Positions 1 through 64,000 of a DNA stretch of 64,000 nt are shown here, piece by piece. This DNA is from Lachnospiraceae bacterium (GTDB taxonomy: Bacteria > Bacillota > Clostridia > Lachnospirales > Lachnospiraceae), in NCBI GenBank assembly GCA_028721415.1, contig JAQYIU010000087.1, positions 1-64,000 of the forward strand, read 5' to 3'. The position numbers and the translations under genes are program-made. The notes below the pieces were generated by a model. The model ran no database searches and was not told where the DNA came from. It saw only the letters and a list, made by a program, of their open reading frames with translations. Each line of letters starts with the position of its first letter. The stretch's first letter is position 1.

Positions 1-62
1 ATTCGAACCTGCGGCCTCTTGATCCCAAATCAAGCGCTCTAGCCAAGCTGAGCCACACCCCG
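1..62 (-). tRNA. tRNA-Pro (anticodon TGG), 3' end truncated by window edge
   Basis: Reverse complement CGGGGTGTGGCTCAGCTTGG...CTTGA-TTTGGGA-TCAAG...GGTTCGAAT; anticodon loop TTTGGGA gives TGG; D, anticodon and T-loop motifs present. Confidence 0.93.
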
Positions 63-100
63 ACGTTTTCTCATCAGCACTCTCTCGCGCTGACTATTGC

Positions 101-129
101 ATTATATAACACCTTTATTTAAATGTCAA
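101..129 (-). promoter_or_regulatory. Sigma-70 promoter of tRNA-Pro: TTGACA-N17-TATAAT
   Basis: Reverse complement TTGACA (124-129), 17-nt spacer, TATAAT (101-106), about 38 nt upstream of the tRNA 5' end. Confidence 0.85.
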
Positions 130-336
130 CATCTTTTTTTATTTTTTTGTAATTTTTTAATTATATATTTTTTTTGTACAATTGCAACAAATTCAGACGT
201 CTTCCTCTCAGCGCAAGAATCCCCTTTCCTCCAATGATTGGAGCATCAGGGATGAAAAACAATTTTTTAGTTGTGGGGTAATATTTTCCCTCTGAGATGC
301 TCCTCCGGCAGATGGAAGAGCCGACATAGGAAAATA

Positions 337-369
337 GCGAGAGCTGCGCTTGATTACACCAGCTCCCGC
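337..369 (-). terminator. Hairpin with 10-bp stem (GCGGGAGCTG/CAGCTCTCGC) followed by TATTTT, probable terminator of the 384-674 gene
   Basis: Inverted repeat read directly, immediately downstream of stop codon. Confidence 0.5.
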
Positions 370-383
370 TTCTCTTTTACAGT

Positions 384-674
384 TTATTCTTCGGCCTCAG
401 CAGCTTTTTCTTCTGTTCCTTTTTCTTCTGCCGGTTCCTCTTCTTCATCATCAAAGAAATCGTCATCAAAATCGTCATCAAAGTCTTCATCTACGTCATC
501 TAAATAATCCGGAGATAAATATTTGTATACTAATGCCGCAATTCCTGCAACTGCCGCAACTGCTCCGATGATTGCAAGAAGCCATAACACTTTTCTTGAT
601 TCTTCATCCTCTTTGCGATTATTCAAAAGATTAGACAGTTTTGCAACTCCGATTAATTCATCAATATTTTTCAT
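384..674 (-). CDS. Small single-TM protein with Asp/Glu-rich C-terminal tail, hypothetical
   Basis: ORF with one hydrophobic segment and acidic low-complexity tail. Confidence 0.75.
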   Translation of the reverse strand: MKNIDELIGVAKLSNLLNNRKEDEESRKVLWLLAIIGAVAAVAGIAALVYKYLSPDYLDDVDEDFDDDFDDDFFDDEEEEPAEEKGTEEKAAEAEE

Positions 675-806
675 GGCAACATTCCTCCTTACCTTTTTTT
701 ATAGTATATCACGAGTAGTACTTCTTTACCAATAAAATTTCAAATAGATTTCTGATTTTATTTTTGTCAAACCACTTTCATTTCAGGAACATCCTGTTTG
801 TAGTGA

Positions 807-3020
807 TTACAGTTTTTTCAATTTTGCAAAAGACGCAAACATTTTTTTTCGGCCCACTCTGTCAAAATCTACTGCCACTTCAAAATCTCTGCCTCCCTGC
901 ACAATTTCACAAACAGTTCCGGCTCCAAATTTAATATGTTTTACTCTATCCCCAACTTCATAATCCAGACTGGTGACAGGTTTTACTTTAAATTGATCCA
1001 ACTGATACGGCTTTTCCTTCAGGATTTTTCGATCGGACCTGGCAAAAATCTCTCTCTCTTCTTTTTTCTTATTGAACTGCGATCCATTTGAAATGTCAAT
1101 ATATGCATCAGGAATCTCATCAATAAACCTGGATACACGATTATACTGACTCTGCCCATGCACCATACGTCGTCTTGCTGCACTTAAATATAATCTTTCT
1201 TTTGCCCTTGTAATACCAACATAACAAAGTCGTCTTTCCTCTTCCAGCTCCATCTCGTCACCGGACATCATGGCTCCGTATCCCGGAAAAACTCCTTCTT
1301 CCATCCCGCCAAGAAACACATTGGCAAATTCCAGACCTTTGGCATTATGCAGGGTCATCAGCAGGACTTTGTTGCTATCTGATTCCAGATTATCAATTCC
1401 AGCATTCAGGGTATACATATCCTTTTCTGCAAGGAAATCTGTCAGATTCGGTTCTTCCTGATTCTCTTCATAATAAATAATATCATTAAAAAGTTCATCG
1501 ATATCTTCCAGACGGCTTCTAGCCTCATCCGTTCCTTCTTTTTCAAGATCGATTTTATACCCCGTCACATCGATAATATAGGAAAGCAATTCACTGATGT
1601 CATTGTCCATGGCATACTCCCGGAAATCCCGGATCATATCACCAAATTGTTTGATTTTGGATGCGGAACGTCCAAGTTCCGGTATTCTGTCTGCCTGAAA
1701 AACTGCTTCCAGAAAACTTATCTGATGAATAATTGCATAGGTCTGAATCCGGTCTACCGATGTCTGCCCGATTCCCCTTTTTGGTACGTTGATGATTCGT
1801 TTCACAGAAATGTCATCCATTCCACTGTCAACAACTTTCAGATAGCTCATCAGATCCTTAATTTCTTTTCGGTCATAGAAACTGATACCACGAACAATGG
1901 CATACGGAATCCCTCTCTGTTTTAATTTTTCTTCAAAAATACGGGACTGTGCATTCGTTCGATACAAAATCGCCATATCTTCATAAGGAATCCCTCGCAT
2001 GTTCAGAAAATTAATTCGTGAAACCACACCTTCCGCTTCTTCATATTCGGTATCATACTGATTAAAATGTACCAGCTCCCCCTGAACATTTTCTGTCCAA
2101 AGTTTTTTATATTTTCTTCCTTTATTATTTACAATCACTCCATTGGCAGCATCCAGAATATTTTTTGTCGACCGGTAATTCTGCTCCAGGCGAATCACTC
2201 TTGCATCCGGAAATATTTTTTCAAAATTGAGAATATTATAAATATTTGCTCCACGGAATTTATAAATGGACTGATCATCATCTCCCACCACGCAGAGATT
2301 GCGATATTTTCGTGCCAGAAGGCTGACAAAAAGGAATTGTACCGTGTTGGTATCCTGATATTCATCCACCATAATATAACGGAATCGATCCTGATAGTAT
2401 TCCAGAATATCCGGATTGGTCTGGAACAATTCGACTGTTTTAACCAGAAGATCATCAAAATCCAGAGCATTATTATCCCGAAGACGTTTCTGATATTGTT
2501 CATAAATCTCACTGATTTTTTGTCTGCGATAATCATCCGCATTTTCATTTCTATAATCCAGTGGGGATTTACACTCGTCTTTTGCTGCTGAAATTTCTGA
2601 CAGAACTGATTTTTCCGAAAATTGTTTCGTGTCAATCTTCATGGATTTCATCACTTCTTTCATCAGTGATTTCTGATCATTAGCATCATAAATCGTAAAG
2701 TTCCGATCATATCCAATCAAATCAATATGTCTCCGCAGAATACGACTGCAGGTTGCATGAAATGTACTGATCCATAAGTCCTCCGATCCGACACCAACCA
2801 GATTGCAGGCTCTCTCTCTCATCTCTTCTGCGGCTTTGTTTGTAAATGTAATGGCAAGAATATTCCATGGATTCACACCCACTTCTTCAATTAAATACGC
2901 GATTCGATGCGTCAGGGAACGAGTCTTTCCGGTTCCCGCTCCTGCCAACATTAAAAGAGGGCCTTCTGTACATAAGACAGCTTCCCTCTGTTCATTATTT
3001 AGCGAATCATAAATACTCAT
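807..3020 (-). CDS. pcrA: ATP-dependent DNA helicase UvrD/PcrA (start at MSIYDSLNNEQREAV)
   Basis: Walker A AGAGTGKT, DEYQDTN, GDDDQSIYKFRGA, QNYRST, VGITRAKERL superfamily 1 motifs. Confidence 0.96.
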   Translation of the reverse strand: MSIYDSLNNEQREAVLCTEGPLLMLAGAGTGKTRSLTHRIAYLIEEVGVNPWNILAITFTNKAAEEMRERACNLVGVGSEDLWISTFHATCSRILRRHIDLIGYDRNFTIYDANDQKSLMKEVMKSMKIDTKQFSEKSVLSEISAAKDECKSPLDYRNENADDYRRQKISEIYEQYQKRLRDNNALDFDDLLVKTVELFQTNPDILEYYQDRFRYIMVDEYQDTNTVQFLFVSLLARKYRNLCVVGDDDQSIYKFRGANIYNILNFEKIFPDARVIRLEQNYRSTKNILDAANGVIVNNKGRKYKKLWTENVQGELVHFNQYDTEYEEAEGVVSRINFLNMRGIPYEDMAILYRTNAQSRIFEEKLKQRGIPYAIVRGISFYDRKEIKDLMSYLKVVDSGMDDISVKRIINVPKRGIGQTSVDRIQTYAIIHQISFLEAVFQADRIPELGRSASKIKQFGDMIRDFREYAMDNDISELLSYIIDVTGYKIDLEKEGTDEARSRLEDIDELFNDIIYYEENQEEPNLTDFLAEKDMYTLNAGIDNLESDSNKVLLMTLHNAKGLEFANVFLGGMEEGVFPGYGAMMSGDEMELEEERRLCYVGITRAKERLYLSAARRRMVHGQSQYNRVSRFIDEIPDAYIDISNGSQFNKKKEEREIFARSDRKILKEKPYQLDQFKVKPVTSLDYEVGDRVKHIKFGAGTVCEIVQGGRDFEVAVDFDRVGRKKMFASFAKLKKL

Positions 3021-3286
3021 ATCACTCTTCCTGTCTTCCCTTTCTCTCTGACAATCGTCAGAACATACTGTGATTTCTCCCGGCAAAACCCGAACATAAA
3101 TTCGGTTATTTTTCTCATAATGTTTTATTATACAATACATCCCCCTCCTTGTCACCCATTTTCCCTGACTATCAGGAAAACTATAAAATGTACGATGATA
3201 AACTTTTCTAACATTTTTCCTTGTCATCTAGTAATAAAAACAATATAATATAGATATTATGAACCGATAAATGTGGAGGTGCAATT

Positions 3287-3913
3287 TTGAGTAAAGACAC
3301 AACAGAATGGATTCATTCCATGCTTCAGACAATTTCCATTCCTTCCGAAGATATTCCAAATATTGAATTATATATGGATCAGATTACTACTTTCATGGAT
3401 ACAAGGCTGGCAGAATCAAAACGTTATCCAGATGATAAAATCATCACCAAAACAATGGTGAATAACTATACTAAAAACCATCTGCTGCCCCCATCTGTGA
3501 AGAAAAAATATTCCAGAGAGCATATTTTTCTTCTGATCATGATTTATCATTTAAAAAATATGTTGTCTATTTCTGATATTCAAAGTTTGTTGGAACCGCT
3601 GTCCGAACATTATTTTCCTGAAAATAAGGAAAGTGGATTATCACTTAAAGATATATACGATAAGATTCTATCTCAAACGGAATCGAAACACGCTTTGATT
3701 GAAGAAGAGATACAAAAAGATTACGAAAACTCACGGGATTCTTTTACCGATTTTCCTCTTTCTGCATCGGAGGCAGAGTATCTGGATGATTTCTCTTTTA
3801 TTTATGGATTATGTTACGATATTTATGTAAGAAAACAAATGATTGAGAGAATCATTGACTATCATCGGGACCATAAGGCTCCTGCCAATGATAAAAAATC
3901 GAAAAAGAAATAA
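3287..3913 (+). CDS. DUF1836 domain protein (TTG start, GGAGG upstream)
   Basis: YPDDKIITKTMVNNYTKNHLLPPSVKKKYSREHIFLLIMIYHLK pattern of DUF1836. Confidence 0.8.
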   Translation: MSKDTTEWIHSMLQTISIPSEDIPNIELYMDQITTFMDTRLAESKRYPDDKIITKTMVNNYTKNHLLPPSVKKKYSREHIFLLIMIYHLKNMLSISDIQSLLEPLSEHYFPENKESGLSLKDIYDKILSQTESKHALIEEEIQKDYENSRDSFTDFPLSASEAEYLDDFSFIYGLCYDIYVRKQMIERIIDYHRDHKAPANDKKSKKK

Positions 3914-3940
3914 GCCGGCTGCAAAACACAGTCGGCCTTT
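3914..3940 (+). terminator. Intrinsic terminator hairpin GCCGGCTG...CAGTCGGC + CCTTTT
   Basis: Inverted repeat and T-run right after the DUF1836 stop. Confidence 0.75.
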
Positions 3941-3960
3941 TCATAGCATCATCGAGGCGC

Positions 3961-4281
3961 TTATTTCACTGATAAATCAGTGGAAGAGTTCCTTTTTGAT
4001 TTTAATCGGTCGATAACCAGATCATAGCCATCCGTCCCATAATTTAGACAGCGATTCACGCGACTGATGGTCGCCGTGGAAGCTCCTGTCGCTTCCGCCA
4101 CCTCATTATACGTCCGATGTTCTTTGAGCATATTTGCCACTTCGAATCTCTGTCCCAGAGATACCAGTTCATTTACGGTACATAGATCTTCAAAAAAGGC
4201 ATAGCACTCTTCTACGGATTCCAGACACATAATTCCTTCCAGCAGCCTTTTGATTTCTGGTGTATGTACATTTTTTCCCAT
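3961..4281 (-). CDS. YerC/YecD family TrpR-related protein
   Basis: NELVSLGQRFEVANMLKEHRTYNEVAEATGASTATISRVNRCLNYG. Confidence 0.9.
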   Translation of the reverse strand: MGKNVHTPEIKRLLEGIMCLESVEECYAFFEDLCTVNELVSLGQRFEVANMLKEHRTYNEVAEATGASTATISRVNRCLNYGTDGYDLVIDRLKSKRNSSTDLSVK

Positions 4282-4347
4282 ATATAACTCTCCCTCTTTC
4301 TATTATTTTCACTAAAACATATGATAAAGATACACTCTTCTTATCCT

Positions 4348-5070
4348 TTATAAAATGTTCTTTTGATTAATGTATTCTTTAAATACCGCAACAGAACGAT
4401 TCACAATCAGTTCTTCCGGAAAATTCACTTCTTTTATCACCTGACTGGAAAAATCTCTTCGTCCTACATCTGCAAATACATGAGAATCACTGTTCATAAC
4501 CACCGGCTGTTCATATTCTTTACAAAGTTCAAGCATCTTTATAATATTATCATGGGTATTTTTTCTGGCTCCCATAGGATTGAGAGAATTATTGTTGACC
4601 TCCAGTAAAGTGTTGGTCTCTTTTGCCGCTTCCACGATTGGTTCATACTCCAGCGGATATATGCCGTCATCCGGATGTCCGATGATATCAACCATCGGAT
4701 TATGAATCGCTCCAAGAATCGCATTAGTATTTTCTTTTTTGGTTCCCGGCAAAATACACAGACTGTGAAGACTGGCAATCTTCAGATCCAATTGTCTTAA
4801 CGAATGCATATCCAGATCCACATGTCCGTCATAATCCAGAATATTTAATTCCACTCCAAGCATCAGTTCCACACCGCACATAGTTCTTGGAACCACCTTA
4901 AGATTATGAAAATAAATATTATTACAGCTTCCAGGCATCATCGGTGCATGTTCTGTGATTCCCAGCAGTTTCAGTCCCTTATCAAAAGCGGCTTTTGCCA
5001 TCTCCATCATAGAGTTATAGGCATGACCACTGGCAATCGTATGCGTATGCACATCAAGTAAATATTCCAT
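4348..5070 (-). CDS. PHP-domain phosphatase/hydrolase (YcdX-like)
   Basis: DVHTHTIASGHAYNS, ITEHAP, NSDSHV metal-binding motifs. Confidence 0.9.
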   Translation of the reverse strand: MEYLLDVHTHTIASGHAYNSMMEMAKAAFDKGLKLLGITEHAPMMPGSCNNIYFHNLKVVPRTMCGVELMLGVELNILDYDGHVDLDMHSLRQLDLKIASLHSLCILPGTKKENTNAILGAIHNPMVDIIGHPDDGIYPLEYEPIVEAAKETNTLLEVNNNSLNPMGARKNTHDNIIKMLELCKEYEQPVVMNSDSHVFADVGRRDFSSQVIKEVNFPEELIVNRSVAVFKEYINQKNIL

Positions 5071-5247
5071 CTATATTCCTTCTTTCTTTATTCTGTTAAA
5101 ATTTATCGTATGGTATATTATGATATCATTTGTTTATCACTGTAACACAATATAACTTTAATAGTATATCATAAATATGTTTTATTTTACAGTTCCTTTC
5201 AAAAAAAGATATATTGGTCTTTTTCTCCCTGATTTTTCTGATCAATC

Positions 5248-6195
5248 TCAGGACAGTTCCCGAAACGTTTTTTCAAGTGTTTCACAGGACAGATGCAATC
5301 TCTGCTTTTCTTCCGCCCCCAGATTTAATTCAATGATTCTTCCAATCCCACGTCGATTTACCACACATGGAATTCCGATAAAAACCTCTTTTTCTCCGTA
5401 TTCTCCCTGTAGAAGAGCAGATACGGTAATCACACTGTGTTCATTTCCAAAGATTGCTTTCGTAATTCGGGCCATGGCCATACCGATGCCATAATACGTT
5501 GCTTTCTTCGCTTCAATAATCCGATAAGCAGCCATTCTGACTTCTTCTTCTACTTCCAGAAGTTCCTGAAAATGACACCCTTCGGTTTCACTGCAGAGAT
5601 CAAAAATCAGTTTAGTTGACATCATCGCCTGACTCCATGGAACGAATTCACTGTCTCCATGTTCTCCCATCACATAAGCATGCATATTCCGGGGATCAAT
5701 CTGAAATTTTTCTCCAAGCAGATAACGAAGTCTGGCTGTATCCAGAGCAGTTCCGGTACCAATCACACGCTCCGGTGGGAATCCACTGATTTCATATACA
5801 ATTTTTGCCATGATATCTACCGGATTTGTGGCAACCAGAAAAATTCCCTGAAAACCATTTTCCAAAATTGGCGTCAAAATTGACTGAAATATTTTCCGGT
5901 TTTCTTTCAATAATTCCAGACGTGTCTGTCCTTCTTTCTGAGGGAGTCCTGCGGTAAGTACCACCAAATCTGCATCTTTACAGTCTGCATACTTTCCGGC
6001 ATAGATTTCCATATTTCCTCCACTGAAAGCAACTCCATGGTTCAAATCCATGGCTTCTCCTTCTGCTTTTTTCTGATTAATATCAATAAGCACCAGCTCA
6101 TCGCATAAATTTTGATTGAGGAGAGCAAAGGCATAACTCATTCCAACCATTCCTGTCCCCACTAACACTATTTTTCTTCGATCTGTTCCTTGCAT
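5248..6195 (-). CDS. ldh: L-lactate dehydrogenase
   Basis: VGTGMVGMSYAFAL, GTGTALDTARLRYLL, GEHGDSEFVPWS. Confidence 0.94.
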   Translation of the reverse strand: MQGTDRRKIVLVGTGMVGMSYAFALLNQNLCDELVLIDINQKKAEGEAMDLNHGVAFSGGNMEIYAGKYADCKDADLVVLTAGLPQKEGQTRLELLKENRKIFQSILTPILENGFQGIFLVATNPVDIMAKIVYEISGFPPERVIGTGTALDTARLRYLLGEKFQIDPRNMHAYVMGEHGDSEFVPWSQAMMSTKLIFDLCSETEGCHFQELLEVEEEVRMAAYRIIEAKKATYYGIGMAMARITKAIFGNEHSVITVSALLQGEYGEKEVFIGIPCVVNRRGIGRIIELNLGAEEKQRLHLSCETLEKTFRELS

Positions 6196-6269
6196 GAAAT
6201 GAACCTCCTTTTACAGAGGTATTATCTGTTTTTCTCAACATTTTATGCATTTTTAATGACATAATATAA

Positions 6270-6325
6270 AAAGAGTCAGAGAATGTGTTATCCTCTTTCA
6301 AGGTCACACTCTCTGACTTACTATT
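6270..6325 (-). terminator. Intrinsic terminator of the radical SAM/pdxK transcript
   Basis: GTCAGAGAGTGTG...CACATTCTCTGAC stem then CTTTTTAT on the minus strand. Confidence 0.75.
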
Positions 6326-6381
6326 GTCTTATAATCGGATATTATAGTGATATATCATAGAACAGATTTGTTCTCATCACA

Positions 6382-7050
6382 TTAATTGGCCTCATAAGGA
6401 CGTACCCGCAGGAAGAGTCCGTTATCATCACAGACTTTCTGACAGGCAGCTACTTCCTCTTCTCCGATAATATCTACCACTGTCATGACCACATTCGGTA
6501 CGTATTTCTGACAGTCTTTTGCAAAGGCAAGCATCGCATCATAGGATCTTAAACCAAAACGATTGCGGGTCACATCCAGATATTTCTGGGCATCGGAAGA
6601 GTTAAGACTTATGGAAACGGTATCCACGAGTCCCTCAAATTTAACTGCCGTTGATTCCTCAAACACCAGATCAGATAATCCGTTGGTATTAACACGAATC
6701 GGAATCTGTGGATGTTTCTCTTTCAACCATGCTGCAATCGACGTGAGGTCATCAAATCGCATGGTCGGCTCACCAAATCCACAGAAAATAATCTCTGCAA
6801 CACCGGACCAATCGTATCTCATAAATTCATTTTCTACCTCTTCCACCGTCGGTTCCTCTTTTAGCCAAAGGCTGTTATGTTCATTAAATTCCTTTAAACT
6901 TCTCAGACAAAAAGTACAGGAACAGGAACAACGATTGGTCAGATTAATATATATTTTATTCGGGAAACCATTCTCTCCCAGATCGGATAAGTCCTTTTTA
7001 AAATCTTCTAAATTATAATACACACCATTTTTTACTGTATATAAGATCAT
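6382..7050 (-). CDS. Radical SAM protein, TatD-associated type
   Basis: CSCSCTFC (C-x3-C-x2-C) cluster motif, FCGFGEPTMR. Confidence 0.85.
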   Translation of the reverse strand: MILYTVKNGVYYNLEDFKKDLSDLGENGFPNKIYINLTNRCSCSCTFCLRSLKEFNEHNSLWLKEEPTVEEVENEFMRYDWSGVAEIIFCGFGEPTMRFDDLTSIAAWLKEKHPQIPIRVNTNGLSDLVFEESTAVKFEGLVDTVSISLNSSDAQKYLDVTRNRFGLRSYDAMLAFAKDCQKYVPNVVMTVVDIIGEEEVAACQKVCDDNGLFLRVRPYEAN

Positions 7051-7052
7051 AT

Positions 7053-7886
7053 CTATAACTCCTTTAAATATTCTTCAAAACAGATACCATAATTCCATGG
7101 TAAATCCTGCCTTACCGTATATGCAATGGCTTTATCAAGAAATTCAATGGCTCTTCGAACCGCTTTTTCAAAATCATCTCCCTGGATAAGAGCTCCTGTC
7201 ACGATAGACGAGAACACATCTCCCGTTCCGGACCGGTCTCCTCCAATCTTTCTTGTTGCAATCAGTTTTGAAATACGATTCTTTTCATATACATAATTGA
7301 AAATCTTATCCCCCTGTTGCAGACCGGTGATTACGATCTTATCCGGCCCTTTTTCTGAAAGAGCTTCAGAAATCTCCTGCAGAGAAGGCTCGGAAAAATC
7401 CACCCTATGATAATCCAGATCAAGAATCCGGCAGGCCTCTGTCAGATTCGGAGTAAGTACATTCGCATAAGGAACCAGTCTTTTCATCTCCTGACATAGT
7501 TCATCGGTATAAGAAGAATACAACTTTCCATAGTCTCCCATCACCGGATCAACCACGACCAGTGTATCTTCTTTTTTAAATCGTTCAAAAAAATCAACCA
7601 CCAGATCAATCTGTTCTTTGGATCCAATAAATCCGGTACTGATTCCATCAAAGTGAATTCCTGTTTCCTCCCAGCTTTGGATATACCTCTCCATGTAAGG
7701 GGTAAAATCCTGAAGAAAATAATTCGGAAATCCCGTATGAACAGAAAGGATTGCTGTCGGAACAACGCAACACTGTATTTTCATTGCGGAAATAATCGGC
7801 TGTGCCACTGCCGCAGAACATCTTCCAAAGCCGGTCACATCATTGATTACCGCCACACGTTTTTGTCTTTTCATAAAAATCTCCAT
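7053..7886 (-). CDS. pdxK: Pyridoxamine/pyridoxal kinase
   Basis: INDVTGFGRCSAAVAQPIISAM, DPVMGDYGKLY, GGDRSGTGDVFSS. Confidence 0.88.
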   Translation of the reverse strand: MEIFMKRQKRVAVINDVTGFGRCSAAVAQPIISAMKIQCCVVPTAILSVHTGFPNYFLQDFTPYMERYIQSWEETGIHFDGISTGFIGSKEQIDLVVDFFERFKKEDTLVVVDPVMGDYGKLYSSYTDELCQEMKRLVPYANVLTPNLTEACRILDLDYHRVDFSEPSLQEISEALSEKGPDKIVITGLQQGDKIFNYVYEKNRISKLIATRKIGGDRSGTGDVFSSIVTGALIQGDDFEKAVRRAIEFLDKAIAYTVRQDLPWNYGICFEEYLKEL

Positions 7887-7987
7887 TCCATCAAAAAATT
7901 AACGAAGCTATCATACCACAAACCTGTTTTTTCGGATATGACCAATCTAATTTATTTTCTGATGCCACGTATTATTATCCTACATTT

Positions 7988-8482
7988 TTATAAAGAATAA
8001 AAATGTGGTTTTATTTCCCCATCTTCACAAAATTCCAGAACCAGAAAGGTCGGACAAGGTGGATTCTGCCTTGGCAACGCGATGCTTCCCGGATTAAAGA
8101 CTGTTACTCCTTCTTCCTCATAAATATGATAGGCCGGACAATGGGTATGTCCGTAAAAAACAATATCTGCTCCCATCTCCTGGGCATGTTCTACCAGCTC
8201 ATCTTCTCCCCAGTTTACCCCACAATGATGTCCATGGGTCACGAGACAGACATGTCCCTCAAACTCAAAAAGATCTTCCCTGTCGGCGGTAAAATCATAA
8301 TCACAGTTTCCTTCCGCCAGATATACCGGACAATCCACCAGTCCACGCACCTCATCCGCAGCAAATTCAGAATCCCCACAATGAACCATCACATCGAACT
8401 GTCCCTTAAATTCTTCCAGGACTATATTTAAATTTGAAATATTTCCATGATTATCACTGATGACCAATATATTTTTTGCCAT
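7988..8482 (-). CDS. YfcE/MJ0936-family metallophosphoesterase (start at MAKNILVISDNHG)
   Basis: SDNHGN, HCGDSE, GNCDY, THGHH, GHTH metallophosphoesterase motifs. Confidence 0.9.
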   Translation of the reverse strand: MAKNILVISDNHGNISNLNIVLEEFKGQFDVMVHCGDSEFAADEVRGLVDCPVYLAEGNCDYDFTADREDLFEFEGHVCLVTHGHHCGVNWGEDELVEHAQEMGADIVFYGHTHCPAYHIYEEEGVTVFNPGSIALPRQNPPCPTFLVLEFCEDGEIKPHFYSL

Positions 8483-8657
8483 TTTCCATCGGCTTCCTTT
8501 CTTTTTCATTTTTCTCTCATTTATACTGAATCTATTGGAAAACCTATCAGGCCTCCAACAATTCAGGCCATATTTCTCTATATTATATCTGATTATACTT
8601 GATTTCAACAAAAAAAGAAACTATACTATTAAAAACACACATTTTTGGGAGGATATT

Positions 8658-9440
8658 ATGACACAAGTAGCAGATCCCATCGCCGTTTTTGACTCCGGCA
8701 TGGGAGGTATCAGCGTACTGAAGGAAATGGTTGGCCTGATGCCAAATGAAGATTTCATTTATTATGGTGACTCAAAACACGCTCCTTATGGTACAAAAAC
8801 CCTGGAGGAAGTAAGAAAACTTACCATTGAACATATCAGTGATTTAATTGAACATAATCATGCGAAAGCCATTGCAGTTGCCTGCAACACCGCCACCAGC
8901 GCTGCGGTACGTATTTTGCGGGAAATGTATCCTGCAGTTCCCTTAGTCGGCGTGGAACCAGCCATCAAACCGGCAGTTATGGCATGTGAGAATCCAAAGA
9001 TTCTGGTCATGGCAACACCTATGACCCTTCATGAAGATAAATTCCATCAATTAGAAGCCCTCTACATCAATCAGGCAGATATTTATCCCGTTCCCTGTCC
9101 GGGTCTTATGGAATTTGTTGAACAGGGAATCCTTGACGGCGATCAGCTGGACAACTTCTTAAAAGGAAAAATAGAGCCTTATCTGGACAAGGGTATTACA
9201 GGAATCGTCCTTGGCTGCACTCATTATCCTTTCGTTCGAAAAAGAATCGAAGCCATCGCAGGGCCTTCCATTGAAGTATTTGACGGAAGCCTCGGAACTG
9301 CAAGAGAGCTTCTTCGCAGACTTACCGTCGCCGGACTTAACCGGAAAGATGACCATAAGGGACAGGTTACTTTTTTAAACAGTTCCGAAGATTTGTCCAA
9401 GATCCAACTTGCCCGCAACCTGTTTGAACGGGAAATCTAA
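8658..9440 (+). CDS. murI: Glutamate racemase (start at MTQVADPIAVFDSGMGG)
   Basis: AVFDSGMGGISVL, ACNTATSAA, GCTHYP; GGGAGG RBS. Confidence 0.95.
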   Translation: MTQVADPIAVFDSGMGGISVLKEMVGLMPNEDFIYYGDSKHAPYGTKTLEEVRKLTIEHISDLIEHNHAKAIAVACNTATSAAVRILREMYPAVPLVGVEPAIKPAVMACENPKILVMATPMTLHEDKFHQLEALYINQADIYPVPCPGLMEFVEQGILDGDQLDNFLKGKIEPYLDKGITGIVLGCTHYPFVRKRIEAIAGPSIEVFDGSLGTARELLRRLTVAGLNRKDDHKGQVTFLNSSEDLSKIQLARNLFEREI

Positions 9441-9467
9441 ACTCCCCCACTGAGATGATATTTAGAA

Positions 9468-9524
9468 TAAATCGCCTCGACCAATCCTCTGTACTTTGCA
9501 CCAGAGAATCATCGAGGCGATTAC
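9468..9524. terminator. Bidirectional terminator hairpin AATCGCCTCGA...TCGAGGCGATT between convergent murI and aldose epimerase
   Basis: 11-bp inverted repeat with T-run on the + side. Confidence 0.75.
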
Positions 9525-9557
9525 GTTTTTAATAATATTTGTTCAAACTATCTTTTT

Positions 9558-10442
9558 TCAGAACACAACAATCTCATAGGAGCGTTCCCATGTTTCTCCT
9601 TTTTTCAGAACATTGATTCCATTTTTCTCTGATATATCTTTATCAAATCCACGATTATCACAACGACCGCACCAAGGTTCCAGACATACATACGGAGCAC
9701 CCGGTTTGGACCAGATTCCAAAGTTAGGAAATCCATCACATTTGATTCCCACATATGGAGAACCATCCGGCATTGTGAGGGCAGCCCATCCAATCTGTGT
9801 ATCATCAAATACAAGGGCATCCTTGTCAAACATATCTTCCTCAATCTTAAACTTATGATCCGTCAGCTCCAGTTCATATCTCACATCCGTAATTGCCGTT
9901 CCACTTTCCGTATCCAGAAGAATATAAGTTAAAGTATCCTGATCATCGGCAAACTGAATATAATAATCGCCTAACTTTGTATCTGGGCGCACTGGCACAT
10001 TAAATGCCGGATGACCGCCAATGGTAAAATACATAGTATTCTCTCCCGCATTCTTTACCTTCCATCCAACAGTCAAATGCCCTTTATTGATACTGTGGGT
10101 AATCTCAAGCTCAAAATCAAAAGGATAAACCTTTTTGGTTTCTTCATTGGATCTAAGTTGATGAGTCACAGTTGTCTCATCGGCACTCACCACTACAAAC
10201 TCCATATCTCTGGCGAAACCATGCTGTCCAGCCGGATACGTCTGCCCCTGATACAGATATTTTTTATCATAATGCTGCCCGACATTCGGGAAAAGCACCG
10301 GCGCATGGCGGCTCCAGAATGCCGGGTCTGCCTGCCACATCACTTCTCTCTCATTCTCCTTATCATAAATGCCGATTAATTCCGCACCATGATTGGCAAT
10401 GGTTACCTTGATTTTTTCATTTTCCATTGTGTAAGTTCCCAT
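9558..10442 (-). CDS. Aldose 1-epimerase family protein (LacX-like)
   Basis: GGHPAFNVP, CLEPWCGRCD motifs. Confidence 0.85.
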   Translation of the reverse strand: MGTYTMENEKIKVTIANHGAELIGIYDKENEREVMWQADPAFWSRHAPVLFPNVGQHYDKKYLYQGQTYPAGQHGFARDMEFVVVSADETTVTHQLRSNEETKKVYPFDFELEITHSINKGHLTVGWKVKNAGENTMYFTIGGHPAFNVPVRPDTKLGDYYIQFADDQDTLTYILLDTESGTAITDVRYELELTDHKFKIEEDMFDKDALVFDDTQIGWAALTMPDGSPYVGIKCDGFPNFGIWSKPGAPYVCLEPWCGRCDNRGFDKDISEKNGINVLKKGETWERSYEIVVF

Positions 10443-10585
10443 AGTATTCCCCTTTTGTTCAATTATTTTCTGTAATGATAGATGGAGAAATTATATCATA
10501 AATATCTTAAAATTTAAATTATAAATCTCGAAAGAGAATTAATGGGAGACTCATCACTTTCTTGTTTTGATTCGCTTTAAAGCTA

Positions 10586-11587
10586 TCATTCTTTAGAAGA
10601 AAATTCTGTTACAACCAGAGTATTATAATCTACCCGTTTATCTAATTCTCCTGCTTCCTCCAGAATATCCTGAATCAAAGTAAAACTTTCTTCCTCAAAA
10701 ATCGTATTGGTTTTATAGGTATCCTGCTCTTTATAGCGATCGATGATTTTCGTGATTGTCTCCACATCTGTATCCGTAAATTGTGGTGCAATCACTTTCG
10801 CAATTTCTTCTGAAGTATGCTCTGCCACATATTTCTGACCCTTTTCGATTGCTTTTGTAAAAGCAGAAAGCAAATCTTTATGGGCTTCCAGATAGCTCTT
10901 TGTGGTGCTGTATGCGGTATAAGGCACATAACCACTTTCCGTTCCTACAGAAGCCACCACATAACCGGCTTCCTGTTCCTCAATTAATGTGGCAGACGGT
11001 TCAAATTCTACGGTAAAATCTCCGGTTCCGCCCACGAAAGCACCGGAGGTATTGGCGAAGTCAATGTTTTGGACAAGATTCAGATCTTTTTTCGGATCAA
11101 TATGATGTTTCTTCAAAACAAACTCAAATACCATCTCCGGCATACCACCTGGTCTTCCACCAATCACTTCTCTTCCTTTTAGATCTTCCCACTGAAAATC
11201 TTCGATTTTTTCCCGACTGACGAGGAAATTACCTGCCCTTTGAGTAAGCTGTGCAAAGTTCACTGCATAGTCAGCACACCCTTCATTGTAAAGGTAAATG
11301 GTGGCTTCCGGCCCCATAAATCCGATGTCCGCATCTCTGCTAATGAGAGCTGTTGTAGTTTTATCTGCTCCGTATCCGGTGGTTAATTCCAGATCAATTC
11401 CTTCCTCTTCAAAATACCCCAACTCCATGGCTACATACTGGGGTGCATAAAAAATGGAATGGGCAACTTCATTGAGACGGATTTTCTGAAGGCCGGATTT
11501 TGATTTTTCACAGCCTGCCATGCTGAACACTCCTGTAATAAAAACCAGTACCATCACTGCACATAAGAAAATATGGAATCTTTTCAT
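10586..11587 (-). CDS. ABC transporter substrate-binding lipoprotein (SsuA/NMT1/ThiY-like)
   Basis: Signal peptide with lipobox FSMAGC; FYAPQYVAMELGYFEEEGIDLEL. Confidence 0.88.
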   Translation of the reverse strand: MKRFHIFLCAVMVLVFITGVFSMAGCEKSKSGLQKIRLNEVAHSIFYAPQYVAMELGYFEEEGIDLELTTGYGADKTTTALISRDADIGFMGPEATIYLYNEGCADYAVNFAQLTQRAGNFLVSREKIEDFQWEDLKGREVIGGRPGGMPEMVFEFVLKKHHIDPKKDLNLVQNIDFANTSGAFVGGTGDFTVEFEPSATLIEEQEAGYVVASVGTESGYVPYTAYSTTKSYLEAHKDLLSAFTKAIEKGQKYVAEHTSEEIAKVIAPQFTDTDVETITKIIDRYKEQDTYKTNTIFEEESFTLIQDILEEAGELDKRVDYNTLVVTEFSSKE

Positions 11588-11657
11588 AATATGAAACTCC
11601 TCAATATACTCTATCTCAGTTTATGCATGATTTATGGATGAGTTCGTATTATTTCAT

Positions 11658-11681
11658 GTTACATTTTATAGAAAATGTAAC
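11658..11681. promoter_or_regulatory. 24-bp perfect palindrome GTTACATTTT-ATAG-AAAATGTAAC, putative TetR-family operator
   Basis: 10-bp perfect arms between divergent SBP and TetR genes. Confidence 0.7.
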
Positions 11682-11802
11682 GCCGTCATTTCGAGTACAA
11701 TTGAAAAAAGCTGTCATTTTTATGGTAAAATTACACTATATCGCTAATAAGAGCGACTCAAAGAATCAACTAATCGTAATAAATCATAAGGTGGGGGATT
11801 TT

Positions 11803-12357
11803 ATGAAGTTTGCGAATCGTACAAAGTTAGTATTGGCGGAATCCATTAAGGAATTGATGGAACATATCCCGTTGGATAAAATTACCGTCACTCAGATTGT
11901 CAATAATTGTGGCACTACAAGACAGACTTTCTATCGAAATTTCAAGGATAAATATGATCTGGTAAACTGGTATTTTGACTTGATCGTTCAAAAAACCATC
12001 AAGCAGATGGGAATCAGTCTCACTCTCAGGGAAGGTTTGGTAAAAAAATTTTCCTATATGGTGGAGGATAAGGCTTTTTTCAGTTCTGCTTTGACTTCTT
12101 CGGATTATAATAATCTGATGAATTATGATTATCAGTGTATTCGGGATTTCTATTGCGAAGTTGCGCAAAAAAACGGAGAAATTGATGAAGAAATTCAGTT
12201 TTTGTTAGAATTTTATTGTCATGGCTCCATGGACATGACAGCAGAATGGGTGAAAAACGGGATGAAATTAAGTCCGGAAGAAATGTCGGAGCGTCTGATT
12301 CAGGCTCTTCCATCCAAATTGGAGCCTTATCTTGGAACTCTTTCCAGACGGAGTTAA
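11803..12357 (+). CDS. TetR/AcrR-family transcriptional regulator (DhaS-like; start at MKFANRTK)
   Basis: DKITVTQIVNNCGTTRQTFYRNFKDKYDLVNWYF HTH. Confidence 0.88.
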   Translation: MKFANRTKLVLAESIKELMEHIPLDKITVTQIVNNCGTTRQTFYRNFKDKYDLVNWYFDLIVQKTIKQMGISLTLREGLVKKFSYMVEDKAFFSSALTSSDYNNLMNYDYQCIRDFYCEVAQKNGEIDEEIQFLLEFYCHGSMDMTAEWVKNGMKLSPEEMSERLIQALPSKLEPYLGTLSRRS

Positions 12358-12389
12358 TATTGAAAAATCATCTTGAAACGTCTGATCAG

Positions 12390-12413
12390 GTTACATTTTA
12401 AAAGAAATGTCAT
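12390..12413. promoter_or_regulatory. Second copy of the TetR-type site: GTTACATTTT-AAAA-GAAATGTCAT
   Basis: Closely matches the 11658-11681 palindrome; upstream of the dehydrogenase. Confidence 0.6.
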
Positions 12414-12579
12414 TTTTTTATTATTTTTATATAATGTGACACATAAGTTTACATTTACTTAGAAATGGAATCTTGATTGACAATAAAAAAACAATGTAAA
12501 TTGTGCTTTTTTCTCTTTTCAATTATCCTATATTCAACAAGTTAATTTTGGTTTTAAAGGATGTAAGGAGGAGAAAAAT

Positions 12580-13686
12580 ATGTATGAAATTCCAAAAACC
12601 GCTAGAATCTCTGTATTGACCGGACCGAAACAGATTGAGATCATGGAACTGCCTATTCCTGAGATTAATGATGACGAGATTCTTGTTAAAGTGGAACAGA
12701 CTGGTATCTGTGGTACTGATGTTCATGAATACAAAGGGGATCCTTTCGGATATATTCCGATAGAGCTTGGACATGAAGGTACCGGTACTGTCGTTAAACT
12801 TGGAAAGAATATCACAACAGATTATTATGGAAAACCTTTGGCAGTTGGTGATAAGATCGTTACCGGTCTGAAACCATGTGGCCAGTGTGACACCTGTAAA
12901 AACGATCCGGAACATATTCATCTTTGTGAAGGTGGAGAAATCTTTGGTCTTATGCCAGGAGAAGAATCCTACAAAAACTTCAATGGCTGGTTTGCTGAGT
13001 ATATTAAAGTAAATGCCGGCGGTGTTGTATTTAATGTAAGCGATATGGACGTGGATCTTCGTACTCTGATCGAACCATGTGCAGTTGTTGTACATGCTAT
13101 CGAAAAAGCGAAAGAAATCTTTAACTTCAAGCACAATTCCTATGTTTTAGTGCAGGGCTGTGGTCCGATCGGACTTCTTCTTCTGACAACTCTTCGTACG
13201 ATGGGTATTCGCAACATCATCGCTGTAGATGGCGATGAAAACCGTCTCAACATGGCAAAAAAACTCGGTGCTGCTTATGCTGTTAACTTTATGACAGAAG
13301 ATGCCCTTGCTAAAGTTATGAAAATCACCGGAAAAGGTGCTGACATGGCATTCCAGTGTACTGGTTCTCCAAAAGCTGCAAGCACAGTATGGCATTATGT
13401 AAAACGTGGCGGTGCTATGTGCGAACTTGGTTTCTTCGTAGATAATGGTGAGACAACCTACAATCCTCATAAAGATATCTGTAACAAAGAAATCAAAGTT
13501 ACCGGCTCCTGGACTTATCAGTCCAAAGACTGGATTCAGGCTTGCGAAGTATTAAAGGAAGCTCAGAAAGATGGACTTCCAGTGGAAGAATTATTATCTC
13601 ACAAATATGCTCTTGCTGATATCAACGAAGCTATGGAAATGAACATCAGCATGCAGGGCCTTAAGATCGTGGTAATGGGGGAATAA
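12580..13686 (+). CDS. Zinc-dependent medium-chain alcohol/polyol dehydrogenase
   Basis: GICGTDVHEYKG, GHEGTGTV, CGQCDTCKNDPEHIHLC, GCGPIGLLLL. Confidence 0.9.
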   Translation: MYEIPKTARISVLTGPKQIEIMELPIPEINDDEILVKVEQTGICGTDVHEYKGDPFGYIPIELGHEGTGTVVKLGKNITTDYYGKPLAVGDKIVTGLKPCGQCDTCKNDPEHIHLCEGGEIFGLMPGEESYKNFNGWFAEYIKVNAGGVVFNVSDMDVDLRTLIEPCAVVVHAIEKAKEIFNFKHNSYVLVQGCGPIGLLLLTTLRTMGIRNIIAVDGDENRLNMAKKLGAAYAVNFMTEDALAKVMKITGKGADMAFQCTGSPKAASTVWHYVKRGGAMCELGFFVDNGETTYNPHKDICNKEIKVTGSWTYQSKDWIQACEVLKEAQKDGLPVEELLSHKYALADINEAMEMNISMQGLKIVVMGE

Positions 13687-13767
13687 TATCCTATCGCCTC
13701 AGTAGAGCAATCCATTTTGTTAACTGCGATTGAAACGATTTGCCATAAGTACTATAAAAAGTGATAA

Positions 13768-13804
13768 AAATAACCCGGATTTCACAGGTCCGGGTTATTT
13801 TTAT
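13768..13804. terminator. Bidirectional terminator AAATAACCCGGA...TCCGGGTTATTT
   Basis: Inverted repeat with T-runs between convergent genes. Confidence 0.85.
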
Positions 13805-13806
13805 AT

Positions 13807-15405
13807 TTAAATGCCATGTTTTAATATTGACCTTTGTTTCATTTCATTTTTGTACTTCCACTGGTTAAAGACTTTCACTTCCGCCTCGTATACCGGCTTG
13901 TCTTCCTGAAAATCATAGAGTACTGTCGGAATTCTGTCAGGGGCTTCTCCGTCTTCCACCCATTTTGTGAGAGCTTTCATTCCCACAGAGCAAGCCACTG
14001 CCGCACCACTCCAGTCCAAAATGGAGTGTCCGGCCAGATATGGCATAAACATGCGAAGAGATTCATTCATGATTCTTTCTGATGGAAAATGATCAAGGGC
14101 ATCATTGTAATAATCAATGGCCGCCTGGTAAGGAACCACACAATCACCGGTTCCATGGGTAATGATCATCTTACCGCCATGGGCAGCATAAGCAGAAAAA
14201 TCAGTATCGTTAAAATCATAGGCACCAAATTCTTTTTTGCTGTTTATGTAGATTTTCTCGTAGTCATCGTAAGTGAGGCTGTGGATATCCAGTTCCGGAT
14301 CGTGGGTAAACCAGCGAAGGGACTGTTCTGCAATTGGCATAAGTCCCAGCTTCCCGTCCTCTTTTCTCTTAAAATATCCATACATCTGGTTATATTTCTC
14401 GAGCGGCCACTCGCGAATAGCAGGTCCAAAGCCATAGGCCATCCGTTTTCCATCTTTTGTAAACGGACCATCCCATGTCTTCACCATCACCTGTAAATCT
14501 CTCCTTGTAATCGGTCCATCTTCGGTCGGATAACCCAACAATCGATTAATAAATTCCATCCAGGCAATATCCCTGCTGTCAAATGGATAGTCTATTTTGG
14601 TCTGATCCGCAGTTGCCAGATCAAAGGCTGCTTTATATTTGGAAAGAGAAACGATGTGCTTCTCATTGGCTTCCACAACTGCTGCCCAAAGACAAGCAAA
14701 ACTTAAATCATAGTAATTGATGGCAGGACCGTCTGCCCAGAGACCGTCATAATCTTTCGGATACATGATGGCTTCTGTAATGACCTGTCTTGCCCCACCG
14801 GATGTGCCGTGCATGTAGCTGGCAATCGGTTTTTCTTCATAAAATTGTGTCGTCATGGTTTTGGCACAGACTGTCATATCATGCATGGTCTTATGCACCC
14901 AGGATTCAATCTGATCCCATTCCAGATTGCCATCAGCATCAAATCCCCAGGTACAATCCAGATGGATACCCGTATCATTATCGGCAACAGCACAGGCATA
15001 CCCGTTCTTTAAAGCCATCGGCCAGGATATCACATTAAATGTCACCGCCGTGAACCAATCCACTTCATTGTTGGTTCCGGCACCGGTAATCCCCATAAAA
15101 CGTTGATTCCAGTTTACCGGCAGATAGACCCGAAGGGTACCCACATGATTTTTTCCAACCCGCTGTTTCATCCGGATTAAATAAAAATCAGAGATGTTAT
15201 CGAGACAGGTCTTTCCCTCCTCCTCATAGGTACCTTCTTTGTAAAATTCCACGCTCTCCAGTGTAATGGTATCAAACTCTTTTAAAATAGATTCCACTGC
15301 TTCACTGGTACAGTTTCTTTTCAAACTATCTTCTTTAGAGATAAAACTGCTTTCCTCCATCCAATGATACAATTTATGTTCATACCATCTTGTCGTATTA
15401 TTCAT
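13807..15405 (-). CDS. Tannase/feruloyl-esterase family alpha/beta hydrolase
   Basis: MHGTSGGARQVITEAIMYPKDYDGLWADGPA; HGTGDCVVPYQAAIDYY; LAGHS catalytic blocks. Confidence 0.8.
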   Translation of the reverse strand: MNNTTRWYEHKLYHWMEESSFISKEDSLKRNCTSEAVESILKEFDTITLESVEFYKEGTYEEEGKTCLDNISDFYLIRMKQRVGKNHVGTLRVYLPVNWNQRFMGITGAGTNNEVDWFTAVTFNVISWPMALKNGYACAVADNDTGIHLDCTWGFDADGNLEWDQIESWVHKTMHDMTVCAKTMTTQFYEEKPIASYMHGTSGGARQVITEAIMYPKDYDGLWADGPAINYYDLSFACLWAAVVEANEKHIVSLSKYKAAFDLATADQTKIDYPFDSRDIAWMEFINRLLGYPTEDGPITRRDLQVMVKTWDGPFTKDGKRMAYGFGPAIREWPLEKYNQMYGYFKRKEDGKLGLMPIAEQSLRWFTHDPELDIHSLTYDDYEKIYINSKKEFGAYDFNDTDFSAYAAHGGKMIITHGTGDCVVPYQAAIDYYNDALDHFPSERIMNESLRMFMPYLAGHSILDWSGAAVACSVGMKALTKWVEDGEAPDRIPTVLYDFQEDKPVYEAEVKVFNQWKYKNEMKQRSILKHGI

Positions 15406-15601
15406 AAAAACCCCCATAACGAAAAACCTGCGTTTCTTTTCCAACAGGATTCTCATACCTCATCATATTCTTTTGGTATCTTCTCTACCTAATAATCGAA
15501 ATATATATTTATATCATATCATAAAACAAAATACTTCGGCAATGTGATTCGGTTTTTTTACCTGTTTTTATCAAATTTTTCTTTAAAAGTGATATGGATA
15601 C

Positions 15602-16405
15602 TTACCCCAGCATCACATCCAGAAGCATCATGACTGCAAAACCTGTGACAATCCCCATAGTTGCACAATAAGACTGTGCTTTCTGATTCTTCTGACATTC
15701 CGGAATCAGTTCATGAACAGCTACAAGAATCATGGCTCCTGCCGCAAAGGCAAGAGCATAAGGTAAAATTGCCTCAACATATACAACTAATGCCACTCCG
15801 ATGACTCCTGCCACGGGTTCCACAAGCCCGGAGGCCTGCCCCAGAAGAAAACTCTTTTTCCTCGAGTATCCTTCTCTTCGAAGAGGCAGAGAAACAGCGG
15901 CTCCCTCCGGAAAATTCTGAAGTCCGATTCCCACGGCAATTGTTATGGCTCCCATCAGATTTTCTGTGCTGTAATTACCTCTTTGTAAAGTTCCAAATGC
16001 AACACCAATTGCCATTCCCTCCGGAATATTATGGAGAGTGATAGACAATACCAACATAATAATCCGGTTGAGCCTTTCATTAGGTTCTCCCTGGGTACTG
16101 TCTGCCCTTTTCTGCGCCCAAGTCACAATTTTATCGGAACCCCACATAAAAAATGCACCACATAAGAATCCCATAGTAACTACCGCATATGCCGGAACAA
16201 AAGAACTTTGCTCCGCCCTTTCAATGGCAGGTTGTAGCAATGACCAGAAACTGGCAGCAATCATAACTCCTGCCGCAAATCCCAGCATTAGATTCAATAA
16301 TTTTGGATTCGGAGATTTAAAAAAAGCAACCATACCGGCTCCTAGTGCAGTGACAGACCAGGTGCCCAGGGTGGCAATCAAAGCCATTATAATACTTTCA
16401 TTCAT
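15602..16405 (-). CDS. ZIP family metal transporter (GufA-type)
   Basis: LHNIPEGMAIGVAFG, GIGLQNFPEGAAVSLPL. Confidence 0.9.
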   Translation of the reverse strand: MNESIIMALIATLGTWSVTALGAGMVAFFKSPNPKLLNLMLGFAAGVMIAASFWSLLQPAIERAEQSSFVPAYAVVTMGFLCGAFFMWGSDKIVTWAQKRADSTQGEPNERLNRIIMLVLSITLHNIPEGMAIGVAFGTLQRGNYSTENLMGAITIAVGIGLQNFPEGAAVSLPLRREGYSRKKSFLLGQASGLVEPVAGVIGVALVVYVEAILPYALAFAAGAMILVAVHELIPECQKNQKAQSYCATMGIVTGFAVMMLLDVMLG

Positions 16406-16456
16406 TCTATCTATCCATTTCCTGCATGATCGATTGCATCGCAACGCAATGTCATC

Positions 16457-17485
16457 TCATATTTCCAGTATATTAAACCTGGGAGAAAAGTGTTCAAAAA
16501 ATCCCATCTGCTTTTGCATATCCTCAGGAATCGGGGCAGTAAGTATCACTTCATCATTCGTAAATGGATGATGAAAACGAAGTTTATAGGCATGCAAAGC
16601 CGCTCTCTCTCCTGATGTTTTGTTATATAAGCGCGTGTTTTCTTCTCCTTTTTTCTCTTCATCATATCCATACAGAGTATCCCCCACTAAGGGACAACCT
16701 ATTTCTGCCATATGAAATCGGATCTGATGCGTTCGACCTGTCTCAATCATAAGTTGGCATAAAGTATGTTCCGAAAATTTCCTTAAAATCCGATAATGAG
16801 ATCTGGCTATTTTTCCGTTTTCCGATTTTTCTTTCTCTGTTTTTCCGGAAACAGCTTCCGCTCTTTTCATTTTCAGGCGACTATCACCAGACTCTCTGTT
16901 CCGATATTCCCTCATACTGATCTCGATGATTCCCTCTTCTTTTTCAGGACATCTATGTACAAGAGCAAGATATTCTTTTTGAATTTTTCCTTCCTTTCGC
17001 AATGTAATCATCCGTTCCGCCGTCACTTTATTTTTGGCTATTCCCAAAATTCCTGAAGTATCCTTATCCAGACGCCCGATCAGATGAATCCGGGAAGGCT
17101 CCTTTTTTTCCAGAAAATAGGCTGCCACCCCATTGGAAATGCTGTCTGTAAGATGTCCTTTTGATGGATGACATACTACTCCCGGAGGTTTATTGATAAA
17201 AATCAGATCTTCATCTTCATATAATATAGATAGTTCCATGGGAGCCGGAAGAATTTTCTCACTATCTTCCTCTGTATCATTTAAAATTACTTTTAATGTC
17301 TGCCCGCTTCGTCCCGTTTCTCTTACAATGACCGGCTTATCATTAAGCAGAATTCCCTCCGGATGCCTTTTTAACTCACGAATTTTTCTGGCGGACAACC
17401 CCATATTTTGTTGCAAAATCAGCAAAATCTCTTTATTATCCTGTGTTTTCGGTATAATGTATTCCAAATAATGATATTTTTTCAT
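16457..17485 (-). CDS. RluA-family RNA pseudouridine synthase
   Basis: HLIGRLDKDTSGIL, ETGRTHQIRFHMAEIGCPLVGDTLYG. Confidence 0.92.
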   Translation of the reverse strand: MKKYHYLEYIIPKTQDNKEILLILQQNMGLSARKIRELKRHPEGILLNDKPVIVRETGRSGQTLKVILNDTEEDSEKILPAPMELSILYEDEDLIFINKPPGVVCHPSKGHLTDSISNGVAAYFLEKKEPSRIHLIGRLDKDTSGILGIAKNKVTAERMITLRKEGKIQKEYLALVHRCPEKEEGIIEISMREYRNRESGDSRLKMKRAEAVSGKTEKEKSENGKIARSHYRILRKFSEHTLCQLMIETGRTHQIRFHMAEIGCPLVGDTLYGYDEEKKGEENTRLYNKTSGERAALHAYKLRFHHPFTNDEVILTAPIPEDMQKQMGFFEHFSPRFNILEI

Positions 17486-17562
17486 TTTATCTCCTTCTCC
17501 AAAATCAGCTATTTATAATATAGTATAACAAAAGGAATTCTTCCTGAAAATGCGCACAAAAA

Positions 17563-17605
17563 TGACGCCGGCAGTTACGATTTAAGAACCGTTACTGCGA
17601 CGCCA
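17563..17605 (-). terminator. Intrinsic terminator at the end of the fab operon
   Basis: Minus strand TGGCG-GCAGTAACG...CGTAACTGC-GCGTCA then TTTTT. Confidence 0.65.
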
Positions 17606-17681
17606 CCATTATACAATCGATATGCTTTTTACAACGTTTCATTCTGATAATTCTGATTCGGCCTTATCTCCAAAGTCTATT

Positions 17682-18176
17682 CTAAATTACATCCAGTTGT
17701 CTGATATTTTCCTGGCTGGATTCGGAAATCGGTTTCTTTCCATTATGGGAACGGAAAAATTCTGTAATTTTATCTAAAGATTTTACCCAAACAACCTGCT
17801 CTTCCGATGTCAGACAGCTCATCAGTGCATCTGTCATCTCCTGATGAAATTTCTCATGATGCTTATAAGCGGCAATTCCTTTATCGAGAAGATAAATATT
17901 CACTACTCTTCTGTCTCTCTCGCTACGTTGTCTGGCCACATACCCTTTATTGACCAGACTGTTCATGGAGGTTGTCAGAGATCCAACAGTAATATTCAAT
18001 CTTCTTGCGATGACCGACATTCTGGTACCTGATCCCAGGCCAATTGCCTCAATGATGTGCATATCATTGTTACTGATATCACGAAACTCATCTGTAATGA
18101 TTGCCTTTTCTTCTAATTCCAATATCTCATGAAACGTGCTTACCAACATTGTATTGATCGTATTTCTTACATCCAT
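17682..18176 (-). CDS. fabT: MarR-family regulator, FabT-like, last gene of fab operon
   Basis: MarR wHTH GSGTRMSVIARRLNITVGSLTTSMNSLVNKGYVARQRSERDRRVVNIYLLDKG; fab operon context. Confidence 0.75.
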   Translation of the reverse strand: MDVRNTINTMLVSTFHEILELEEKAIITDEFRDISNNDMHIIEAIGLGSGTRMSVIARRLNITVGSLTTSMNSLVNKGYVARQRSERDRRVVNIYLLDKGIAAYKHHEKFHQEMTDALMSCLTSEEQVVWVKSLDKITEFFRSHNGKKPISESSQENIRQLDVI

Positions 18177-18257
18177 GCATTTACTCCTACACGTGCAATT
18201 CTTCTGTCTCTTGTTTCTTCTGTAGTACTGATTATTTACATATAATTTTATATTATA

Positions 18258-19319
18258 CTAAAAAAATTGAAAAGAATCCACTACTTCTTTTACTGTTTCA
18301 ATTGTTTTTGCTTCGTATGCTTTTGCTCCACAGAAGAGCAGCGCTTCATCCAATTCTCCTTTTACTGCATGAATTAAGGCTTCTGTAATACAATAAGGGG
18401 TCTCTGCCGGTTTACAAGTATGAACACAACCAAGACATTTTGTAGGAGGAACGCGATTTCCGCCACCAACGTGTTCCATCAATGGATTTCTGATGGCTCT
18501 TCCCGGCATTCCCACCGGACTCTTCACAATCTGAATATCTTCCTGACCGGCAGATAGATATGCTTTTTTAAAGTTTTCATGGGCATCACATTCTTTGGTT
18601 GTGACAAAACGGGTTGCCACCTGAATGCCGTCAACTCCCAGAGATATGGCATGAAGATAATCCTCATGAGTTCGGATTCCACCTGCCAGAACTACTGGAA
18701 TCTTCGTCTGATATTTTTCTTCGTACTGACGGACAATGGCCAGAATTTTCTTTACTTCCTCATCGTAGACTTCCGGAGTAAATTCCTCTAACTGTTTTGG
18801 AGTAAAGCCCAGATGCCCTCCGGCACATGGACCTTCAATTACCAGCAGATCTGCAGTTCTTTTGTATTTTCTATCCCAGTATTTAAGAATGACTTTTGCT
18901 GACTTTTCTGTGGAAACAATCGGCGCCAGTGCAATATCACTTCCTTCGGTATATGCTGGAAGATCAACCGGAAGACCGGCCCCAGAAACGATAATATCTG
19001 CTCCCGCTGCCACCACTTCTCTGACATGCTCTTCATAATGATTCATGGCAACCATAATATTAAATCCGATAATCCCATCCGGAGCAATCTTTCTTGCTTT
19101 TTGCAGTTCAGAATGAATCGCTCTCTGATTTGCTTTTAACGGATTCTCATAAAAGTCCGGTTCCTGATATCCAATCTGAGCAGCTGAAATGATTCCAACA
19201 CCACCTTCTTTGGCAACGGCACCAGCCAATCCCCCTAAACTGACACCAATTCCCATTCCTCCCTGAACGAGAGGAATTTTTACTTCTTTATTTCCAATTG
19301 TAAACAATTTTTTCTCCAT
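18258..19319 (-). CDS. Nitronate monooxygenase / FabK-like flavoprotein
   Basis: VQGGMGIGVSLGGLAGAVAKEGGVGIISAAQIGY, GPCAGGHLG, GGIRTHEDYL. Confidence 0.88.
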   Translation of the reverse strand: MEKKLFTIGNKEVKIPLVQGGMGIGVSLGGLAGAVAKEGGVGIISAAQIGYQEPDFYENPLKANQRAIHSELQKARKIAPDGIIGFNIMVAMNHYEEHVREVVAAGADIIVSGAGLPVDLPAYTEGSDIALAPIVSTEKSAKVILKYWDRKYKRTADLLVIEGPCAGGHLGFTPKQLEEFTPEVYDEEVKKILAIVRQYEEKYQTKIPVVLAGGIRTHEDYLHAISLGVDGIQVATRFVTTKECDAHENFKKAYLSAGQEDIQIVKSPVGMPGRAIRNPLMEHVGGGNRVPPTKCLGCVHTCKPAETPYCITEALIHAVKGELDEALLFCGAKAYEAKTIETVKEVVDSFQFF

Positions 19320-19337
19320 ATTATATTTCCTTCTTCT

Positions 19338-21125
19338 CTACATTTTACGGAAACGGGCATAACGGGCTTCAATCAATTCTTCCCCAGACATTTTTTTCTT
19401 GTCTTTTAAGAAACGTTTGATTCTCTCATCAAGATCTTCACAGATTTCAAGCATCGTTTCCAATGTATAGGATTCCGGTTCCTGAATAATAGTTTCTACA
19501 AAACCTGCTTTATATAAATCATAAGAAGTTAATTTCATTGCTTTGGCTGCTTTTTGTGCCAGACTGGCATCTTTCCATAAAATAGATGCGAATCCTTCCG
19601 GAGACAGAATGGAATAAATACTGTTCTCCAGAATCCATACTTCATCGGCCACTGCCATGGCAAGAGCGCCCCCACTGCCTCCTTCACCAATTAATATAGA
19701 AAGAATTGGGGTTTTCAGGGCACTCATCTCATACAAATTCGATGCGATTGCCTCACCCTGACAACGTTCTTCTGCCTCCATACCGCAGAACGCTCCTGGT
19801 GTATCCACAAAACAGATAATCGGTCGATGGAATTTTTCTGCCTGTTTCATCAAACGAAGGGCTTTTCGATAGCCTTCCGGCATTGGCATTCCAAAGTTTC
19901 TGTCCACGCTCTCCTGGGTATTCTTACCTTTCATCTGAGCGATTACCGTCACCGGTTTCCCGTGGAAATAGGCAATCCCTCCACAGATAGCATGGTCATC
20001 CCCATAATAACGGTCTCCATGAAATTCAATAAAACCATCAAACAGACCACGAATATAATCTTCACCTACAGGACGTTTGATTTCTCTGGAAAGGACAACT
20101 CTCTCCCAGGCGGTCTTTTCTTTGGCACGATCCAGATTAACTTTTTTGCATGGTTTCTCAGGTGCAAAATCTACAAGACTGTCAAGATGATCTACCACAG
20201 CTTCCGTCATCTGTTCTGTTGCCAAATCATCACTTGCTGCCTTTTGCTCTTCTTTAGCTGCTTTTCTTGCCTCAGGAGTTTTGTGGAGATCCAAAATATG
20301 ACAGAGCACATCTTTCATATCTTTTCGTTCCACAATCTGATCGATAAATCCATGTTCCAGCAAGAATTCTGACTTCTGGAAACCTTTCGGCAATTTCTGA
20401 TGAATGGTCTGTTCAATAACACGAGGACCCGCAAATCCAATAAGAGCCTTCGGTTCTGCAAGAATGATATCTCCTAACGTTGCAAAGCTGGCTGTCACTC
20501 CACCTGTGGTAGGGTCTGTGAGAACAGAAATATAGAGCAAACCTGCCTCGCTGTGGCGTTTTAAAGCTGCGGAAGTCTTTGCCATCTGCATAAGAGAAGT
20601 CATACCCTCCTGCATTCTGGCTCCACCAGAACAGGTAAAAATAATGACAGGAAGTTTTTCTTTTGTCGCTCTCTCCACCGCTCTGGTAATTTTCTCTCCT
20701 ACCACATAACCCATGCTGGCAGTGAGAAAACGACCATCCATGACCATGATCACAGCTTCATTGTCACCGATTCTTCCTTTTCCGGTTACCACTGCCTCAT
20801 CAAGTCCTGTCTTTTCCTTCAACATATTTACCTTGTCCGGATACCCTTTCATTCTGAGAGGATTGGTATTCTGAAGTCCGGTATCCCACTCTTCATAACT
20901 ACCTTTTTCTACCAGATTAGCAATTCTCTTCTGGGCCGGCATACGGAGATAACCTCCGCATTTCGGACAAATATACAGATTTCGTTTATATTCTTCCGTG
21001 AAGATCCCCTTGCCACATTTATTACATTTTTTCAGCAGACCCTGAGGTACTTCCGGTTTATTTTCACTTTCATAATTTTGTAATTTTCTGATGGGAGTTT
21101 TTTTAAATATATTATTTAAATCCAT
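19338..21125 (-). CDS. accDA: Fused acetyl-CoA carboxylase carboxyltransferase, AccD(beta)-AccA(alpha)
   Basis: N-terminal zinc finger CNKCGKGIF..CPKCGGY with GGARMQEGMTSLMQM (beta) joined to GDRYYGDDHAICGGIAYF, GEGGSGGALAMAVAD (alpha). Confidence 0.95.
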   Translation of the reverse strand: MDLNNIFKKTPIRKLQNYESENKPEVPQGLLKKCNKCGKGIFTEEYKRNLYICPKCGGYLRMPAQKRIANLVEKGSYEEWDTGLQNTNPLRMKGYPDKVNMLKEKTGLDEAVVTGKGRIGDNEAVIMVMDGRFLTASMGYVVGEKITRAVERATKEKLPVIIFTCSGGARMQEGMTSLMQMAKTSAALKRHSEAGLLYISVLTDPTTGGVTASFATLGDIILAEPKALIGFAGPRVIEQTIHQKLPKGFQKSEFLLEHGFIDQIVERKDMKDVLCHILDLHKTPEARKAAKEEQKAASDDLATEQMTEAVVDHLDSLVDFAPEKPCKKVNLDRAKEKTAWERVVLSREIKRPVGEDYIRGLFDGFIEFHGDRYYGDDHAICGGIAYFHGKPVTVIAQMKGKNTQESVDRNFGMPMPEGYRKALRLMKQAEKFHRPIICFVDTPGAFCGMEAEERCQGEAIASNLYEMSALKTPILSILIGEGGSGGALAMAVADEVWILENSIYSILSPEGFASILWKDASLAQKAAKAMKLTSYDLYKAGFVETIIQEPESYTLETMLEICEDLDERIKRFLKDKKKMSGEELIEARYARFRKM

Positions 21126-22483
21126 TTACTTTCCTCCTGCATCTCTTCCAAAACGTGATCCATATAGGAAATCGTAATATCTCCTTCCTGATAATCATCT
21201 CGTTCCAGTATATCATACAAGAAATCAATATTTGTTGTGATCCCTTCAATAATGACTTCTCCGAGGGCACTGTGCATTTTTGCAATAGCCTCTTTTCTGC
21301 TCTTTGCATAAACAATCAATTTGGCGATCATAGAGTCATAATACGGAGAAATCGTGTATCCACTGTAAATCGCACTGTCGATTCGGATTCCTTTTCCTCC
21401 CGGCAAATACATATCCGTGATGGTTCCAGGACATGGCCGGAAATTATGTTTTGGATCTTCCGCATTGATTCTGCACTCAATCGCATGTCCTTTGATCTGA
21501 ACATCATCCTGGGTATAGGATAAGACTCTTCCATCGGCAATTCTAATCTGTTCTTTTACCAGATCAATACCGGTTACCCATTCTGTAACAGGATGTTCCA
21601 CCTGGATTCTGGTATTCATTTCCATAAAGTAGAATTTTTCGTCTTCTTCCAACAAAAATTCGATGGTTCCCGCGTTGGTATAACCCGCTGCTTTGGCTGC
21701 CTGGACTGCAGCTTTTCCCATCTTCTCTCTCAATTCTTCGCTGACCGCAATGGATGGGGATTCCTCGATCATTTTCTGATGATTTCTCTGAATGGAACAA
21801 TCTCTCTCTCCCAGATGAATAACATTACCATGCTGGTCTGCAAGTATCTGAACTTCAATATGTCTTGGATTCTCCACAAAATGCTCCAGATACATGTGAT
21901 TATCTCCAAAGGCCATGCTTGCTTCTTTCTGAGCTGTGAGAAATTCCTGAATAAATTCATCTTCGGAATATGCCACACGCATTCCTTTTCCGCCGCCTCC
22001 CAAAACGGCTTTAATAATCACCGGGAATCCAATTTCTTTTGCGATGGTGAGGGCACGGTTCTCGTCAGTCAGTGATTCCTCACTGCCCGGAATTACCGGC
22101 ACTCCTGCCTGAATCATTGTAGTCCTCGCCATCGCCTTATTTCCAAGTTTGGAAATAGTCATGGAATCAGGTCCGATAAATGTGATGTTGCAGGCTTCAC
22201 AGAGCTGTGCAAACCGATGGTTTTCTGAGAGAAAACCAAACCCGGGATGAATGGCATCTGCTCCTGTAACCAATGTCGCACTGATAATCTGTTCCATATT
22301 AAGGTAACTGTCTTTTGCCGCTGCCGGCCCGATACAGACCGCCTCATCTGCTAACTGTGTGTGAAGTGCCTGCCGATCGGCTTCGGAATACACTGCAACG
22401 GTCTCAATTCCCATTTCTCTGCAGGCCCGGATGATGCGGATGGCAATCTCACCCCTGTTTGCAATTAATATTTTCCGAATCAT
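21116..22483 (-). CDS. accC: Biotin carboxylase subunit of acetyl-CoA carboxylase
   Basis: ILIANRGEIAIRIIRACREMGIETVAVYSEAD, EMNTRIQVEHPVTE. Confidence 0.97.
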   Translation of the reverse strand: MIRKILIANRGEIAIRIIRACREMGIETVAVYSEADRQALHTQLADEAVCIGPAAAKDSYLNMEQIISATLVTGADAIHPGFGFLSENHRFAQLCEACNITFIGPDSMTISKLGNKAMARTTMIQAGVPVIPGSEESLTDENRALTIAKEIGFPVIIKAVLGGGGKGMRVAYSEDEFIQEFLTAQKEASMAFGDNHMYLEHFVENPRHIEVQILADQHGNVIHLGERDCSIQRNHQKMIEESPSIAVSEELREKMGKAAVQAAKAAGYTNAGTIEFLLEEDEKFYFMEMNTRIQVEHPVTEWVTGIDLVKEQIRIADGRVLSYTQDDVQIKGHAIECRINAEDPKHNFRPCPGTITDMYLPGGKGIRIDSAIYSGYTISPYYDSMIAKLIVYAKSRKEAIAKMHSALGEVIIEGITTNIDFLYDILERDDYQEGDITISYMDHVLEEMQEESKWI

Positions 22484-22494
22484 ATCTTTCTCCT

Positions 22495-22920
22495 TTATCC
22501 AATCATAAATGTCAATTCTGCCTTGACTACTGTTTTCCCATCCACACTGGCGGTGGCTTCCCCGATTCCCATCGGTCCTTTTACTTTAATGATCTTTGTT
22601 TCTAGGCGAACTTTATCACCAGGAACGATTTTTCCGCGGAATCTGCATTTATTGATTCCACCGAAATATGCGGTTTTTCCTTTGTTTTCTTCCATGGACA
22701 GGATGGCTACGGCGCCGACTTGTGCCAGGGCTTCCACCGTGAGGACACCAGGCATTACCGGTTCCTGTGGAAAATGGCCGCGGAAGAAATCCTCATGAAA
22801 TGTCACACATTTGTATCCCACTGCACTGACACCCGGCTCCATCTCCTCAATGTAATCTACCAGAAGAAAAGGATGTCTGTGCGGAAGAATCTGCTCAATC
22901 TCTTTTATACCAAGTCTCAT
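22495..22920 (-). CDS. fabZ: 3-hydroxyacyl-ACP dehydratase FabZ
   Basis: ILPHRHPFLLVDYI, GHFPQEPVMPGVLTVEALAQ. Confidence 0.95.
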   Translation of the reverse strand: MRLGIKEIEQILPHRHPFLLVDYIEEMEPGVSAVGYKCVTFHEDFFRGHFPQEPVMPGVLTVEALAQVGAVAILSMEENKGKTAYFGGINKCRFRGKIVPGDKVRLETKIIKVKGPMGIGEATASVDGKTVVKAELTFMIG

Positions 22921-22936
22921 ATTATTACTCCCGTTA

Positions 22937-23401
22937 TTATCCGATTCTGAATAATGGCTGACCAAACTCAACGGTCTCCTCATTGCTCACGAGAATCTCT
23001 GTCACGACACCGTCAAACTCACTCTCAATTTCATTCATGAGTTTCATGGCTTCCACAATTGCCAGTGTCTGTCCTTTTTTTACGGCATCTCCCACCTTTA
23101 CAAAAGGTTCGGCACCTTCTGAAGGAGCCGCGTAGAAGGTTCCCACCAGCGGAGATTTCATCAGCTCACCTTTTTTCTCTTCCTGTGGCTGTGCAGTTAC
23201 CTGAGGTTCTGCTGCCTGAGGCTCTTTTACCACCTCATAGGAGGCACTTCCTTCTGTTACCTGAGCTACCGGAACGACTGTTTTTGTCTTTACTTCCGGA
23301 CAGCTCATGGAAATACTGATATTTCCTTCTGTATATTCAAAGTTGGAAAGGCCTGCTTCAGAAACTGCTTTTACTAATTCAAGAATTTCCTGATACTGCA
23401 T
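22937..23401 (-). CDS. accB: Biotin carboxyl carrier protein
   Basis: KGQTLAIVEAMKLMNEIESE biotinylation motif. Confidence 0.96.
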   Translation of the reverse strand: MQYQEILELVKAVSEAGLSNFEYTEGNISISMSCPEVKTKTVVPVAQVTEGSASYEVVKEPQAAEPQVTAQPQEEKKGELMKSPLVGTFYAAPSEGAEPFVKVGDAVKKGQTLAIVEAMKLMNEIESEFDGVVTEILVSNEETVEFGQPLFRIG

Positions 23402-23406
23402 TGATC

Positions 23407-24645
23407 TTACTCCTCATATTTCTTTACTAAAAGTGTTGCATTATGTCCGCCAAATCCAAGAGAGTTGGACATTGCCACTTTGACATCCTGATGAATAGCT
23501 CCACCGAGAACATAATCCAGATCACAACCTTCATCTGGCTCTGTGGTACCAACGGTTGGATGAATATATCCTTCTTCGATAGATTTTACACAGGCAATCA
23601 ACTCTACTGCTCCGGCTGCTCCAAGTAAATGGCCGATCATGGATTTTGTAGAGTTTACCTTCACATGATCTGCTGCCTCACCAAGGGCAAGACGGATGGC
23701 TCTTGTCTCAAATAAGTCATTGTGATGAGTACTTGTTCCGTGGGCGTTGACATAGTCTACTTCTTCCGGTTTTACGCCTGCTTCTTCCATGGCAAGTTCC
23801 ATGGATTTTGCCGCACCGCTTCCATCTTCTGCAGGGGAAGTGATGTGGTAAGCATCACAGGTAGCACCATAACCGGCAAGTTCTGCATAAATCTTTGCTC
23901 CACGTTTTTTGGCATGTTCTAATTCTTCCAGAATCACGACACCAGCACCTTCACCAATGACAAATCCACTTCTCTTCTTGTCAAATGGAAGAGATGCCTG
24001 CATTGGATCATTGGATGTAGTAAGAGCTGTCAGATTTGTAAATCCTGCCACTGCCACCGGTGTGATACTACTCTCTGTTCCACCAGCGAACATCACATCT
24101 GCGTCCCCACACTGAATGGCACGGAGAGCATCGCCGATAGAATGACTTCCTGTTGCGCAGGCTGTCACCACGTTGGTACATTTTCCCTTACATCCGAAAG
24201 TGATTGCCACATTTCCGGCTGCCATGTTGCTGATCATCATTGGAATCAGAAGAGGATTCACTCTTTTTGGTCCTTTGGAAAGAATTTTTTCATGTTCTTT
24301 TTCCATACTATTAAGGCCACCGATTCCGGATCCGATGATAACACCCACACGGAACGGATCTTCTTCTTCCATATGAAGATCTGCCATCTCAACGGCTTCC
24401 TTTGCAGCAGCTACTGCATACTGAGAAAACACTTCCATTCTCTTGGCTGATTTGAAATCCAGTCTTTCTTTTGCCACGAAATCTTTTACTTCTGCTGCAA
24501 GTGTTACTTTATAATCAGAAGTATCAAACTTTGTAATTGGTCCAATCCCTACTTTTTCACTTTTAATTCCATCCCAAAATGCATCTACTGTATTTCCGAT
24601 TGGGGTTACAGCACCCATTCCGGTAATGACAACTCTACGTTTCAT
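23407..24645 (-). CDS. fabF: Beta-ketoacyl-ACP synthase II
   Basis: ITGMGAVTPIGNTV, TACATGSHSIGDA, NAHGTSTHHND, NSLGFGGHNA. Confidence 0.97.
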   Translation of the reverse strand: MKRRVVITGMGAVTPIGNTVDAFWDGIKSEKVGIGPITKFDTSDYKVTLAAEVKDFVAKERLDFKSAKRMEVFSQYAVAAAKEAVEMADLHMEEEDPFRVGVIIGSGIGGLNSMEKEHEKILSKGPKRVNPLLIPMMISNMAAGNVAITFGCKGKCTNVVTACATGSHSIGDALRAIQCGDADVMFAGGTESSITPVAVAGFTNLTALTTSNDPMQASLPFDKKRSGFVIGEGAGVVILEELEHAKKRGAKIYAELAGYGATCDAYHITSPAEDGSGAAKSMELAMEEAGVKPEEVDYVNAHGTSTHHNDLFETRAIRLALGEAADHVKVNSTKSMIGHLLGAAGAVELIACVKSIEEGYIHPTVGTTEPDEGCDLDYVLGGAIHQDVKVAMSNSLGFGGHNATLLVKKYEE

Positions 24646-24692
24646 TGAAAGTCTCCTTTATCATCTATCTGTTCAACTTGTCCTTTATCTGT

Positions 24693-25433
24693 TTACATTA
24701 CCATTCCGCCGTCAACTAAAAGTACCTGACCGGTAATATAAGAAGCCATATCAGATGCGAGGAAGAGAGCCGCATTGGCGATATCTTCCGGTTCTGCAAA
24801 TCTGCCGAGAGGAATCTGCTTTTTCGCATTTTCCTTTACTTCTTCAGACAATACCTCTGTCATCTCTGTTTTAACAAATCCTGGTGCAATCGCATTGGCT
24901 GTCACATTTCTGGATGCCAGTTCTTTTGCCACAGATTTTGTCAGACCGATGAGACCTGCCTTGGATGCGCTGTAGTTTGCCTGACCTGCATTTCCTGCCA
25001 CACCGGATACAGAGGTAACGTTGATGATTCTGCCAAATCTCTGTTTCATCATCTGACGGCTGGCAAAACGGATACAGTTAAAACTTCCCTTCAGGTTTGT
25101 GTTGATGACATCATCAAAATCATTTTCTTTCATACCCATCACCAGACCATCCCTGGTAATTCCTGCGTTATTAACCAGAATATCAAGACGTCCAAAGGTT
25201 TTGATCACAGATTTGATAAAGGCATTACACTCATCAAAATCTGCCACGTTACAACAAAAAATCTCTGCTTTGCCGCCGGCGGCTTCAATTTCACTTTTCA
25301 CTGCTTCGGCTTTACTTTTATTTCCATGGTAGTGTACAGCAACACTGGCTCCGGCTTTGCCGTAGGCAAGGGCGATTGCCTTGCCGATTCCGCCGGATGC
25401 ACCTGTCACTACTGCAACTTTTCCTTCTAACAT
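24693..25433 (-). CDS. fabG: 3-oxoacyl-ACP reductase
   Basis: [35 protein letters not shown]. Confidence 0.96.
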
Positions 25434-26362
25434 TCTGTAATCTCCTTAATTGCCTCAATGACGGTGTTCATTTCTTCCATCGTATTTATCTTGAACATTT
25501 TTACATCTCTGCTGATCTTTCTCATAAAACCGGATAAGGTTTTGCCCGGTCCGATCTCCACAAAAATATTCACGCCATCTTCGATCATCGTTCTGACACT
25601 CTGCTCCCACATCACAGAACTGGAAACTTGCTGTCTTAGCAATTCTTTTGTCTCAGAGATATCTGTGATCTTCTGCGCATTAACATTGGTCACATAAGGG
25701 ATCTGTAACGGGCTCCACTCTACTTTCTCCAGAGTTTCATATAGTTTATCTCCGGCTTCTTTCAAATATGCAGAGTGGAACGGTCCACTGACATTGAGAG
25801 GAAGCACTCTTTTGGCTCCTGCTTCTTTTAATGCTGGTGTTGCTACCTCAATGGCATCTTTTTTACCGGTCACAACAATCTGTCCAGGACAATTATAATT
25901 GGCAACCGTCACGCCTTCGAAAGCATCTGTCACTTCTTTTACTTTCTCACCGGAAAGACCAAGGACAGCTGCCATTCCGCCAGAACCGTCAGGCACTGCA
26001 TTATGCATCAGTGTACCACGTTTCCAGATGGTTTTTACTGCATCTTCAAAGCTCATGCCTCCGGCAACAGTAATCGCACAGTATTCCCCAAGGCTTAAAC
26101 CTGCTGCCATATCCGGTGTAAGTCCATGACTCATAATCTCTCTTGTCATGGCGAGACAGGTCGTAACCAATGCTGCCTGAGTATAATCGGTACGATCAAG
26201 AAGTTCATTTTCCTCAAAACAAATGGATGCGATATCCAGGTCAAGAATCTTTGCACTCTCATCAAATGCATTTTTAGCAAGGACACTCTGCTCATAAAAA
26301 TCCTTTCCCATCCCAACGGTCTGGGCTCCCTGTCCCGGATAAAGAAATGCTATCTTACTCAT
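25427..26362 (-). CDS. fabD: Malonyl-CoA:ACP transacylase
   Basis: [23 protein letters not shown]. Confidence 0.96.
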
Positions 26363-27293
26363 AAATCTTTGTTCCTTTCAAAAGAGATTCCGCCTCTGCA
26401 TTCAATCCCTCCACAATATCTTTACAGCTTCTGATTTCCTTTACCAGACCTGCGATCTGTCCGGCCATAACGCTTCCATGAATCACATCACCTTCCATGA
26501 CTGCCTTTCTGAGACCGCCAAGGGTAAGTTTCTCCAGTTCCTCAAAGGATGCACCTTCTGCCTCCAGACGAAGATATTCCTGGCTCTGTTTGTTTCGAAG
26601 GACACGAACCGGATGTCCGGTGCTTCTTCCTGTAACTTTTGTATCGATATCTTTGGCTTTTACAATTTTATTCTTATAAGCGTCGCTGGCAATGGATTCC
26701 TCTGCTGCAACAAAAATAGTTCCCATCTGTACAGCCTTGGCTCCCAGCATAAATGCTGCTGCCATTCCACGGCCATCGGCAATTCCGCCTGCTGCAATAA
26801 CCGGAATGGATACTGCATCCACAACCTGAGGAACGAGCACCATTGTAGTTGTCTCACCAATGTGTCCGCCGGATTCTGTACCTTCTGCGATAACCGCATC
26901 GGCACCGGCACGTTCCATTCTTTTTGCCAGAGCGACACTGGCAACTACAGGGACTACTTTTACACCAGCTTCTTTCCACATTTTCATGTATTTTTCCGGA
27001 TTACCTGCACCGGTTGTCACCACTTCAATCTTTTCTTCTGCAATAATTTCAGCAATCTGATCCGCTTCCGGATTCATGAGCATAAGATTGACACCAAATG
27101 GCTTATTTGTCTTTTCCTTTACTTTCTTTATCTGATCTCTTACCCATGTCGCCGGTGCACCGCCTGCACCGATGATGCCAAGACCGCCCGCTTCTGACAC
27201 AGCAGCAGCCAGTTCAGCTGTTGCCACCCAGGCCATACCGCCCTGAATGATCGGATATTCGATTTCAAAAAGTTTTGTAATATCGGTTTTCAT
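26355..27293 (-). CDS. fabK: Enoyl-ACP reductase II (FMN-dependent)
   Basis: YPIIQGGMAWVATAELAAAVSEAGGLGIIGAGGAP, EGTESGGHIGETTTM. Confidence 0.95.
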   Translation of the reverse strand: MKTDITKLFEIEYPIIQGGMAWVATAELAAAVSEAGGLGIIGAGGAPATWVRDQIKKVKEKTNKPFGVNLMLMNPEADQIAEIIAEEKIEVVTTGAGNPEKYMKMWKEAGVKVVPVVASVALAKRMERAGADAVIAEGTESGGHIGETTTMVLVPQVVDAVSIPVIAAGGIADGRGMAAAFMLGAKAVQMGTIFVAAEESIASDAYKNKIVKAKDIDTKVTGRSTGHPVRVLRNKQSQEYLRLEAEGASFEELEKLTLGGLRKAVMEGDVIHGSVMAGQIAGLVKEIRSCKDIVEGLNAEAESLLKGTKIYE

Positions 27294-27307
27294 AAACTGT
27301 CTCCTGA

Positions 27308-27535
27308 TTAAGCCTGTTTATTCTGAATATATGTAACGATGTCTCCAACAGTATCCATTTTTTCGAGATCTTCAGATGGAATCTCCACATCAAATTCTTC
27401 TTCTAATGCCATAACCATCTCGAATAAATCAAGGGAATCAATGTTAAGGTCATCTTTGAAAGATGCTTCCATTGTTACCTGATCTGCGTCAACACCAACT
27501 TCTTCTACGATTAAATCTCTGATTTTTTCAAACAT
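27308..27535 (-). CDS. acpP: Acyl carrier protein (start at MFEKIRDLIVEEVG)
   Basis: DDLNIDSLDLFEMVMALEEEFDVEIP phosphopantetheine motif. Confidence 0.96.
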   Translation of the reverse strand: MFEKIRDLIVEEVGVDADQVTMEASFKDDLNIDSLDLFEMVMALEEEFDVEIPSEDLEKMDTVGDIVTYIQNKQA

Positions 27536-27638
27536 TACTTTGTCCTCACTTTCTTTCTTACGTATTATTTTTGATTTTGTATTCTTTGTTTTGTGATACG
27601 GGTTTCTCCCGTTATATGTAATCCGGAAAATCCGGGGA

Positions 27639-28598
27639 TTACCATTCCATGTAGAAGCCGCCCCAGGTGAGTCCACCGCCAAATCCGGCAACTACCAGCT
27701 TCATACCTCTTTTCAGCTTACCTTCCCGATTAAGAGAATCCAGAAGTACCGGAATACATGCGGATGAAATATTGCCGCTGTCCATGACATTCATCGGAAA
27801 CTTACTCTCATCCTGATGCATCCGTTTAGCAATCGCTTCCAGAATACGACGATTAGCCTGATGTAAAATGAAATAATCAATCTCATCGGCAGTATGGCCG
27901 CTCATATCAAGAATCTCACCGATTACCTTAGGGACCTGCTTCACTGCAAATTTGTAAATCTCCCTGCCATCCATCCAGACATAATCAGAAAAAGGAGTTT
28001 TATCTTTTCCATGTCCAATACTGCAGGTCAGTACATGCCCCTTTGTTCCGTCGGAATGAAGAACAGAAACGATCTTATCATCTTCTCCGGTATCCTCTGC
28101 CCGAAGTACCGCAGCACCCGCTCCATCTCCAAACAATATACAGGTAGACCGATCTGTCCAGTCGATCAGATTGGAAAGACATTCTGTTCCAATAATCACC
28201 GCTGTCTTTATCAAACCGGCTGCCATCTGACCGGCTGCCATCTGATATGCTGTGATAAAGCCTGTACACGCTGCATTCACATCAAAAGCAGACGCATGAG
28301 TTGCCCCCAGAGCTGCCTGAACTTCACAGGCCACACATGGGAGATTCTGTTCGGAAGAAACGGTAGATACAATGATCATATCAATATCATCCGGAGCAAT
28401 TTCGGCATTCTCCACAGCATTCCTTGCTGCCTGAATTGCCATGCTCACAGCAGTATCGTCTTTCGCGATGTGTCGGGTCTTTATCCCTGTACGGGTCTGA
28501 ATCCATTCATCAGAAGTATCCACCTTTCTGGAAAGTTCATGATTATCCACGATTCTCTCCGGAAGAAAGGAACCCGTTCCCGCAATTCTTGCTAACAT
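27639..28598 (-). CDS. fabH: Beta-ketoacyl-ACP synthase III
   Basis: DVNAACTGFITAY, HQANRRI, GFGGGLTWGG. Confidence 0.96.
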   Translation of the reverse strand: MLARIAGTGSFLPERIVDNHELSRKVDTSDEWIQTRTGIKTRHIAKDDTAVSMAIQAARNAVENAEIAPDDIDMIIVSTVSSEQNLPCVACEVQAALGATHASAFDVNAACTGFITAYQMAAGQMAAGLIKTAVIIGTECLSNLIDWTDRSTCILFGDGAGAAVLRAEDTGEDDKIVSVLHSDGTKGHVLTCSIGHGKDKTPFSDYVWMDGREIYKFAVKQVPKVIGEILDMSGHTADEIDYFILHQANRRILEAIAKRMHQDESKFPMNVMDSGNISSACIPVLLDSLNREGKLKRGMKLVVAGFGGGLTWGGFYMEW

Positions 28599-28662
28599 AC
28601 TGTTATCCTTTCTCTTTCAAACCTAAAACTTATCTTAATTATAAAATGCTACATTGAAAAAT

Positions 28663-28679
28663 ATTTTGATTATCAAATT
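28663..28679. promoter_or_regulatory. FabT-like box 1 ATTTTGATTATCAAATT
   Basis: Palindrome matches the streptococcal FabT consensus core TTTGATTATCAAA; upstream of fabH. Confidence 0.8.
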
Positions 28680-28699
28680 ATTTTATTTGAATTTTAAAT

Positions 28700-28716
28700 A
28701 TTTTGATTATCAAACT
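28700..28716. promoter_or_regulatory. FabT-like box 2 ATTTTGATTATCAAACT
   Basis: Second copy of the same palindrome, 37 bp from box 1. Confidence 0.8.
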
Positions 28717-29001
28717 TTTCGAATTATCAATATATCACACTTTCAAAGTAAGTCAAGCAGTTTTATATAAGGTTTTAAAAAAAATACAATAATTTATTCC
28801 ATGGAAGCAACAAAATATTTTCATTCATTCTATACTGCTCAAAATTGCTTTCGTTTTTTTGTTATCCATTCGCCTTATTTTGTATTCAATTCAAACGTCA
28901 GTGCTCAATCAGATGGACGATGATTTATCTGGACAAAAAAGAAAGGCTATATTATACTTTCTTATAACCCGATTAAAATTTATGTAAAGAAAGTGAGATT
29001 T

Positions 29002-30642
29002 ATGAAAAACGGAAAAAAGAAAAAATTATTATTGATTCCAATCATTGCAATCATTTTAGCTGTGTATTACTATATTGCACTTCCTGCCATTAACATTCAC
29101 AATGCAGCTATCTGGAAGTTTATCATTCTGATTCCGGTTCTTTTTCTTCTATATTATGCGTTGCCGCATATTACCTTTACCGGTAATAAAAGAAAACCGA
29201 TTCAGATAGAAAAATTTCATAAAGCCAAAACATTTAAGGCTATATTAGCTTTAATCATTGTATTAGCAGCCGTATATTTCGTCGGCAGTGCTCTCTCTTC
29301 CCCAGTCATTAATGCATCAAAATATCAAAAGCTTATGAAAGTGGAAAAAGGAGAATTTTCCGAAGATATCGCACAGATTTCCTATGATCAGATCCCACTT
29401 CTGGATAAGGATTCTGCACAGATTTTAGGAGAACGAAAAATGGGAAGCCTTGTTGATCTCGCCTCCCAGTTTGAGGTGGCCAATCAATACACCCAGATCA
29501 ATTACAACGACAATCCGGTTCGTGTCACCCCACTGAAATACGCCGGGATTATCAAATGGTTTACCAACCGGAAAAATGGAATTCCGGCTTACATCAAGAT
29601 TGATATGGCAACCCAGAAGACGGAGCTTATCCGTTTAGATGAGGGTATGAAATATACCATTTACGATCATTTTGGAAGAAATCTGTATCGTCACCTCCGA
29701 TTTAAATATCCAACTTATATGTTTGATGATATCAGCTTTGAAGTTGACGAGGAAGGAACGCCATTCTGGATCTGCAGCACAAAAAAATACAACATCGGGT
29801 TATTTGGAGGCCAGACTATTGGCAATGTGGTACTCTGCAATGCCGTCACTGGCGAATGTACAGATTATAAGATTGATGAAGTTCCAACCTGGGTTGACCG
29901 CGTATATTCTGCAGAGCTTCTGGTAAGTCTCTATGATTACTACGGTACATTAAAACATGGATTTTTAAACAGCATTTTAGGGCAGAAAGATTGTCTGGCA
30001 ACAACAAACGGATATAATTATCTGGCACTTAATGATGATGTATGGGTTTACACCGGTGTAACTTCCATCACCAGTGATCAGTCCAATGTGGGATTTGTGC
30101 TGATGAATCAGCGTACTATGGAGACAAAATATTATGAGATTGAAGGTGCGATTGAGGATTCTGCCATGTCCTCCGCAGAAGGAAAGGTACAAAATCTCGG
30201 ATATACAGCAACTTTCCCTCTCCTTCTCAATATTGAACAGGAGCCAACCTATTTTATGGCATTAAAAGATGCCTCAGGGCTGGTGAAAAAATATGCCATG
30301 GTAAATGTACACAATTACCAGATCGTTGCCACCGGAGATTCTGTCAATGAATGTGAACAGACTTATAAATCTCTGATGAGTGATAATGGTATTCAGAACG
30401 AAGATGAATCTGTTGCAGCAGAGAAAAAAATGATCACTGGAACCATCAAAAAAATTGCAGAAGGTGTCATTGAAGGCAACTCCCATTATTATCTTCTTCT
30501 CAATGAATCTGATAGGATTTATGATGTGACAGTATCTGCAAACCTTGCTGTGATTCGCTATAACGTAGGTGATTCCATCACACTGGAGTATACCGAAGGC
30601 AAGGATAAATGTACCGTGCTATCCATCTCTGAAACTCAGTAA
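29002..30642 (+). CDS. Large hypothetical membrane-anchored protein (N-terminal TM helices, long extracytoplasmic domain)
   Basis: 546 aa ORF with three hydrophobic N-terminal segments; family not recognised. Confidence 0.8.
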   Translation: MKNGKKKKLLLIPIIAIILAVYYYIALPAINIHNAAIWKFIILIPVLFLLYYALPHITFTGNKRKPIQIEKFHKAKTFKAILALIIVLAAVYFVGSALSSPVINASKYQKLMKVEKGEFSEDIAQISYDQIPLLDKDSAQILGERKMGSLVDLASQFEVANQYTQINYNDNPVRVTPLKYAGIIKWFTNRKNGIPAYIKIDMATQKTELIRLDEGMKYTIYDHFGRNLYRHLRFKYPTYMFDDISFEVDEEGTPFWICSTKKYNIGLFGGQTIGNVVLCNAVTGECTDYKIDEVPTWVDRVYSAELLVSLYDYYGTLKHGFLNSILGQKDCLATTNGYNYLALNDDVWVYTGVTSITSDQSNVGFVLMNQRTMETKYYEIEGAIEDSAMSSAEGKVQNLGYTATFPLLLNIEQEPTYFMALKDASGLVKKYAMVNVHNYQIVATGDSVNECEQTYKSLMSDNGIQNEDESVAAEKKMITGTIKKIAEGVIEGNSHYYLLLNESDRIYDVTVSANLAVIRYNVGDSITLEYTEGKDKCTVLSISETQ

Positions 30643-30767
30643 AATGGCTGTCCGGACGCCGACAGTGCAGTTATGGTAGTTTTTTACCTCCATAATTTGC
30701 ATAGGAGTCAGCTGAGAATGGAAATAATCTTCATCTCCACAGTGAAGCGCCGCTTCACCGATAAGAA

Positions 30768-30926
30768 AAAGCGGAAACCGTTCTATTACATGGCGTTATG
30801 ACATTGCAGCAAACAAGGGCTAAAAAATCTTTTCAGAGACAGACACGAAAGTGTCCGGAATCGAAAGACTTTTCAGACCGAAGTACGCGCATGGTCATAC
30901 AAATGTAATAGAACTGTTTCCGCTTT
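30768..30926. repeat. Palindromic element A: arms 30768-30802 and 30894-30926 (AAAGCGGAAACCGTTCTATTACAT...)
   Basis: Arms reverse-complementary with few mismatches; related to elements at 35923 and 47311. Confidence 0.8.
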
Positions 30927-30945
30927 GTTATTATGAAAGCCAGGC

Positions 30946-31875
30946 TTATTCAATAATCGTTCCGGTCTTTTCAAGGAATCCTTCCAGAGCTTTATCGATA
31001 GATGTGATAACTACTTTTCTTCCGGTTCCTTTTTCCAGGAAAGAAACTCCCGCTTCAATCTTCGGAAGCATGGTGTTTGGTTCGAATTGATCTTGTTCGA
31101 TGTACTCTTTTGCTTCGTCAACACTGATTCGTCCAAGCGGAATCTCATGATCCGTATTGTAGCCGATAGATACATGTTCTACACTGGTAAGAATCATAAA
31201 TTCATCGGCATTGAGAAGCTCTGCCATACGTCCGCTGGCATAATCTTTCTCGATAACCGCACTGGCTCCACGTAGTTCCACACCCTGCGCTAAAACAGGA
31301 ATACCGCCGCCTCCACAGGCGATAACAATCTGACCTTTATCAGACAATTCACGAATAGAATCAATCTCAATGATTCCCTGCGGTTTTGGAGCTGCAACGA
31401 TTCTTCGGTATCCACCTTCCACTTCCGTTACAAAATTACCTTTCTTCTCCTCTTCTTCTGCCTCTTCTTTTGTCAACAATCTGCCTATAACTTTCACCGG
31501 TTCTGTAAACGCATCATCATATGGGTCTACCATTACCTGTGTCAGAATCGTACAGATTGGTCTGTAAATTCCTCTCTTCAACAGTTCAGCTCGAAGAGCA
31601 TTCTGCAAATCATATCCGATATATCCCTGGCTCATTGCGGAGCAAACCGACATTGGAGCCTGTGTGTATTCTTCTCTGCTTGCCCCAAATTCATTCATTG
31701 CTGTATGGATCATTCCGACCTGAGGAGCATTACTGTGTGAAATTACGATATCTGCACCTGCCTCAACCAGATTGGCAAGAATCTTAGCTGTTTTTTTCGT
31801 TGCTTTGTATTGTTCTGGCAACGTTGTTCCCAATGCTCTGTGTCCAAGAGCTACTACTACTTTCTTTCTGCTCAT
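30946..31875 (-). CDS. arcC: Carbamate kinase
   Basis: KKVVVALGHRALGTTLPEQ, IVISHSNAPQVGMI, IVIACGGGGIPV. Confidence 0.93.
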   Translation of the reverse strand: MSRKKVVVALGHRALGTTLPEQYKATKKTAKILANLVEAGADIVISHSNAPQVGMIHTAMNEFGASREEYTQAPMSVCSAMSQGYIGYDLQNALRAELLKRGIYRPICTILTQVMVDPYDDAFTEPVKVIGRLLTKEEAEEEEKKGNFVTEVEGGYRRIVAAPKPQGIIEIDSIRELSDKGQIVIACGGGGIPVLAQGVELRGASAVIEKDYASGRMAELLNADEFMILTSVEHVSIGYNTDHEIPLGRISVDEAKEYIEQDQFEPNTMLPKIEAGVSFLEKGTGRKVVITSIDKALEGFLEKTGTIIE

Positions 31876-32055
31876 ATCTCTTATTCCTTTCCTATTCTTC
31901 AAAGATATTATGATTCAGATTTGTAATCTGCCTGTTTTGCAATCCCGAATCTCATACCAATCCTGAAAATAAATCTTGTTTTTTCTGATGATAGTTTAAC
32001 AGAAAAAGGAAAAAATATCTACCTTTTCCTAACATTCTTACAAAAATAAAGAAGC

Positions 32056-32904
32056 TTATTGTTCCAGATATTTCTTCATGGCCTCCATGGATTTTTTTCC
32101 ATCTTCAAGACCAAGCTGATATAAATGCTCCAGCTTTTCTTTATTTTTTTCCACTCTTCCCACAGTGACTTTCTCACTCGGGCGGATTACAAAAACATGT
32201 CCTTCTTCCTCTTCTTTTTTCAGAAAATCCAATGTTTCATTATACCGAAGATATCTGTTTTCTGCCTTTTCGAGAAATTGTTTGGAATGAGCATAACGGA
32301 GTTTCATGAGTGGCATCAGCTCATTGGGTTGTTTTCGGTAACCTTCTTCTCTCGTAAGAACTACAACATTTTTTACATTACCAGCTTCCATAGATCTGAG
32401 AATGGGAATACTGTCTGCAATCCCTCCATCCAGATAATGATGTCCATGCACCACCAGCGTTTTTGAGAGCAGAGGCAAAGAACTGGAAGCACGAATCGCC
32501 CATATCTGTTTCTTCAGATCCCTCACGCGAATGTATTCCGGCTCTCCCGTATCGACGTTCGTCAAAACTGCAAAAAATTTGCCCGGATATTTTTCAAATT
32601 GTTCATAATCAAAAGGATCCAGAACATTTGGTATCTGAGAATACAACAAATCAACACCAAATACATTTCCGGTTTTTACATAACTTCTCACTCCACAACA
32701 ATCGGGATCATCCAGATAATCCACAAGAGTCCGGTAAGCACGCCCTTTTTGTTTGGATAAATAGCTGCATGCGTGGCAGCTTCCGGCAGAGACACCATAT
32801 ATACTGGAAAACTCAATATTTTCCTCTAAAAAAGCATCCAGGATACCGGCAGTGTATACACCACGCATTCCTCCACCTTCCAAAATTAATCCTGCATGAT
32901 ACAT
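32056..32904 (-). CDS. Patatin-like phospholipase family protein
   Basis: LILEGGGMRGVYTAGILDAF, GVSAGS, DGGIADSIP. Confidence 0.93.
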   Translation of the reverse strand: MYHAGLILEGGGMRGVYTAGILDAFLEENIEFSSIYGVSAGSCHACSYLSKQKGRAYRTLVDYLDDPDCCGVRSYVKTGNVFGVDLLYSQIPNVLDPFDYEQFEKYPGKFFAVLTNVDTGEPEYIRVRDLKKQIWAIRASSSLPLLSKTLVVHGHHYLDGGIADSIPILRSMEAGNVKNVVVLTREEGYRKQPNELMPLMKLRYAHSKQFLEKAENRYLRYNETLDFLKKEEEEGHVFVIRPSEKVTVGRVEKNKEKLEHLYQLGLEDGKKSMEAMKKYLEQ

Positions 32905-32933
32905 AGATAACACCTGCTTTCTATAATTAATTC

Positions 32934-34226
32934 TCACTCGCCCGCTAAAAGGGCATCGTCATCTCCTGTTGAAATAATCTGACAGGCCGACAACTCCGGA
33001 CGGAACTTTCTGTTTGCCTTTCTTGAAGCAATCATTTCATAATAATCGGATGCCAGAACATCCGTGGAAAACAAAACAGCCTCCTCCGTTCCATTTTGAT
33101 ACAGTTTTTGTCCCAGAACCGGTTTTTGAATGAGATCCAGTTCTGCTTTCTTCCGAATTTTTTTCAGGAGAGGAGTTGCTTTCCGGGAAAAACCAAGCAC
33201 TCGACCGTAGGGAACCGGGATATCTGCAGCATTATCCAGAAAGTCATATTTTTTTACATTTAACACCATATGAAGAAACCCTCTTCGCAAAGAAGCATCG
33301 GTCATATTCTTCGTATGCATTTTCTCCATCAATTCTTCAAAAGAAAGTCCCGGTTGAAAATATCGACAAAATCGACGATACATTTCCTCATCCATTCCAA
33401 AATAATTACCAGTTTTATTATCTCCAAAAGCTTTCTGAATAAGGTAATCATATTCAAGATAAGGAAACAGGTCATTCCACTCTGCAAAATCTCCCTTTCT
33501 ATATCGATCTGCAAGTTCTTCTGCTCCCTCATTCATTCCTGATTTTAATAAGTCCTTTTGCGAATTCTCCTTAAGCTGATGACGAAGTGCCGTTGCCGAT
33601 GGAAACTTCTGTCCCCACTCTTTTTCATGATATCCGGCACCTTCTCGTTTTATCGTAATCGGAATGATAGAGGAATCAAGACGTTTCAAGGTTTTTAAAT
33701 ATTCCAGCCCAAGAATATGATTCGGTTCAGAAAGAAAAGCTGCGATTGAACGTCCATCCTTTCCCTCTCTTTCCAGCAATTGAATGAGGGCATCCATTCT
33801 TGCCAACGGAAACCGTTTTCCCTTACAAAGTCCATCCTTTAATAACTGCTTATATCCCGCTGATTCTTCTGCCAGCAAACGAACATAGGGTTCGTAATCT
33901 TTCACAGTGGCCCATTCACTTCCGAAAGAAAGATAATCCACACATCCAAGTTTATGAAGTAATTTCACTCCTGCCGTGGCAAAATACTCTGCACTGGCAG
34001 TAGCATAAACAACAGGAAGTTCCAGGACAAGATCAGCTCCCCCTTTTAGCGCCAGCTTCGTACGAAAATATTTATCTGCAATTGCCGGCTCTCCCCGCTG
34101 TACAAAATCCCCGCTCATCACAACAATCACATAATCTGCATTAGTCTTTCTTCTTGTCTCTTCTATATGATATTGATGCCCTTTATGAAAAGGATTGTAC
34201 TCAGCGATAATTCCGGCTGTAATCAT
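32934..34226 (-). CDS. tmcAL: tRNA(Met) cytidine acetate ligase (TmcAL) family nucleotidyltransferase
   Basis: GIIAEYNPFHKGHQYHIEETR, VVMSGDFVQRGEPA, FGSEW. Confidence 0.92.
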   Translation of the reverse strand: MITAGIIAEYNPFHKGHQYHIEETRRKTNADYVIVVMSGDFVQRGEPAIADKYFRTKLALKGGADLVLELPVVYATASAEYFATAGVKLLHKLGCVDYLSFGSEWATVKDYEPYVRLLAEESAGYKQLLKDGLCKGKRFPLARMDALIQLLEREGKDGRSIAAFLSEPNHILGLEYLKTLKRLDSSIIPITIKREGAGYHEKEWGQKFPSATALRHQLKENSQKDLLKSGMNEGAEELADRYRKGDFAEWNDLFPYLEYDYLIQKAFGDNKTGNYFGMDEEMYRRFCRYFQPGLSFEELMEKMHTKNMTDASLRRGFLHMVLNVKKYDFLDNAADIPVPYGRVLGFSRKATPLLKKIRKKAELDLIQKPVLGQKLYQNGTEEAVLFSTDVLASDYYEMIASRKANRKFRPELSACQIISTGDDDALLAGE

Positions 34227-34356
34227 AATTCTTTTGACTCCTCCTTATACTGACACACTTACTGACATATTGAAACGCGCTCTATTTATACAATGAAATG
34301 ATTTCCAAAATCTGATTGTTCTATGATAACTGATTGCAAATAAAATGGCAACCTGA

Positions 34357-34384
34357 AATTTTTCCGGAATATTCCCGAAAAATT
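34357..34384. promoter_or_regulatory. 28-bp inverted repeat AATTTTTCCGGAATATTCCCGAAAAATT upstream of ackA
   Basis: 14-bp arms with one mismatch, no spacer. Confidence 0.6.
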
Positions 34385-34437
34385 GTATTTATTTTTATAC
34401 AAAACAAATTGTATCTACTTTCGAACAAAATTAATTA

Positions 34438-34455
34438 TTGTTAAATTTGAAACAA
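34438..34455. promoter_or_regulatory. Rex-like site TTGTTAAATTTGAAACAA upstream of ackA
   Basis: Two mismatches to the clostridial Rex consensus TTGTTAANNNNTTAACAA. Confidence 0.45.
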
Positions 34456-34629
34456 AATAATTTGTTAAATCTGCAAAATGAAAGCTCAAATGACAAAAAA
34501 AACACTGATTTTATACAATATTATGTCTTTTCAATCTTTCAAAAAAAAGCTATAATAAATCGTCAACATAATATAATTCGCGGAGTTTGCATTTCGCATA
34601 ATATTTTTTTCAAAAAAGGAGATAGAAAC

Positions 34630-35862
34630 ATGAAAATTTTAGTCATCAACTGCGGAAGTTCTTCCCTGAAGTACCAGGTTATTGATTCTGACACTGAACA
34701 CGTTCTTGCCAAAGGTTTATGTGAACGTATTGGTATTGACGGAAGATTAACTTATCAGCCAGCGGGCAAAGACAAGATCAAATATGATGCACCGATGCCA
34801 GCTCATCGTCAGGCTGTAGAACTCGTATTAAAACAGCTTACTGATCCGGACACCGGAATTCTGAAATCCGTTGATGAGATTCAGGCAGTTGGTCATCGTA
34901 TGGTACATGGTGGTGAAAAATTTGCCTGCTCCACATTATTAACAGACGAAGTACTGGCAACTGTTGAATCCTGTAATGACCTTGCACCTCTTCACAATCC
35001 TCCTACACTGGTTGGTGTGGCTGCCTGCAAGGAATTAATGCCTACTACTCCAATGGTTGGTGTTTTTGATACTGCTTTCCATCAGACTATGGCTCCGGAA
35101 GCTTATATTTATGGTCTTCCATATGAATATTATAAAAAATATGGTATGCGTCGTTACGGTTTCCACGGAACTTCTCATAAATTTGTATCCCAGAGAACAG
35201 CTGAATTATTAGGAAAGAAACCGGAAGACGTAAAAGTAATTGTCTGCCATTTAGGTAATGGTTCTTCCATTTCTGCTATAGATGGTGGCAAATGTGTTGA
35301 GACATCCATGGGGCTTACCCCTCTCGAAGGTCTGATCATGGGTACCAGATCCGGAGATATTGACCCTACTTGTATTGAATTTATCGCTCATAAAGAGAAT
35401 ATTACTCTGGAAGATGCCATGACAATCATCAACAAGAAATCCGGTGTGTTAGGTATTTCCGGTGTTTCTTCTGATTTCCGTGATCTGGAAGATGCAGCGA
35501 ACGAAGGTAATGAAAGAGCGAAGCTTGCTCTGGATGCATTCTGTCATCATGTTAAAAAGTACATCGGAAGCTACATTGCAGTTATGAATGGTGTAGATGC
35601 TATCGTATTTACAGCCGGTATCGGTGAAAACTCTCCAGAAGTTCGTGAACAGATTATGGAAGGTTTTGGCTATATCGGTGCCCACATCGATCCTGTGGCA
35701 AACAAGGTTCGTGGAAAAGAGACTTTAATCTCCACACCTGATTCCAAGGTAAAAGTATTCTGTGTACCTACCAACGAAGAACTGGCTATCTGCCGTGACA
35801 CTGTTGAAATCGTTACAAAAAAGATCGTGGAAGATACAGTAAAAGAAGTAATGAATAAATAA
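34630..35862 (+). CDS. ackA: Acetate kinase (start at MKILVINCGSSS)
   Basis: VINCGSSSLKYQ, GHRMVHGGEKF, FDTAFHQTM, GIGENSPEVR. Confidence 0.97.
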   Translation: MKILVINCGSSSLKYQVIDSDTEHVLAKGLCERIGIDGRLTYQPAGKDKIKYDAPMPAHRQAVELVLKQLTDPDTGILKSVDEIQAVGHRMVHGGEKFACSTLLTDEVLATVESCNDLAPLHNPPTLVGVAACKELMPTTPMVGVFDTAFHQTMAPEAYIYGLPYEYYKKYGMRRYGFHGTSHKFVSQRTAELLGKKPEDVKVIVCHLGNGSSISAIDGGKCVETSMGLTPLEGLIMGTRSGDIDPTCIEFIAHKENITLEDAMTIINKKSGVLGISGVSSDFRDLEDAANEGNERAKLALDAFCHHVKKYIGSYIAVMNGVDAIVFTAGIGENSPEVREQIMEGFGYIGAHIDPVANKVRGKETLISTPDSKVKVFCVPTNEELAICRDTVEIVTKKIVEDTVKEVMNK

Positions 35863-35922
35863 TTAGTATCGAAAAGGGGCTGTCGCAACAAATGAAGCGC
35901 ATCTCCATGTACAAAAATGCGA

Positions 35923-35966
35923 AAACCGTTCCATTACATGGTCATACAAATGTAATGGAACGGTTT
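35923..35966. repeat. Palindromic element B: perfect 17-bp stem AAACCGTTCCATTACAT/ATGTAATGGAACGGTTT, 10-nt loop
   Basis: Read directly; between convergent ackA and P-type ATPase genes. Confidence 0.85.
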
Positions 35967-36088
35967 CCTTTTCTTTTATCGGTGAAGCTTGCGGTTCTCT
36001 ATCAGAGCGACAAAGCCCACAGACTCGAAATGCGGAAAACATTAAAAGTACGCATACTTATATCAAATTTTCTAATTGCGAATAACAT

Positions 36089-38386
36089 TTATTGTCTCAA
36101 AATCCGAATAGAGTTAATAAGACAAAATACAGAAACTCCTGTATCAGCAAAGACGGCAAGCCACATATTTGCAAATCCAAACAGACCGAGAATCATGACG
36201 ATAACTTTAACCACAAGAGCAAAGACTACATTCTGCCAGGAAATATTTCTGGTCATTTTTGCAATACGTAACGCTTCCGGGATTGCTTTCATTTCTGAAT
36301 ACATAAACACAACGTCCGCTGCCTCAATTGCCGCATCTGCTCCGCTTCCCATTGCTGCTCCGATATCTGCTCCCGCCAGCACCGGGGCATCGTTAATTCC
36401 ATCCCCAACAAACATGACCGGTCCATATTGTCTGCGAACATCCTGTAATCTGGATAATTTATCTTCCGGCAGAAGTTTCGCATGTACTTCATCAATTCCG
36501 GTTTCTGATGCCACCTGCTCTGCATTCTCTTTTGCATCTCCGGTGAGCATTACCGTCATAATTCCCAGCTTTTTAACCGCTTCAACAGACTGCTTCGCAT
36601 CTTCTTTTATGGTATCCGCAATCATGATATATCCAATCCACTGACCATTAAATGCAACCAGCACTTCTGTTCCAAATTTATCTTTATGATATCGGCTGAG
36701 ATCTATATGGTATCGTTCCATCAGCTTACGATTTCCGCAAAATACCGTTCCCTGTTCCAATTGGGCACAAATTCCATGACCAACTATTTCTTCCACACTG
36801 GCAGGTCTTTCTATCTCCAGATTTTTTCTCCGGGCAGCCTCCACAATGCTGTTTCCAATTGGATGAGTGGATGATAATTCACAACTTGCACTCAATGCCA
36901 ATATTTCATCTGCAGAAATCGTGTCAGATACTGAATACACTTCCTGAACCACAAAATCTCCTTTAGTAACTGTACCGGTTTTGTCCAGCACCACAGCCTT
37001 TACATTCTTTAACGCTTCAATGACAATGCCGCCTTTAAACAGAATTCCTTTCTTTGAACCAGCTCCAATTCCTGCAAAAAATGCCAGTGGCACCGATAAA
37101 ACCAAGGCGCATGGACAACTGATAACCAGGAAAGTAAGTGCTGTATATAAGGAAGAGTGTGAGACATCTCCATCCAATATCCAGAAATGCCATCCAGGGA
37201 AAATTATTGGAAGTATAATTGCAATCGCCAGTGCAAAAAATACCACGAATGGTGTATACACACGGGCAAATTTTGTAATAAATTTATCAATCTCAGGCTT
37301 ACTTGCTGCAGCATTTTCCACTGAATCTAAGATTTTGGTCACCATGGATTCTTCCAAGGCTTTTTCTACCCGAATTTTCAACTGACCTGAGGTATTGACA
37401 CACCCTGAAATCACAGCATCACCAGGTTTCACCATCACTGGAACCGGTTCTCCAGTGACCGGAGAAGTATCAATTCTGCTCTCTCCTTCTACAATTACAC
37501 TATCCAGAGGAATCCGGTCTCCAGGGCGAACCAGCAGAATATCACCTACTCTGGCATCTTCTGCATCGATCACCCGGATTTCTTCACCAACAACGTGATT
37601 GACAACCTCCGGCCGAAGATCCACTGCTTCCATAATCTGCGAACGACTCTGTTCCGTCGCCCGATGTTCAAAATATTCTCCGATACGATAAAATAACATT
37701 ACCCCGACAGCTTCCGGAAACATTCGTATGATAAATGCTCCAATTGTTGCCAGACACATCAGAAAGTTTTCATCAAAAATCTGCCCTTTCATGATATTCT
37801 TTCCAGCATCCAGGAGAACTTCTCCACCAAGGATCAGATAAGCAATCAGAAATAACGGCAACATTCTGAAATCCTGCTCGGAAATTCCCATCAGATTAAT
37901 GATAAACTCTCCTGCTATAAACAACAGCAGCCCTGTCCCGATAGAAAACAATGGTTGTTTCCATACTGGAACCGTCTCCTCAACCTGTACCTGCTTTCTC
38001 TTTTGTTTCTTCTCCAACACCTTAATTCCATCTTCCACTGAATCCGCAATCTCCTGAATCTTTACCTGAAGCTGATCTGGATGTTCGGAAGAAAGTCTTA
38101 ACTGTCTTGTCGCAAATGTCAAAGAAACCGATTTCACTTCCGGCAACTGTCTGATCTTTGCTTCAATTTTGGCAGCACAATTAACACAATCCAAGCCTTC
38201 TAAGACAAATACTATTTTCTCTGATCCGTCATCTGTTATTTCCAGTTCGGGATCAAATGGGATATCCTCATGCAGATGATGTTCATGATCGCAACAACAG
38301 CTCTCTTCGTGATGATGTTCATGATCATGGTGATGCTCATGTCCGCAGCAACAACTCTCTTCGTGATGATATTCTTTTTTTGACAT
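36089..38386 (-). CDS. Heavy-metal (Zn/Cd/Pb) translocating P1B-type ATPase with His/Cys-rich N-terminus
   Basis: DKTGTVTKGD, ISCPCALVLSVP, GDGINDAPVLAGADIGAAMG, GLDCVNCAAKIEA. Confidence 0.95.
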   Translation of the reverse strand: MSKKEYHHEESCCCGHEHHHDHEHHHEESCCCDHEHHLHEDIPFDPELEITDDGSEKIVFVLEGLDCVNCAAKIEAKIRQLPEVKSVSLTFATRQLRLSSEHPDQLQVKIQEIADSVEDGIKVLEKKQKRKQVQVEETVPVWKQPLFSIGTGLLLFIAGEFIINLMGISEQDFRMLPLFLIAYLILGGEVLLDAGKNIMKGQIFDENFLMCLATIGAFIIRMFPEAVGVMLFYRIGEYFEHRATEQSRSQIMEAVDLRPEVVNHVVGEEIRVIDAEDARVGDILLVRPGDRIPLDSVIVEGESRIDTSPVTGEPVPVMVKPGDAVISGCVNTSGQLKIRVEKALEESMVTKILDSVENAAASKPEIDKFITKFARVYTPFVVFFALAIAIILPIIFPGWHFWILDGDVSHSSLYTALTFLVISCPCALVLSVPLAFFAGIGAGSKKGILFKGGIVIEALKNVKAVVLDKTGTVTKGDFVVQEVYSVSDTISADEILALSASCELSSTHPIGNSIVEAARRKNLEIERPASVEEIVGHGICAQLEQGTVFCGNRKLMERYHIDLSRYHKDKFGTEVLVAFNGQWIGYIMIADTIKEDAKQSVEAVKKLGIMTVMLTGDAKENAEQVASETGIDEVHAKLLPEDKLSRLQDVRRQYGPVMFVGDGINDAPVLAGADIGAAMGSGADAAIEAADVVFMYSEMKAIPEALRIAKMTRNISWQNVVFALVVKVIVMILGLFGFANMWLAVFADTGVSVFCLINSIRILRQ

Positions 38387-38455
38387 AGGTTATGATTCCT
38401 TTCTTTTTCATCACTGATGCTGAACAAAATCGTTATTCTTCCTTTTCTTCCTGAT

Positions 38456-38830
38456 TTATGCGTCCGGATATTCCAATTGATGATGGGCCATATGCACCAG
38501 GGCCTCTTCAAGAATATCAACAATATGTTCATCATCTAATGAGTAAAATACATTTTTCCCTTCTCTCCTTGACTTGATCTGATGCATATTCCGCATCACA
38601 GCCAGCTGATGGGACACAGCCGACTTCGTCATATCAAGTAATACCGCAATATCTCCTGCACACATCTCCTGTTCTTTTAACGCATATAAAATCCGCAGGC
38701 GGGTTTTATCACCAAGAACTTTATAAAAAGATACAACCTGATCTACCTCCTGATCTTTTGGCATGTTTTTCCTCACCTGTTCAATGCTTTCCAAAAACAT
38801 TGGTGTACAGTCGCTTTTTTTCGTTGCCAT
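38456..38830 (-). CDS. ArsR/SmtB-family metal-responsive repressor
   Basis: LGDKTRLRILYALKEQEMCAGDIAVLLDMTKSAVSHQLAVMR. Confidence 0.92.
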   Translation of the reverse strand: MATKKSDCTPMFLESIEQVRKNMPKDQEVDQVVSFYKVLGDKTRLRILYALKEQEMCAGDIAVLLDMTKSAVSHQLAVMRNMHQIKSRREGKNVFYSLDDEHIVDILEEALVHMAHHQLEYPDA

Positions 38831-38861
38831 AACTTCCTCCAATCGTCTCGCTTCCAGACAA

Positions 38862-38877
38862 TTGAACGATCATTCAA
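38862..38877. promoter_or_regulatory. ArsR/SmtB-type operator 1 TTGAACGATCATTCAA
   Basis: Palindrome upstream of arsR-like gene. Confidence 0.75.
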
Positions 38878-38885
38878 CTAACTTG

Positions 38886-38915
38886 ATTATAGTTGAATAT
38901 ATATTCAATTGTCAA
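38886..38915 (-). promoter_or_regulatory. Promoter TTGACA-N18-TATAAT with operator TTGAATATATATTCAA (38893-38908) in the spacer
   Basis: Consensus hexamers read on the minus strand; palindrome lies within the spacer. Confidence 0.85.
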
Positions 38916-38978
38916 GTGTTTTTTCATAAATATATCATCTTTTTTATTCAGGGCAAATCTGCCGGCAATCATTTCTTC

Positions 38979-39818
38979 TCATTCAAAATATATTTTATTT
39001 CCTGTGCAGTTAAATATAAAACGATTGCCAAATGCCTCCTGAATTACTTTTAGATTCTCATCCCCTGTGCAGTGAGAAACACCGATAAATTCTATACCCA
39101 GTCTTCTGAAATCTTCGATGGTTGTTTGCAGTCTTTGTTCATCTGCATCTATAAGATGTGTTCCCCCGATCACTCCCCGGATTCTCTCTCCGGTCCGTTC
39201 TGCAATCGTTTTCAGAATATTGACAATGCCCGGATGAGAACATCCGACTATAACTACCAGTCCCTCCTTTGTGTCAAGAGTGATTGCCATCTCATCCGAA
39301 AAGGTATCCCGAACATATTCCTCTCCTTCTTTCAAGAAAAATCTTGGATTCCATTGTTCATAAGGTACTGTTCTCTCAAAATTACGATGGACATGAATTC
39401 CCTTTGCGATTTCCCGGACATCTTCCCCTATCTCTTCCACATGAACTTGATAGTCCTCCAGATCATGACGCCTGAACTGAATACCATTATAATAGATTTC
39501 CCCTTCTCGGTTCGTACAATACTTCCCGTCAAAAAAACCTTTTCCAACATATATCTTATGTTGCTGTCTGGTTTCTTCCAATATTCTCATCAAGCCTCCT
39601 GCATGGTCATAATGACCGTGGCTGATGATGATACAGTCTAAATCACCGAGCGATTCTCCCAAGGCTCTGGCATTATCATAAAATGCCCCGCTCTTTCCGG
39701 TATCCAGAAGCATTTTAAAAGATTCACCCTCTATTAACAGAGAAAAACCATGTTCACATATAAGGGATTCTTCCAAATCCGGATGATTTTCAATTAAGGT
39801 TGTTATTTTCCAGGACAT
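38979..39818 (-). CDS. MBL-fold metallo-hydrolase
   Basis: ISHGHYDHAGG, GCSHPGIVN, GGTHL. Confidence 0.9.
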   Translation of the reverse strand: MSWKITTLIENHPDLEESLICEHGFSLLIEGESFKMLLDTGKSGAFYDNARALGESLGDLDCIIISHGHYDHAGGLMRILEETRQQHKIYVGKGFFDGKYCTNREGEIYYNGIQFRRHDLEDYQVHVEEIGEDVREIAKGIHVHRNFERTVPYEQWNPRFFLKEGEEYVRDTFSDEMAITLDTKEGLVVIVGCSHPGIVNILKTIAERTGERIRGVIGGTHLIDADEQRLQTTIEDFRRLGIEFIGVSHCTGDENLKVIQEAFGNRFIFNCTGNKIYFE

Positions 39819-39988
39819 TTTTGTTCCTCCTCCCATTTACCACTCGATTCTATTTATTTGTACCATCATACCACATTTTATCTTAGTTGTCTGCCTGACT
39901 CATTCGTGCTATCATATAGAAAATGTCACTTAATAATCCACTACGTGATTTACGATTAAAATATCATAATAATATAGAGGTTTCTGTT

Positions 39989-41023
39989 ATGAAAAACAAA
40001 CTGGAATTATATGGAACTCTGGGACCGGCAGATTGTTCCAAAGATATATTAAAAGAAATGCTCCGATCAGGAATGACCGGAATCCGCATTAATCTTTCCC
40101 ATACCAATTTGAGAGACTGTGAGTCATGGCTTCAGAATTTATATGAAGTATCGGAAGAACTTCATATGATTCCGGATCTCCTGGCCGATCTTCAGGGACC
40201 GGAGCTTCGCATAGGAATCCTTTCTGAACCACTTCAATTAGAAACAGGTTCTACCGTTAAACTGATTGACAGTTCAGATTATTCCCAAATATCCTCTTCT
40301 GATTCTGGAATTCCCGTTCCATATCTATTGTTATCTCATTTAAAAAACGCCCAGACAATTCGTCTGGACGATGGAAAAATCATATTAGAAGTGACGGATT
40401 CTGCCAATGCACTTGCTACCGTTGTATCCGGCGGTACTTTAACCTCACGAAAAAGTCTCGCCATTGACGGACTTTCCCTGGAATTGCCCACTTTGACAGA
40501 TCAGGATCTTCACAATCTGGATGTGCTGGCCAGATACCGTGTTACGGGAGTCATGCTGCCATTTGTCAGAGGCAAAGACGATCTCCTGAATCTGAAAAAG
40601 GAATTACTGAAACGAAAACTCACACACGTTCGCATTTTTGCAAAAATCGAAAATCAGGCAGGGGTTGACAATCTTCCCGAACTTATTCCCCACTGTGACC
40701 AGATTGTCATTGCCAGAGGAGATTTGGGAAATGCCATTCCTCTTCCTGCGCTTCCCGCTATTCAAAAAAAGATTGCTTTGTTATGTAAAAGAACAAAAAC
40801 ACCTTTTATGGTAGTCACTCAACTTCTTGCATCCATGGAAGAACATCCTTCTCCAACCCGGGCAGAAGTCAGTGATATTTTCAATGCCGTTCTGGATGGG
40901 GCATCCTCGCTAATGTTAACCGGAGAAACTGCTGTTGGCAAATATCCGGCAAAAGCCATAAAAATCTTGTCCGACACTGCATTTGAAGGACTTCGCTTCA
41001 AAATGGAATCCCGATTTCTCTAA
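39989..41023 (+). CDS. Short pyruvate kinase-like protein (344 aa, no C-terminal domain)
   Basis: GTLGPADCSKDILKEMLRSGMTGIRINLSH, FAKIENQ, IARGDLGNAIP, HPSPTRAEVSDIFNAVLDGASSLMLTGETAVGKYP. Confidence 0.85.
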   Translation: MKNKLELYGTLGPADCSKDILKEMLRSGMTGIRINLSHTNLRDCESWLQNLYEVSEELHMIPDLLADLQGPELRIGILSEPLQLETGSTVKLIDSSDYSQISSSDSGIPVPYLLLSHLKNAQTIRLDDGKIILEVTDSANALATVVSGGTLTSRKSLAIDGLSLELPTLTDQDLHNLDVLARYRVTGVMLPFVRGKDDLLNLKKELLKRKLTHVRIFAKIENQAGVDNLPELIPHCDQIVIARGDLGNAIPLPALPAIQKKIALLCKRTKTPFMVVTQLLASMEEHPSPTRAEVSDIFNAVLDGASSLMLTGETAVGKYPAKAIKILSDTAFEGLRFKMESRFL

Positions 41024-41199
41024 AGAAATTTATTCAAATCCTTATTATATTCAAAACCAACTGCAGCCAGTTTCTTCTCCAGTTCCTCTCTGCTCACATT
41101 GAGATCTTCACAGAGAGCTTCCAGAGAAGGATACTGGTCACGAAGTTTTGTATTGATCACACTGAAAAGAATCATTGGATCCTGTGGTAATTGGTTCAT
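41020..41199 (-). CDS. DUF4250-type small protein (59 aa), not in the supplied ORF track
   Basis: Translated by hand: MNQLPQDPMILFSVINTKLRDQYPSLEALCEDLNVSREELEKKLAAVGFEYNKDLNKFL*. Confidence 0.8.
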   Translation of the reverse strand: MNQLPQDPMILFSVINTKLRDQYPSLEALCEDLNVSREELEKKLAAVGFEYNKDLNKFL

Positions 41200-41213
41200 C
41201 GTAATCTCCTTCT

Positions 41214-42074
41214 TTAAAACTTAAGACGTTTTGTTACGGCTGCCCCCATACCTCCCGGTCCGATATGGCAGGTGAGATTCAGAGGAAGATCATCATATTC
41301 TACCTGAAATCCCGGAAAATGTTCTTCGAGATCACGAACCCACTGTTCTTTTCCCTCATAGCCGTAAGAACAGGCCGCCTGAAGACGCACATCTTCTGGT
41401 GCAGAGACACCCATTCTCTCCATCTCCTGCTCCAATGCCTTAAAAATCGTCTGCTTACCTTTTGCCATACTTCTTACTTTCGCGTAAGCATCCAGTTGTT
41501 TCCCATGAATCTGTAATATCGGTTTAATACGGAGAACGGTACCGATCGCTGCCGCTGCAGGAGTAATTCTTCCCCCTTTTTTTAGATGTTTTAAGGTCTC
41601 TACCATAACATATATGGAAGAATTCTGTTGTTCATTTTCTAAAATTTCTTTAATCTCCTGTGCTGTTTTACCTTCTTTTACCAGATTAACGGCATCTTCC
41701 ACGGAAGCTCTCTGCGGTACCGAAACTCTCTGGGCATCCACCACCTGCACTTTCCCGTCATAGTCCTGGGCATAAGTAAACGCATTGGCGCAACTGCCGG
41801 AAAGACCGCTGGAAATCGGAATGTGAATAATCTCATCATATTCTTCCAACAGCTTATCCCACAGATCCATCACCTCACCTGCAGCAGGCTGGGAAGTGGA
41901 AATGTCTGCGTCAGAATTTAGTTTCTCATAAAATTCTTCTTTACTTAAATTGACACCTTCCAGATATTCCACTCCATCAATGGTAAATGGCATGGGAATC
42001 ACAAAAACACCGAGTTTTTCGGCTGCTTCCATGGTAATTCCAGAAGTATCTGTCACAATGGCAACCTTTTTCAT
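41214..42074 (-). CDS. DegV family (fatty-acid binding) protein
   Basis: KVAIVTDTSGI, DISTSQPAAGEV, ISSGLSGS, VMVETLKHLKKGGRI. Confidence 0.93.
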   Translation of the reverse strand: MKKVAIVTDTSGITMEAAEKLGVFVIPMPFTIDGVEYLEGVNLSKEEFYEKLNSDADISTSQPAAGEVMDLWDKLLEEYDEIIHIPISSGLSGSCANAFTYAQDYDGKVQVVDAQRVSVPQRASVEDAVNLVKEGKTAQEIKEILENEQQNSSIYVMVETLKHLKKGGRITPAAAAIGTVLRIKPILQIHGKQLDAYAKVRSMAKGKQTIFKALEQEMERMGVSAPEDVRLQAACSYGYEGKEQWVRDLEEHFPGFQVEYDDLPLNLTCHIGPGGMGAAVTKRLKF

Positions 42075-42254
42075 ACAATCTCCTCCATTTGTTTTTTTGT
42101 TATAATTTATCCGTCTGTATCTATATTTCGTTTCTTTTACACTCAAATTATTTTAATTACTGAGCATTATTACTATATTATACAGGGTTTAGTTTTTTGT
42201 CAAACCTTTTTTGAAATAGAGGTTGTCCAACCAAATGAAGCAATGTCAGATGGT

Positions 42255-42618
42255 TTACTCTTTGGAAATAATGTGATATGGAAGTGCCACAAATATGACT
42301 CCGCCAATCATATTTCCAATGGTTGCCATCACAATCACGTAAATATACTGGCTTATTGTTACCCCACCATTTAACAAGGCAACAAATACAATGCTCATAT
42401 CTGCGATACTATGTTCAAATCCACATATCATAAATACAAGAATACACCAGAAAATCATGATCAGTTTTCCGGATTCTGATTTTAATTTAATGCTGCACCA
42501 CACCGCAAGACATACCAGAATATTACAGAGGATTGCTCTGAACAGAAAATTTACAGGATAGAAAGTTACTTTTTCCCGCACCTGCGTTGCATACTGCCTG
42601 ATACTCATCTTTAAACAT
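42255..42618 (-). pseudogene. Formate/nitrite transporter (FNT) remnant with internal deletion and frameshift
   Basis: RBS AGGAGG (42627-42632) and start MFKDEYQAVCNAGAGK in one frame; C-terminal half KVTFYPVNFLFRAILCNILVCLAVW...GFEHSIADM in another; first TM helices missing. Confidence 0.75.
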
Positions 42619-42700
42619 AATCATATCCTCCTAAGATAAAAAATGTGTATTGCCCTTTCCCCATCTCATGATATTTCATTGATTAAAACCACATTTAGAT

Positions 42701-42808
42701 GAAAAAAGAGCAACATTTGAATTCAACAAATGCTGCCCAGACGGTCGGCTTACTTTCTAATCTGATTCCCCTGTGGTACTCCACACTTAACCCGTCAGTA
42801 ATCAGATT
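42701..42808 (-). ncRNA. ZTP (pfl) riboswitch aptamer (about 42734-42808) with downstream terminator (42701-42735)
   Basis: AATCTGATTACTGACGGG..GTGTGGAGTACCACAGGGGAATCAGATT (P1 pairing) ..GCCGACCGTCTGGGC (P3) ..AGCATTTG..CAAATGTTGCTCTTTTTT. Confidence 0.82.
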
Positions 42809-42935
42809 TTTAAATTATATAGTATACACTATCACGTTCGCTTCATTTTGTCAATTTATTGGGTATTTTTCCCAGTTTTTTTGATGCATATTTTTCTTTT
42901 CACCGCATTTCTTCCTCCTTTTTGTGGACTTCATT

Positions 42936-42963
42936 TTCATTTTGTAGTATTCTATAAAATGAA
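42936..42963. promoter_or_regulatory. Inverted repeat TTCATTTTGTAG-TATT-CTATAAAATGAA upstream of leuD-like gene
   Basis: 12-bp arms, one mismatch. Confidence 0.5.
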
Positions 42964-43022
42964 TCATTTTCTCGCTTTAAATAGGGAAAATGTGTATTTG
43001 ATGAATGAACGGAGGTAATACA

Positions 43023-43502
43023 ATGAGTAATCAAGTTTGGAAATTCCATAACGATGTGGATACGGATCAGATCATTGCTTCTCAGTATCTGCTCTTACCT
43101 GATATTGAATCTATGAAACAATACACATTCGAATCTCTGGATCCGACCTTTGCCGATAAGGTACATCCCGGTGATATCGTGGTTGCCGGAGAGAATTTTG
43201 GATGTGGTTCTTCCAGAGAACAGGCACCTAGTTTTCTGAAAGCTCTCGGTGTTCAGGCTGTCATTGCTATATCTTTTGCAATAATTTTCTATCGCAATTC
43301 CATCAATATCGGTCTTCCGGTAATCGTATGCAAAGATCTGTACGACAATGTGGAAGATGGCGGTGAGGCTGATCTTGATTTAACTGCAGGTACTGTAACT
43401 GCCAACGGTAAGACATTTACCTGCACGAAACTGCCGGAATACATGCAGAATATTTTATCTGCCGGAGGCTTAATTTCATTTTTAAATAAGGAGGAAGCAT
43501 AA
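43023..43502 (+). CDS. LeuD/HacB-type dehydratase small subunit (copy 1)
   Basis: DVDTDQIIASQYLLLP, GENFGCGSSREQAP. Confidence 0.92.
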   Translation: MSNQVWKFHNDVDTDQIIASQYLLLPDIESMKQYTFESLDPTFADKVHPGDIVVAGENFGCGSSREQAPSFLKALGVQAVIAISFAIIFYRNSINIGLPVIVCKDLYDNVEDGGEADLDLTAGTVTANGKTFTCTKLPEYMQNILSAGGLISFLNKEEA

Positions 43503-43504
43503 TC

Positions 43505-44761
43505 ATGAGTATGACCTTAGGGGAAAAAATTATTGCTAGAGCAGCCGGTGTCGATTCCGTAAAACCAAATGATATCCACACCGTCACTCTGGATCGCATG
43601 ATGAGTAACGATGGTACCACCCATCTGACTGTAGATATGTATCATAATAAATTAAAGCATCCGCAGATTGCTGATAAAGATAAAGTTGTGTTCATCATGG
43701 ATCATAACGTTCCTGCCGAGAATCCAAAAACTGCAGAGGCTCATAAAAAAATGCGTAATTTTGCCAGTGAAAATGGCATTAAATTATATGAAGGTCAGGG
43801 TATTTGTCATCAGATTATGATGGAAGACTATGTCTGCCCTGGTGAACTTATTTTCGGTGCAGATTCCCACACAACTACCTATGGTGCTCTGGGTGCTTTC
43901 GGAACCGGTGTCGGATGTACGGATTTTCTCTATGCAATGACTACCGGTACTTCCTGGGTCATGGTTCCGGAAACCATCCGTTTTAATCTTCACGGTTCTC
44001 TTCGGGAAGGTGTATATGCCAGAGATCTTATCCTGACCATTATCGGTGATATCGGAGCGAACGGTGCCAACTATAAAATTATGGAATTTTCGGGCGACGG
44101 CGCGCACAACCTTTCCATTGACGAGCGTATCGTGCTCTGTAATCTTACTGTAGAAGCAGGTGCCAAAGCAGGTATCGTGGAACCGGATGAAAAGGTAGTG
44201 GAATACTGTAAAGCTCACGGCCGCGAGGCAGTACATATGTTTAAGAGTGATGAGGATGCTACCTTTGCCGCAGTATACGATTATGATTTAAGCAAGATTG
44301 AACCGGTGGTTGTCCGTCCGGATTTCGTTGATAATTTTGCCCTTTTAAAAGATGTCAAAGAAGAAAAAATCACCATTGATGAAGCTTTCCTCGGTTCCTG
44401 CAACAATGGTCGTCTGGTGGATCTGAGAGCTGCCGCTGAGGTGGTAAAAGGAAAGAAAATTCATCCAAATGTTCGTTTTATCGTCGCTCCTGCCTCCAAA
44501 GCCGTTTACATTGAAGCATTAAAAGAAGGCATCATCACCACACTGATGGAAGCTGGTGCCATGATCATGAACTGTAACTGTTCTGTCTGCTGGGGAAGCT
44601 GCCAGGGTGTCATCGGAGAAAATGAAGTGCTGATTTCCACCGGAACAAGAAACTTTAAAGGCCGTGCCGGACATCCAACTTCCAAAGTATATATGGCCAG
44701 CGCCGCCACTGTGGCTGCTTCTGCCGTAGCCGGCTATATCACCGGAAATACTGCCGAATAA
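43505..44761 (+). CDS. LeuC/HacA-type dehydratase large subunit (copy 1)
   Basis: GADSHTTTYGALGAFGTGVG, GSCNNGRLVDL, NCNCSVCWG [4Fe-4S] ligands. Confidence 0.93.
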   Translation: MSMTLGEKIIARAAGVDSVKPNDIHTVTLDRMMSNDGTTHLTVDMYHNKLKHPQIADKDKVVFIMDHNVPAENPKTAEAHKKMRNFASENGIKLYEGQGICHQIMMEDYVCPGELIFGADSHTTTYGALGAFGTGVGCTDFLYAMTTGTSWVMVPETIRFNLHGSLREGVYARDLILTIIGDIGANGANYKIMEFSGDGAHNLSIDERIVLCNLTVEAGAKAGIVEPDEKVVEYCKAHGREAVHMFKSDEDATFAAVYDYDLSKIEPVVVRPDFVDNFALLKDVKEEKITIDEAFLGSCNNGRLVDLRAAAEVVKGKKIHPNVRFIVAPASKAVYIEALKEGIITTLMEAGAMIMNCNCSVCWGSCQGVIGENEVLISTGTRNFKGRAGHPTSKVYMASAATVAASAVAGYITGNTAE

Positions 44762-44787
44762 ATAATTAACAGAAAGGATAGCTTACT

Positions 44788-45279
44788 ATGGAACAATTTA
44801 CTGGAAAAGTATGGGTTCTCGGTGATGATATCGATACAGATATCATCATTCCGACAGAATATCTTGCCCTGCCTACCGTAGAAGATATGAAACAATATGG
44901 TTTTTCTCCACTTCGTCCTGAACTGGCTTCTCAGATTCAGGAAGGAGATATTATCGTTGCCGGAAAGAATTTCGGCTGCGGCTCTTCCAGAGAGCAGGCG
45001 CCTGAAATCATCAAGGCATTAAAAGTAAAATGCGTTATCGCAAAATCCTATGCCCGCATTTTCTTCCGCAATTCTATCAATAACGGACTTCTGCTCATTG
45101 AAAATGATGAAATTCAGGATGTTGTAAAAGAGGGAGATACTATCACAGTTAAAATGGGGGAATCCATCGAATTTGATGGCAAATCCTATGGTATCACTTC
45201 TCTTCCGGATAATCTCATGGATATCATCAATGCCGGTGGTCTTGTAAAGGCAATGCAGAAAAGAAACGGGATTATATAG
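44788..45279 (+). CDS. LeuD/HacB-type dehydratase small subunit (copy 2)
   Basis: DIDTDIIIPTEYLALP, GKNFGCGSSREQAPE. Confidence 0.93.
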   Translation: MEQFTGKVWVLGDDIDTDIIIPTEYLALPTVEDMKQYGFSPLRPELASQIQEGDIIVAGKNFGCGSSREQAPEIIKALKVKCVIAKSYARIFFRNSINNGLLLIENDEIQDVVKEGDTITVKMGESIEFDGKSYGITSLPDNLMDIINAGGLVKAMQKRNGII

Positions 45280-45290
45280 GAGGATTTGAC

Positions 45291-46538
45291 ATGGGTTATA
45301 CATTAATTGAAAAAATCATCAAAAAAAATATCGGGGCAGATCATGTGGAACCGGGACAGATTGTCACTGTCAACGTCGATCGTGTGATGATTCACGATAT
45401 TTTCATTCCTTTTGTCGCAGATAAATTTGAAGAAATGGGATTTAAAAAATTATGGGATCTGGACAAAGTCGTTCTGATTTACGATCATCTGGTTCCGGCC
45501 AGTGCCGTAGAAGATATCCGTCATTTTAAAATCGGAGACGCTTTTGCCGAAAAATATGGTCTTACCCACGTCCACAGAAGTGACGGAATCTGCCATCAGT
45601 TAATGACAGAAGCCGGATATGCCAAACCAGGTAATGTTGTATTCGGAACTGACTCTCACACCACCACTTACGGATGTGTCGGCTGTTTCTCTTCCGGAAT
45701 CGGATATACGGAAATGGCTTCCATTCTCGGAACCGGTGAAATGTGGATTCGTGTGCCGGAAACCATCAAGGTGATTATCAACGGCGAACTTCCTGCCAAC
45801 GTCACTGCCAAAGATGTGATTCTTCGTCTGATTGGAGATCTCCGTGCCGATGGAGCCACATACAAAGCATTAGAAATCAGCGGTTCTACTGTAGACAACA
45901 TGTCGGTTGCATCCCGCATGACCATCTCCAATATGGCAATCGAAGCGGGCGCCAAAGCATGTCTGTTTAAACCGGATGAAAAAACCTGCGAATACTCCAA
46001 GGTAAATCTTTCCGATGTCGACTGGATTTACGGAGATGAAGATGCTAATTATTGTAAGGTCATGACCTATCAGGCAGAAGACCTGGTTCCTGTCTGTGCC
46101 TGTCCTTCTCAGGTTGACAATATTCATCCGGTCTCCGAAATTGAGGGAACAGAATTAGATCAGGTATTTATCGGTTCCTGTACCAACGGACGTCTGGAAG
46201 ACCTGGCAGTTGCAGCCAAAATTCTGGAAGGAAAGAGTGTCGCATGTAAATTGATCATCACTCCTGCCAGCAAACAGATTTATCTTGATGCTATCAAAGC
46301 CGGATATATGGAAACCCTCGCACAGGCAGGTGCCATCATCACTCAGCCAGGATGTGGACTGTGTTGTGGTCGTGCCGGAGGCATCCTCTGTGATGGAGAA
46401 AAGGTTCTCGCAACAAACAACCGGAACTTCCTGGGACGTATGGGAACTTCCAAAGTTGGCATTTATCTTGGATCCCCTGCTACAGCGGCAACCTCTGCTA
46501 TTTACGGAAAAATCACTATCCCGGAAAATGTGCATTAG
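45291..46538 (+). CDS. LeuC/HacA-type dehydratase large subunit (copy 2)
   Basis: GTDSHTTTYGCVGCFSSGIG, GSCTNGRLEDL, QPGCGLCCGR. Confidence 0.94.
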   Translation: MGYTLIEKIIKKNIGADHVEPGQIVTVNVDRVMIHDIFIPFVADKFEEMGFKKLWDLDKVVLIYDHLVPASAVEDIRHFKIGDAFAEKYGLTHVHRSDGICHQLMTEAGYAKPGNVVFGTDSHTTTYGCVGCFSSGIGYTEMASILGTGEMWIRVPETIKVIINGELPANVTAKDVILRLIGDLRADGATYKALEISGSTVDNMSVASRMTISNMAIEAGAKACLFKPDEKTCEYSKVNLSDVDWIYGDEDANYCKVMTYQAEDLVPVCACPSQVDNIHPVSEIEGTELDQVFIGSCTNGRLEDLAVAAKILEGKSVACKLIITPASKQIYLDAIKAGYMETLAQAGAIITQPGCGLCCGRAGGILCDGEKVLATNNRNFLGRMGTSKVGIYLGSPATAATSAIYGKITIPENVH

Positions 46539-46596
46539 AACTTTCAGAGGCACCTTATTATTTCATTGATAACATAGAAATTATTACAATTTAAGC

Positions 46597-46675
46597 GAGG
46601 AATTCTGTATTTATAGACATCAGGATAACAAAAATTCCTGTATTCATCATTTACAGAATCCTCTCTTATATTCTT
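46597..46675 (+). terminator. Nested hairpin GAGGAATTCTGTA...TACAGAATCCTC after the dehydratase operon
   Basis: 12-13 bp arms followed by a T-rich tract. Confidence 0.55.
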
Positions 46676-46693
46676 TTATTTTTTTCTGTATTT

Positions 46694-46870
46694 TTACATT
46701 TGTTTACGCACTATTTTGTATTCATCATCCATCTGAAAATACGGACAACTTTCATAATCACTCCTCAGTAATCTTGCCAGATCATCTTCATCCAGATTCA
46801 CCATACATTCCCCCAGCCCATCTTCTTCATCAATCCAAAAATGAGTACAATAGTCACATTGATTAGCCAT
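46694..46870 (-). CDS. Small four-Cys protein (58 aa), probable DUF6472-type
   Basis: Start at MANQCDYCTHFWIDEEDGLGECMVNLDEDD...CPYFQ. Confidence 0.7.
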   Translation of the reverse strand: MANQCDYCTHFWIDEEDGLGECMVNLDEDDLARLLRSDYESCPYFQMDDEYKIVRKQM

Positions 46871-47018
46871 TCCTCTCTCTCCTTCTATTGATATCTTAAT
46901 TGTAACTATATCTTTTCTGCGGGAAAATGTAAAGGAAATCAAAGAATTTCTTGCTTGTTTTTTTAGATACATGATATAATAAAGATTAAGTTTTTGTTAA
47001 AGAAGGAGGATAATCACA

Positions 47019-47285
47019 ATGACAGCAGAACAAAAGAAATTAATCCCTGAAAGGGATGAAAACTTAAAGAACGGTAATTTTACTATTTTAAATGGCGAAT
47101 ATACAAAGAATTTTAATGTTTATGTTGTAGGAGATAAACATAAAGAAGCCATCGATTATATTATGGTTGCATTAGACCGCTCCACAGATAACGTTCTGGG
47201 ATTCGGTATCAAGATGGGCAGTCAGAAAAAATTCGGTGTAAGCTTCTGGGATGAGGCAGATATTCCGGAAGAATATCGGCAGTAA
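47019..47285 (+). CDS. Small hypothetical cytosolic protein
   Basis: 88 aa ORF with AAGGAGG RBS, family not recognised. Confidence 0.7.
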   Translation: MTAEQKKLIPERDENLKNGNFTILNGEYTKNFNVYVVGDKHKEAIDYIMVALDRSTDNVLGFGIKMGSQKKFGVSFWDEADIPEEYRQ

Positions 47286-47310
47286 TATATATATCAATTT
47301 TGGCAATTAA

Positions 47311-47370
47311 AGAAGCCGTTCCATTACCTTTGTATGCCTATAAGACATGGTAATAGAACGGCTTCTTTTT
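47311..47370. terminator. Palindromic element C: AGAAGCCGTTCCATTACC...GGTAATAGAACGGCTTCTTTTTT
   Basis: 18-bp stem with one mismatch plus T-run, between convergent genes; related to elements A and B. Confidence 0.8.
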
Positions 47371-47460
47371 TCCTATAATTTATAAACTAAGTGTATATAC
47401 CTATAATCTGGATAAGCAGATGCTTTGTAAGTTTTGCGTAAGCTTATGAATAAAAAAGTA

Positions 47461-49302
47461 CTATTCTACCGTAACACTCTTTGCAAGGTTTCTTGGTTTA
47501 TCAACGTCAAGGCCTCTTGCCACTGCTACATAATAGCCCAGCAACTGTAATGGAATGACAGCAACAGATGTGGTGAAGCAATCTACCGTTTTTGGAACAT
47601 AAACGGTAAAGTTTGCGGTATCTTCCATCGCATAATTTCCGTAGGAAGTCAGACCCATAATATACGCACCTCGGCTCTTAACTTCAACCAGATTGCTGAC
47701 CAGTTTTTCATAGAGATCCTGCTGCGTAGCAACACCTACCACCAGAATTCCATCTTCAATCAGAGAAATGGTTCCATGTTTCAGTTCTCCTGCTGCATAG
47801 GCTTCTGAATGCACATAGGATACTTCTTTTAATTTCAGGGAACCTTCCATACATGTCGCATAGTCTGTTCCTCTTCCAATAAAGAACACATCATGGCTGG
47901 AAGCGTATTTATTGGCAAACCACTGGATTCTTTCTTTCTCATCCAGTACTTTCTGAATCTTCTCCGGCAATTTCTGCAGTTCAGAAACCAGCGTATTATA
48001 TTCTGCCTCTTCAATTACACCGCGGACATCCGCAAAAAGGATGGCAATAAGATCAAGTGCAACAAGCTGCGTACTGTATGCTTTTGTGGTGGCAACAGAA
48101 ATCTCCGGTCCTGCCCAGGTATACATAACAGCATCTGCTTCTCTGGCAATGGAACTTCCAACCACATTGACAATTCCAAGGGTCTTTAAGTTTCTTTCTT
48201 TTGCTTCGCGAAGCGCCGCCAGAGAGTCTGCGGTCTCTCCGGACTGACTGATGATGATCACTAATGTATCCGGATCCAGCACAGGATCACGATACCGGAA
48301 CTCAGAAGCGAGATCCACATCTACCGGGATTCTGGCAATTTTCTCAATGGTATATTTGGAAGTAATTCCAACATGGTAAGCAGAACCACAGGCAACAATC
48401 TGAATCCGGCTGATCTTGCGAATCTCTTCTTCTGTCATGCCAAGATCTTCTATCACAACTCTGTTATCTTTGATTCGTGGGCTGATCGTATCGTTAACTG
48501 CCTTTGGCTGCTCATAGATTTCTTTCATCATGAAATGCTCATAGCCGCCTTTTTCTGCAGCTTCCGTATCCCAGTCAACAACAGATACTTCTTTTTCAAT
48601 CTCTTCTCCATCCATGTTGAAGAAGGTGACACCTTCTTCTGTCAATTTGGCTATCTCCATATTCTGGAGATATACTACATTTCTTGTATATTTTAAGATT
48701 GCAGGTACATCCGAAGCGATAAAACTTTCATTTTCTCCTAATCCGACAATCAGCGGACTGTCTTTTCTCACCGCATAAATCTCTCCCGGACGATCTTTAA
48801 ACATAACACCAAGAGCATAAGATCCTGTGGCACGAAGCATCATTTTTGTAATTGCCTCAATAGGATCTCCGGTATAATAATGATTCAGCAAATGAACCAG
48901 CACTTCTGTATCGGTTTCTGAAACAAATTCATAATTCATTTTTACGAGACGTTCTTTTAAATTCTGAAAATTCTCAATAATGCCATTGTGGACCAGAACA
49001 ACGCTTTTATCTTTCTCAAAATGAGGATGAGAATTCGTTACAGACGGTTCTCCATGGGTAGCCCATCTAGTGTGTCCAATTCCACAGGATCCATGGACAG
49101 CACGACCGTTATCAGTCATCTCATTTAATATTTTCAATCGCCCCTTTGCCTTGATGACTTCAATCTCATTATTGCCGTTGCCATCCAGATCAGAAACGGC
49201 AATACCGGCAGAATCATATCCTCTGTATTCCAGTTTGGCAAGACCATCTAATAAAATGGGAGCAACCTGTTCTCTTCCAACATATCCAACAATACCACAC
49301 AT
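47461..49302 (-). CDS. glmS: Glutamine--fructose-6-phosphate aminotransferase (isomerizing)
   Basis: MCGIVGYVG, GIGHTRWATHG, SQSGETADSLAAL. Confidence 0.97.
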   Translation of the reverse strand: MCGIVGYVGREQVAPILLDGLAKLEYRGYDSAGIAVSDLDGNGNNEIEVIKAKGRLKILNEMTDNGRAVHGSCGIGHTRWATHGEPSVTNSHPHFEKDKSVVLVHNGIIENFQNLKERLVKMNYEFVSETDTEVLVHLLNHYYTGDPIEAITKMMLRATGSYALGVMFKDRPGEIYAVRKDSPLIVGLGENESFIASDVPAILKYTRNVVYLQNMEIAKLTEEGVTFFNMDGEEIEKEVSVVDWDTEAAEKGGYEHFMMKEIYEQPKAVNDTISPRIKDNRVVIEDLGMTEEEIRKISRIQIVACGSAYHVGITSKYTIEKIARIPVDVDLASEFRYRDPVLDPDTLVIIISQSGETADSLAALREAKERNLKTLGIVNVVGSSIAREADAVMYTWAGPEISVATTKAYSTQLVALDLIAILFADVRGVIEEAEYNTLVSELQKLPEKIQKVLDEKERIQWFANKYASSHDVFFIGRGTDYATCMEGSLKLKEVSYVHSEAYAAGELKHGTISLIEDGILVVGVATQQDLYEKLVSNLVEVKSRGAYIMGLTSYGNYAMEDTANFTVYVPKTVDCFTTSVAVIPLQLLGYYVAVARGLDVDKPRNLAKSVTVE

Positions 49303-49317
49303 ATTATTTATCTCTCC

Positions 49318-50667
49318 TTATTTTTCGCAATGTCCTTTATCCCTGATTACTTTGATCACGGCATCGACATAAGATTCACATTCTTCTTTCGTCTCTGCTT
49401 CCACCATGACACGAATCACCGGTTCAGTTCCACTTTCTCTGACCAGAATACGTCCGGAAGAACCAAGCGAATCAGCAACCTCTTTCACTGCATTCTGAAC
49501 ATCCGGATCATTCTGTGCTTCCGGTTTGCTCTTCACTCTGATATTCTTCAAAACCTGCGGATAAATCTTGACCGGCTCAGTCAGTTTTGCCAGAGAAGAT
49601 TTCGTTTCAAGCATAACTTCCATCATTTTAATCGCTGTCAAAATTCCATCACCGGTGGTCGCATATTTACTGAAGATAATATGACCGGACTGCTCTCCTC
49701 CGATTCTGTGACCATTTTTAACCATACTCTCATAAACGTATTTGTCACCTACGTTTGTCTTTTCATAATCAATTCCAAGCTCATCGAAAGCTTTATACAA
49801 ACCAAAATTGGACATAATGGTAGTAACAACCGTATTATTATCTAACTTGCCCTGTTCTTTTAAATATCTTCCGTAAATGTACAGAATCAGGTCACCGTCA
49901 ACTACATTACCATTTTCATCAACAGCAATACAGCGGTCAGCATCCCCATCAAAGGCAAATCCCACATCAAGCTGTTTCTCTTTGACAAACTGCTGCAGTA
50001 CTTCAATATGTGTAGAGCCGGCATTCATATTAATGTTCAAGCCATCCGGCTCTGCATTGATCACATAAGTTTTGGCTCCCAACGCATCGAACACACTCTT
50101 GGCAATCATCCAGGAACTTCCGTTGGCACAGTCAAGACCCACTCTCATATTCTTATAGGAACGGGTTGCAAGGGAAATCAGATAACCAATATAACGATTT
50201 CTTCCTGCGGCATAATCAACAGTACAACCAATCTGATCTTTCACTGCAAATGGAATCTCATATTTTCCATCTATGTAATCTTCTATTTTTAAGATGGTTT
50301 CTTCATCCATCTTTTCGCCTTTTGCATTGATCAGCTTAATTCCATTATCATAGTAAGGATTGTGGCTGGCAGAAATCATGATACCGCAATCAAAATCTTC
50401 TGTACGAACGACATAAGATACACTTGGTGTTGTGGTAACATGTAAAAGATAGGCATCCGCTCCCGAAGCAGTCAGACCTGCAACCAGAGAATACTCAAAC
50501 ATATAACTGGATCTTCTGGTATCTTTTCCAATTATTACTTTACATTTCTCATTCTTGTTCTTTCCATAATACCAGCCCAGAAATCTTCCCACCTGATAAG
50601 CATGTTCTACGGTTAAATTTACATTGGCTTCCCCACGAAAACCATCTGTTCCAAAATACTTACCCAT
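49318..50667 (-). CDS. glmM: Phosphoglucosamine mutase
   Basis: YFGTDGFRGEAN, ISASHNPYYDNGIKL, FDGDADR, VRESGTEPVIRVM. Confidence 0.97.
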   Translation of the reverse strand: MGKYFGTDGFRGEANVNLTVEHAYQVGRFLGWYYGKNKNEKCKVIIGKDTRRSSYMFEYSLVAGLTASGADAYLLHVTTTPSVSYVVRTEDFDCGIMISASHNPYYDNGIKLINAKGEKMDEETILKIEDYIDGKYEIPFAVKDQIGCTVDYAAGRNRYIGYLISLATRSYKNMRVGLDCANGSSWMIAKSVFDALGAKTYVINAEPDGLNINMNAGSTHIEVLQQFVKEKQLDVGFAFDGDADRCIAVDENGNVVDGDLILYIYGRYLKEQGKLDNNTVVTTIMSNFGLYKAFDELGIDYEKTNVGDKYVYESMVKNGHRIGGEQSGHIIFSKYATTGDGILTAIKMMEVMLETKSSLAKLTEPVKIYPQVLKNIRVKSKPEAQNDPDVQNAVKEVADSLGSSGRILVRESGTEPVIRVMVEAETKEECESYVDAVIKVIRDKGHCEK

Positions 50668-50700
50668 AATAAACTCCTATTATTCTCCTTTATGGACAAA

Positions 50701-50723
50701 ATGAGGGTATTACACACCCTCAT
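50701..50723 (-). other. Leader hairpin ATGAGGGT-GTGTAAT-ACCCTCAT upstream of glmM
   Basis: Perfect 8-bp stem in the glmM 5' UTR, followed by TTTTG. Confidence 0.55.
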
Positions 50724-50763
50724 TGTATGTCTTCCTATTGTTTAAATTTTATATAACCCTTAT

Positions 50764-50793
50764 ATCATACCTGATTATTACGAGAATCGTCAA
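50764..50793 (-). promoter_or_regulatory. glmM-glmS promoter TTGACG-N18-TATGAT
   Basis: Hexamers on minus strand upstream of glmM leader. Confidence 0.6.
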
Positions 50794-50891
50794 TACTTTT
50801 CATTAACTTCCTGTAAAATATAACTTTATGCAAATAACCGGTAATTATTATTACAAGGATTCTCTCTATAATTATGAATCAAAATGCTCCT

Positions 50892-52151
50892 TTATTCATG
50901 ACGAAGAGCAACAATCGGATCCAGATTAGCCGCTTTTACTGCCGGAATAAATCCGAAAATAATTCCAATCATCATAGAAAAGAGAATGGCAATGACCACA
51001 GCGGGGATACTGATTGCCACCGGCACACTGGATATCTTGGCAATGGCCTCCGCCAGGATAATTCCTGAGATTGTTCCGATAATACCCCCAAGACTTGTCA
51101 GTACTGCTGCCTCTGTCAAAAACTGTCCCAGAATAATATTCTTTCTGGCACCGATTGCTTTTTTAAGACCAATCTCTCTTGTCCTTTCCGTAACGGAAAC
51201 CAGCATGATATTCATAACACCAATACCTCCAACCAAAAGAGAAATACTTGCAATCCAGATTAACTGTTTGTTTGTGGTCGCACTTAATTGTTCATTTTCT
51301 TCCGCTTTTTCAGAAATATCCTCTGCACGGTACTTGACATCTTTATTGGTAACTGCTTCATTGAGCAAATCTGCCGCTGCTTTTCCAACGGAACTCATGG
51401 AATCCGTAGAATCTGCCAGAAGTTTGGCATTCTGTGGCTCATCGTATTGCTGCACAATATTCCATACAGAATCCGGTATAATCACACATCCACTGCTGCT
51501 GGAATCATCATAAGCATAATTGTAATAATCTTCTACAGACGAAATTACCGGTTCAAATTCGGAAGATTCTTCCACAATTCCAATGACAATAAATGGTTCT
51601 CCTTTAATATCGATGGTCTTACCCACCGGAGATTCATCTCCAAACAAGCTGCCTGCCGCTGTTTTATCCAACACTGCAACCTTCCTGTATTGTGTATAAT
51701 CAGAATCCATAAAATGTCTTCCCTCTGTCATGATATAGCCACAGGTATTCAGATAATGTGAATCAGCTCCAATCAGCCTGCCACCCTGTAATGCAGTGGA
51801 ATTATAATAGATATAATCCACAGAGGTTCTGCTCATATACAGGCTGGCATCTTCCACTCCATCGAGATCCTGTAGGCTCTGTCTCATGCTTTCATCGAGA
51901 GTAGGTATTCCCTTTGGGAGCCCGCTATACTCCATCTCATAATCATAATCGCCGCTCTCAGTCAGACGTACATTTACTGTATTGGTTCCGGATCCGATCA
52001 GGTTCTTTTTAATCTGTTCATTGGTTCCCTTAATGGTGGAGACAATCGCAATAATTGCGGCGATACCGATAATCACACCAAGCATTGTCAAAAGAGAACG
52101 TAATTTATGTGCCCAGATACTCTGAAAGGATAATCGAACATTTTCTAACAT
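50892..52151 (-). CDS. MacB/FtsX-type ABC transporter permease
   Basis: SIWAHKLRSLLTMLGVIIGIAAIIAIVS, GGIGVMNIMLVSVTERTREIGLKKAIGA. Confidence 0.94.
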   Translation of the reverse strand: MLENVRLSFQSIWAHKLRSLLTMLGVIIGIAAIIAIVSTIKGTNEQIKKNLIGSGTNTVNVRLTESGDYDYEMEYSGLPKGIPTLDESMRQSLQDLDGVEDASLYMSRTSVDYIYYNSTALQGGRLIGADSHYLNTCGYIMTEGRHFMDSDYTQYRKVAVLDKTAAGSLFGDESPVGKTIDIKGEPFIVIGIVEESSEFEPVISSVEDYYNYAYDDSSSSGCVIIPDSVWNIVQQYDEPQNAKLLADSTDSMSSVGKAAADLLNEAVTNKDVKYRAEDISEKAEENEQLSATTNKQLIWIASISLLVGGIGVMNIMLVSVTERTREIGLKKAIGARKNIILGQFLTEAAVLTSLGGIIGTISGIILAEAIAKISSVPVAISIPAVVIAILFSMMIGIIFGFIPAVKAANLDPIVALRHE

Positions 52152-52177
52152 TTTTTCACCAAACCTTTCAAGTCATC

Positions 52178-55084
52178 CTAATAAATGATATCATCTTCAT
52201 TGTCAGAAAGCTGCACCTTCGCACCTTCTTTTACGTTTTTTCCATAAGGGAATGCCAGATTATCATCCATTGTCACACCGGAGACTACTTCAATATACTG
52301 TCCATAAACAGTCTCCCCGGTTTTAATATATTGTTTTGTTAGTTTTCCATTTTTTCCTTCTTTGTACACGTAACTCTGTTTTCCTTCTGTACGGATATAT
52401 GCTTTTTGCAGATAAATCGCATCTTCCGAAACCGTACCCATACTCTGTGAACTGTACGAAATCGAAACGGATTCCCCTGTACTGAGTCCATCTGCGTCTG
52501 CAATATAAGCTACGACCGGATAATAAGAACTGTTCGGATTAGACATGCCATCGTAAGAGCTTCCTGAAGTTGGAAAATCAGAGATTTCTTTGACGACTGC
52601 TTCGTATTCCTCACCATTCTCCCAGGAAGTACAGAGAATCGTTCCTCCTACCTGAATCGTATCAAGATTCATTTCACTGACAGATGTTTTTACATACATG
52701 CCATCTTCAGCCCGCACGATAATCGCTGCAGATCCGTCGGAAGGCATGGCATCTGCGGTATAAGCTAATGTTACTTTACCGCTAACTGTTGCCTTTACGG
52801 TGGCAGCTTTCACTTCTTTTTTTGCTTCCTTATAATTAATCTGGGCCTCATTCAGATCCTGTTTGGCTTCTGCAATTTCATCTTCTTTCTCTGAAATAGC
52901 TTCTTTCAATTCCTCTGCTGTGTAAGAATCTCCACTGTCTCCAACATCTCCACTATCACCAATATCTCCACCTCCTGAAGTACTGCTTCCTGATGTTTTT
53001 CCGGAAGAGGTACTGCTACTTGGCGAAGAACTGGAACTCTTCACTACCGTTAGAGTGAGAACCGCTTTTTTATCTCCTGCTCTTGCAATAATTCGTAGTG
53101 TTTTGGCTGTCTCATCTGCTCCCACAGTAAGTACTCCATTATTAAGAGTTGTGTTATTTGATTTATTTCTCTTTAATTCCCAGGTCACAGATAAAGCTTC
53201 TTTATTTTTACCGGTAAGTTTTGTCTTAAATGTGTAGGTCTTTCCGGTTTTCACCTTTTTCTTTACCGGCGTTATCTCTATCTTATCTGCGGTCACAATA
53301 AGATTATTAAGATCTGTGATTGTGTAAGCAGCAAAAGAAGAAAGACTCTCTTTAAATATCATTCCGGGACGAATGGTAATCTGAACCGGATTATTATCGG
53401 TTCCCGCTTGATAGACTTCCTCTGACTCATATTCATAAAAACATGCATATTGCTGATTTGTCATAAGATCATTGATAACGGAGCCACGGATCGTACCATT
53501 TTGTATCAGCAGATATACGTATGGATCAGAAACCGTTCCTTTTCCGGAAAATGCATCTTTTTCTTTATCACTGATCGAACTTTTTAATACAGTCGTTGTA
53601 GATGGCTCTTTCAAAAGAGCTCTCAATTCATCCACAGTATATTCCTGGTCTTCTATCATGCCATTTGACAGAAGTTCTGGTCGAATCTCCAGCTGATCTT
53701 CCGGATTCTTTTTATCAGATTTATAGGAATCTTCCGATTTATATTCTCTGAAATAAGCATAATACTCATTTTTTATCAATTCAAGAATAACGGATCCTTT
53801 TACAGTACCACCATCATTCAGAAGAAAAATATAATGAGAACCTTCCGATCCATCACCGGAATCATATTGATCTGATGCAGTAATCTTTTTTCTTAATTTT
53901 GCATTCAGCTTTGTTATAATGTCAGAAAGGGTATACTCTGTTCCTGCCTGAATCTCATCCAGGACATAAGACTTCTCCGATTCCGGGGTAAGTTCAAGGG
54001 AATTCTCGGCTTTCTCTTTATTATGCAACGCCTTTTCGGAAGAATATTGCTCAAAAGAAGCATACTTTTTTTTCTCAATCAGATCCTGAATAACACTTCC
54101 TTTGATCACTGCTTTATCCGACAGATAAAAAATGTACGGATGCTCTTTTGTCCCGTCTCCAGACGAAGCATTATTGACAGAAGTAATACTTTCTTTTAAC
54201 TGTTTCTTCACGACAAGTTTCTCTGCTTCTTCTAATGTATATATTTTATCCTCTTCCAATCCGACATCTGCCTGTTCTGGTGTTATCCGAAATGTTTTCA
54301 GCGGATCCTTTTTGTTATTATATGCTTCCTGTGATTCATATTCTTTAAATACAGCATATGTCTTTCCATCAAGAAATTTTTTTATCACATTTCCTTTTAT
54401 GGTTGCTCTGTTATCACCTTCTTTTACAAGAAGAAAGCTATATTCTGTATCCTGTGTTTTACCATCTCCGCTATGCTTTTGATTTATATCCGTAACGGAA
54501 TGGTTCAATTTCACAGAATCATCTGCGTCTTCCTTCACCGCAGCACTCTTTTCAGTTGTATTTTTATTCTCCGTACTTGCTGTTTCTTCCGCTATAGAAG
54601 ATAATGCACTGGCTCCAACCGAATATAGATTAAGAGAAGCATTTAACAGATTGCTTGATGAACTGTCCAGCGCTCCCACGGTTTTGGTTTCCTTTAATTC
54701 GGCCAGTTCTTTTTCCATTTTTTCAATCTCCAGCTTAGCTGCCTTGATCTGCAACTGCTGTAGTTTTACATCCAGTTCCTGTTCATCCACGTTATATTTT
54801 AAGAGTTTATCCCCTTCTTTTACCGTATCTCCCTGCTTCACATATACCTTTTGCACAGTTTGGTCCGCATCCGGATATACTTCCTGGACATAATCCGAGG
54901 TGATCGTTCCTGATAATTGGGAATCATTCTCGAACCAGCTGGAACTGTTCAGTAAATCCATCGGATATACATCAACAACAGCACTGGAACGATTTTTTAG
55001 AAAGAATATAATCCCTGCAACAGCTATCACAATCACAGCAACAACTGCTGCGATAATGATGATCCGTTTTTTATTTTTTTTCAC
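52178..55084 (-). CDS. HlyD/MacA-type adaptor (968 aa) with four tandem repeats and an Ig-like domain between its coiled-coil arms
   Basis: Lipoyl halves VQKVYVKQGDTVKEGDKLLKYN and ATVKATVSGKVTLAYTADAM; internal repeats; overlaps ATPase stop by 4 nt. Confidence 0.88.
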   Translation of the reverse strand: MKKNKKRIIIIAAVVAVIVIAVAGIIFFLKNRSSAVVDVYPMDLLNSSSWFENDSQLSGTITSDYVQEVYPDADQTVQKVYVKQGDTVKEGDKLLKYNVDEQELDVKLQQLQIKAAKLEIEKMEKELAELKETKTVGALDSSSSNLLNASLNLYSVGASALSSIAEETASTENKNTTEKSAAVKEDADDSVKLNHSVTDINQKHSGDGKTQDTEYSFLLVKEGDNRATIKGNVIKKFLDGKTYAVFKEYESQEAYNNKKDPLKTFRITPEQADVGLEEDKIYTLEEAEKLVVKKQLKESITSVNNASSGDGTKEHPYIFYLSDKAVIKGSVIQDLIEKKKYASFEQYSSEKALHNKEKAENSLELTPESEKSYVLDEIQAGTEYTLSDIITKLNAKLRKKITASDQYDSGDGSEGSHYIFLLNDGGTVKGSVILELIKNEYYAYFREYKSEDSYKSDKKNPEDQLEIRPELLSNGMIEDQEYTVDELRALLKEPSTTTVLKSSISDKEKDAFSGKGTVSDPYVYLLIQNGTIRGSVINDLMTNQQYACFYEYESEEVYQAGTDNNPVQITIRPGMIFKESLSSFAAYTITDLNNLIVTADKIEITPVKKKVKTGKTYTFKTKLTGKNKEALSVTWELKRNKSNNTTLNNGVLTVGADETAKTLRIIARAGDKKAVLTLTVVKSSSSSPSSSTSSGKTSGSSTSGGGDIGDSGDVGDSGDSYTAEELKEAISEKEDEIAEAKQDLNEAQINYKEAKKEVKAATVKATVSGKVTLAYTADAMPSDGSAAIIVRAEDGMYVKTSVSEMNLDTIQVGGTILCTSWENGEEYEAVVKEISDFPTSGSSYDGMSNPNSSYYPVVAYIADADGLSTGESVSISYSSQSMGTVSEDAIYLQKAYIRTEGKQSYVYKEGKNGKLTKQYIKTGETVYGQYIEVVSGVTMDDNLAFPYGKNVKEGAKVQLSDNEDDIIY
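53285..54514 (-). repeat. Four tandem ~102-aa coding repeats (SGDG...YxFLLxxxxxIKGSVIxxLI...YAxFxEYxSE...LxIxPE)
   Basis: SGDG/SGKG anchors at residues 205, 308, 409 and 513 (spacing 103, 101, 104). Confidence 0.85.
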
Positions 55085-55773
55085 TTCAAAGACTCTCCTT
55101 TCCTCGGTTCATCGGAAATTTCTCCATCCAAAATATGCAGAACTTTTTTGGCATGATTGGCAATATTCGCATCATGAGTAATCATGATGATCGTCACTCC
55201 TTCATCATTTAACTGTTGAAAAAGGTTCATAACCTGTATTCCTGATCTGCTGTCAAGAGCTCCTGTCGGTTCGTCTGCCAGAATGATCTTTGGGTTATTC
55301 ACCAGTGCTCTGGCAATCGCAACTCTCTGCTGCTGTCCACCGGAAAGCTGAGAAGGACGGAAATTTACCCTGTCTTCCAGACCAACTTTTTTCAAAGCCT
55401 GAAAGGCGATTTCTTTTCTTTTTCTGAGCGGAACCCCGGCATATCCTAAAGGAAGTGCTACATTATCGAGTGCCGTCTGCTTAGGCATCAGATTAAAACT
55501 CTGAAATACAAATCCCAATGTATTCAAGCGCAGATCCGACAGTCGATTTTCATTATAATCAATAATAGATTCCCCTTCCAGGAAAAACTCTCCCTTCGTT
55601 GGCCGATCCAGGCATCCGATAATATTCATCAATGTTGTTTTGCCGGAACCGGACGGTCCCATAATCGCAACATATTCTCCTTCTTCAATTGAAATATTAA
55701 TATCTTTTAATACGGGAACTACAATTTTGCCCTGTAAATAGTCTTTATAAATATGTTTCAGCTCCAATAGCAT
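55081..55773 (-). CDS. MacB/LolD-type ABC transporter ATP-binding protein
   Basis: [47 protein letters not shown]. Confidence 0.96.
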
Positions 55774-55829
55774 GATTTTATCTTCCTTTCACGAGAGATT
55801 CTCGTACAATATGGCTGGCATTGGTGAGA

Positions 55830-57509
55830 TTATTCATCATAAAATCCATCTTCGCTGATTCCTTCATCAATCAGACCCATGTCATCTTCGCTCCAACTGT
55901 CATCACTGAAATCTACTTCATCATCAGATTCATCCATCAGATCTTCGTCATCATATTCTTCATCATAGATTTCGTCGTCAGATAATTCTTCATCATAATA
56001 TTCACCGGTGTTGTCCTCCTCGGAATCAACTTTGGTCGTTTTCATATTTTCTTTTAAATTATCTGCATCACAGGCAATGTAAGCACTCTCATCCAGACCG
56101 TCCAGCACCTGATATTCATCCAGATCTTCATTGTATTCTCCAATTTTAATCTTTTTCTTTTCCAGACGATCATGTTTATTGGCAGCCCAGACATAATAAT
56201 TATCTCCTTCTTCCCTCACATAAACAGAAGGAATCCAGATGCCTTCTTCAGTCTCATCCTGACCGTAATCCAGTTCAATAAATACATGTTGTCCCATCAT
56301 CAGATTCTCATCATCGTCCAGTTCAACATAAAAATTATAGGAAGAAGCACTCTCACTGCTGGAACTTTCGTCACTGCCGTAATCCATCATATCGGAATCC
56401 GCACTGTCTTCACTCTCATCCGAAGTTGTATCAGTCTTCACTTTACTGATTGTTCCCTTCCAGGTCGTATCATCCACACGCGAACGAACGATGACCGGAT
56501 CTTCTTCATTGATTGACCAGACATTTGTCTCACTGATCGTTCCTTTGATACGATAATCTCCCACTGCAAGAATCGTCATGTAGGTCGTTCCGTCACCTGA
56601 AGTGTCATCTGCCATCTCACTGTCTGCATCATCCCCGGAACCGGCACCCACAGAAGCATTAATGGACTTGACCACCCCATCCATCTTACTTTTTACCGTT
56701 GCATCTTTTATATTATTTTGTAAAGATTTAATCTCCTCTTTTCCGGATTTGATGCTGTATTCATTCTTCTTAACGGTCGTCTGTGCTGTGAGAATCTGCG
56801 TCTGCAGTTCGATCTTCTCACTGGCACTTGCTGATTTCAAATCAGCCTGGTACGATTTAATATCTTTATTCAACTGTGTATTCTCATTCTCAAGCGTTTC
56901 CACTTCCAGCTCTTTTTTCTCTTTGGATAACGTAAGCTCTTCTGTATTATAGGAGAATAACTTATCCCCTTTTTTCACTTCATCCCCTACTGAGACATAA
57001 CATTTCTCCACAGACATATCAGACTGCAGAGTAATTTTCCAGGAATCCTGTGCTTCAACCACTCCGGTGTAACGGTTATTGATTCCATTGGCACTGCCCA
57101 GACCTGCGATAACACGCACAGATTCCACATAGGCCTTCCCCTCATCTCCACTGTTAATATTCTTCACCATAAACCACGCAATAGCACCAATAATAATAAC
57201 TGCTGCCCCTGCAATAATTAACATCTTTTTCTTTGGAATCTTTTTCTTCTCCTCATCATCCAAAGCAAACTCTTCTTCTTCCAAATTCACTTTCTGATCT
57301 TCCGGATACTCTTTTTCTTTCGATTCCATTATCAAATCTTCTTCTGCCTGAGATACATCATCTCTGGTGACATCCTTCTGATACTGTTTCTGATCAAACA
57401 AGTCTTCTTCAATATATTCGACATCGTCCTGATATAGATTAAATTCTTCCTGGAATTCTTTCTTTCTTTTCCAGAAAGGTACCTTCTTTTCATTTTTTTT
57501 GCGGATCAT
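55830..57509 (-). CDS. HlyD/MacA-type adaptor (559 aa) with acidic N- and C-terminal extensions
   Basis: Single TM, lipoyl motif CYVSVGDEVKKGDKLFSYN, long coiled coil, acidic tail of about 65 aa. Confidence 0.88.
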   Translation of the reverse strand: MIRKKNEKKVPFWKRKKEFQEEFNLYQDDVEYIEEDLFDQKQYQKDVTRDDVSQAEEDLIMESKEKEYPEDQKVNLEEEEFALDDEEKKKIPKKKMLIIAGAAVIIIGAIAWFMVKNINSGDEGKAYVESVRVIAGLGSANGINNRYTGVVEAQDSWKITLQSDMSVEKCYVSVGDEVKKGDKLFSYNTEELTLSKEKKELEVETLENENTQLNKDIKSYQADLKSASASEKIELQTQILTAQTTVKKNEYSIKSGKEEIKSLQNNIKDATVKSKMDGVVKSINASVGAGSGDDADSEMADDTSGDGTTYMTILAVGDYRIKGTISETNVWSINEEDPVIVRSRVDDTTWKGTISKVKTDTTSDESEDSADSDMMDYGSDESSSSESASSYNFYVELDDDENLMMGQHVFIELDYGQDETEEGIWIPSVYVREEGDNYYVWAANKHDRLEKKKIKIGEYNEDLDEYQVLDGLDESAYIACDADNLKENMKTTKVDSEEDNTGEYYDEELSDDEIYDEEYDDEDLMDESDDEVDFSDDSWSEDDMGLIDEGISEDGFYDE

Positions 57510-57731
57510 ATTCTTCCTCCTTCATTCTGGCACGGAAATGTCATATTGCAATATATATTTAAACACTGGAAACAAAAAAGATACTGCTTCTTCACGTTCA
57601 AATGACAAATCTGTGTTTAATGATACCACATTAGTCCGAAAAAATCATTAATGTGAAAAAGAATTAAAAGAATCTTCACATTTCTGTTATCATATTTCAT
57701 GCAATAGAAAGGGGTATCCTCCCACTGAGAT

Positions 57732-57845
57732 GAAAAAAGCGTGGATGCCTATGGTATGAAAGAGCAGATGCTTTGCAGGTTTTGCGTTCGAAAGGCGAAT
57801 AGCAAAACACAGGTCAGCCGCGATTCATACCACAGGTACCACGCT
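57732..57845 (-). terminator. Long nested terminator hairpin downstream of dapL (element D)
   Basis: Minus strand AGCGTGGTACCTGTGGTATGA...TCATACCATAGGCATCCACGCTTTTTT with inner GTTTTGC/GCAAAAC stem. Confidence 0.8.
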
Positions 57846-57868
57846 TGTTCATAAAAATCTGTATCCTA

Positions 57869-59083
57869 TTATAATGATTTGATTCTTTCCATGGCACGAA
57901 GTGTGTTTTCATGGGAACCGAAGGCGGTAAGACGGAAATACCCTTCACCGCTTGGTCCAAAGCCGGATCCTGGAGTTCCGACGATATTTCCTTTTTCGAG
58001 AAGGTAATCAAAGAATTCCCATGAAGTCATTTTATCCGGTGTCTTTAACCAGATATATGGAGCATTTACACCGCCAAATACAGTGAATCCTGCATTGGTG
58101 AGCCCTTCTTTAATAACTTTCGCATTGTTCATATAATAAGCAACCTGCTCTTTAAGCTGAGCTTTTCCTTCTTCAGAATAGCATGCCAGTCCGGCTTTTT
58201 GAATAATATATGGAGCACCATTATATTTCGTTCCATGTCTTCTTGCCCACAGAGAATGAAGAGTAATATCCCCACATTTTAAATCTTTTGGAATTACGGT
58301 AAATCCAAGACGTGTACCGGTAAATCCGGCATTTTTGGAAAAACTTCTCAGCTCAATGGCACAAGTTCTGGCTCCTTCGCATTCAAAAATGGTATGTGGA
58401 ACATCATCTTCACTGATATATGCTTCATATGCAGCATCGTAAATAATAACCGCACCGATTTTATTTGCATAATCCACCCAATCCTGAAGCTGGGATTTTG
58501 TGATAGTTGTTCCGGTCGGATTATTTGGAATACATAAATAGATCAGATCAGGATTTTCTTTTGGAAATTCCGGAATGAAATTATTTTCTGCCGTACATGG
58601 CATATAAATCACGTCACTCCAGGTTTCTGCTACAGGATCATAAGTGCCGGTTCTTCCTGCCATGACATTCGTGTCAACATAAACCGGATAAACCGGATCA
58701 CATACTGCAATCTTGTTGTCAATACTGAAAATCTCCTGAATATTACCGGAGTCACATTTTGCTCCGTCACTGACAAAAATCTCATCAGCACTGATGTCAC
58801 ATCCTCTGCTTTTGTAATCATTATCAGCAATGGCAGTTCTCAGAAACTCATAGCCAAGATCTGGTGCATAACCATGGAAAGTTTCAGCATGACCCATCTC
58901 GTCCACTGCCTCATGTAAAGTGTCAATAATCTTTGGTGCCAAAGGCAATGTCACATCACCGATTCCCAGTTTGATGACTTCCTTATCCGGATTTGCCTGC
59001 TGAAATGCTGCTACTTTTTTTGCAATGTTAGAAAAAAGATAGCTTCCCGGTAATTTTAAATAATTGTCGTTAATTTTAAACAT
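57869..59083 (-). CDS. dapL: LL-diaminopimelate aminotransferase
   Basis: KLGIGDVTLPLAPKI, SDGAKCDSGNIQEIF, CIPNNPTGTTITKSQL, SFSKNAGFTGTRLGF. Confidence 0.97.
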   Translation of the reverse strand: MFKINDNYLKLPGSYLFSNIAKKVAAFQQANPDKEVIKLGIGDVTLPLAPKIIDTLHEAVDEMGHAETFHGYAPDLGYEFLRTAIADNDYKSRGCDISADEIFVSDGAKCDSGNIQEIFSIDNKIAVCDPVYPVYVDTNVMAGRTGTYDPVAETWSDVIYMPCTAENNFIPEFPKENPDLIYLCIPNNPTGTTITKSQLQDWVDYANKIGAVIIYDAAYEAYISEDDVPHTIFECEGARTCAIELRSFSKNAGFTGTRLGFTVIPKDLKCGDITLHSLWARRHGTKYNGAPYIIQKAGLACYSEEGKAQLKEQVAYYMNNAKVIKEGLTNAGFTVFGGVNAPYIWLKTPDKMTSWEFFDYLLEKGNIVGTPGSGFGPSGEGYFRLTAFGSHENTLRAMERIKSL

Positions 59084-59183
59084 GATGTCTCCTATCCGGC
59101 ATTTCGCCTTATTTCATTGTCTGTCCCCCAGAACTATATCTTCTCCATTATTGACTCCTGTGAAAAGAATTCCTAATACGCTA

Positions 59184-60032
59184 TTATTCGTTTCCCGGAT
59201 ATTCAAATAATTCTCCGTCAAATACAGTGGTTGCAGGTCCTGTCATATAAATCTGATTGGATTCCTTATCCCATTCGATTTCCAGATCTCCTCCAAGTAA
59301 ATGAACGGTAATATGATCCTCTGTCTTATCATTCAAAACACAGGCAACCGCTGTGGCACAGGCTCCGGTTCCACATGCCAGAGTCTCTCCTGCCCCTCTT
59401 TCCCACACTCGCATATTCACGGTATTTCTGTCCAGAACCTCCACAAATTCCGTATTGGTCCGTTTTGGAAAACAAGTATGATTTTCAAAATGTGGTCCTA
59501 TCACTTCGATATCAAGGTCTTTCACATGATCCATAAATACGATTGCATGGGGATTGCCCATGGACACACAGGTCATATGGTATTCTTTTCCCTTCACTTC
59601 AATTGGGATATTGACTGCCGGATTTTTCTTTGAAATCACAGGAATCTGTTCCGGTGTGAGAATCGGCTCCCCCATATTCACCCGGATTTTTGATACTTTT
59701 CCATCTTCCACTGTAAGATCCAGATATTTTATTCCAGCTAATGTATCAATGGTAATCTGCGTCTTATCTGTCAAACCGTAGTCATAGACATATTTTCCAA
59801 CGCAGCGGATTCCATTTCCACACATTTCTGCCTGAGAACCATCGGAATTATACATATCCATCTGAAAATCTGCTTTTTCTGACGGACGAATTAGAATCAG
59901 TCCATCCGATCCCACACCAAAATTTCGATTACTTACAAATCTGGCAAGTTCGGAAGGATTCTTGATTTCTTCTTTAAAACAATTGACATAAACATAGTCA
60001 TTGCCAATGCCATGCATCTTTGTAAACTTCAT
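59184..60032 (-). CDS. dapF: Diaminopimelate epimerase
   Basis: [39 protein letters not shown]. Confidence 0.97.
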
Positions 60033-60069
60033 CTCGCACTCCTTTCTCTGAAATTCATCCAGATTTCAT

Positions 60070-60615
60070 TCAGAACATCTCCAGCACCATATAGGCTGTG
60101 TCAACCATATTATTTCCGGTATCCATACTGTGCTTCTGAAGGAAACGATGTGCCTCTTCCTCAGAATATCCACGGTGTTCCATCAACAGTTCTTTTGCCT
60201 GGTTGATGACACCCTGCTGATCTGCCGAACGCTGTTTGGGTTTGGATCTCAACCGCTTCAGTCGATTAGACAGATCGCGGTACATGTCTTCTACCGTATC
60301 AACCAGATCATAGGCTTTCATTGGCAATGGGAGAAATATTACATCATCTCCACCGTATTGCTGCCAATGGTCGTTGCTGGCAATCACCAGCATTTCGAAA
60401 GTATCCGGCAGACATTCTTTCAGCTCATAATATACCATATCCACAAACCGAATTCCTGAAACGATGATTCCCGCCTCCAGACGTTCCACCACCTGAATGG
60501 CCTGAGCACCTGTCACACATACAGCAGCCACTTCATACCCGTTTTTCACAAGAATATTTTTAATTTTACCAGCTACTTCCTTCTTCGGGAAGACAACAAT
60601 AATATTAACCAACAT
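60070..60615 (-). CDS. ANTAR-domain RNA-binding regulator with degenerate receiver (NitR-like)
   Basis: C-terminal ANTAR INQAKELLMEHRGYSEEEAHRFLQKHSMDTGNNMVDTAYMVL; adjacent to glnA. Confidence 0.85.
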   Translation of the reverse strand: MLVNIIVVFPKKEVAGKIKNILVKNGYEVAAVCVTGAQAIQVVERLEAGIIVSGIRFVDMVYYELKECLPDTFEMLVIASNDHWQQYGGDDVIFLPLPMKAYDLVDTVEDMYRDLSNRLKRLRSKPKQRSADQQGVINQAKELLMEHRGYSEEEAHRFLQKHSMDTGNNMVDTAYMVLEMF

Positions 60616-60653
60616 TTTTCACCTGCTGTTGTTTTTCTGAATGATTCTTTCTT

Positions 60654-61985
60654 TTAGAATTTGTAAAGATATTCATCGAGCTCCCATTGGGATACCATTT
60701 TGCAATAATCATTCCATTCCTTCTTCTTCGCTTCCAGAAACTTCTGTGACACATGTGGTCCCAGTACTTCCTGTATAAAAGTATCTTCCTCCAAGGCTTT
60801 ACATGCCTCACCAAGGGTTCTAGGGAGTGTCTCCACATTCATAGATGCCAGTTGTTCATCCGTCATGTGATACATGTTCTTTCCAATTGGTTCCGGCGGC
60901 ATCAACTCTCTTTCAATACCATCCAGTCCCGCTGCCAGACATAAAGCCATAACCAGATATGGATTGGATGCCGGATCCGGACTTCGGAACTCGATTCGGG
61001 TACTGGCTCCTCTGGCAGCCGGAATCCGAATCAGAGGACTTCTGTTGATGGATGACCATGCAATGGCTACCGGTGCTTCATATCCCGGCACCAGTCTCTT
61101 GTAAGAGTTGACAATTGGGTTACATACGCAGGTCATCCCTTTTGTATGTTCCATGAGTCCGGCAATAAAATGATAGCAGGTCTTGCTCAGTCCCATCGGA
61201 TCATTTTTGTCAAAGAAAATATTTTTTCCATCTTTCGAAAGGGACATATTGATATGCATGCCAGAACCATCCACATTGCTGGCTGGTTTTGGCATGAAAG
61301 TAGCATAAAGTCCATGTCGTTTGGCAATGGTCTTCACTGCCATCTTAAATGTCATAATATTATCTGCAGTCACCAGTGCATTATCATATTTGAAATCAAT
61401 CTCATGCTGTGCAGGTGCTACTTCATGATGAGAGGCTTCAATTTCAAACCCCATCTGTTCCAGAGTGAGTACGATATCTCTTCTGGCATTCTCTCCGAGA
61501 TCCAGCGGAGTCACATCAAAATACCCTGCTTTTTCATGAGTGATCACAGTTGGCTGACCATTATCATCCGTATGGAACAAAAAGAACTCGCACTCCGGTC
61601 CCACATCAAAGGTATATCCCATGTCTGCTGCTTTCTGAAGCACTTTTTTGAGCATGTAACGGCTGTCTCCCTCAAAAGGAACTCCATCCGGGCGATACAC
61701 ATCACACATGAAACGGGCAACTTTACCATGCTGCGGTCGCCATGGCAGTATCTCAAACGTATTCAGATCCGGATAAAGGTACATATCAGATTCTTCAATA
61801 CGGACAAATCCTTCAATGGATGAACCATCAAACATGCATTTATTATCCAGCGCTTTTTCCAACTGGCTTACGGATATTGCCACATTTTTCAAAGTACCAA
61901 ACACATCGGTAAACTGAAGGCGGATAAACTGAACATCATTCTCTTCTACTATTCGAATAATATCCTGTTTGGTGTAATTTCTCAT
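60654..61985 (-). CDS. glnA: Glutamine synthetase type I
   Basis: [62 protein letters not shown]. Confidence 0.97.
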
Positions 61986-62026
61986 GTCTCTCCTCCAAAT
62001 TTTTTTCGGAAAATATTCTTAATTAA

Positions 62027-64000
62027 TTATTTATGATTTTCTTCAATTTCTTTATCAATTTTTGCAATGTCAACCAATGTTAAATCTCCGCGACATCCGG
62101 ATTCCAGGCTGGTCAGCAGGGCATTGGCCGTATCGATAGATGTCAGACAGGTCACTCCTGTTTCCACCGCATGTCGTCGGATAACAAAACCGTCCTGACT
62201 CCGCTCAATTCCATGAGATGGCGTGTCAATGATCAGGTCGATCTGATGTCCAAGAATCAGGTCGAGAAGGTTTGGATGCGGCTCCTCAATCTTATTGATT
62301 CGTTTTGCAGGCACCCCATTGTCTTTTAAATATTTACAGGTACTTCTGGTCGCATAAATCTCATAACCAAGAGCATTGAATCGTCTTCCGACTTCCACGG
62401 CATCCAATTTGTCGCCATCCTTCACTGTCATGATCATCTTCTTATGTTTTGGAAGATCCACGCCAGAACCAAGGAAGGCTTTAAATAATGCTTCCTCAAA
62501 GTTTTTAGAAATACCAAGACATTCTCCCGTGGATTTCATCTCAGGTCCAAGGCTAATGTCAGCACCACGAATCTTTTCAAAGGAGAATACCGGCATCTTA
62601 ATTGCCCAATATGGAGATTCCGGTGCAAGACCCGGCTCGTATCCAAGTTCTTTTAACGTTTTTCCTGTCATGACCTTTGTAGCAAGATCCACGATCGGAA
62701 TACCGGTTACCTTGCTAATATAAGGTACGGTTCTTGAAGAACGAGGATTTACCTCAATAACATAAACTTCGTCTTCATATACAATAAACTGAATATTGAT
62801 CAGACCGATTACATGAAGAGCTTTGGCCAGCAATTTTGTATAATGAGCAATAACTTTCTTGATCTTCGGTGAAAGGTCTCTAGCCGGATATACAGAAATA
62901 CTGTCACCGGAATGGATTCCGGCTCTTTCTACATGCTGCATGATACCAGGAATCAGAATGTCTTCTCCATCGCATACCGCATCAACTTCCACTTCCTTTC
63001 CCATCAGATATTTATCAATGAGGATCGGATGTTCCTGTGCATATCGCTGAATGATATCCATAAATTCAATGATATCGGCATCTGAAATGGCAATCTGCAT
63101 GCCCTGTCCTCCCAGAACATAGGATGGACGGATAAGAACCGGATAACCCAGCTGATTTGCCACTCGAATGGCCTCTTCTTTGGTAAATACAGTATCTCCC
63201 TTTGGTCTTGGTATACAACATTCTTCCAGAATCTTATCAAAAAGCTCTCTGTCTTCGGCAGCATCAACATTTTCTGCACTGGTTCCAAGGATCGGAACAC
63301 CAATCTTATTTAATTTTTCTGTTAATTTGATGGCCGTCTGTCCACCAAACTGTACCACAGCTCCGTCCGGTTTTTCCAATTCTACGATATGCTCCACGTC
63401 TTCTTCCGTCAGAGGCTCGAAATACAGCTTGTCGGCAATATCAAAGTCAGTACTAACTGTCTCAGGGTTATTATTGACGATAATGGTCTCATAACCCATA
63501 TCCTTAAACGCCCACACACTGTGCACAGAACAATAGTCAAACTCAATACCCTGTCCGATACGAATCGGTCCGGAACCGAGAACCATGATTTTCTTTTTAT
63601 TATTGACTTCTTCCACTTCATTGAAGCTGCCAAAGCAGGAATAATAATATGGAGTCTCCGCTGCGAACTCAGCAGCACAGGTATCTACCACTTTATAGGC
63701 CGGTCTGATATCCATCTCATTGCGAAGATTCTTCACATAAGCTTCATCTTTACCAATCAGCTGCCCGATGACACTATCCGGGAATTCCATGATTTTCGCA
63801 CGAAGAAGAAGATCTCTGTCTAAGGATTCTGCATTTTTAAGTGCAGCTTCCATCTGCACAATATTATTTAATTTATCAATAAACCAACGGTCAATTTTTG
63901 TAATGTCATGAATCATCGCCGGGTCAAAGTTACGGCGAAGTGCTTCTGCGATACAGTAGATTCTAAGGTCATCCACAATATGAAGATGCTCTTCCAACTC
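62027..64000 (-). CDS. carB: Carbamoyl-phosphate synthase large subunit, N-terminus beyond the window
   Basis: VLGSGPIRIGQGIEFDYCSVHSVWAFKDMGYETIIVNNNPETVSTDFD, VIEVNPRSSRTVPYISKVTG. Confidence 0.96.
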   Translation of the reverse strand, partial: ELEEHLHIVDDLRIYCIAEALRRNFDPAMIHDITKIDRWFIDKLNNIVQMEAALKNAESLDRDLLLRAKIMEFPDSVIGQLIGKDEAYVKNLRNEMDIRPAYKVVDTCAAEFAAETPYYYSCFGSFNEVEEVNNKKKIMVLGSGPIRIGQGIEFDYCSVHSVWAFKDMGYETIIVNNNPETVSTDFDIADKLYFEPLTEEDVEHIVELEKPDGAVVQFGGQTAIKLTEKLNKIGVPILGTSAENVDAAEDRELFDKILEECCIPRPKGDTVFTKEEAIRVANQLGYPVLIRPSYVLGGQGMQIAISDADIIEFMDIIQRYAQEHPILIDKYLMGKEVEVDAVCDGEDILIPGIMQHVERAGIHSGDSISVYPARDLSPKIKKVIAHYTKLLAKALHVIGLINIQFIVYEDEVYVIEVNPRSSRTVPYISKVTGIPIVDLATKVMTGKTLKELGYEPGLAPESPYWAIKMPVFSFEKIRGADISLGPEMKSTGECLGISKNFEEALFKAFLGSGVDLPKHKKMIMTVKDGDKLDAVEVGRRFNALGYEIYATRSTCKYLKDNGVPAKRINKIEEPHPNLLDLILGHQIDLIIDTPSHGIERSQDGFVIRRHAVETGVTCLTSIDTANALLTSLESGCRGDLTLVDIAKIDKEIEENHK

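Follow-up and report, generated by a model that had tools for sequence, protein, structure and literature searches.

The ZTP riboswitches of Thermosinus carboxydivorans and Clostridium beijerinckii both act in the ON direction (PMC7337938, PMC10085676). In the pfl switch of C. beijerinckii, the invading strand begins at P3 and works its way through the pseudoknot (PMC10085676). The genes named in the main-text section on pfl of Weinberg et al. do not include FNT, whereas the switch examined here stands before an FNT formate channel gene, although a broken one. This switch lies on the minus strand of a 64,000-nucleotide stretch of DNA from a Lachnospiraceae bacterium (assembly GCA_028721415.1, contig JAQYIU010000087.1), hereafter called the window. 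We consider it very likely that a canonical ON switch of the ZTP type came to this genome together with its FNT gene, that the gene was later broken, and that the switch is now a regulatory relic.

The ZTP aptamer and its expression platform

Scanning the whole window with cmscan and Rfam 15, we found a match to RF01750 (ZMP-ZTP) that spans positions 1-86 of the 86 of the model, with an E-value of 7.9e-8 and a score of 62.9 bits (gathering score, 39). The initial annotation, made from the letters of the sequence, had assigned the element to the ZTP (pfl) class and had proposed this threshold as a check; the full-length match bears the assignment out. The P1 helix, the GTGG...CCAC arm, P3 and the terminator that it had named were all located in the window (Table 1), and the pseudoknot GACGG/CCGTC comes in addition to these elements.

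Table 1. Positions in the window of the switch, the FNT remnant and the adjoining features.
Feature	Position	Strand	Evidence
ZMP/ZTP riboswitch aptamer with P1, P2, P3 and pseudoknot	42728..42812	-	RF01750 score, pairs, covariation
P1, AATCTGATT/AATCAGATT	42808-42800 with 42767-42759	-	9 of 9 pairs
P2, TGTGG/CCACA	42785-42781 with 42776-42772	-	5 pairs in the window
P3, GCC/GGC	42749-42747 with 42737-42735	-	base pairing
Pseudoknot 5' strand, GACGG, junction J1/2	42792..42796	-	paired to 42740-42744 in all 29 sequences
Pseudoknot 3' strand, CCGTC, P3 loop	42740..42744	-	pairing and covariation
Intrinsic terminator, 12-bp stem GGGCAGCATTTG-loop-CAAATGTTGCTC, then TTTTTT	42708..42738	-	terminator search, pairing, fold energy
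Putative promoter region of the switch: TTGACA, 14 nt, TGA, poor -10 TAGTGT	42813..42854	-	placed and read by position as in relatives
Broken FNT start: Shine-Dalgarno AGGAGG, ATG 42618, MFKDEYQAVCNAGAGKSN..., 31 codons to stop	42523..42618	-	frame reading
C-terminal FNT half, other frame, 117 codons without stop	42255..42608	-	PF01226
Block of switch and FNT remnant, ~690 bp, absent in G002	42216..42905		comparison with nearest relative
degV promoter-like site, 10/12	42203-42175	-	promoter search; part common to G002
degV-family gene, fatty-acid-binding EDD domain, next downstream	41214..42077	-	profile matches

The structure was then assessed by covariation across 29 aligned ZTP switches of relatives. 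The window structure scored 0.417, compared to 0.186 ± 0.013 for shuffled alignments, and none of the 500 shuffles scored as high; when the structure was slid along the alignment, the score fell to 0.05-0.17. The pseudoknot and P3 were paired in 100% of the cells. At the second pair of the pseudoknot, for example, 15 rows have G-C, 13 have A-U, including that of the window, and one has G-U; the passage from G-C to A-U is a compensatory change on both sides. P2 aligned only loosely (43.8% of cells). A chance origin of the RF01750 match was ruled out by the score and E-value together with the covariation. By each testable feature, the element is a member of RF01750, and it is predicted to bind the ligand of this class. 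It resembles the class in its full-length match, in the presence of P1, P2, P3 and the pseudoknot, in a terminator that overlaps the 3' side and in the one-carbon/formate gene that comes next.

The 5' arm of the terminator begins on the 3' strand of P3, with which it has bases 42735-42737 in common, so that P3 and the full terminator are mutually exclusive. The region holds three terminator-like sites, where 0.4 would be expected. In fold predictions, the energy of the terminator stem was -14.9 kcal/mol and rose to -6.0 kcal/mol when the four bases on the P3 side (GGGC) were withheld, in which case the stem also lost its contact with the U-run. Given that a P3 held by the ligand deprives the terminator of its base, an ON switch is predicted. 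With ZMP or ZTP bound, the pseudoknot and P3 would become more stable, and P3 would then retain the GGC bases required by the lowest pairs of the terminator. Lacking its base next to the U-run, the terminator would let the RNA polymerase read on; when no ligand is bound, the full terminator would form and transcription would end. On this model, the switch should be of the canonical ZTP/ZMP type, turned ON at the level of transcription termination, in the same direction as the two described switches. Unlike in the pfl switch of C. beijerinckii, its hairpin would nucleate downstream, only the base of the hairpin competing with P3. Most of the related switches compared, before FNT or fhs, show the same geometry.

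The promoter of intact relatives consists of TTGACA, 14 nt, TGN and then TATATT or a similar -10 (TAAATT or TAGATT). The TAGTGT found at this place in the window appears to be a weaker match, and the promoter search found no site of 9/12 at 42813-42854.

The broken FNT gene

After the terminator come the Shine-Dalgarno sequence and ATG 42618, and the first ~18 residues read from there match the N-terminus of intact FNTs. No full-length FNT could be read from one reading frame in the window. The remnant covers only positions 130-239 of the 240 of PF01226, or 135-239 in the match that scores 113 bits, and it reaches 106 bits with the NCBIfam FNT model TIGR00790, the cut-off of which is 232. Intact FNTs measure 253-260 aa in nearly all of the compared loci, and the remnant is short by about 130 residues, roughly 0.4 kb, in addition to a frameshift. 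The junction, AAAAAGTAACTT, fits the N-terminal K-S-N codons as well as the C-terminal K-V-T codons of intact relatives (in L052, the intact sites are AAAGAGTAACTT and TAAGGTAACG, respectively). Because the junction fits both sites, the internal deletion probably arose between short repeats.

These findings bear on the proposal of the initial annotation that the switch controls an FNT locus. The layout itself is real in related Lachnospiraceae, where the switch is placed upstream of an intact FNT; in the window it is placed upstream of a remnant (42255-42618). Present-day control of a formate channel in this genome is not supported by the sequence as assembled, in which the N-terminal half is lost, the start opens a frame of 31 codons and the C-terminal half is out of frame; the initial annotation makes no mention of this break.

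When the window fragment was compared with intact FNTs, dN was 0.13-0.18 and dS 1.6-2.1 where they could be computed. Relaxed selection on the fragment was not seen, either by codon positions or by dN/dS; the low ratio therefore indicates that most of the divergence took place under constraint and that the break, if real, is recent. The assembly consists of 130 contigs and is 84% complete, so that the missing stretch could reflect strain variation or faulty assembly. The remnant is the only FNT found in these contigs, and another FNT could lie in the missing part of the genome.

ZTP switches and FNT genes in related bacteria

We compared the window with the 80 nearest FNT loci. In ten of them (L033, L034, L035, L036, L038, L044, L047, L050, L051 and L052), a ZTP switch lies 50-267 nt upstream of an intact FNT, and all ten switches exceed the Rfam gathering score. 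These loci belong to Blautia, Eubacterium, Oliverpabstia and other Clostridia; G454, G157, G383 and G460 are the same records as L038, L037, L035 and L047, respectively, and were counted once. Nine further loci have a ZTP switch before fhs, with FNT next, and in L057 the switch is followed by a purH-like gene. The count of switch-FNT loci is a lower bound, since many loci begin at contig ends inside fhs. A ZTP switch before an FNT formate channel is thus a real and repeated layout in related Lachnospiraceae of the gut. The direct loci share with the window the aptamer type, in most cases a GGGC-AnCATTTG terminator, and an FNT N-terminus that reads MFKDEYQAVCNAG or close to it, whereas their FNT is intact (253-256 aa) and that of the window is short by the residues given above.

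Many contigs of Blautia begin within fhs, immediately upstream of FNT (L039-L043, L045, L048, L054 and L055), and one contig of Blautia sp. An81 breaks off in an fhs gene that follows a ZTP switch (L010). Such breaks suggest a repeated fhs copy that interrupts assemblies.

Formate transport accordingly joins the genes found behind ZTP switches, in a pattern present in at least ten related loci. If the regulon is viewed as an answer to a signal of 10-formyl-THF shortage, its genes would serve to make formate (pfl), to attach it (fhs), to use it (purH) and to move it (FNT), and a ZTP switch over formate genes fits the known regulon, in which such switches turn on one-carbon and purine genes. Among the openly available papers searched, we found none on a link between ZTP switches and FNT. 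We do not claim novelty for this link, and even if unlisted it would be a modest extension, since FNT fits the existing logic of the regulon.

Within the genus of the window genome, ZTP switches precede fhs, or pfl-like and activase-like genes, the latter recognised by N-terminal sequence only. The idea that the window switch is the only one in its genome was rejected, as a second switch (L161, contig G000:C56) was found upstream of fhs at 11657. The Rfam search did not report this switch, which was detected by a family-specific model; its 34.4 bits are below the Rfam gathering score. It is of the fhs type of the genus, with a long P1-P3 linker and a short P2. Given that several switches of the genus score near or below the RF01750 cut-off, RF01750 may undercount this subtype. 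The fhs switch and its counterparts in the genus belong to the same class as the window switch and likewise have P3 at the base of the terminator, but the fhs switch differs from the window switch by its longer P1-P3 linker and its weaker match. The identity of the window switch with its platform is 83% to L036 and 80% to L033, compared to only 46.5% to the fhs switch of its own genome, which rules out the latter as its source.

FNT was found in none of the genomes of 23 other species of the genus. The nearest relative, G002, matches on both flanks (77-86%) and is missing window ~42216-42905, so that degV and the LeuD-like gene adjoin; the block is also missing in G001, where about 100 nt separate the match to degV from that to the LeuD-like gene. 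The tree of FNT C-termini places the window with L033, itself a switch-FNT locus, with support of 97/95, in a clade that includes all ten direct switch-FNT loci. The nearest switch and FNT sequences both fall outside the genus. The block probably came from another lachnospiraceous lineage and was inserted between degV and the LeuD-like gene. Acquisition is the simplest reading of its origin; strictly speaking, repeated loss in all other members of the genus would also account for it. A search of a plasmid collection for the switch-FNT block gave one distant FNT match only, and there is therefore no sign of a plasmid vehicle.

The present role of the switch

In the relatives, the ZTP switch would raise formate transport when 10-formyl-THF is short. 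In the window genome, the block would have been acquired, and ~0.4 kb would then have been lost inside FNT with a frameshift, such that the target protein would not be made. The sensor is most likely folded, perhaps still functional, and left with no useful target. The window copy would thus be a small example of a regulatory RNA that outlives the gene it controlled.

It is unlikely that the switch controls a working formate channel and that the break stems from faulty sequencing or assembly or from a minority variant. Such a channel would agree with the intact switch-FNT arrangement at ten related loci, with the good conservation of the aptamer and of most of the platform, and with a C-terminal frame of 117 codons that is free of stops and has a low dN/dS. 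However, the loss of about 0.4 kb is more than a single-base error, the junction is clean and both flanks match the genus. Moreover, repeats of about 10 bases are not long enough to mislead a normal assembler.

It is also conceivable, though quite improbable, that the switch now serves degV, read-through past the FNT remnant adding ZTP-dependent transcription to that of the degV promoter. The degV gene follows 178 nt past the remnant and has the same orientation. No terminator was found between the two, so that some read-through into degV is possible, while the intact relative L033 has terminator-like inverted repeats after FNT. Against this, degV is preceded by its own promoter-like site, partly kept in G002, which has no switch; the -10 of the switch promoter looks weak, an untranslated remnant intervenes, and degV is the controlled gene in none of the ZTP loci examined. 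The full sequence of events, in which an acquired ZTP switch lost its own gene and was captured by degV, bringing an unrelated pathway under ZTP control, is highly improbable; if true, it would represent a riboswitch taken over by a new gene after the old one decayed.

Finally, it is hardly credible that a half transporter of 117 aa, made from the inner ATG 42608, still works, for instance as a dimer of halves: its frame is open and its dN/dS low, but this ATG comes 10 nt after the start whose distance from the Shine-Dalgarno sequence is normal, half of the profile is gone, the TIGR00790 score falls far short of its cut-off as given above, and an FNT channel requires the two halves of every subunit, as in the FocA structures.

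A regulatory relic remains our preferred reading of the switch. At 43005-46538 on the plus strand lie two tandem LeuD/LeuC-like pairs of isomerase subunits (165 and 418 aa, 163 and 415 aa), a block that is kept in the genus. All are of the archaeal-type/HacAB subfamily, and none scores high enough to pass the cut-offs of the isopropylmalate dehydratase or homoaconitase equivalogs; one of the pairs may act on another substrate. A pyruvate kinase-like protein of 366 aa (39923-41023, plus strand) has the barrel domain only, the profile being covered to about position 331 of 476, without the C-terminal domain, and looks like a short paralogue. At 36089-38842 on the minus strand, a regulator of the ArsR family precedes a heavy-metal P-type ATPase whose N-terminus is rich in His, a usual pair for metal efflux.
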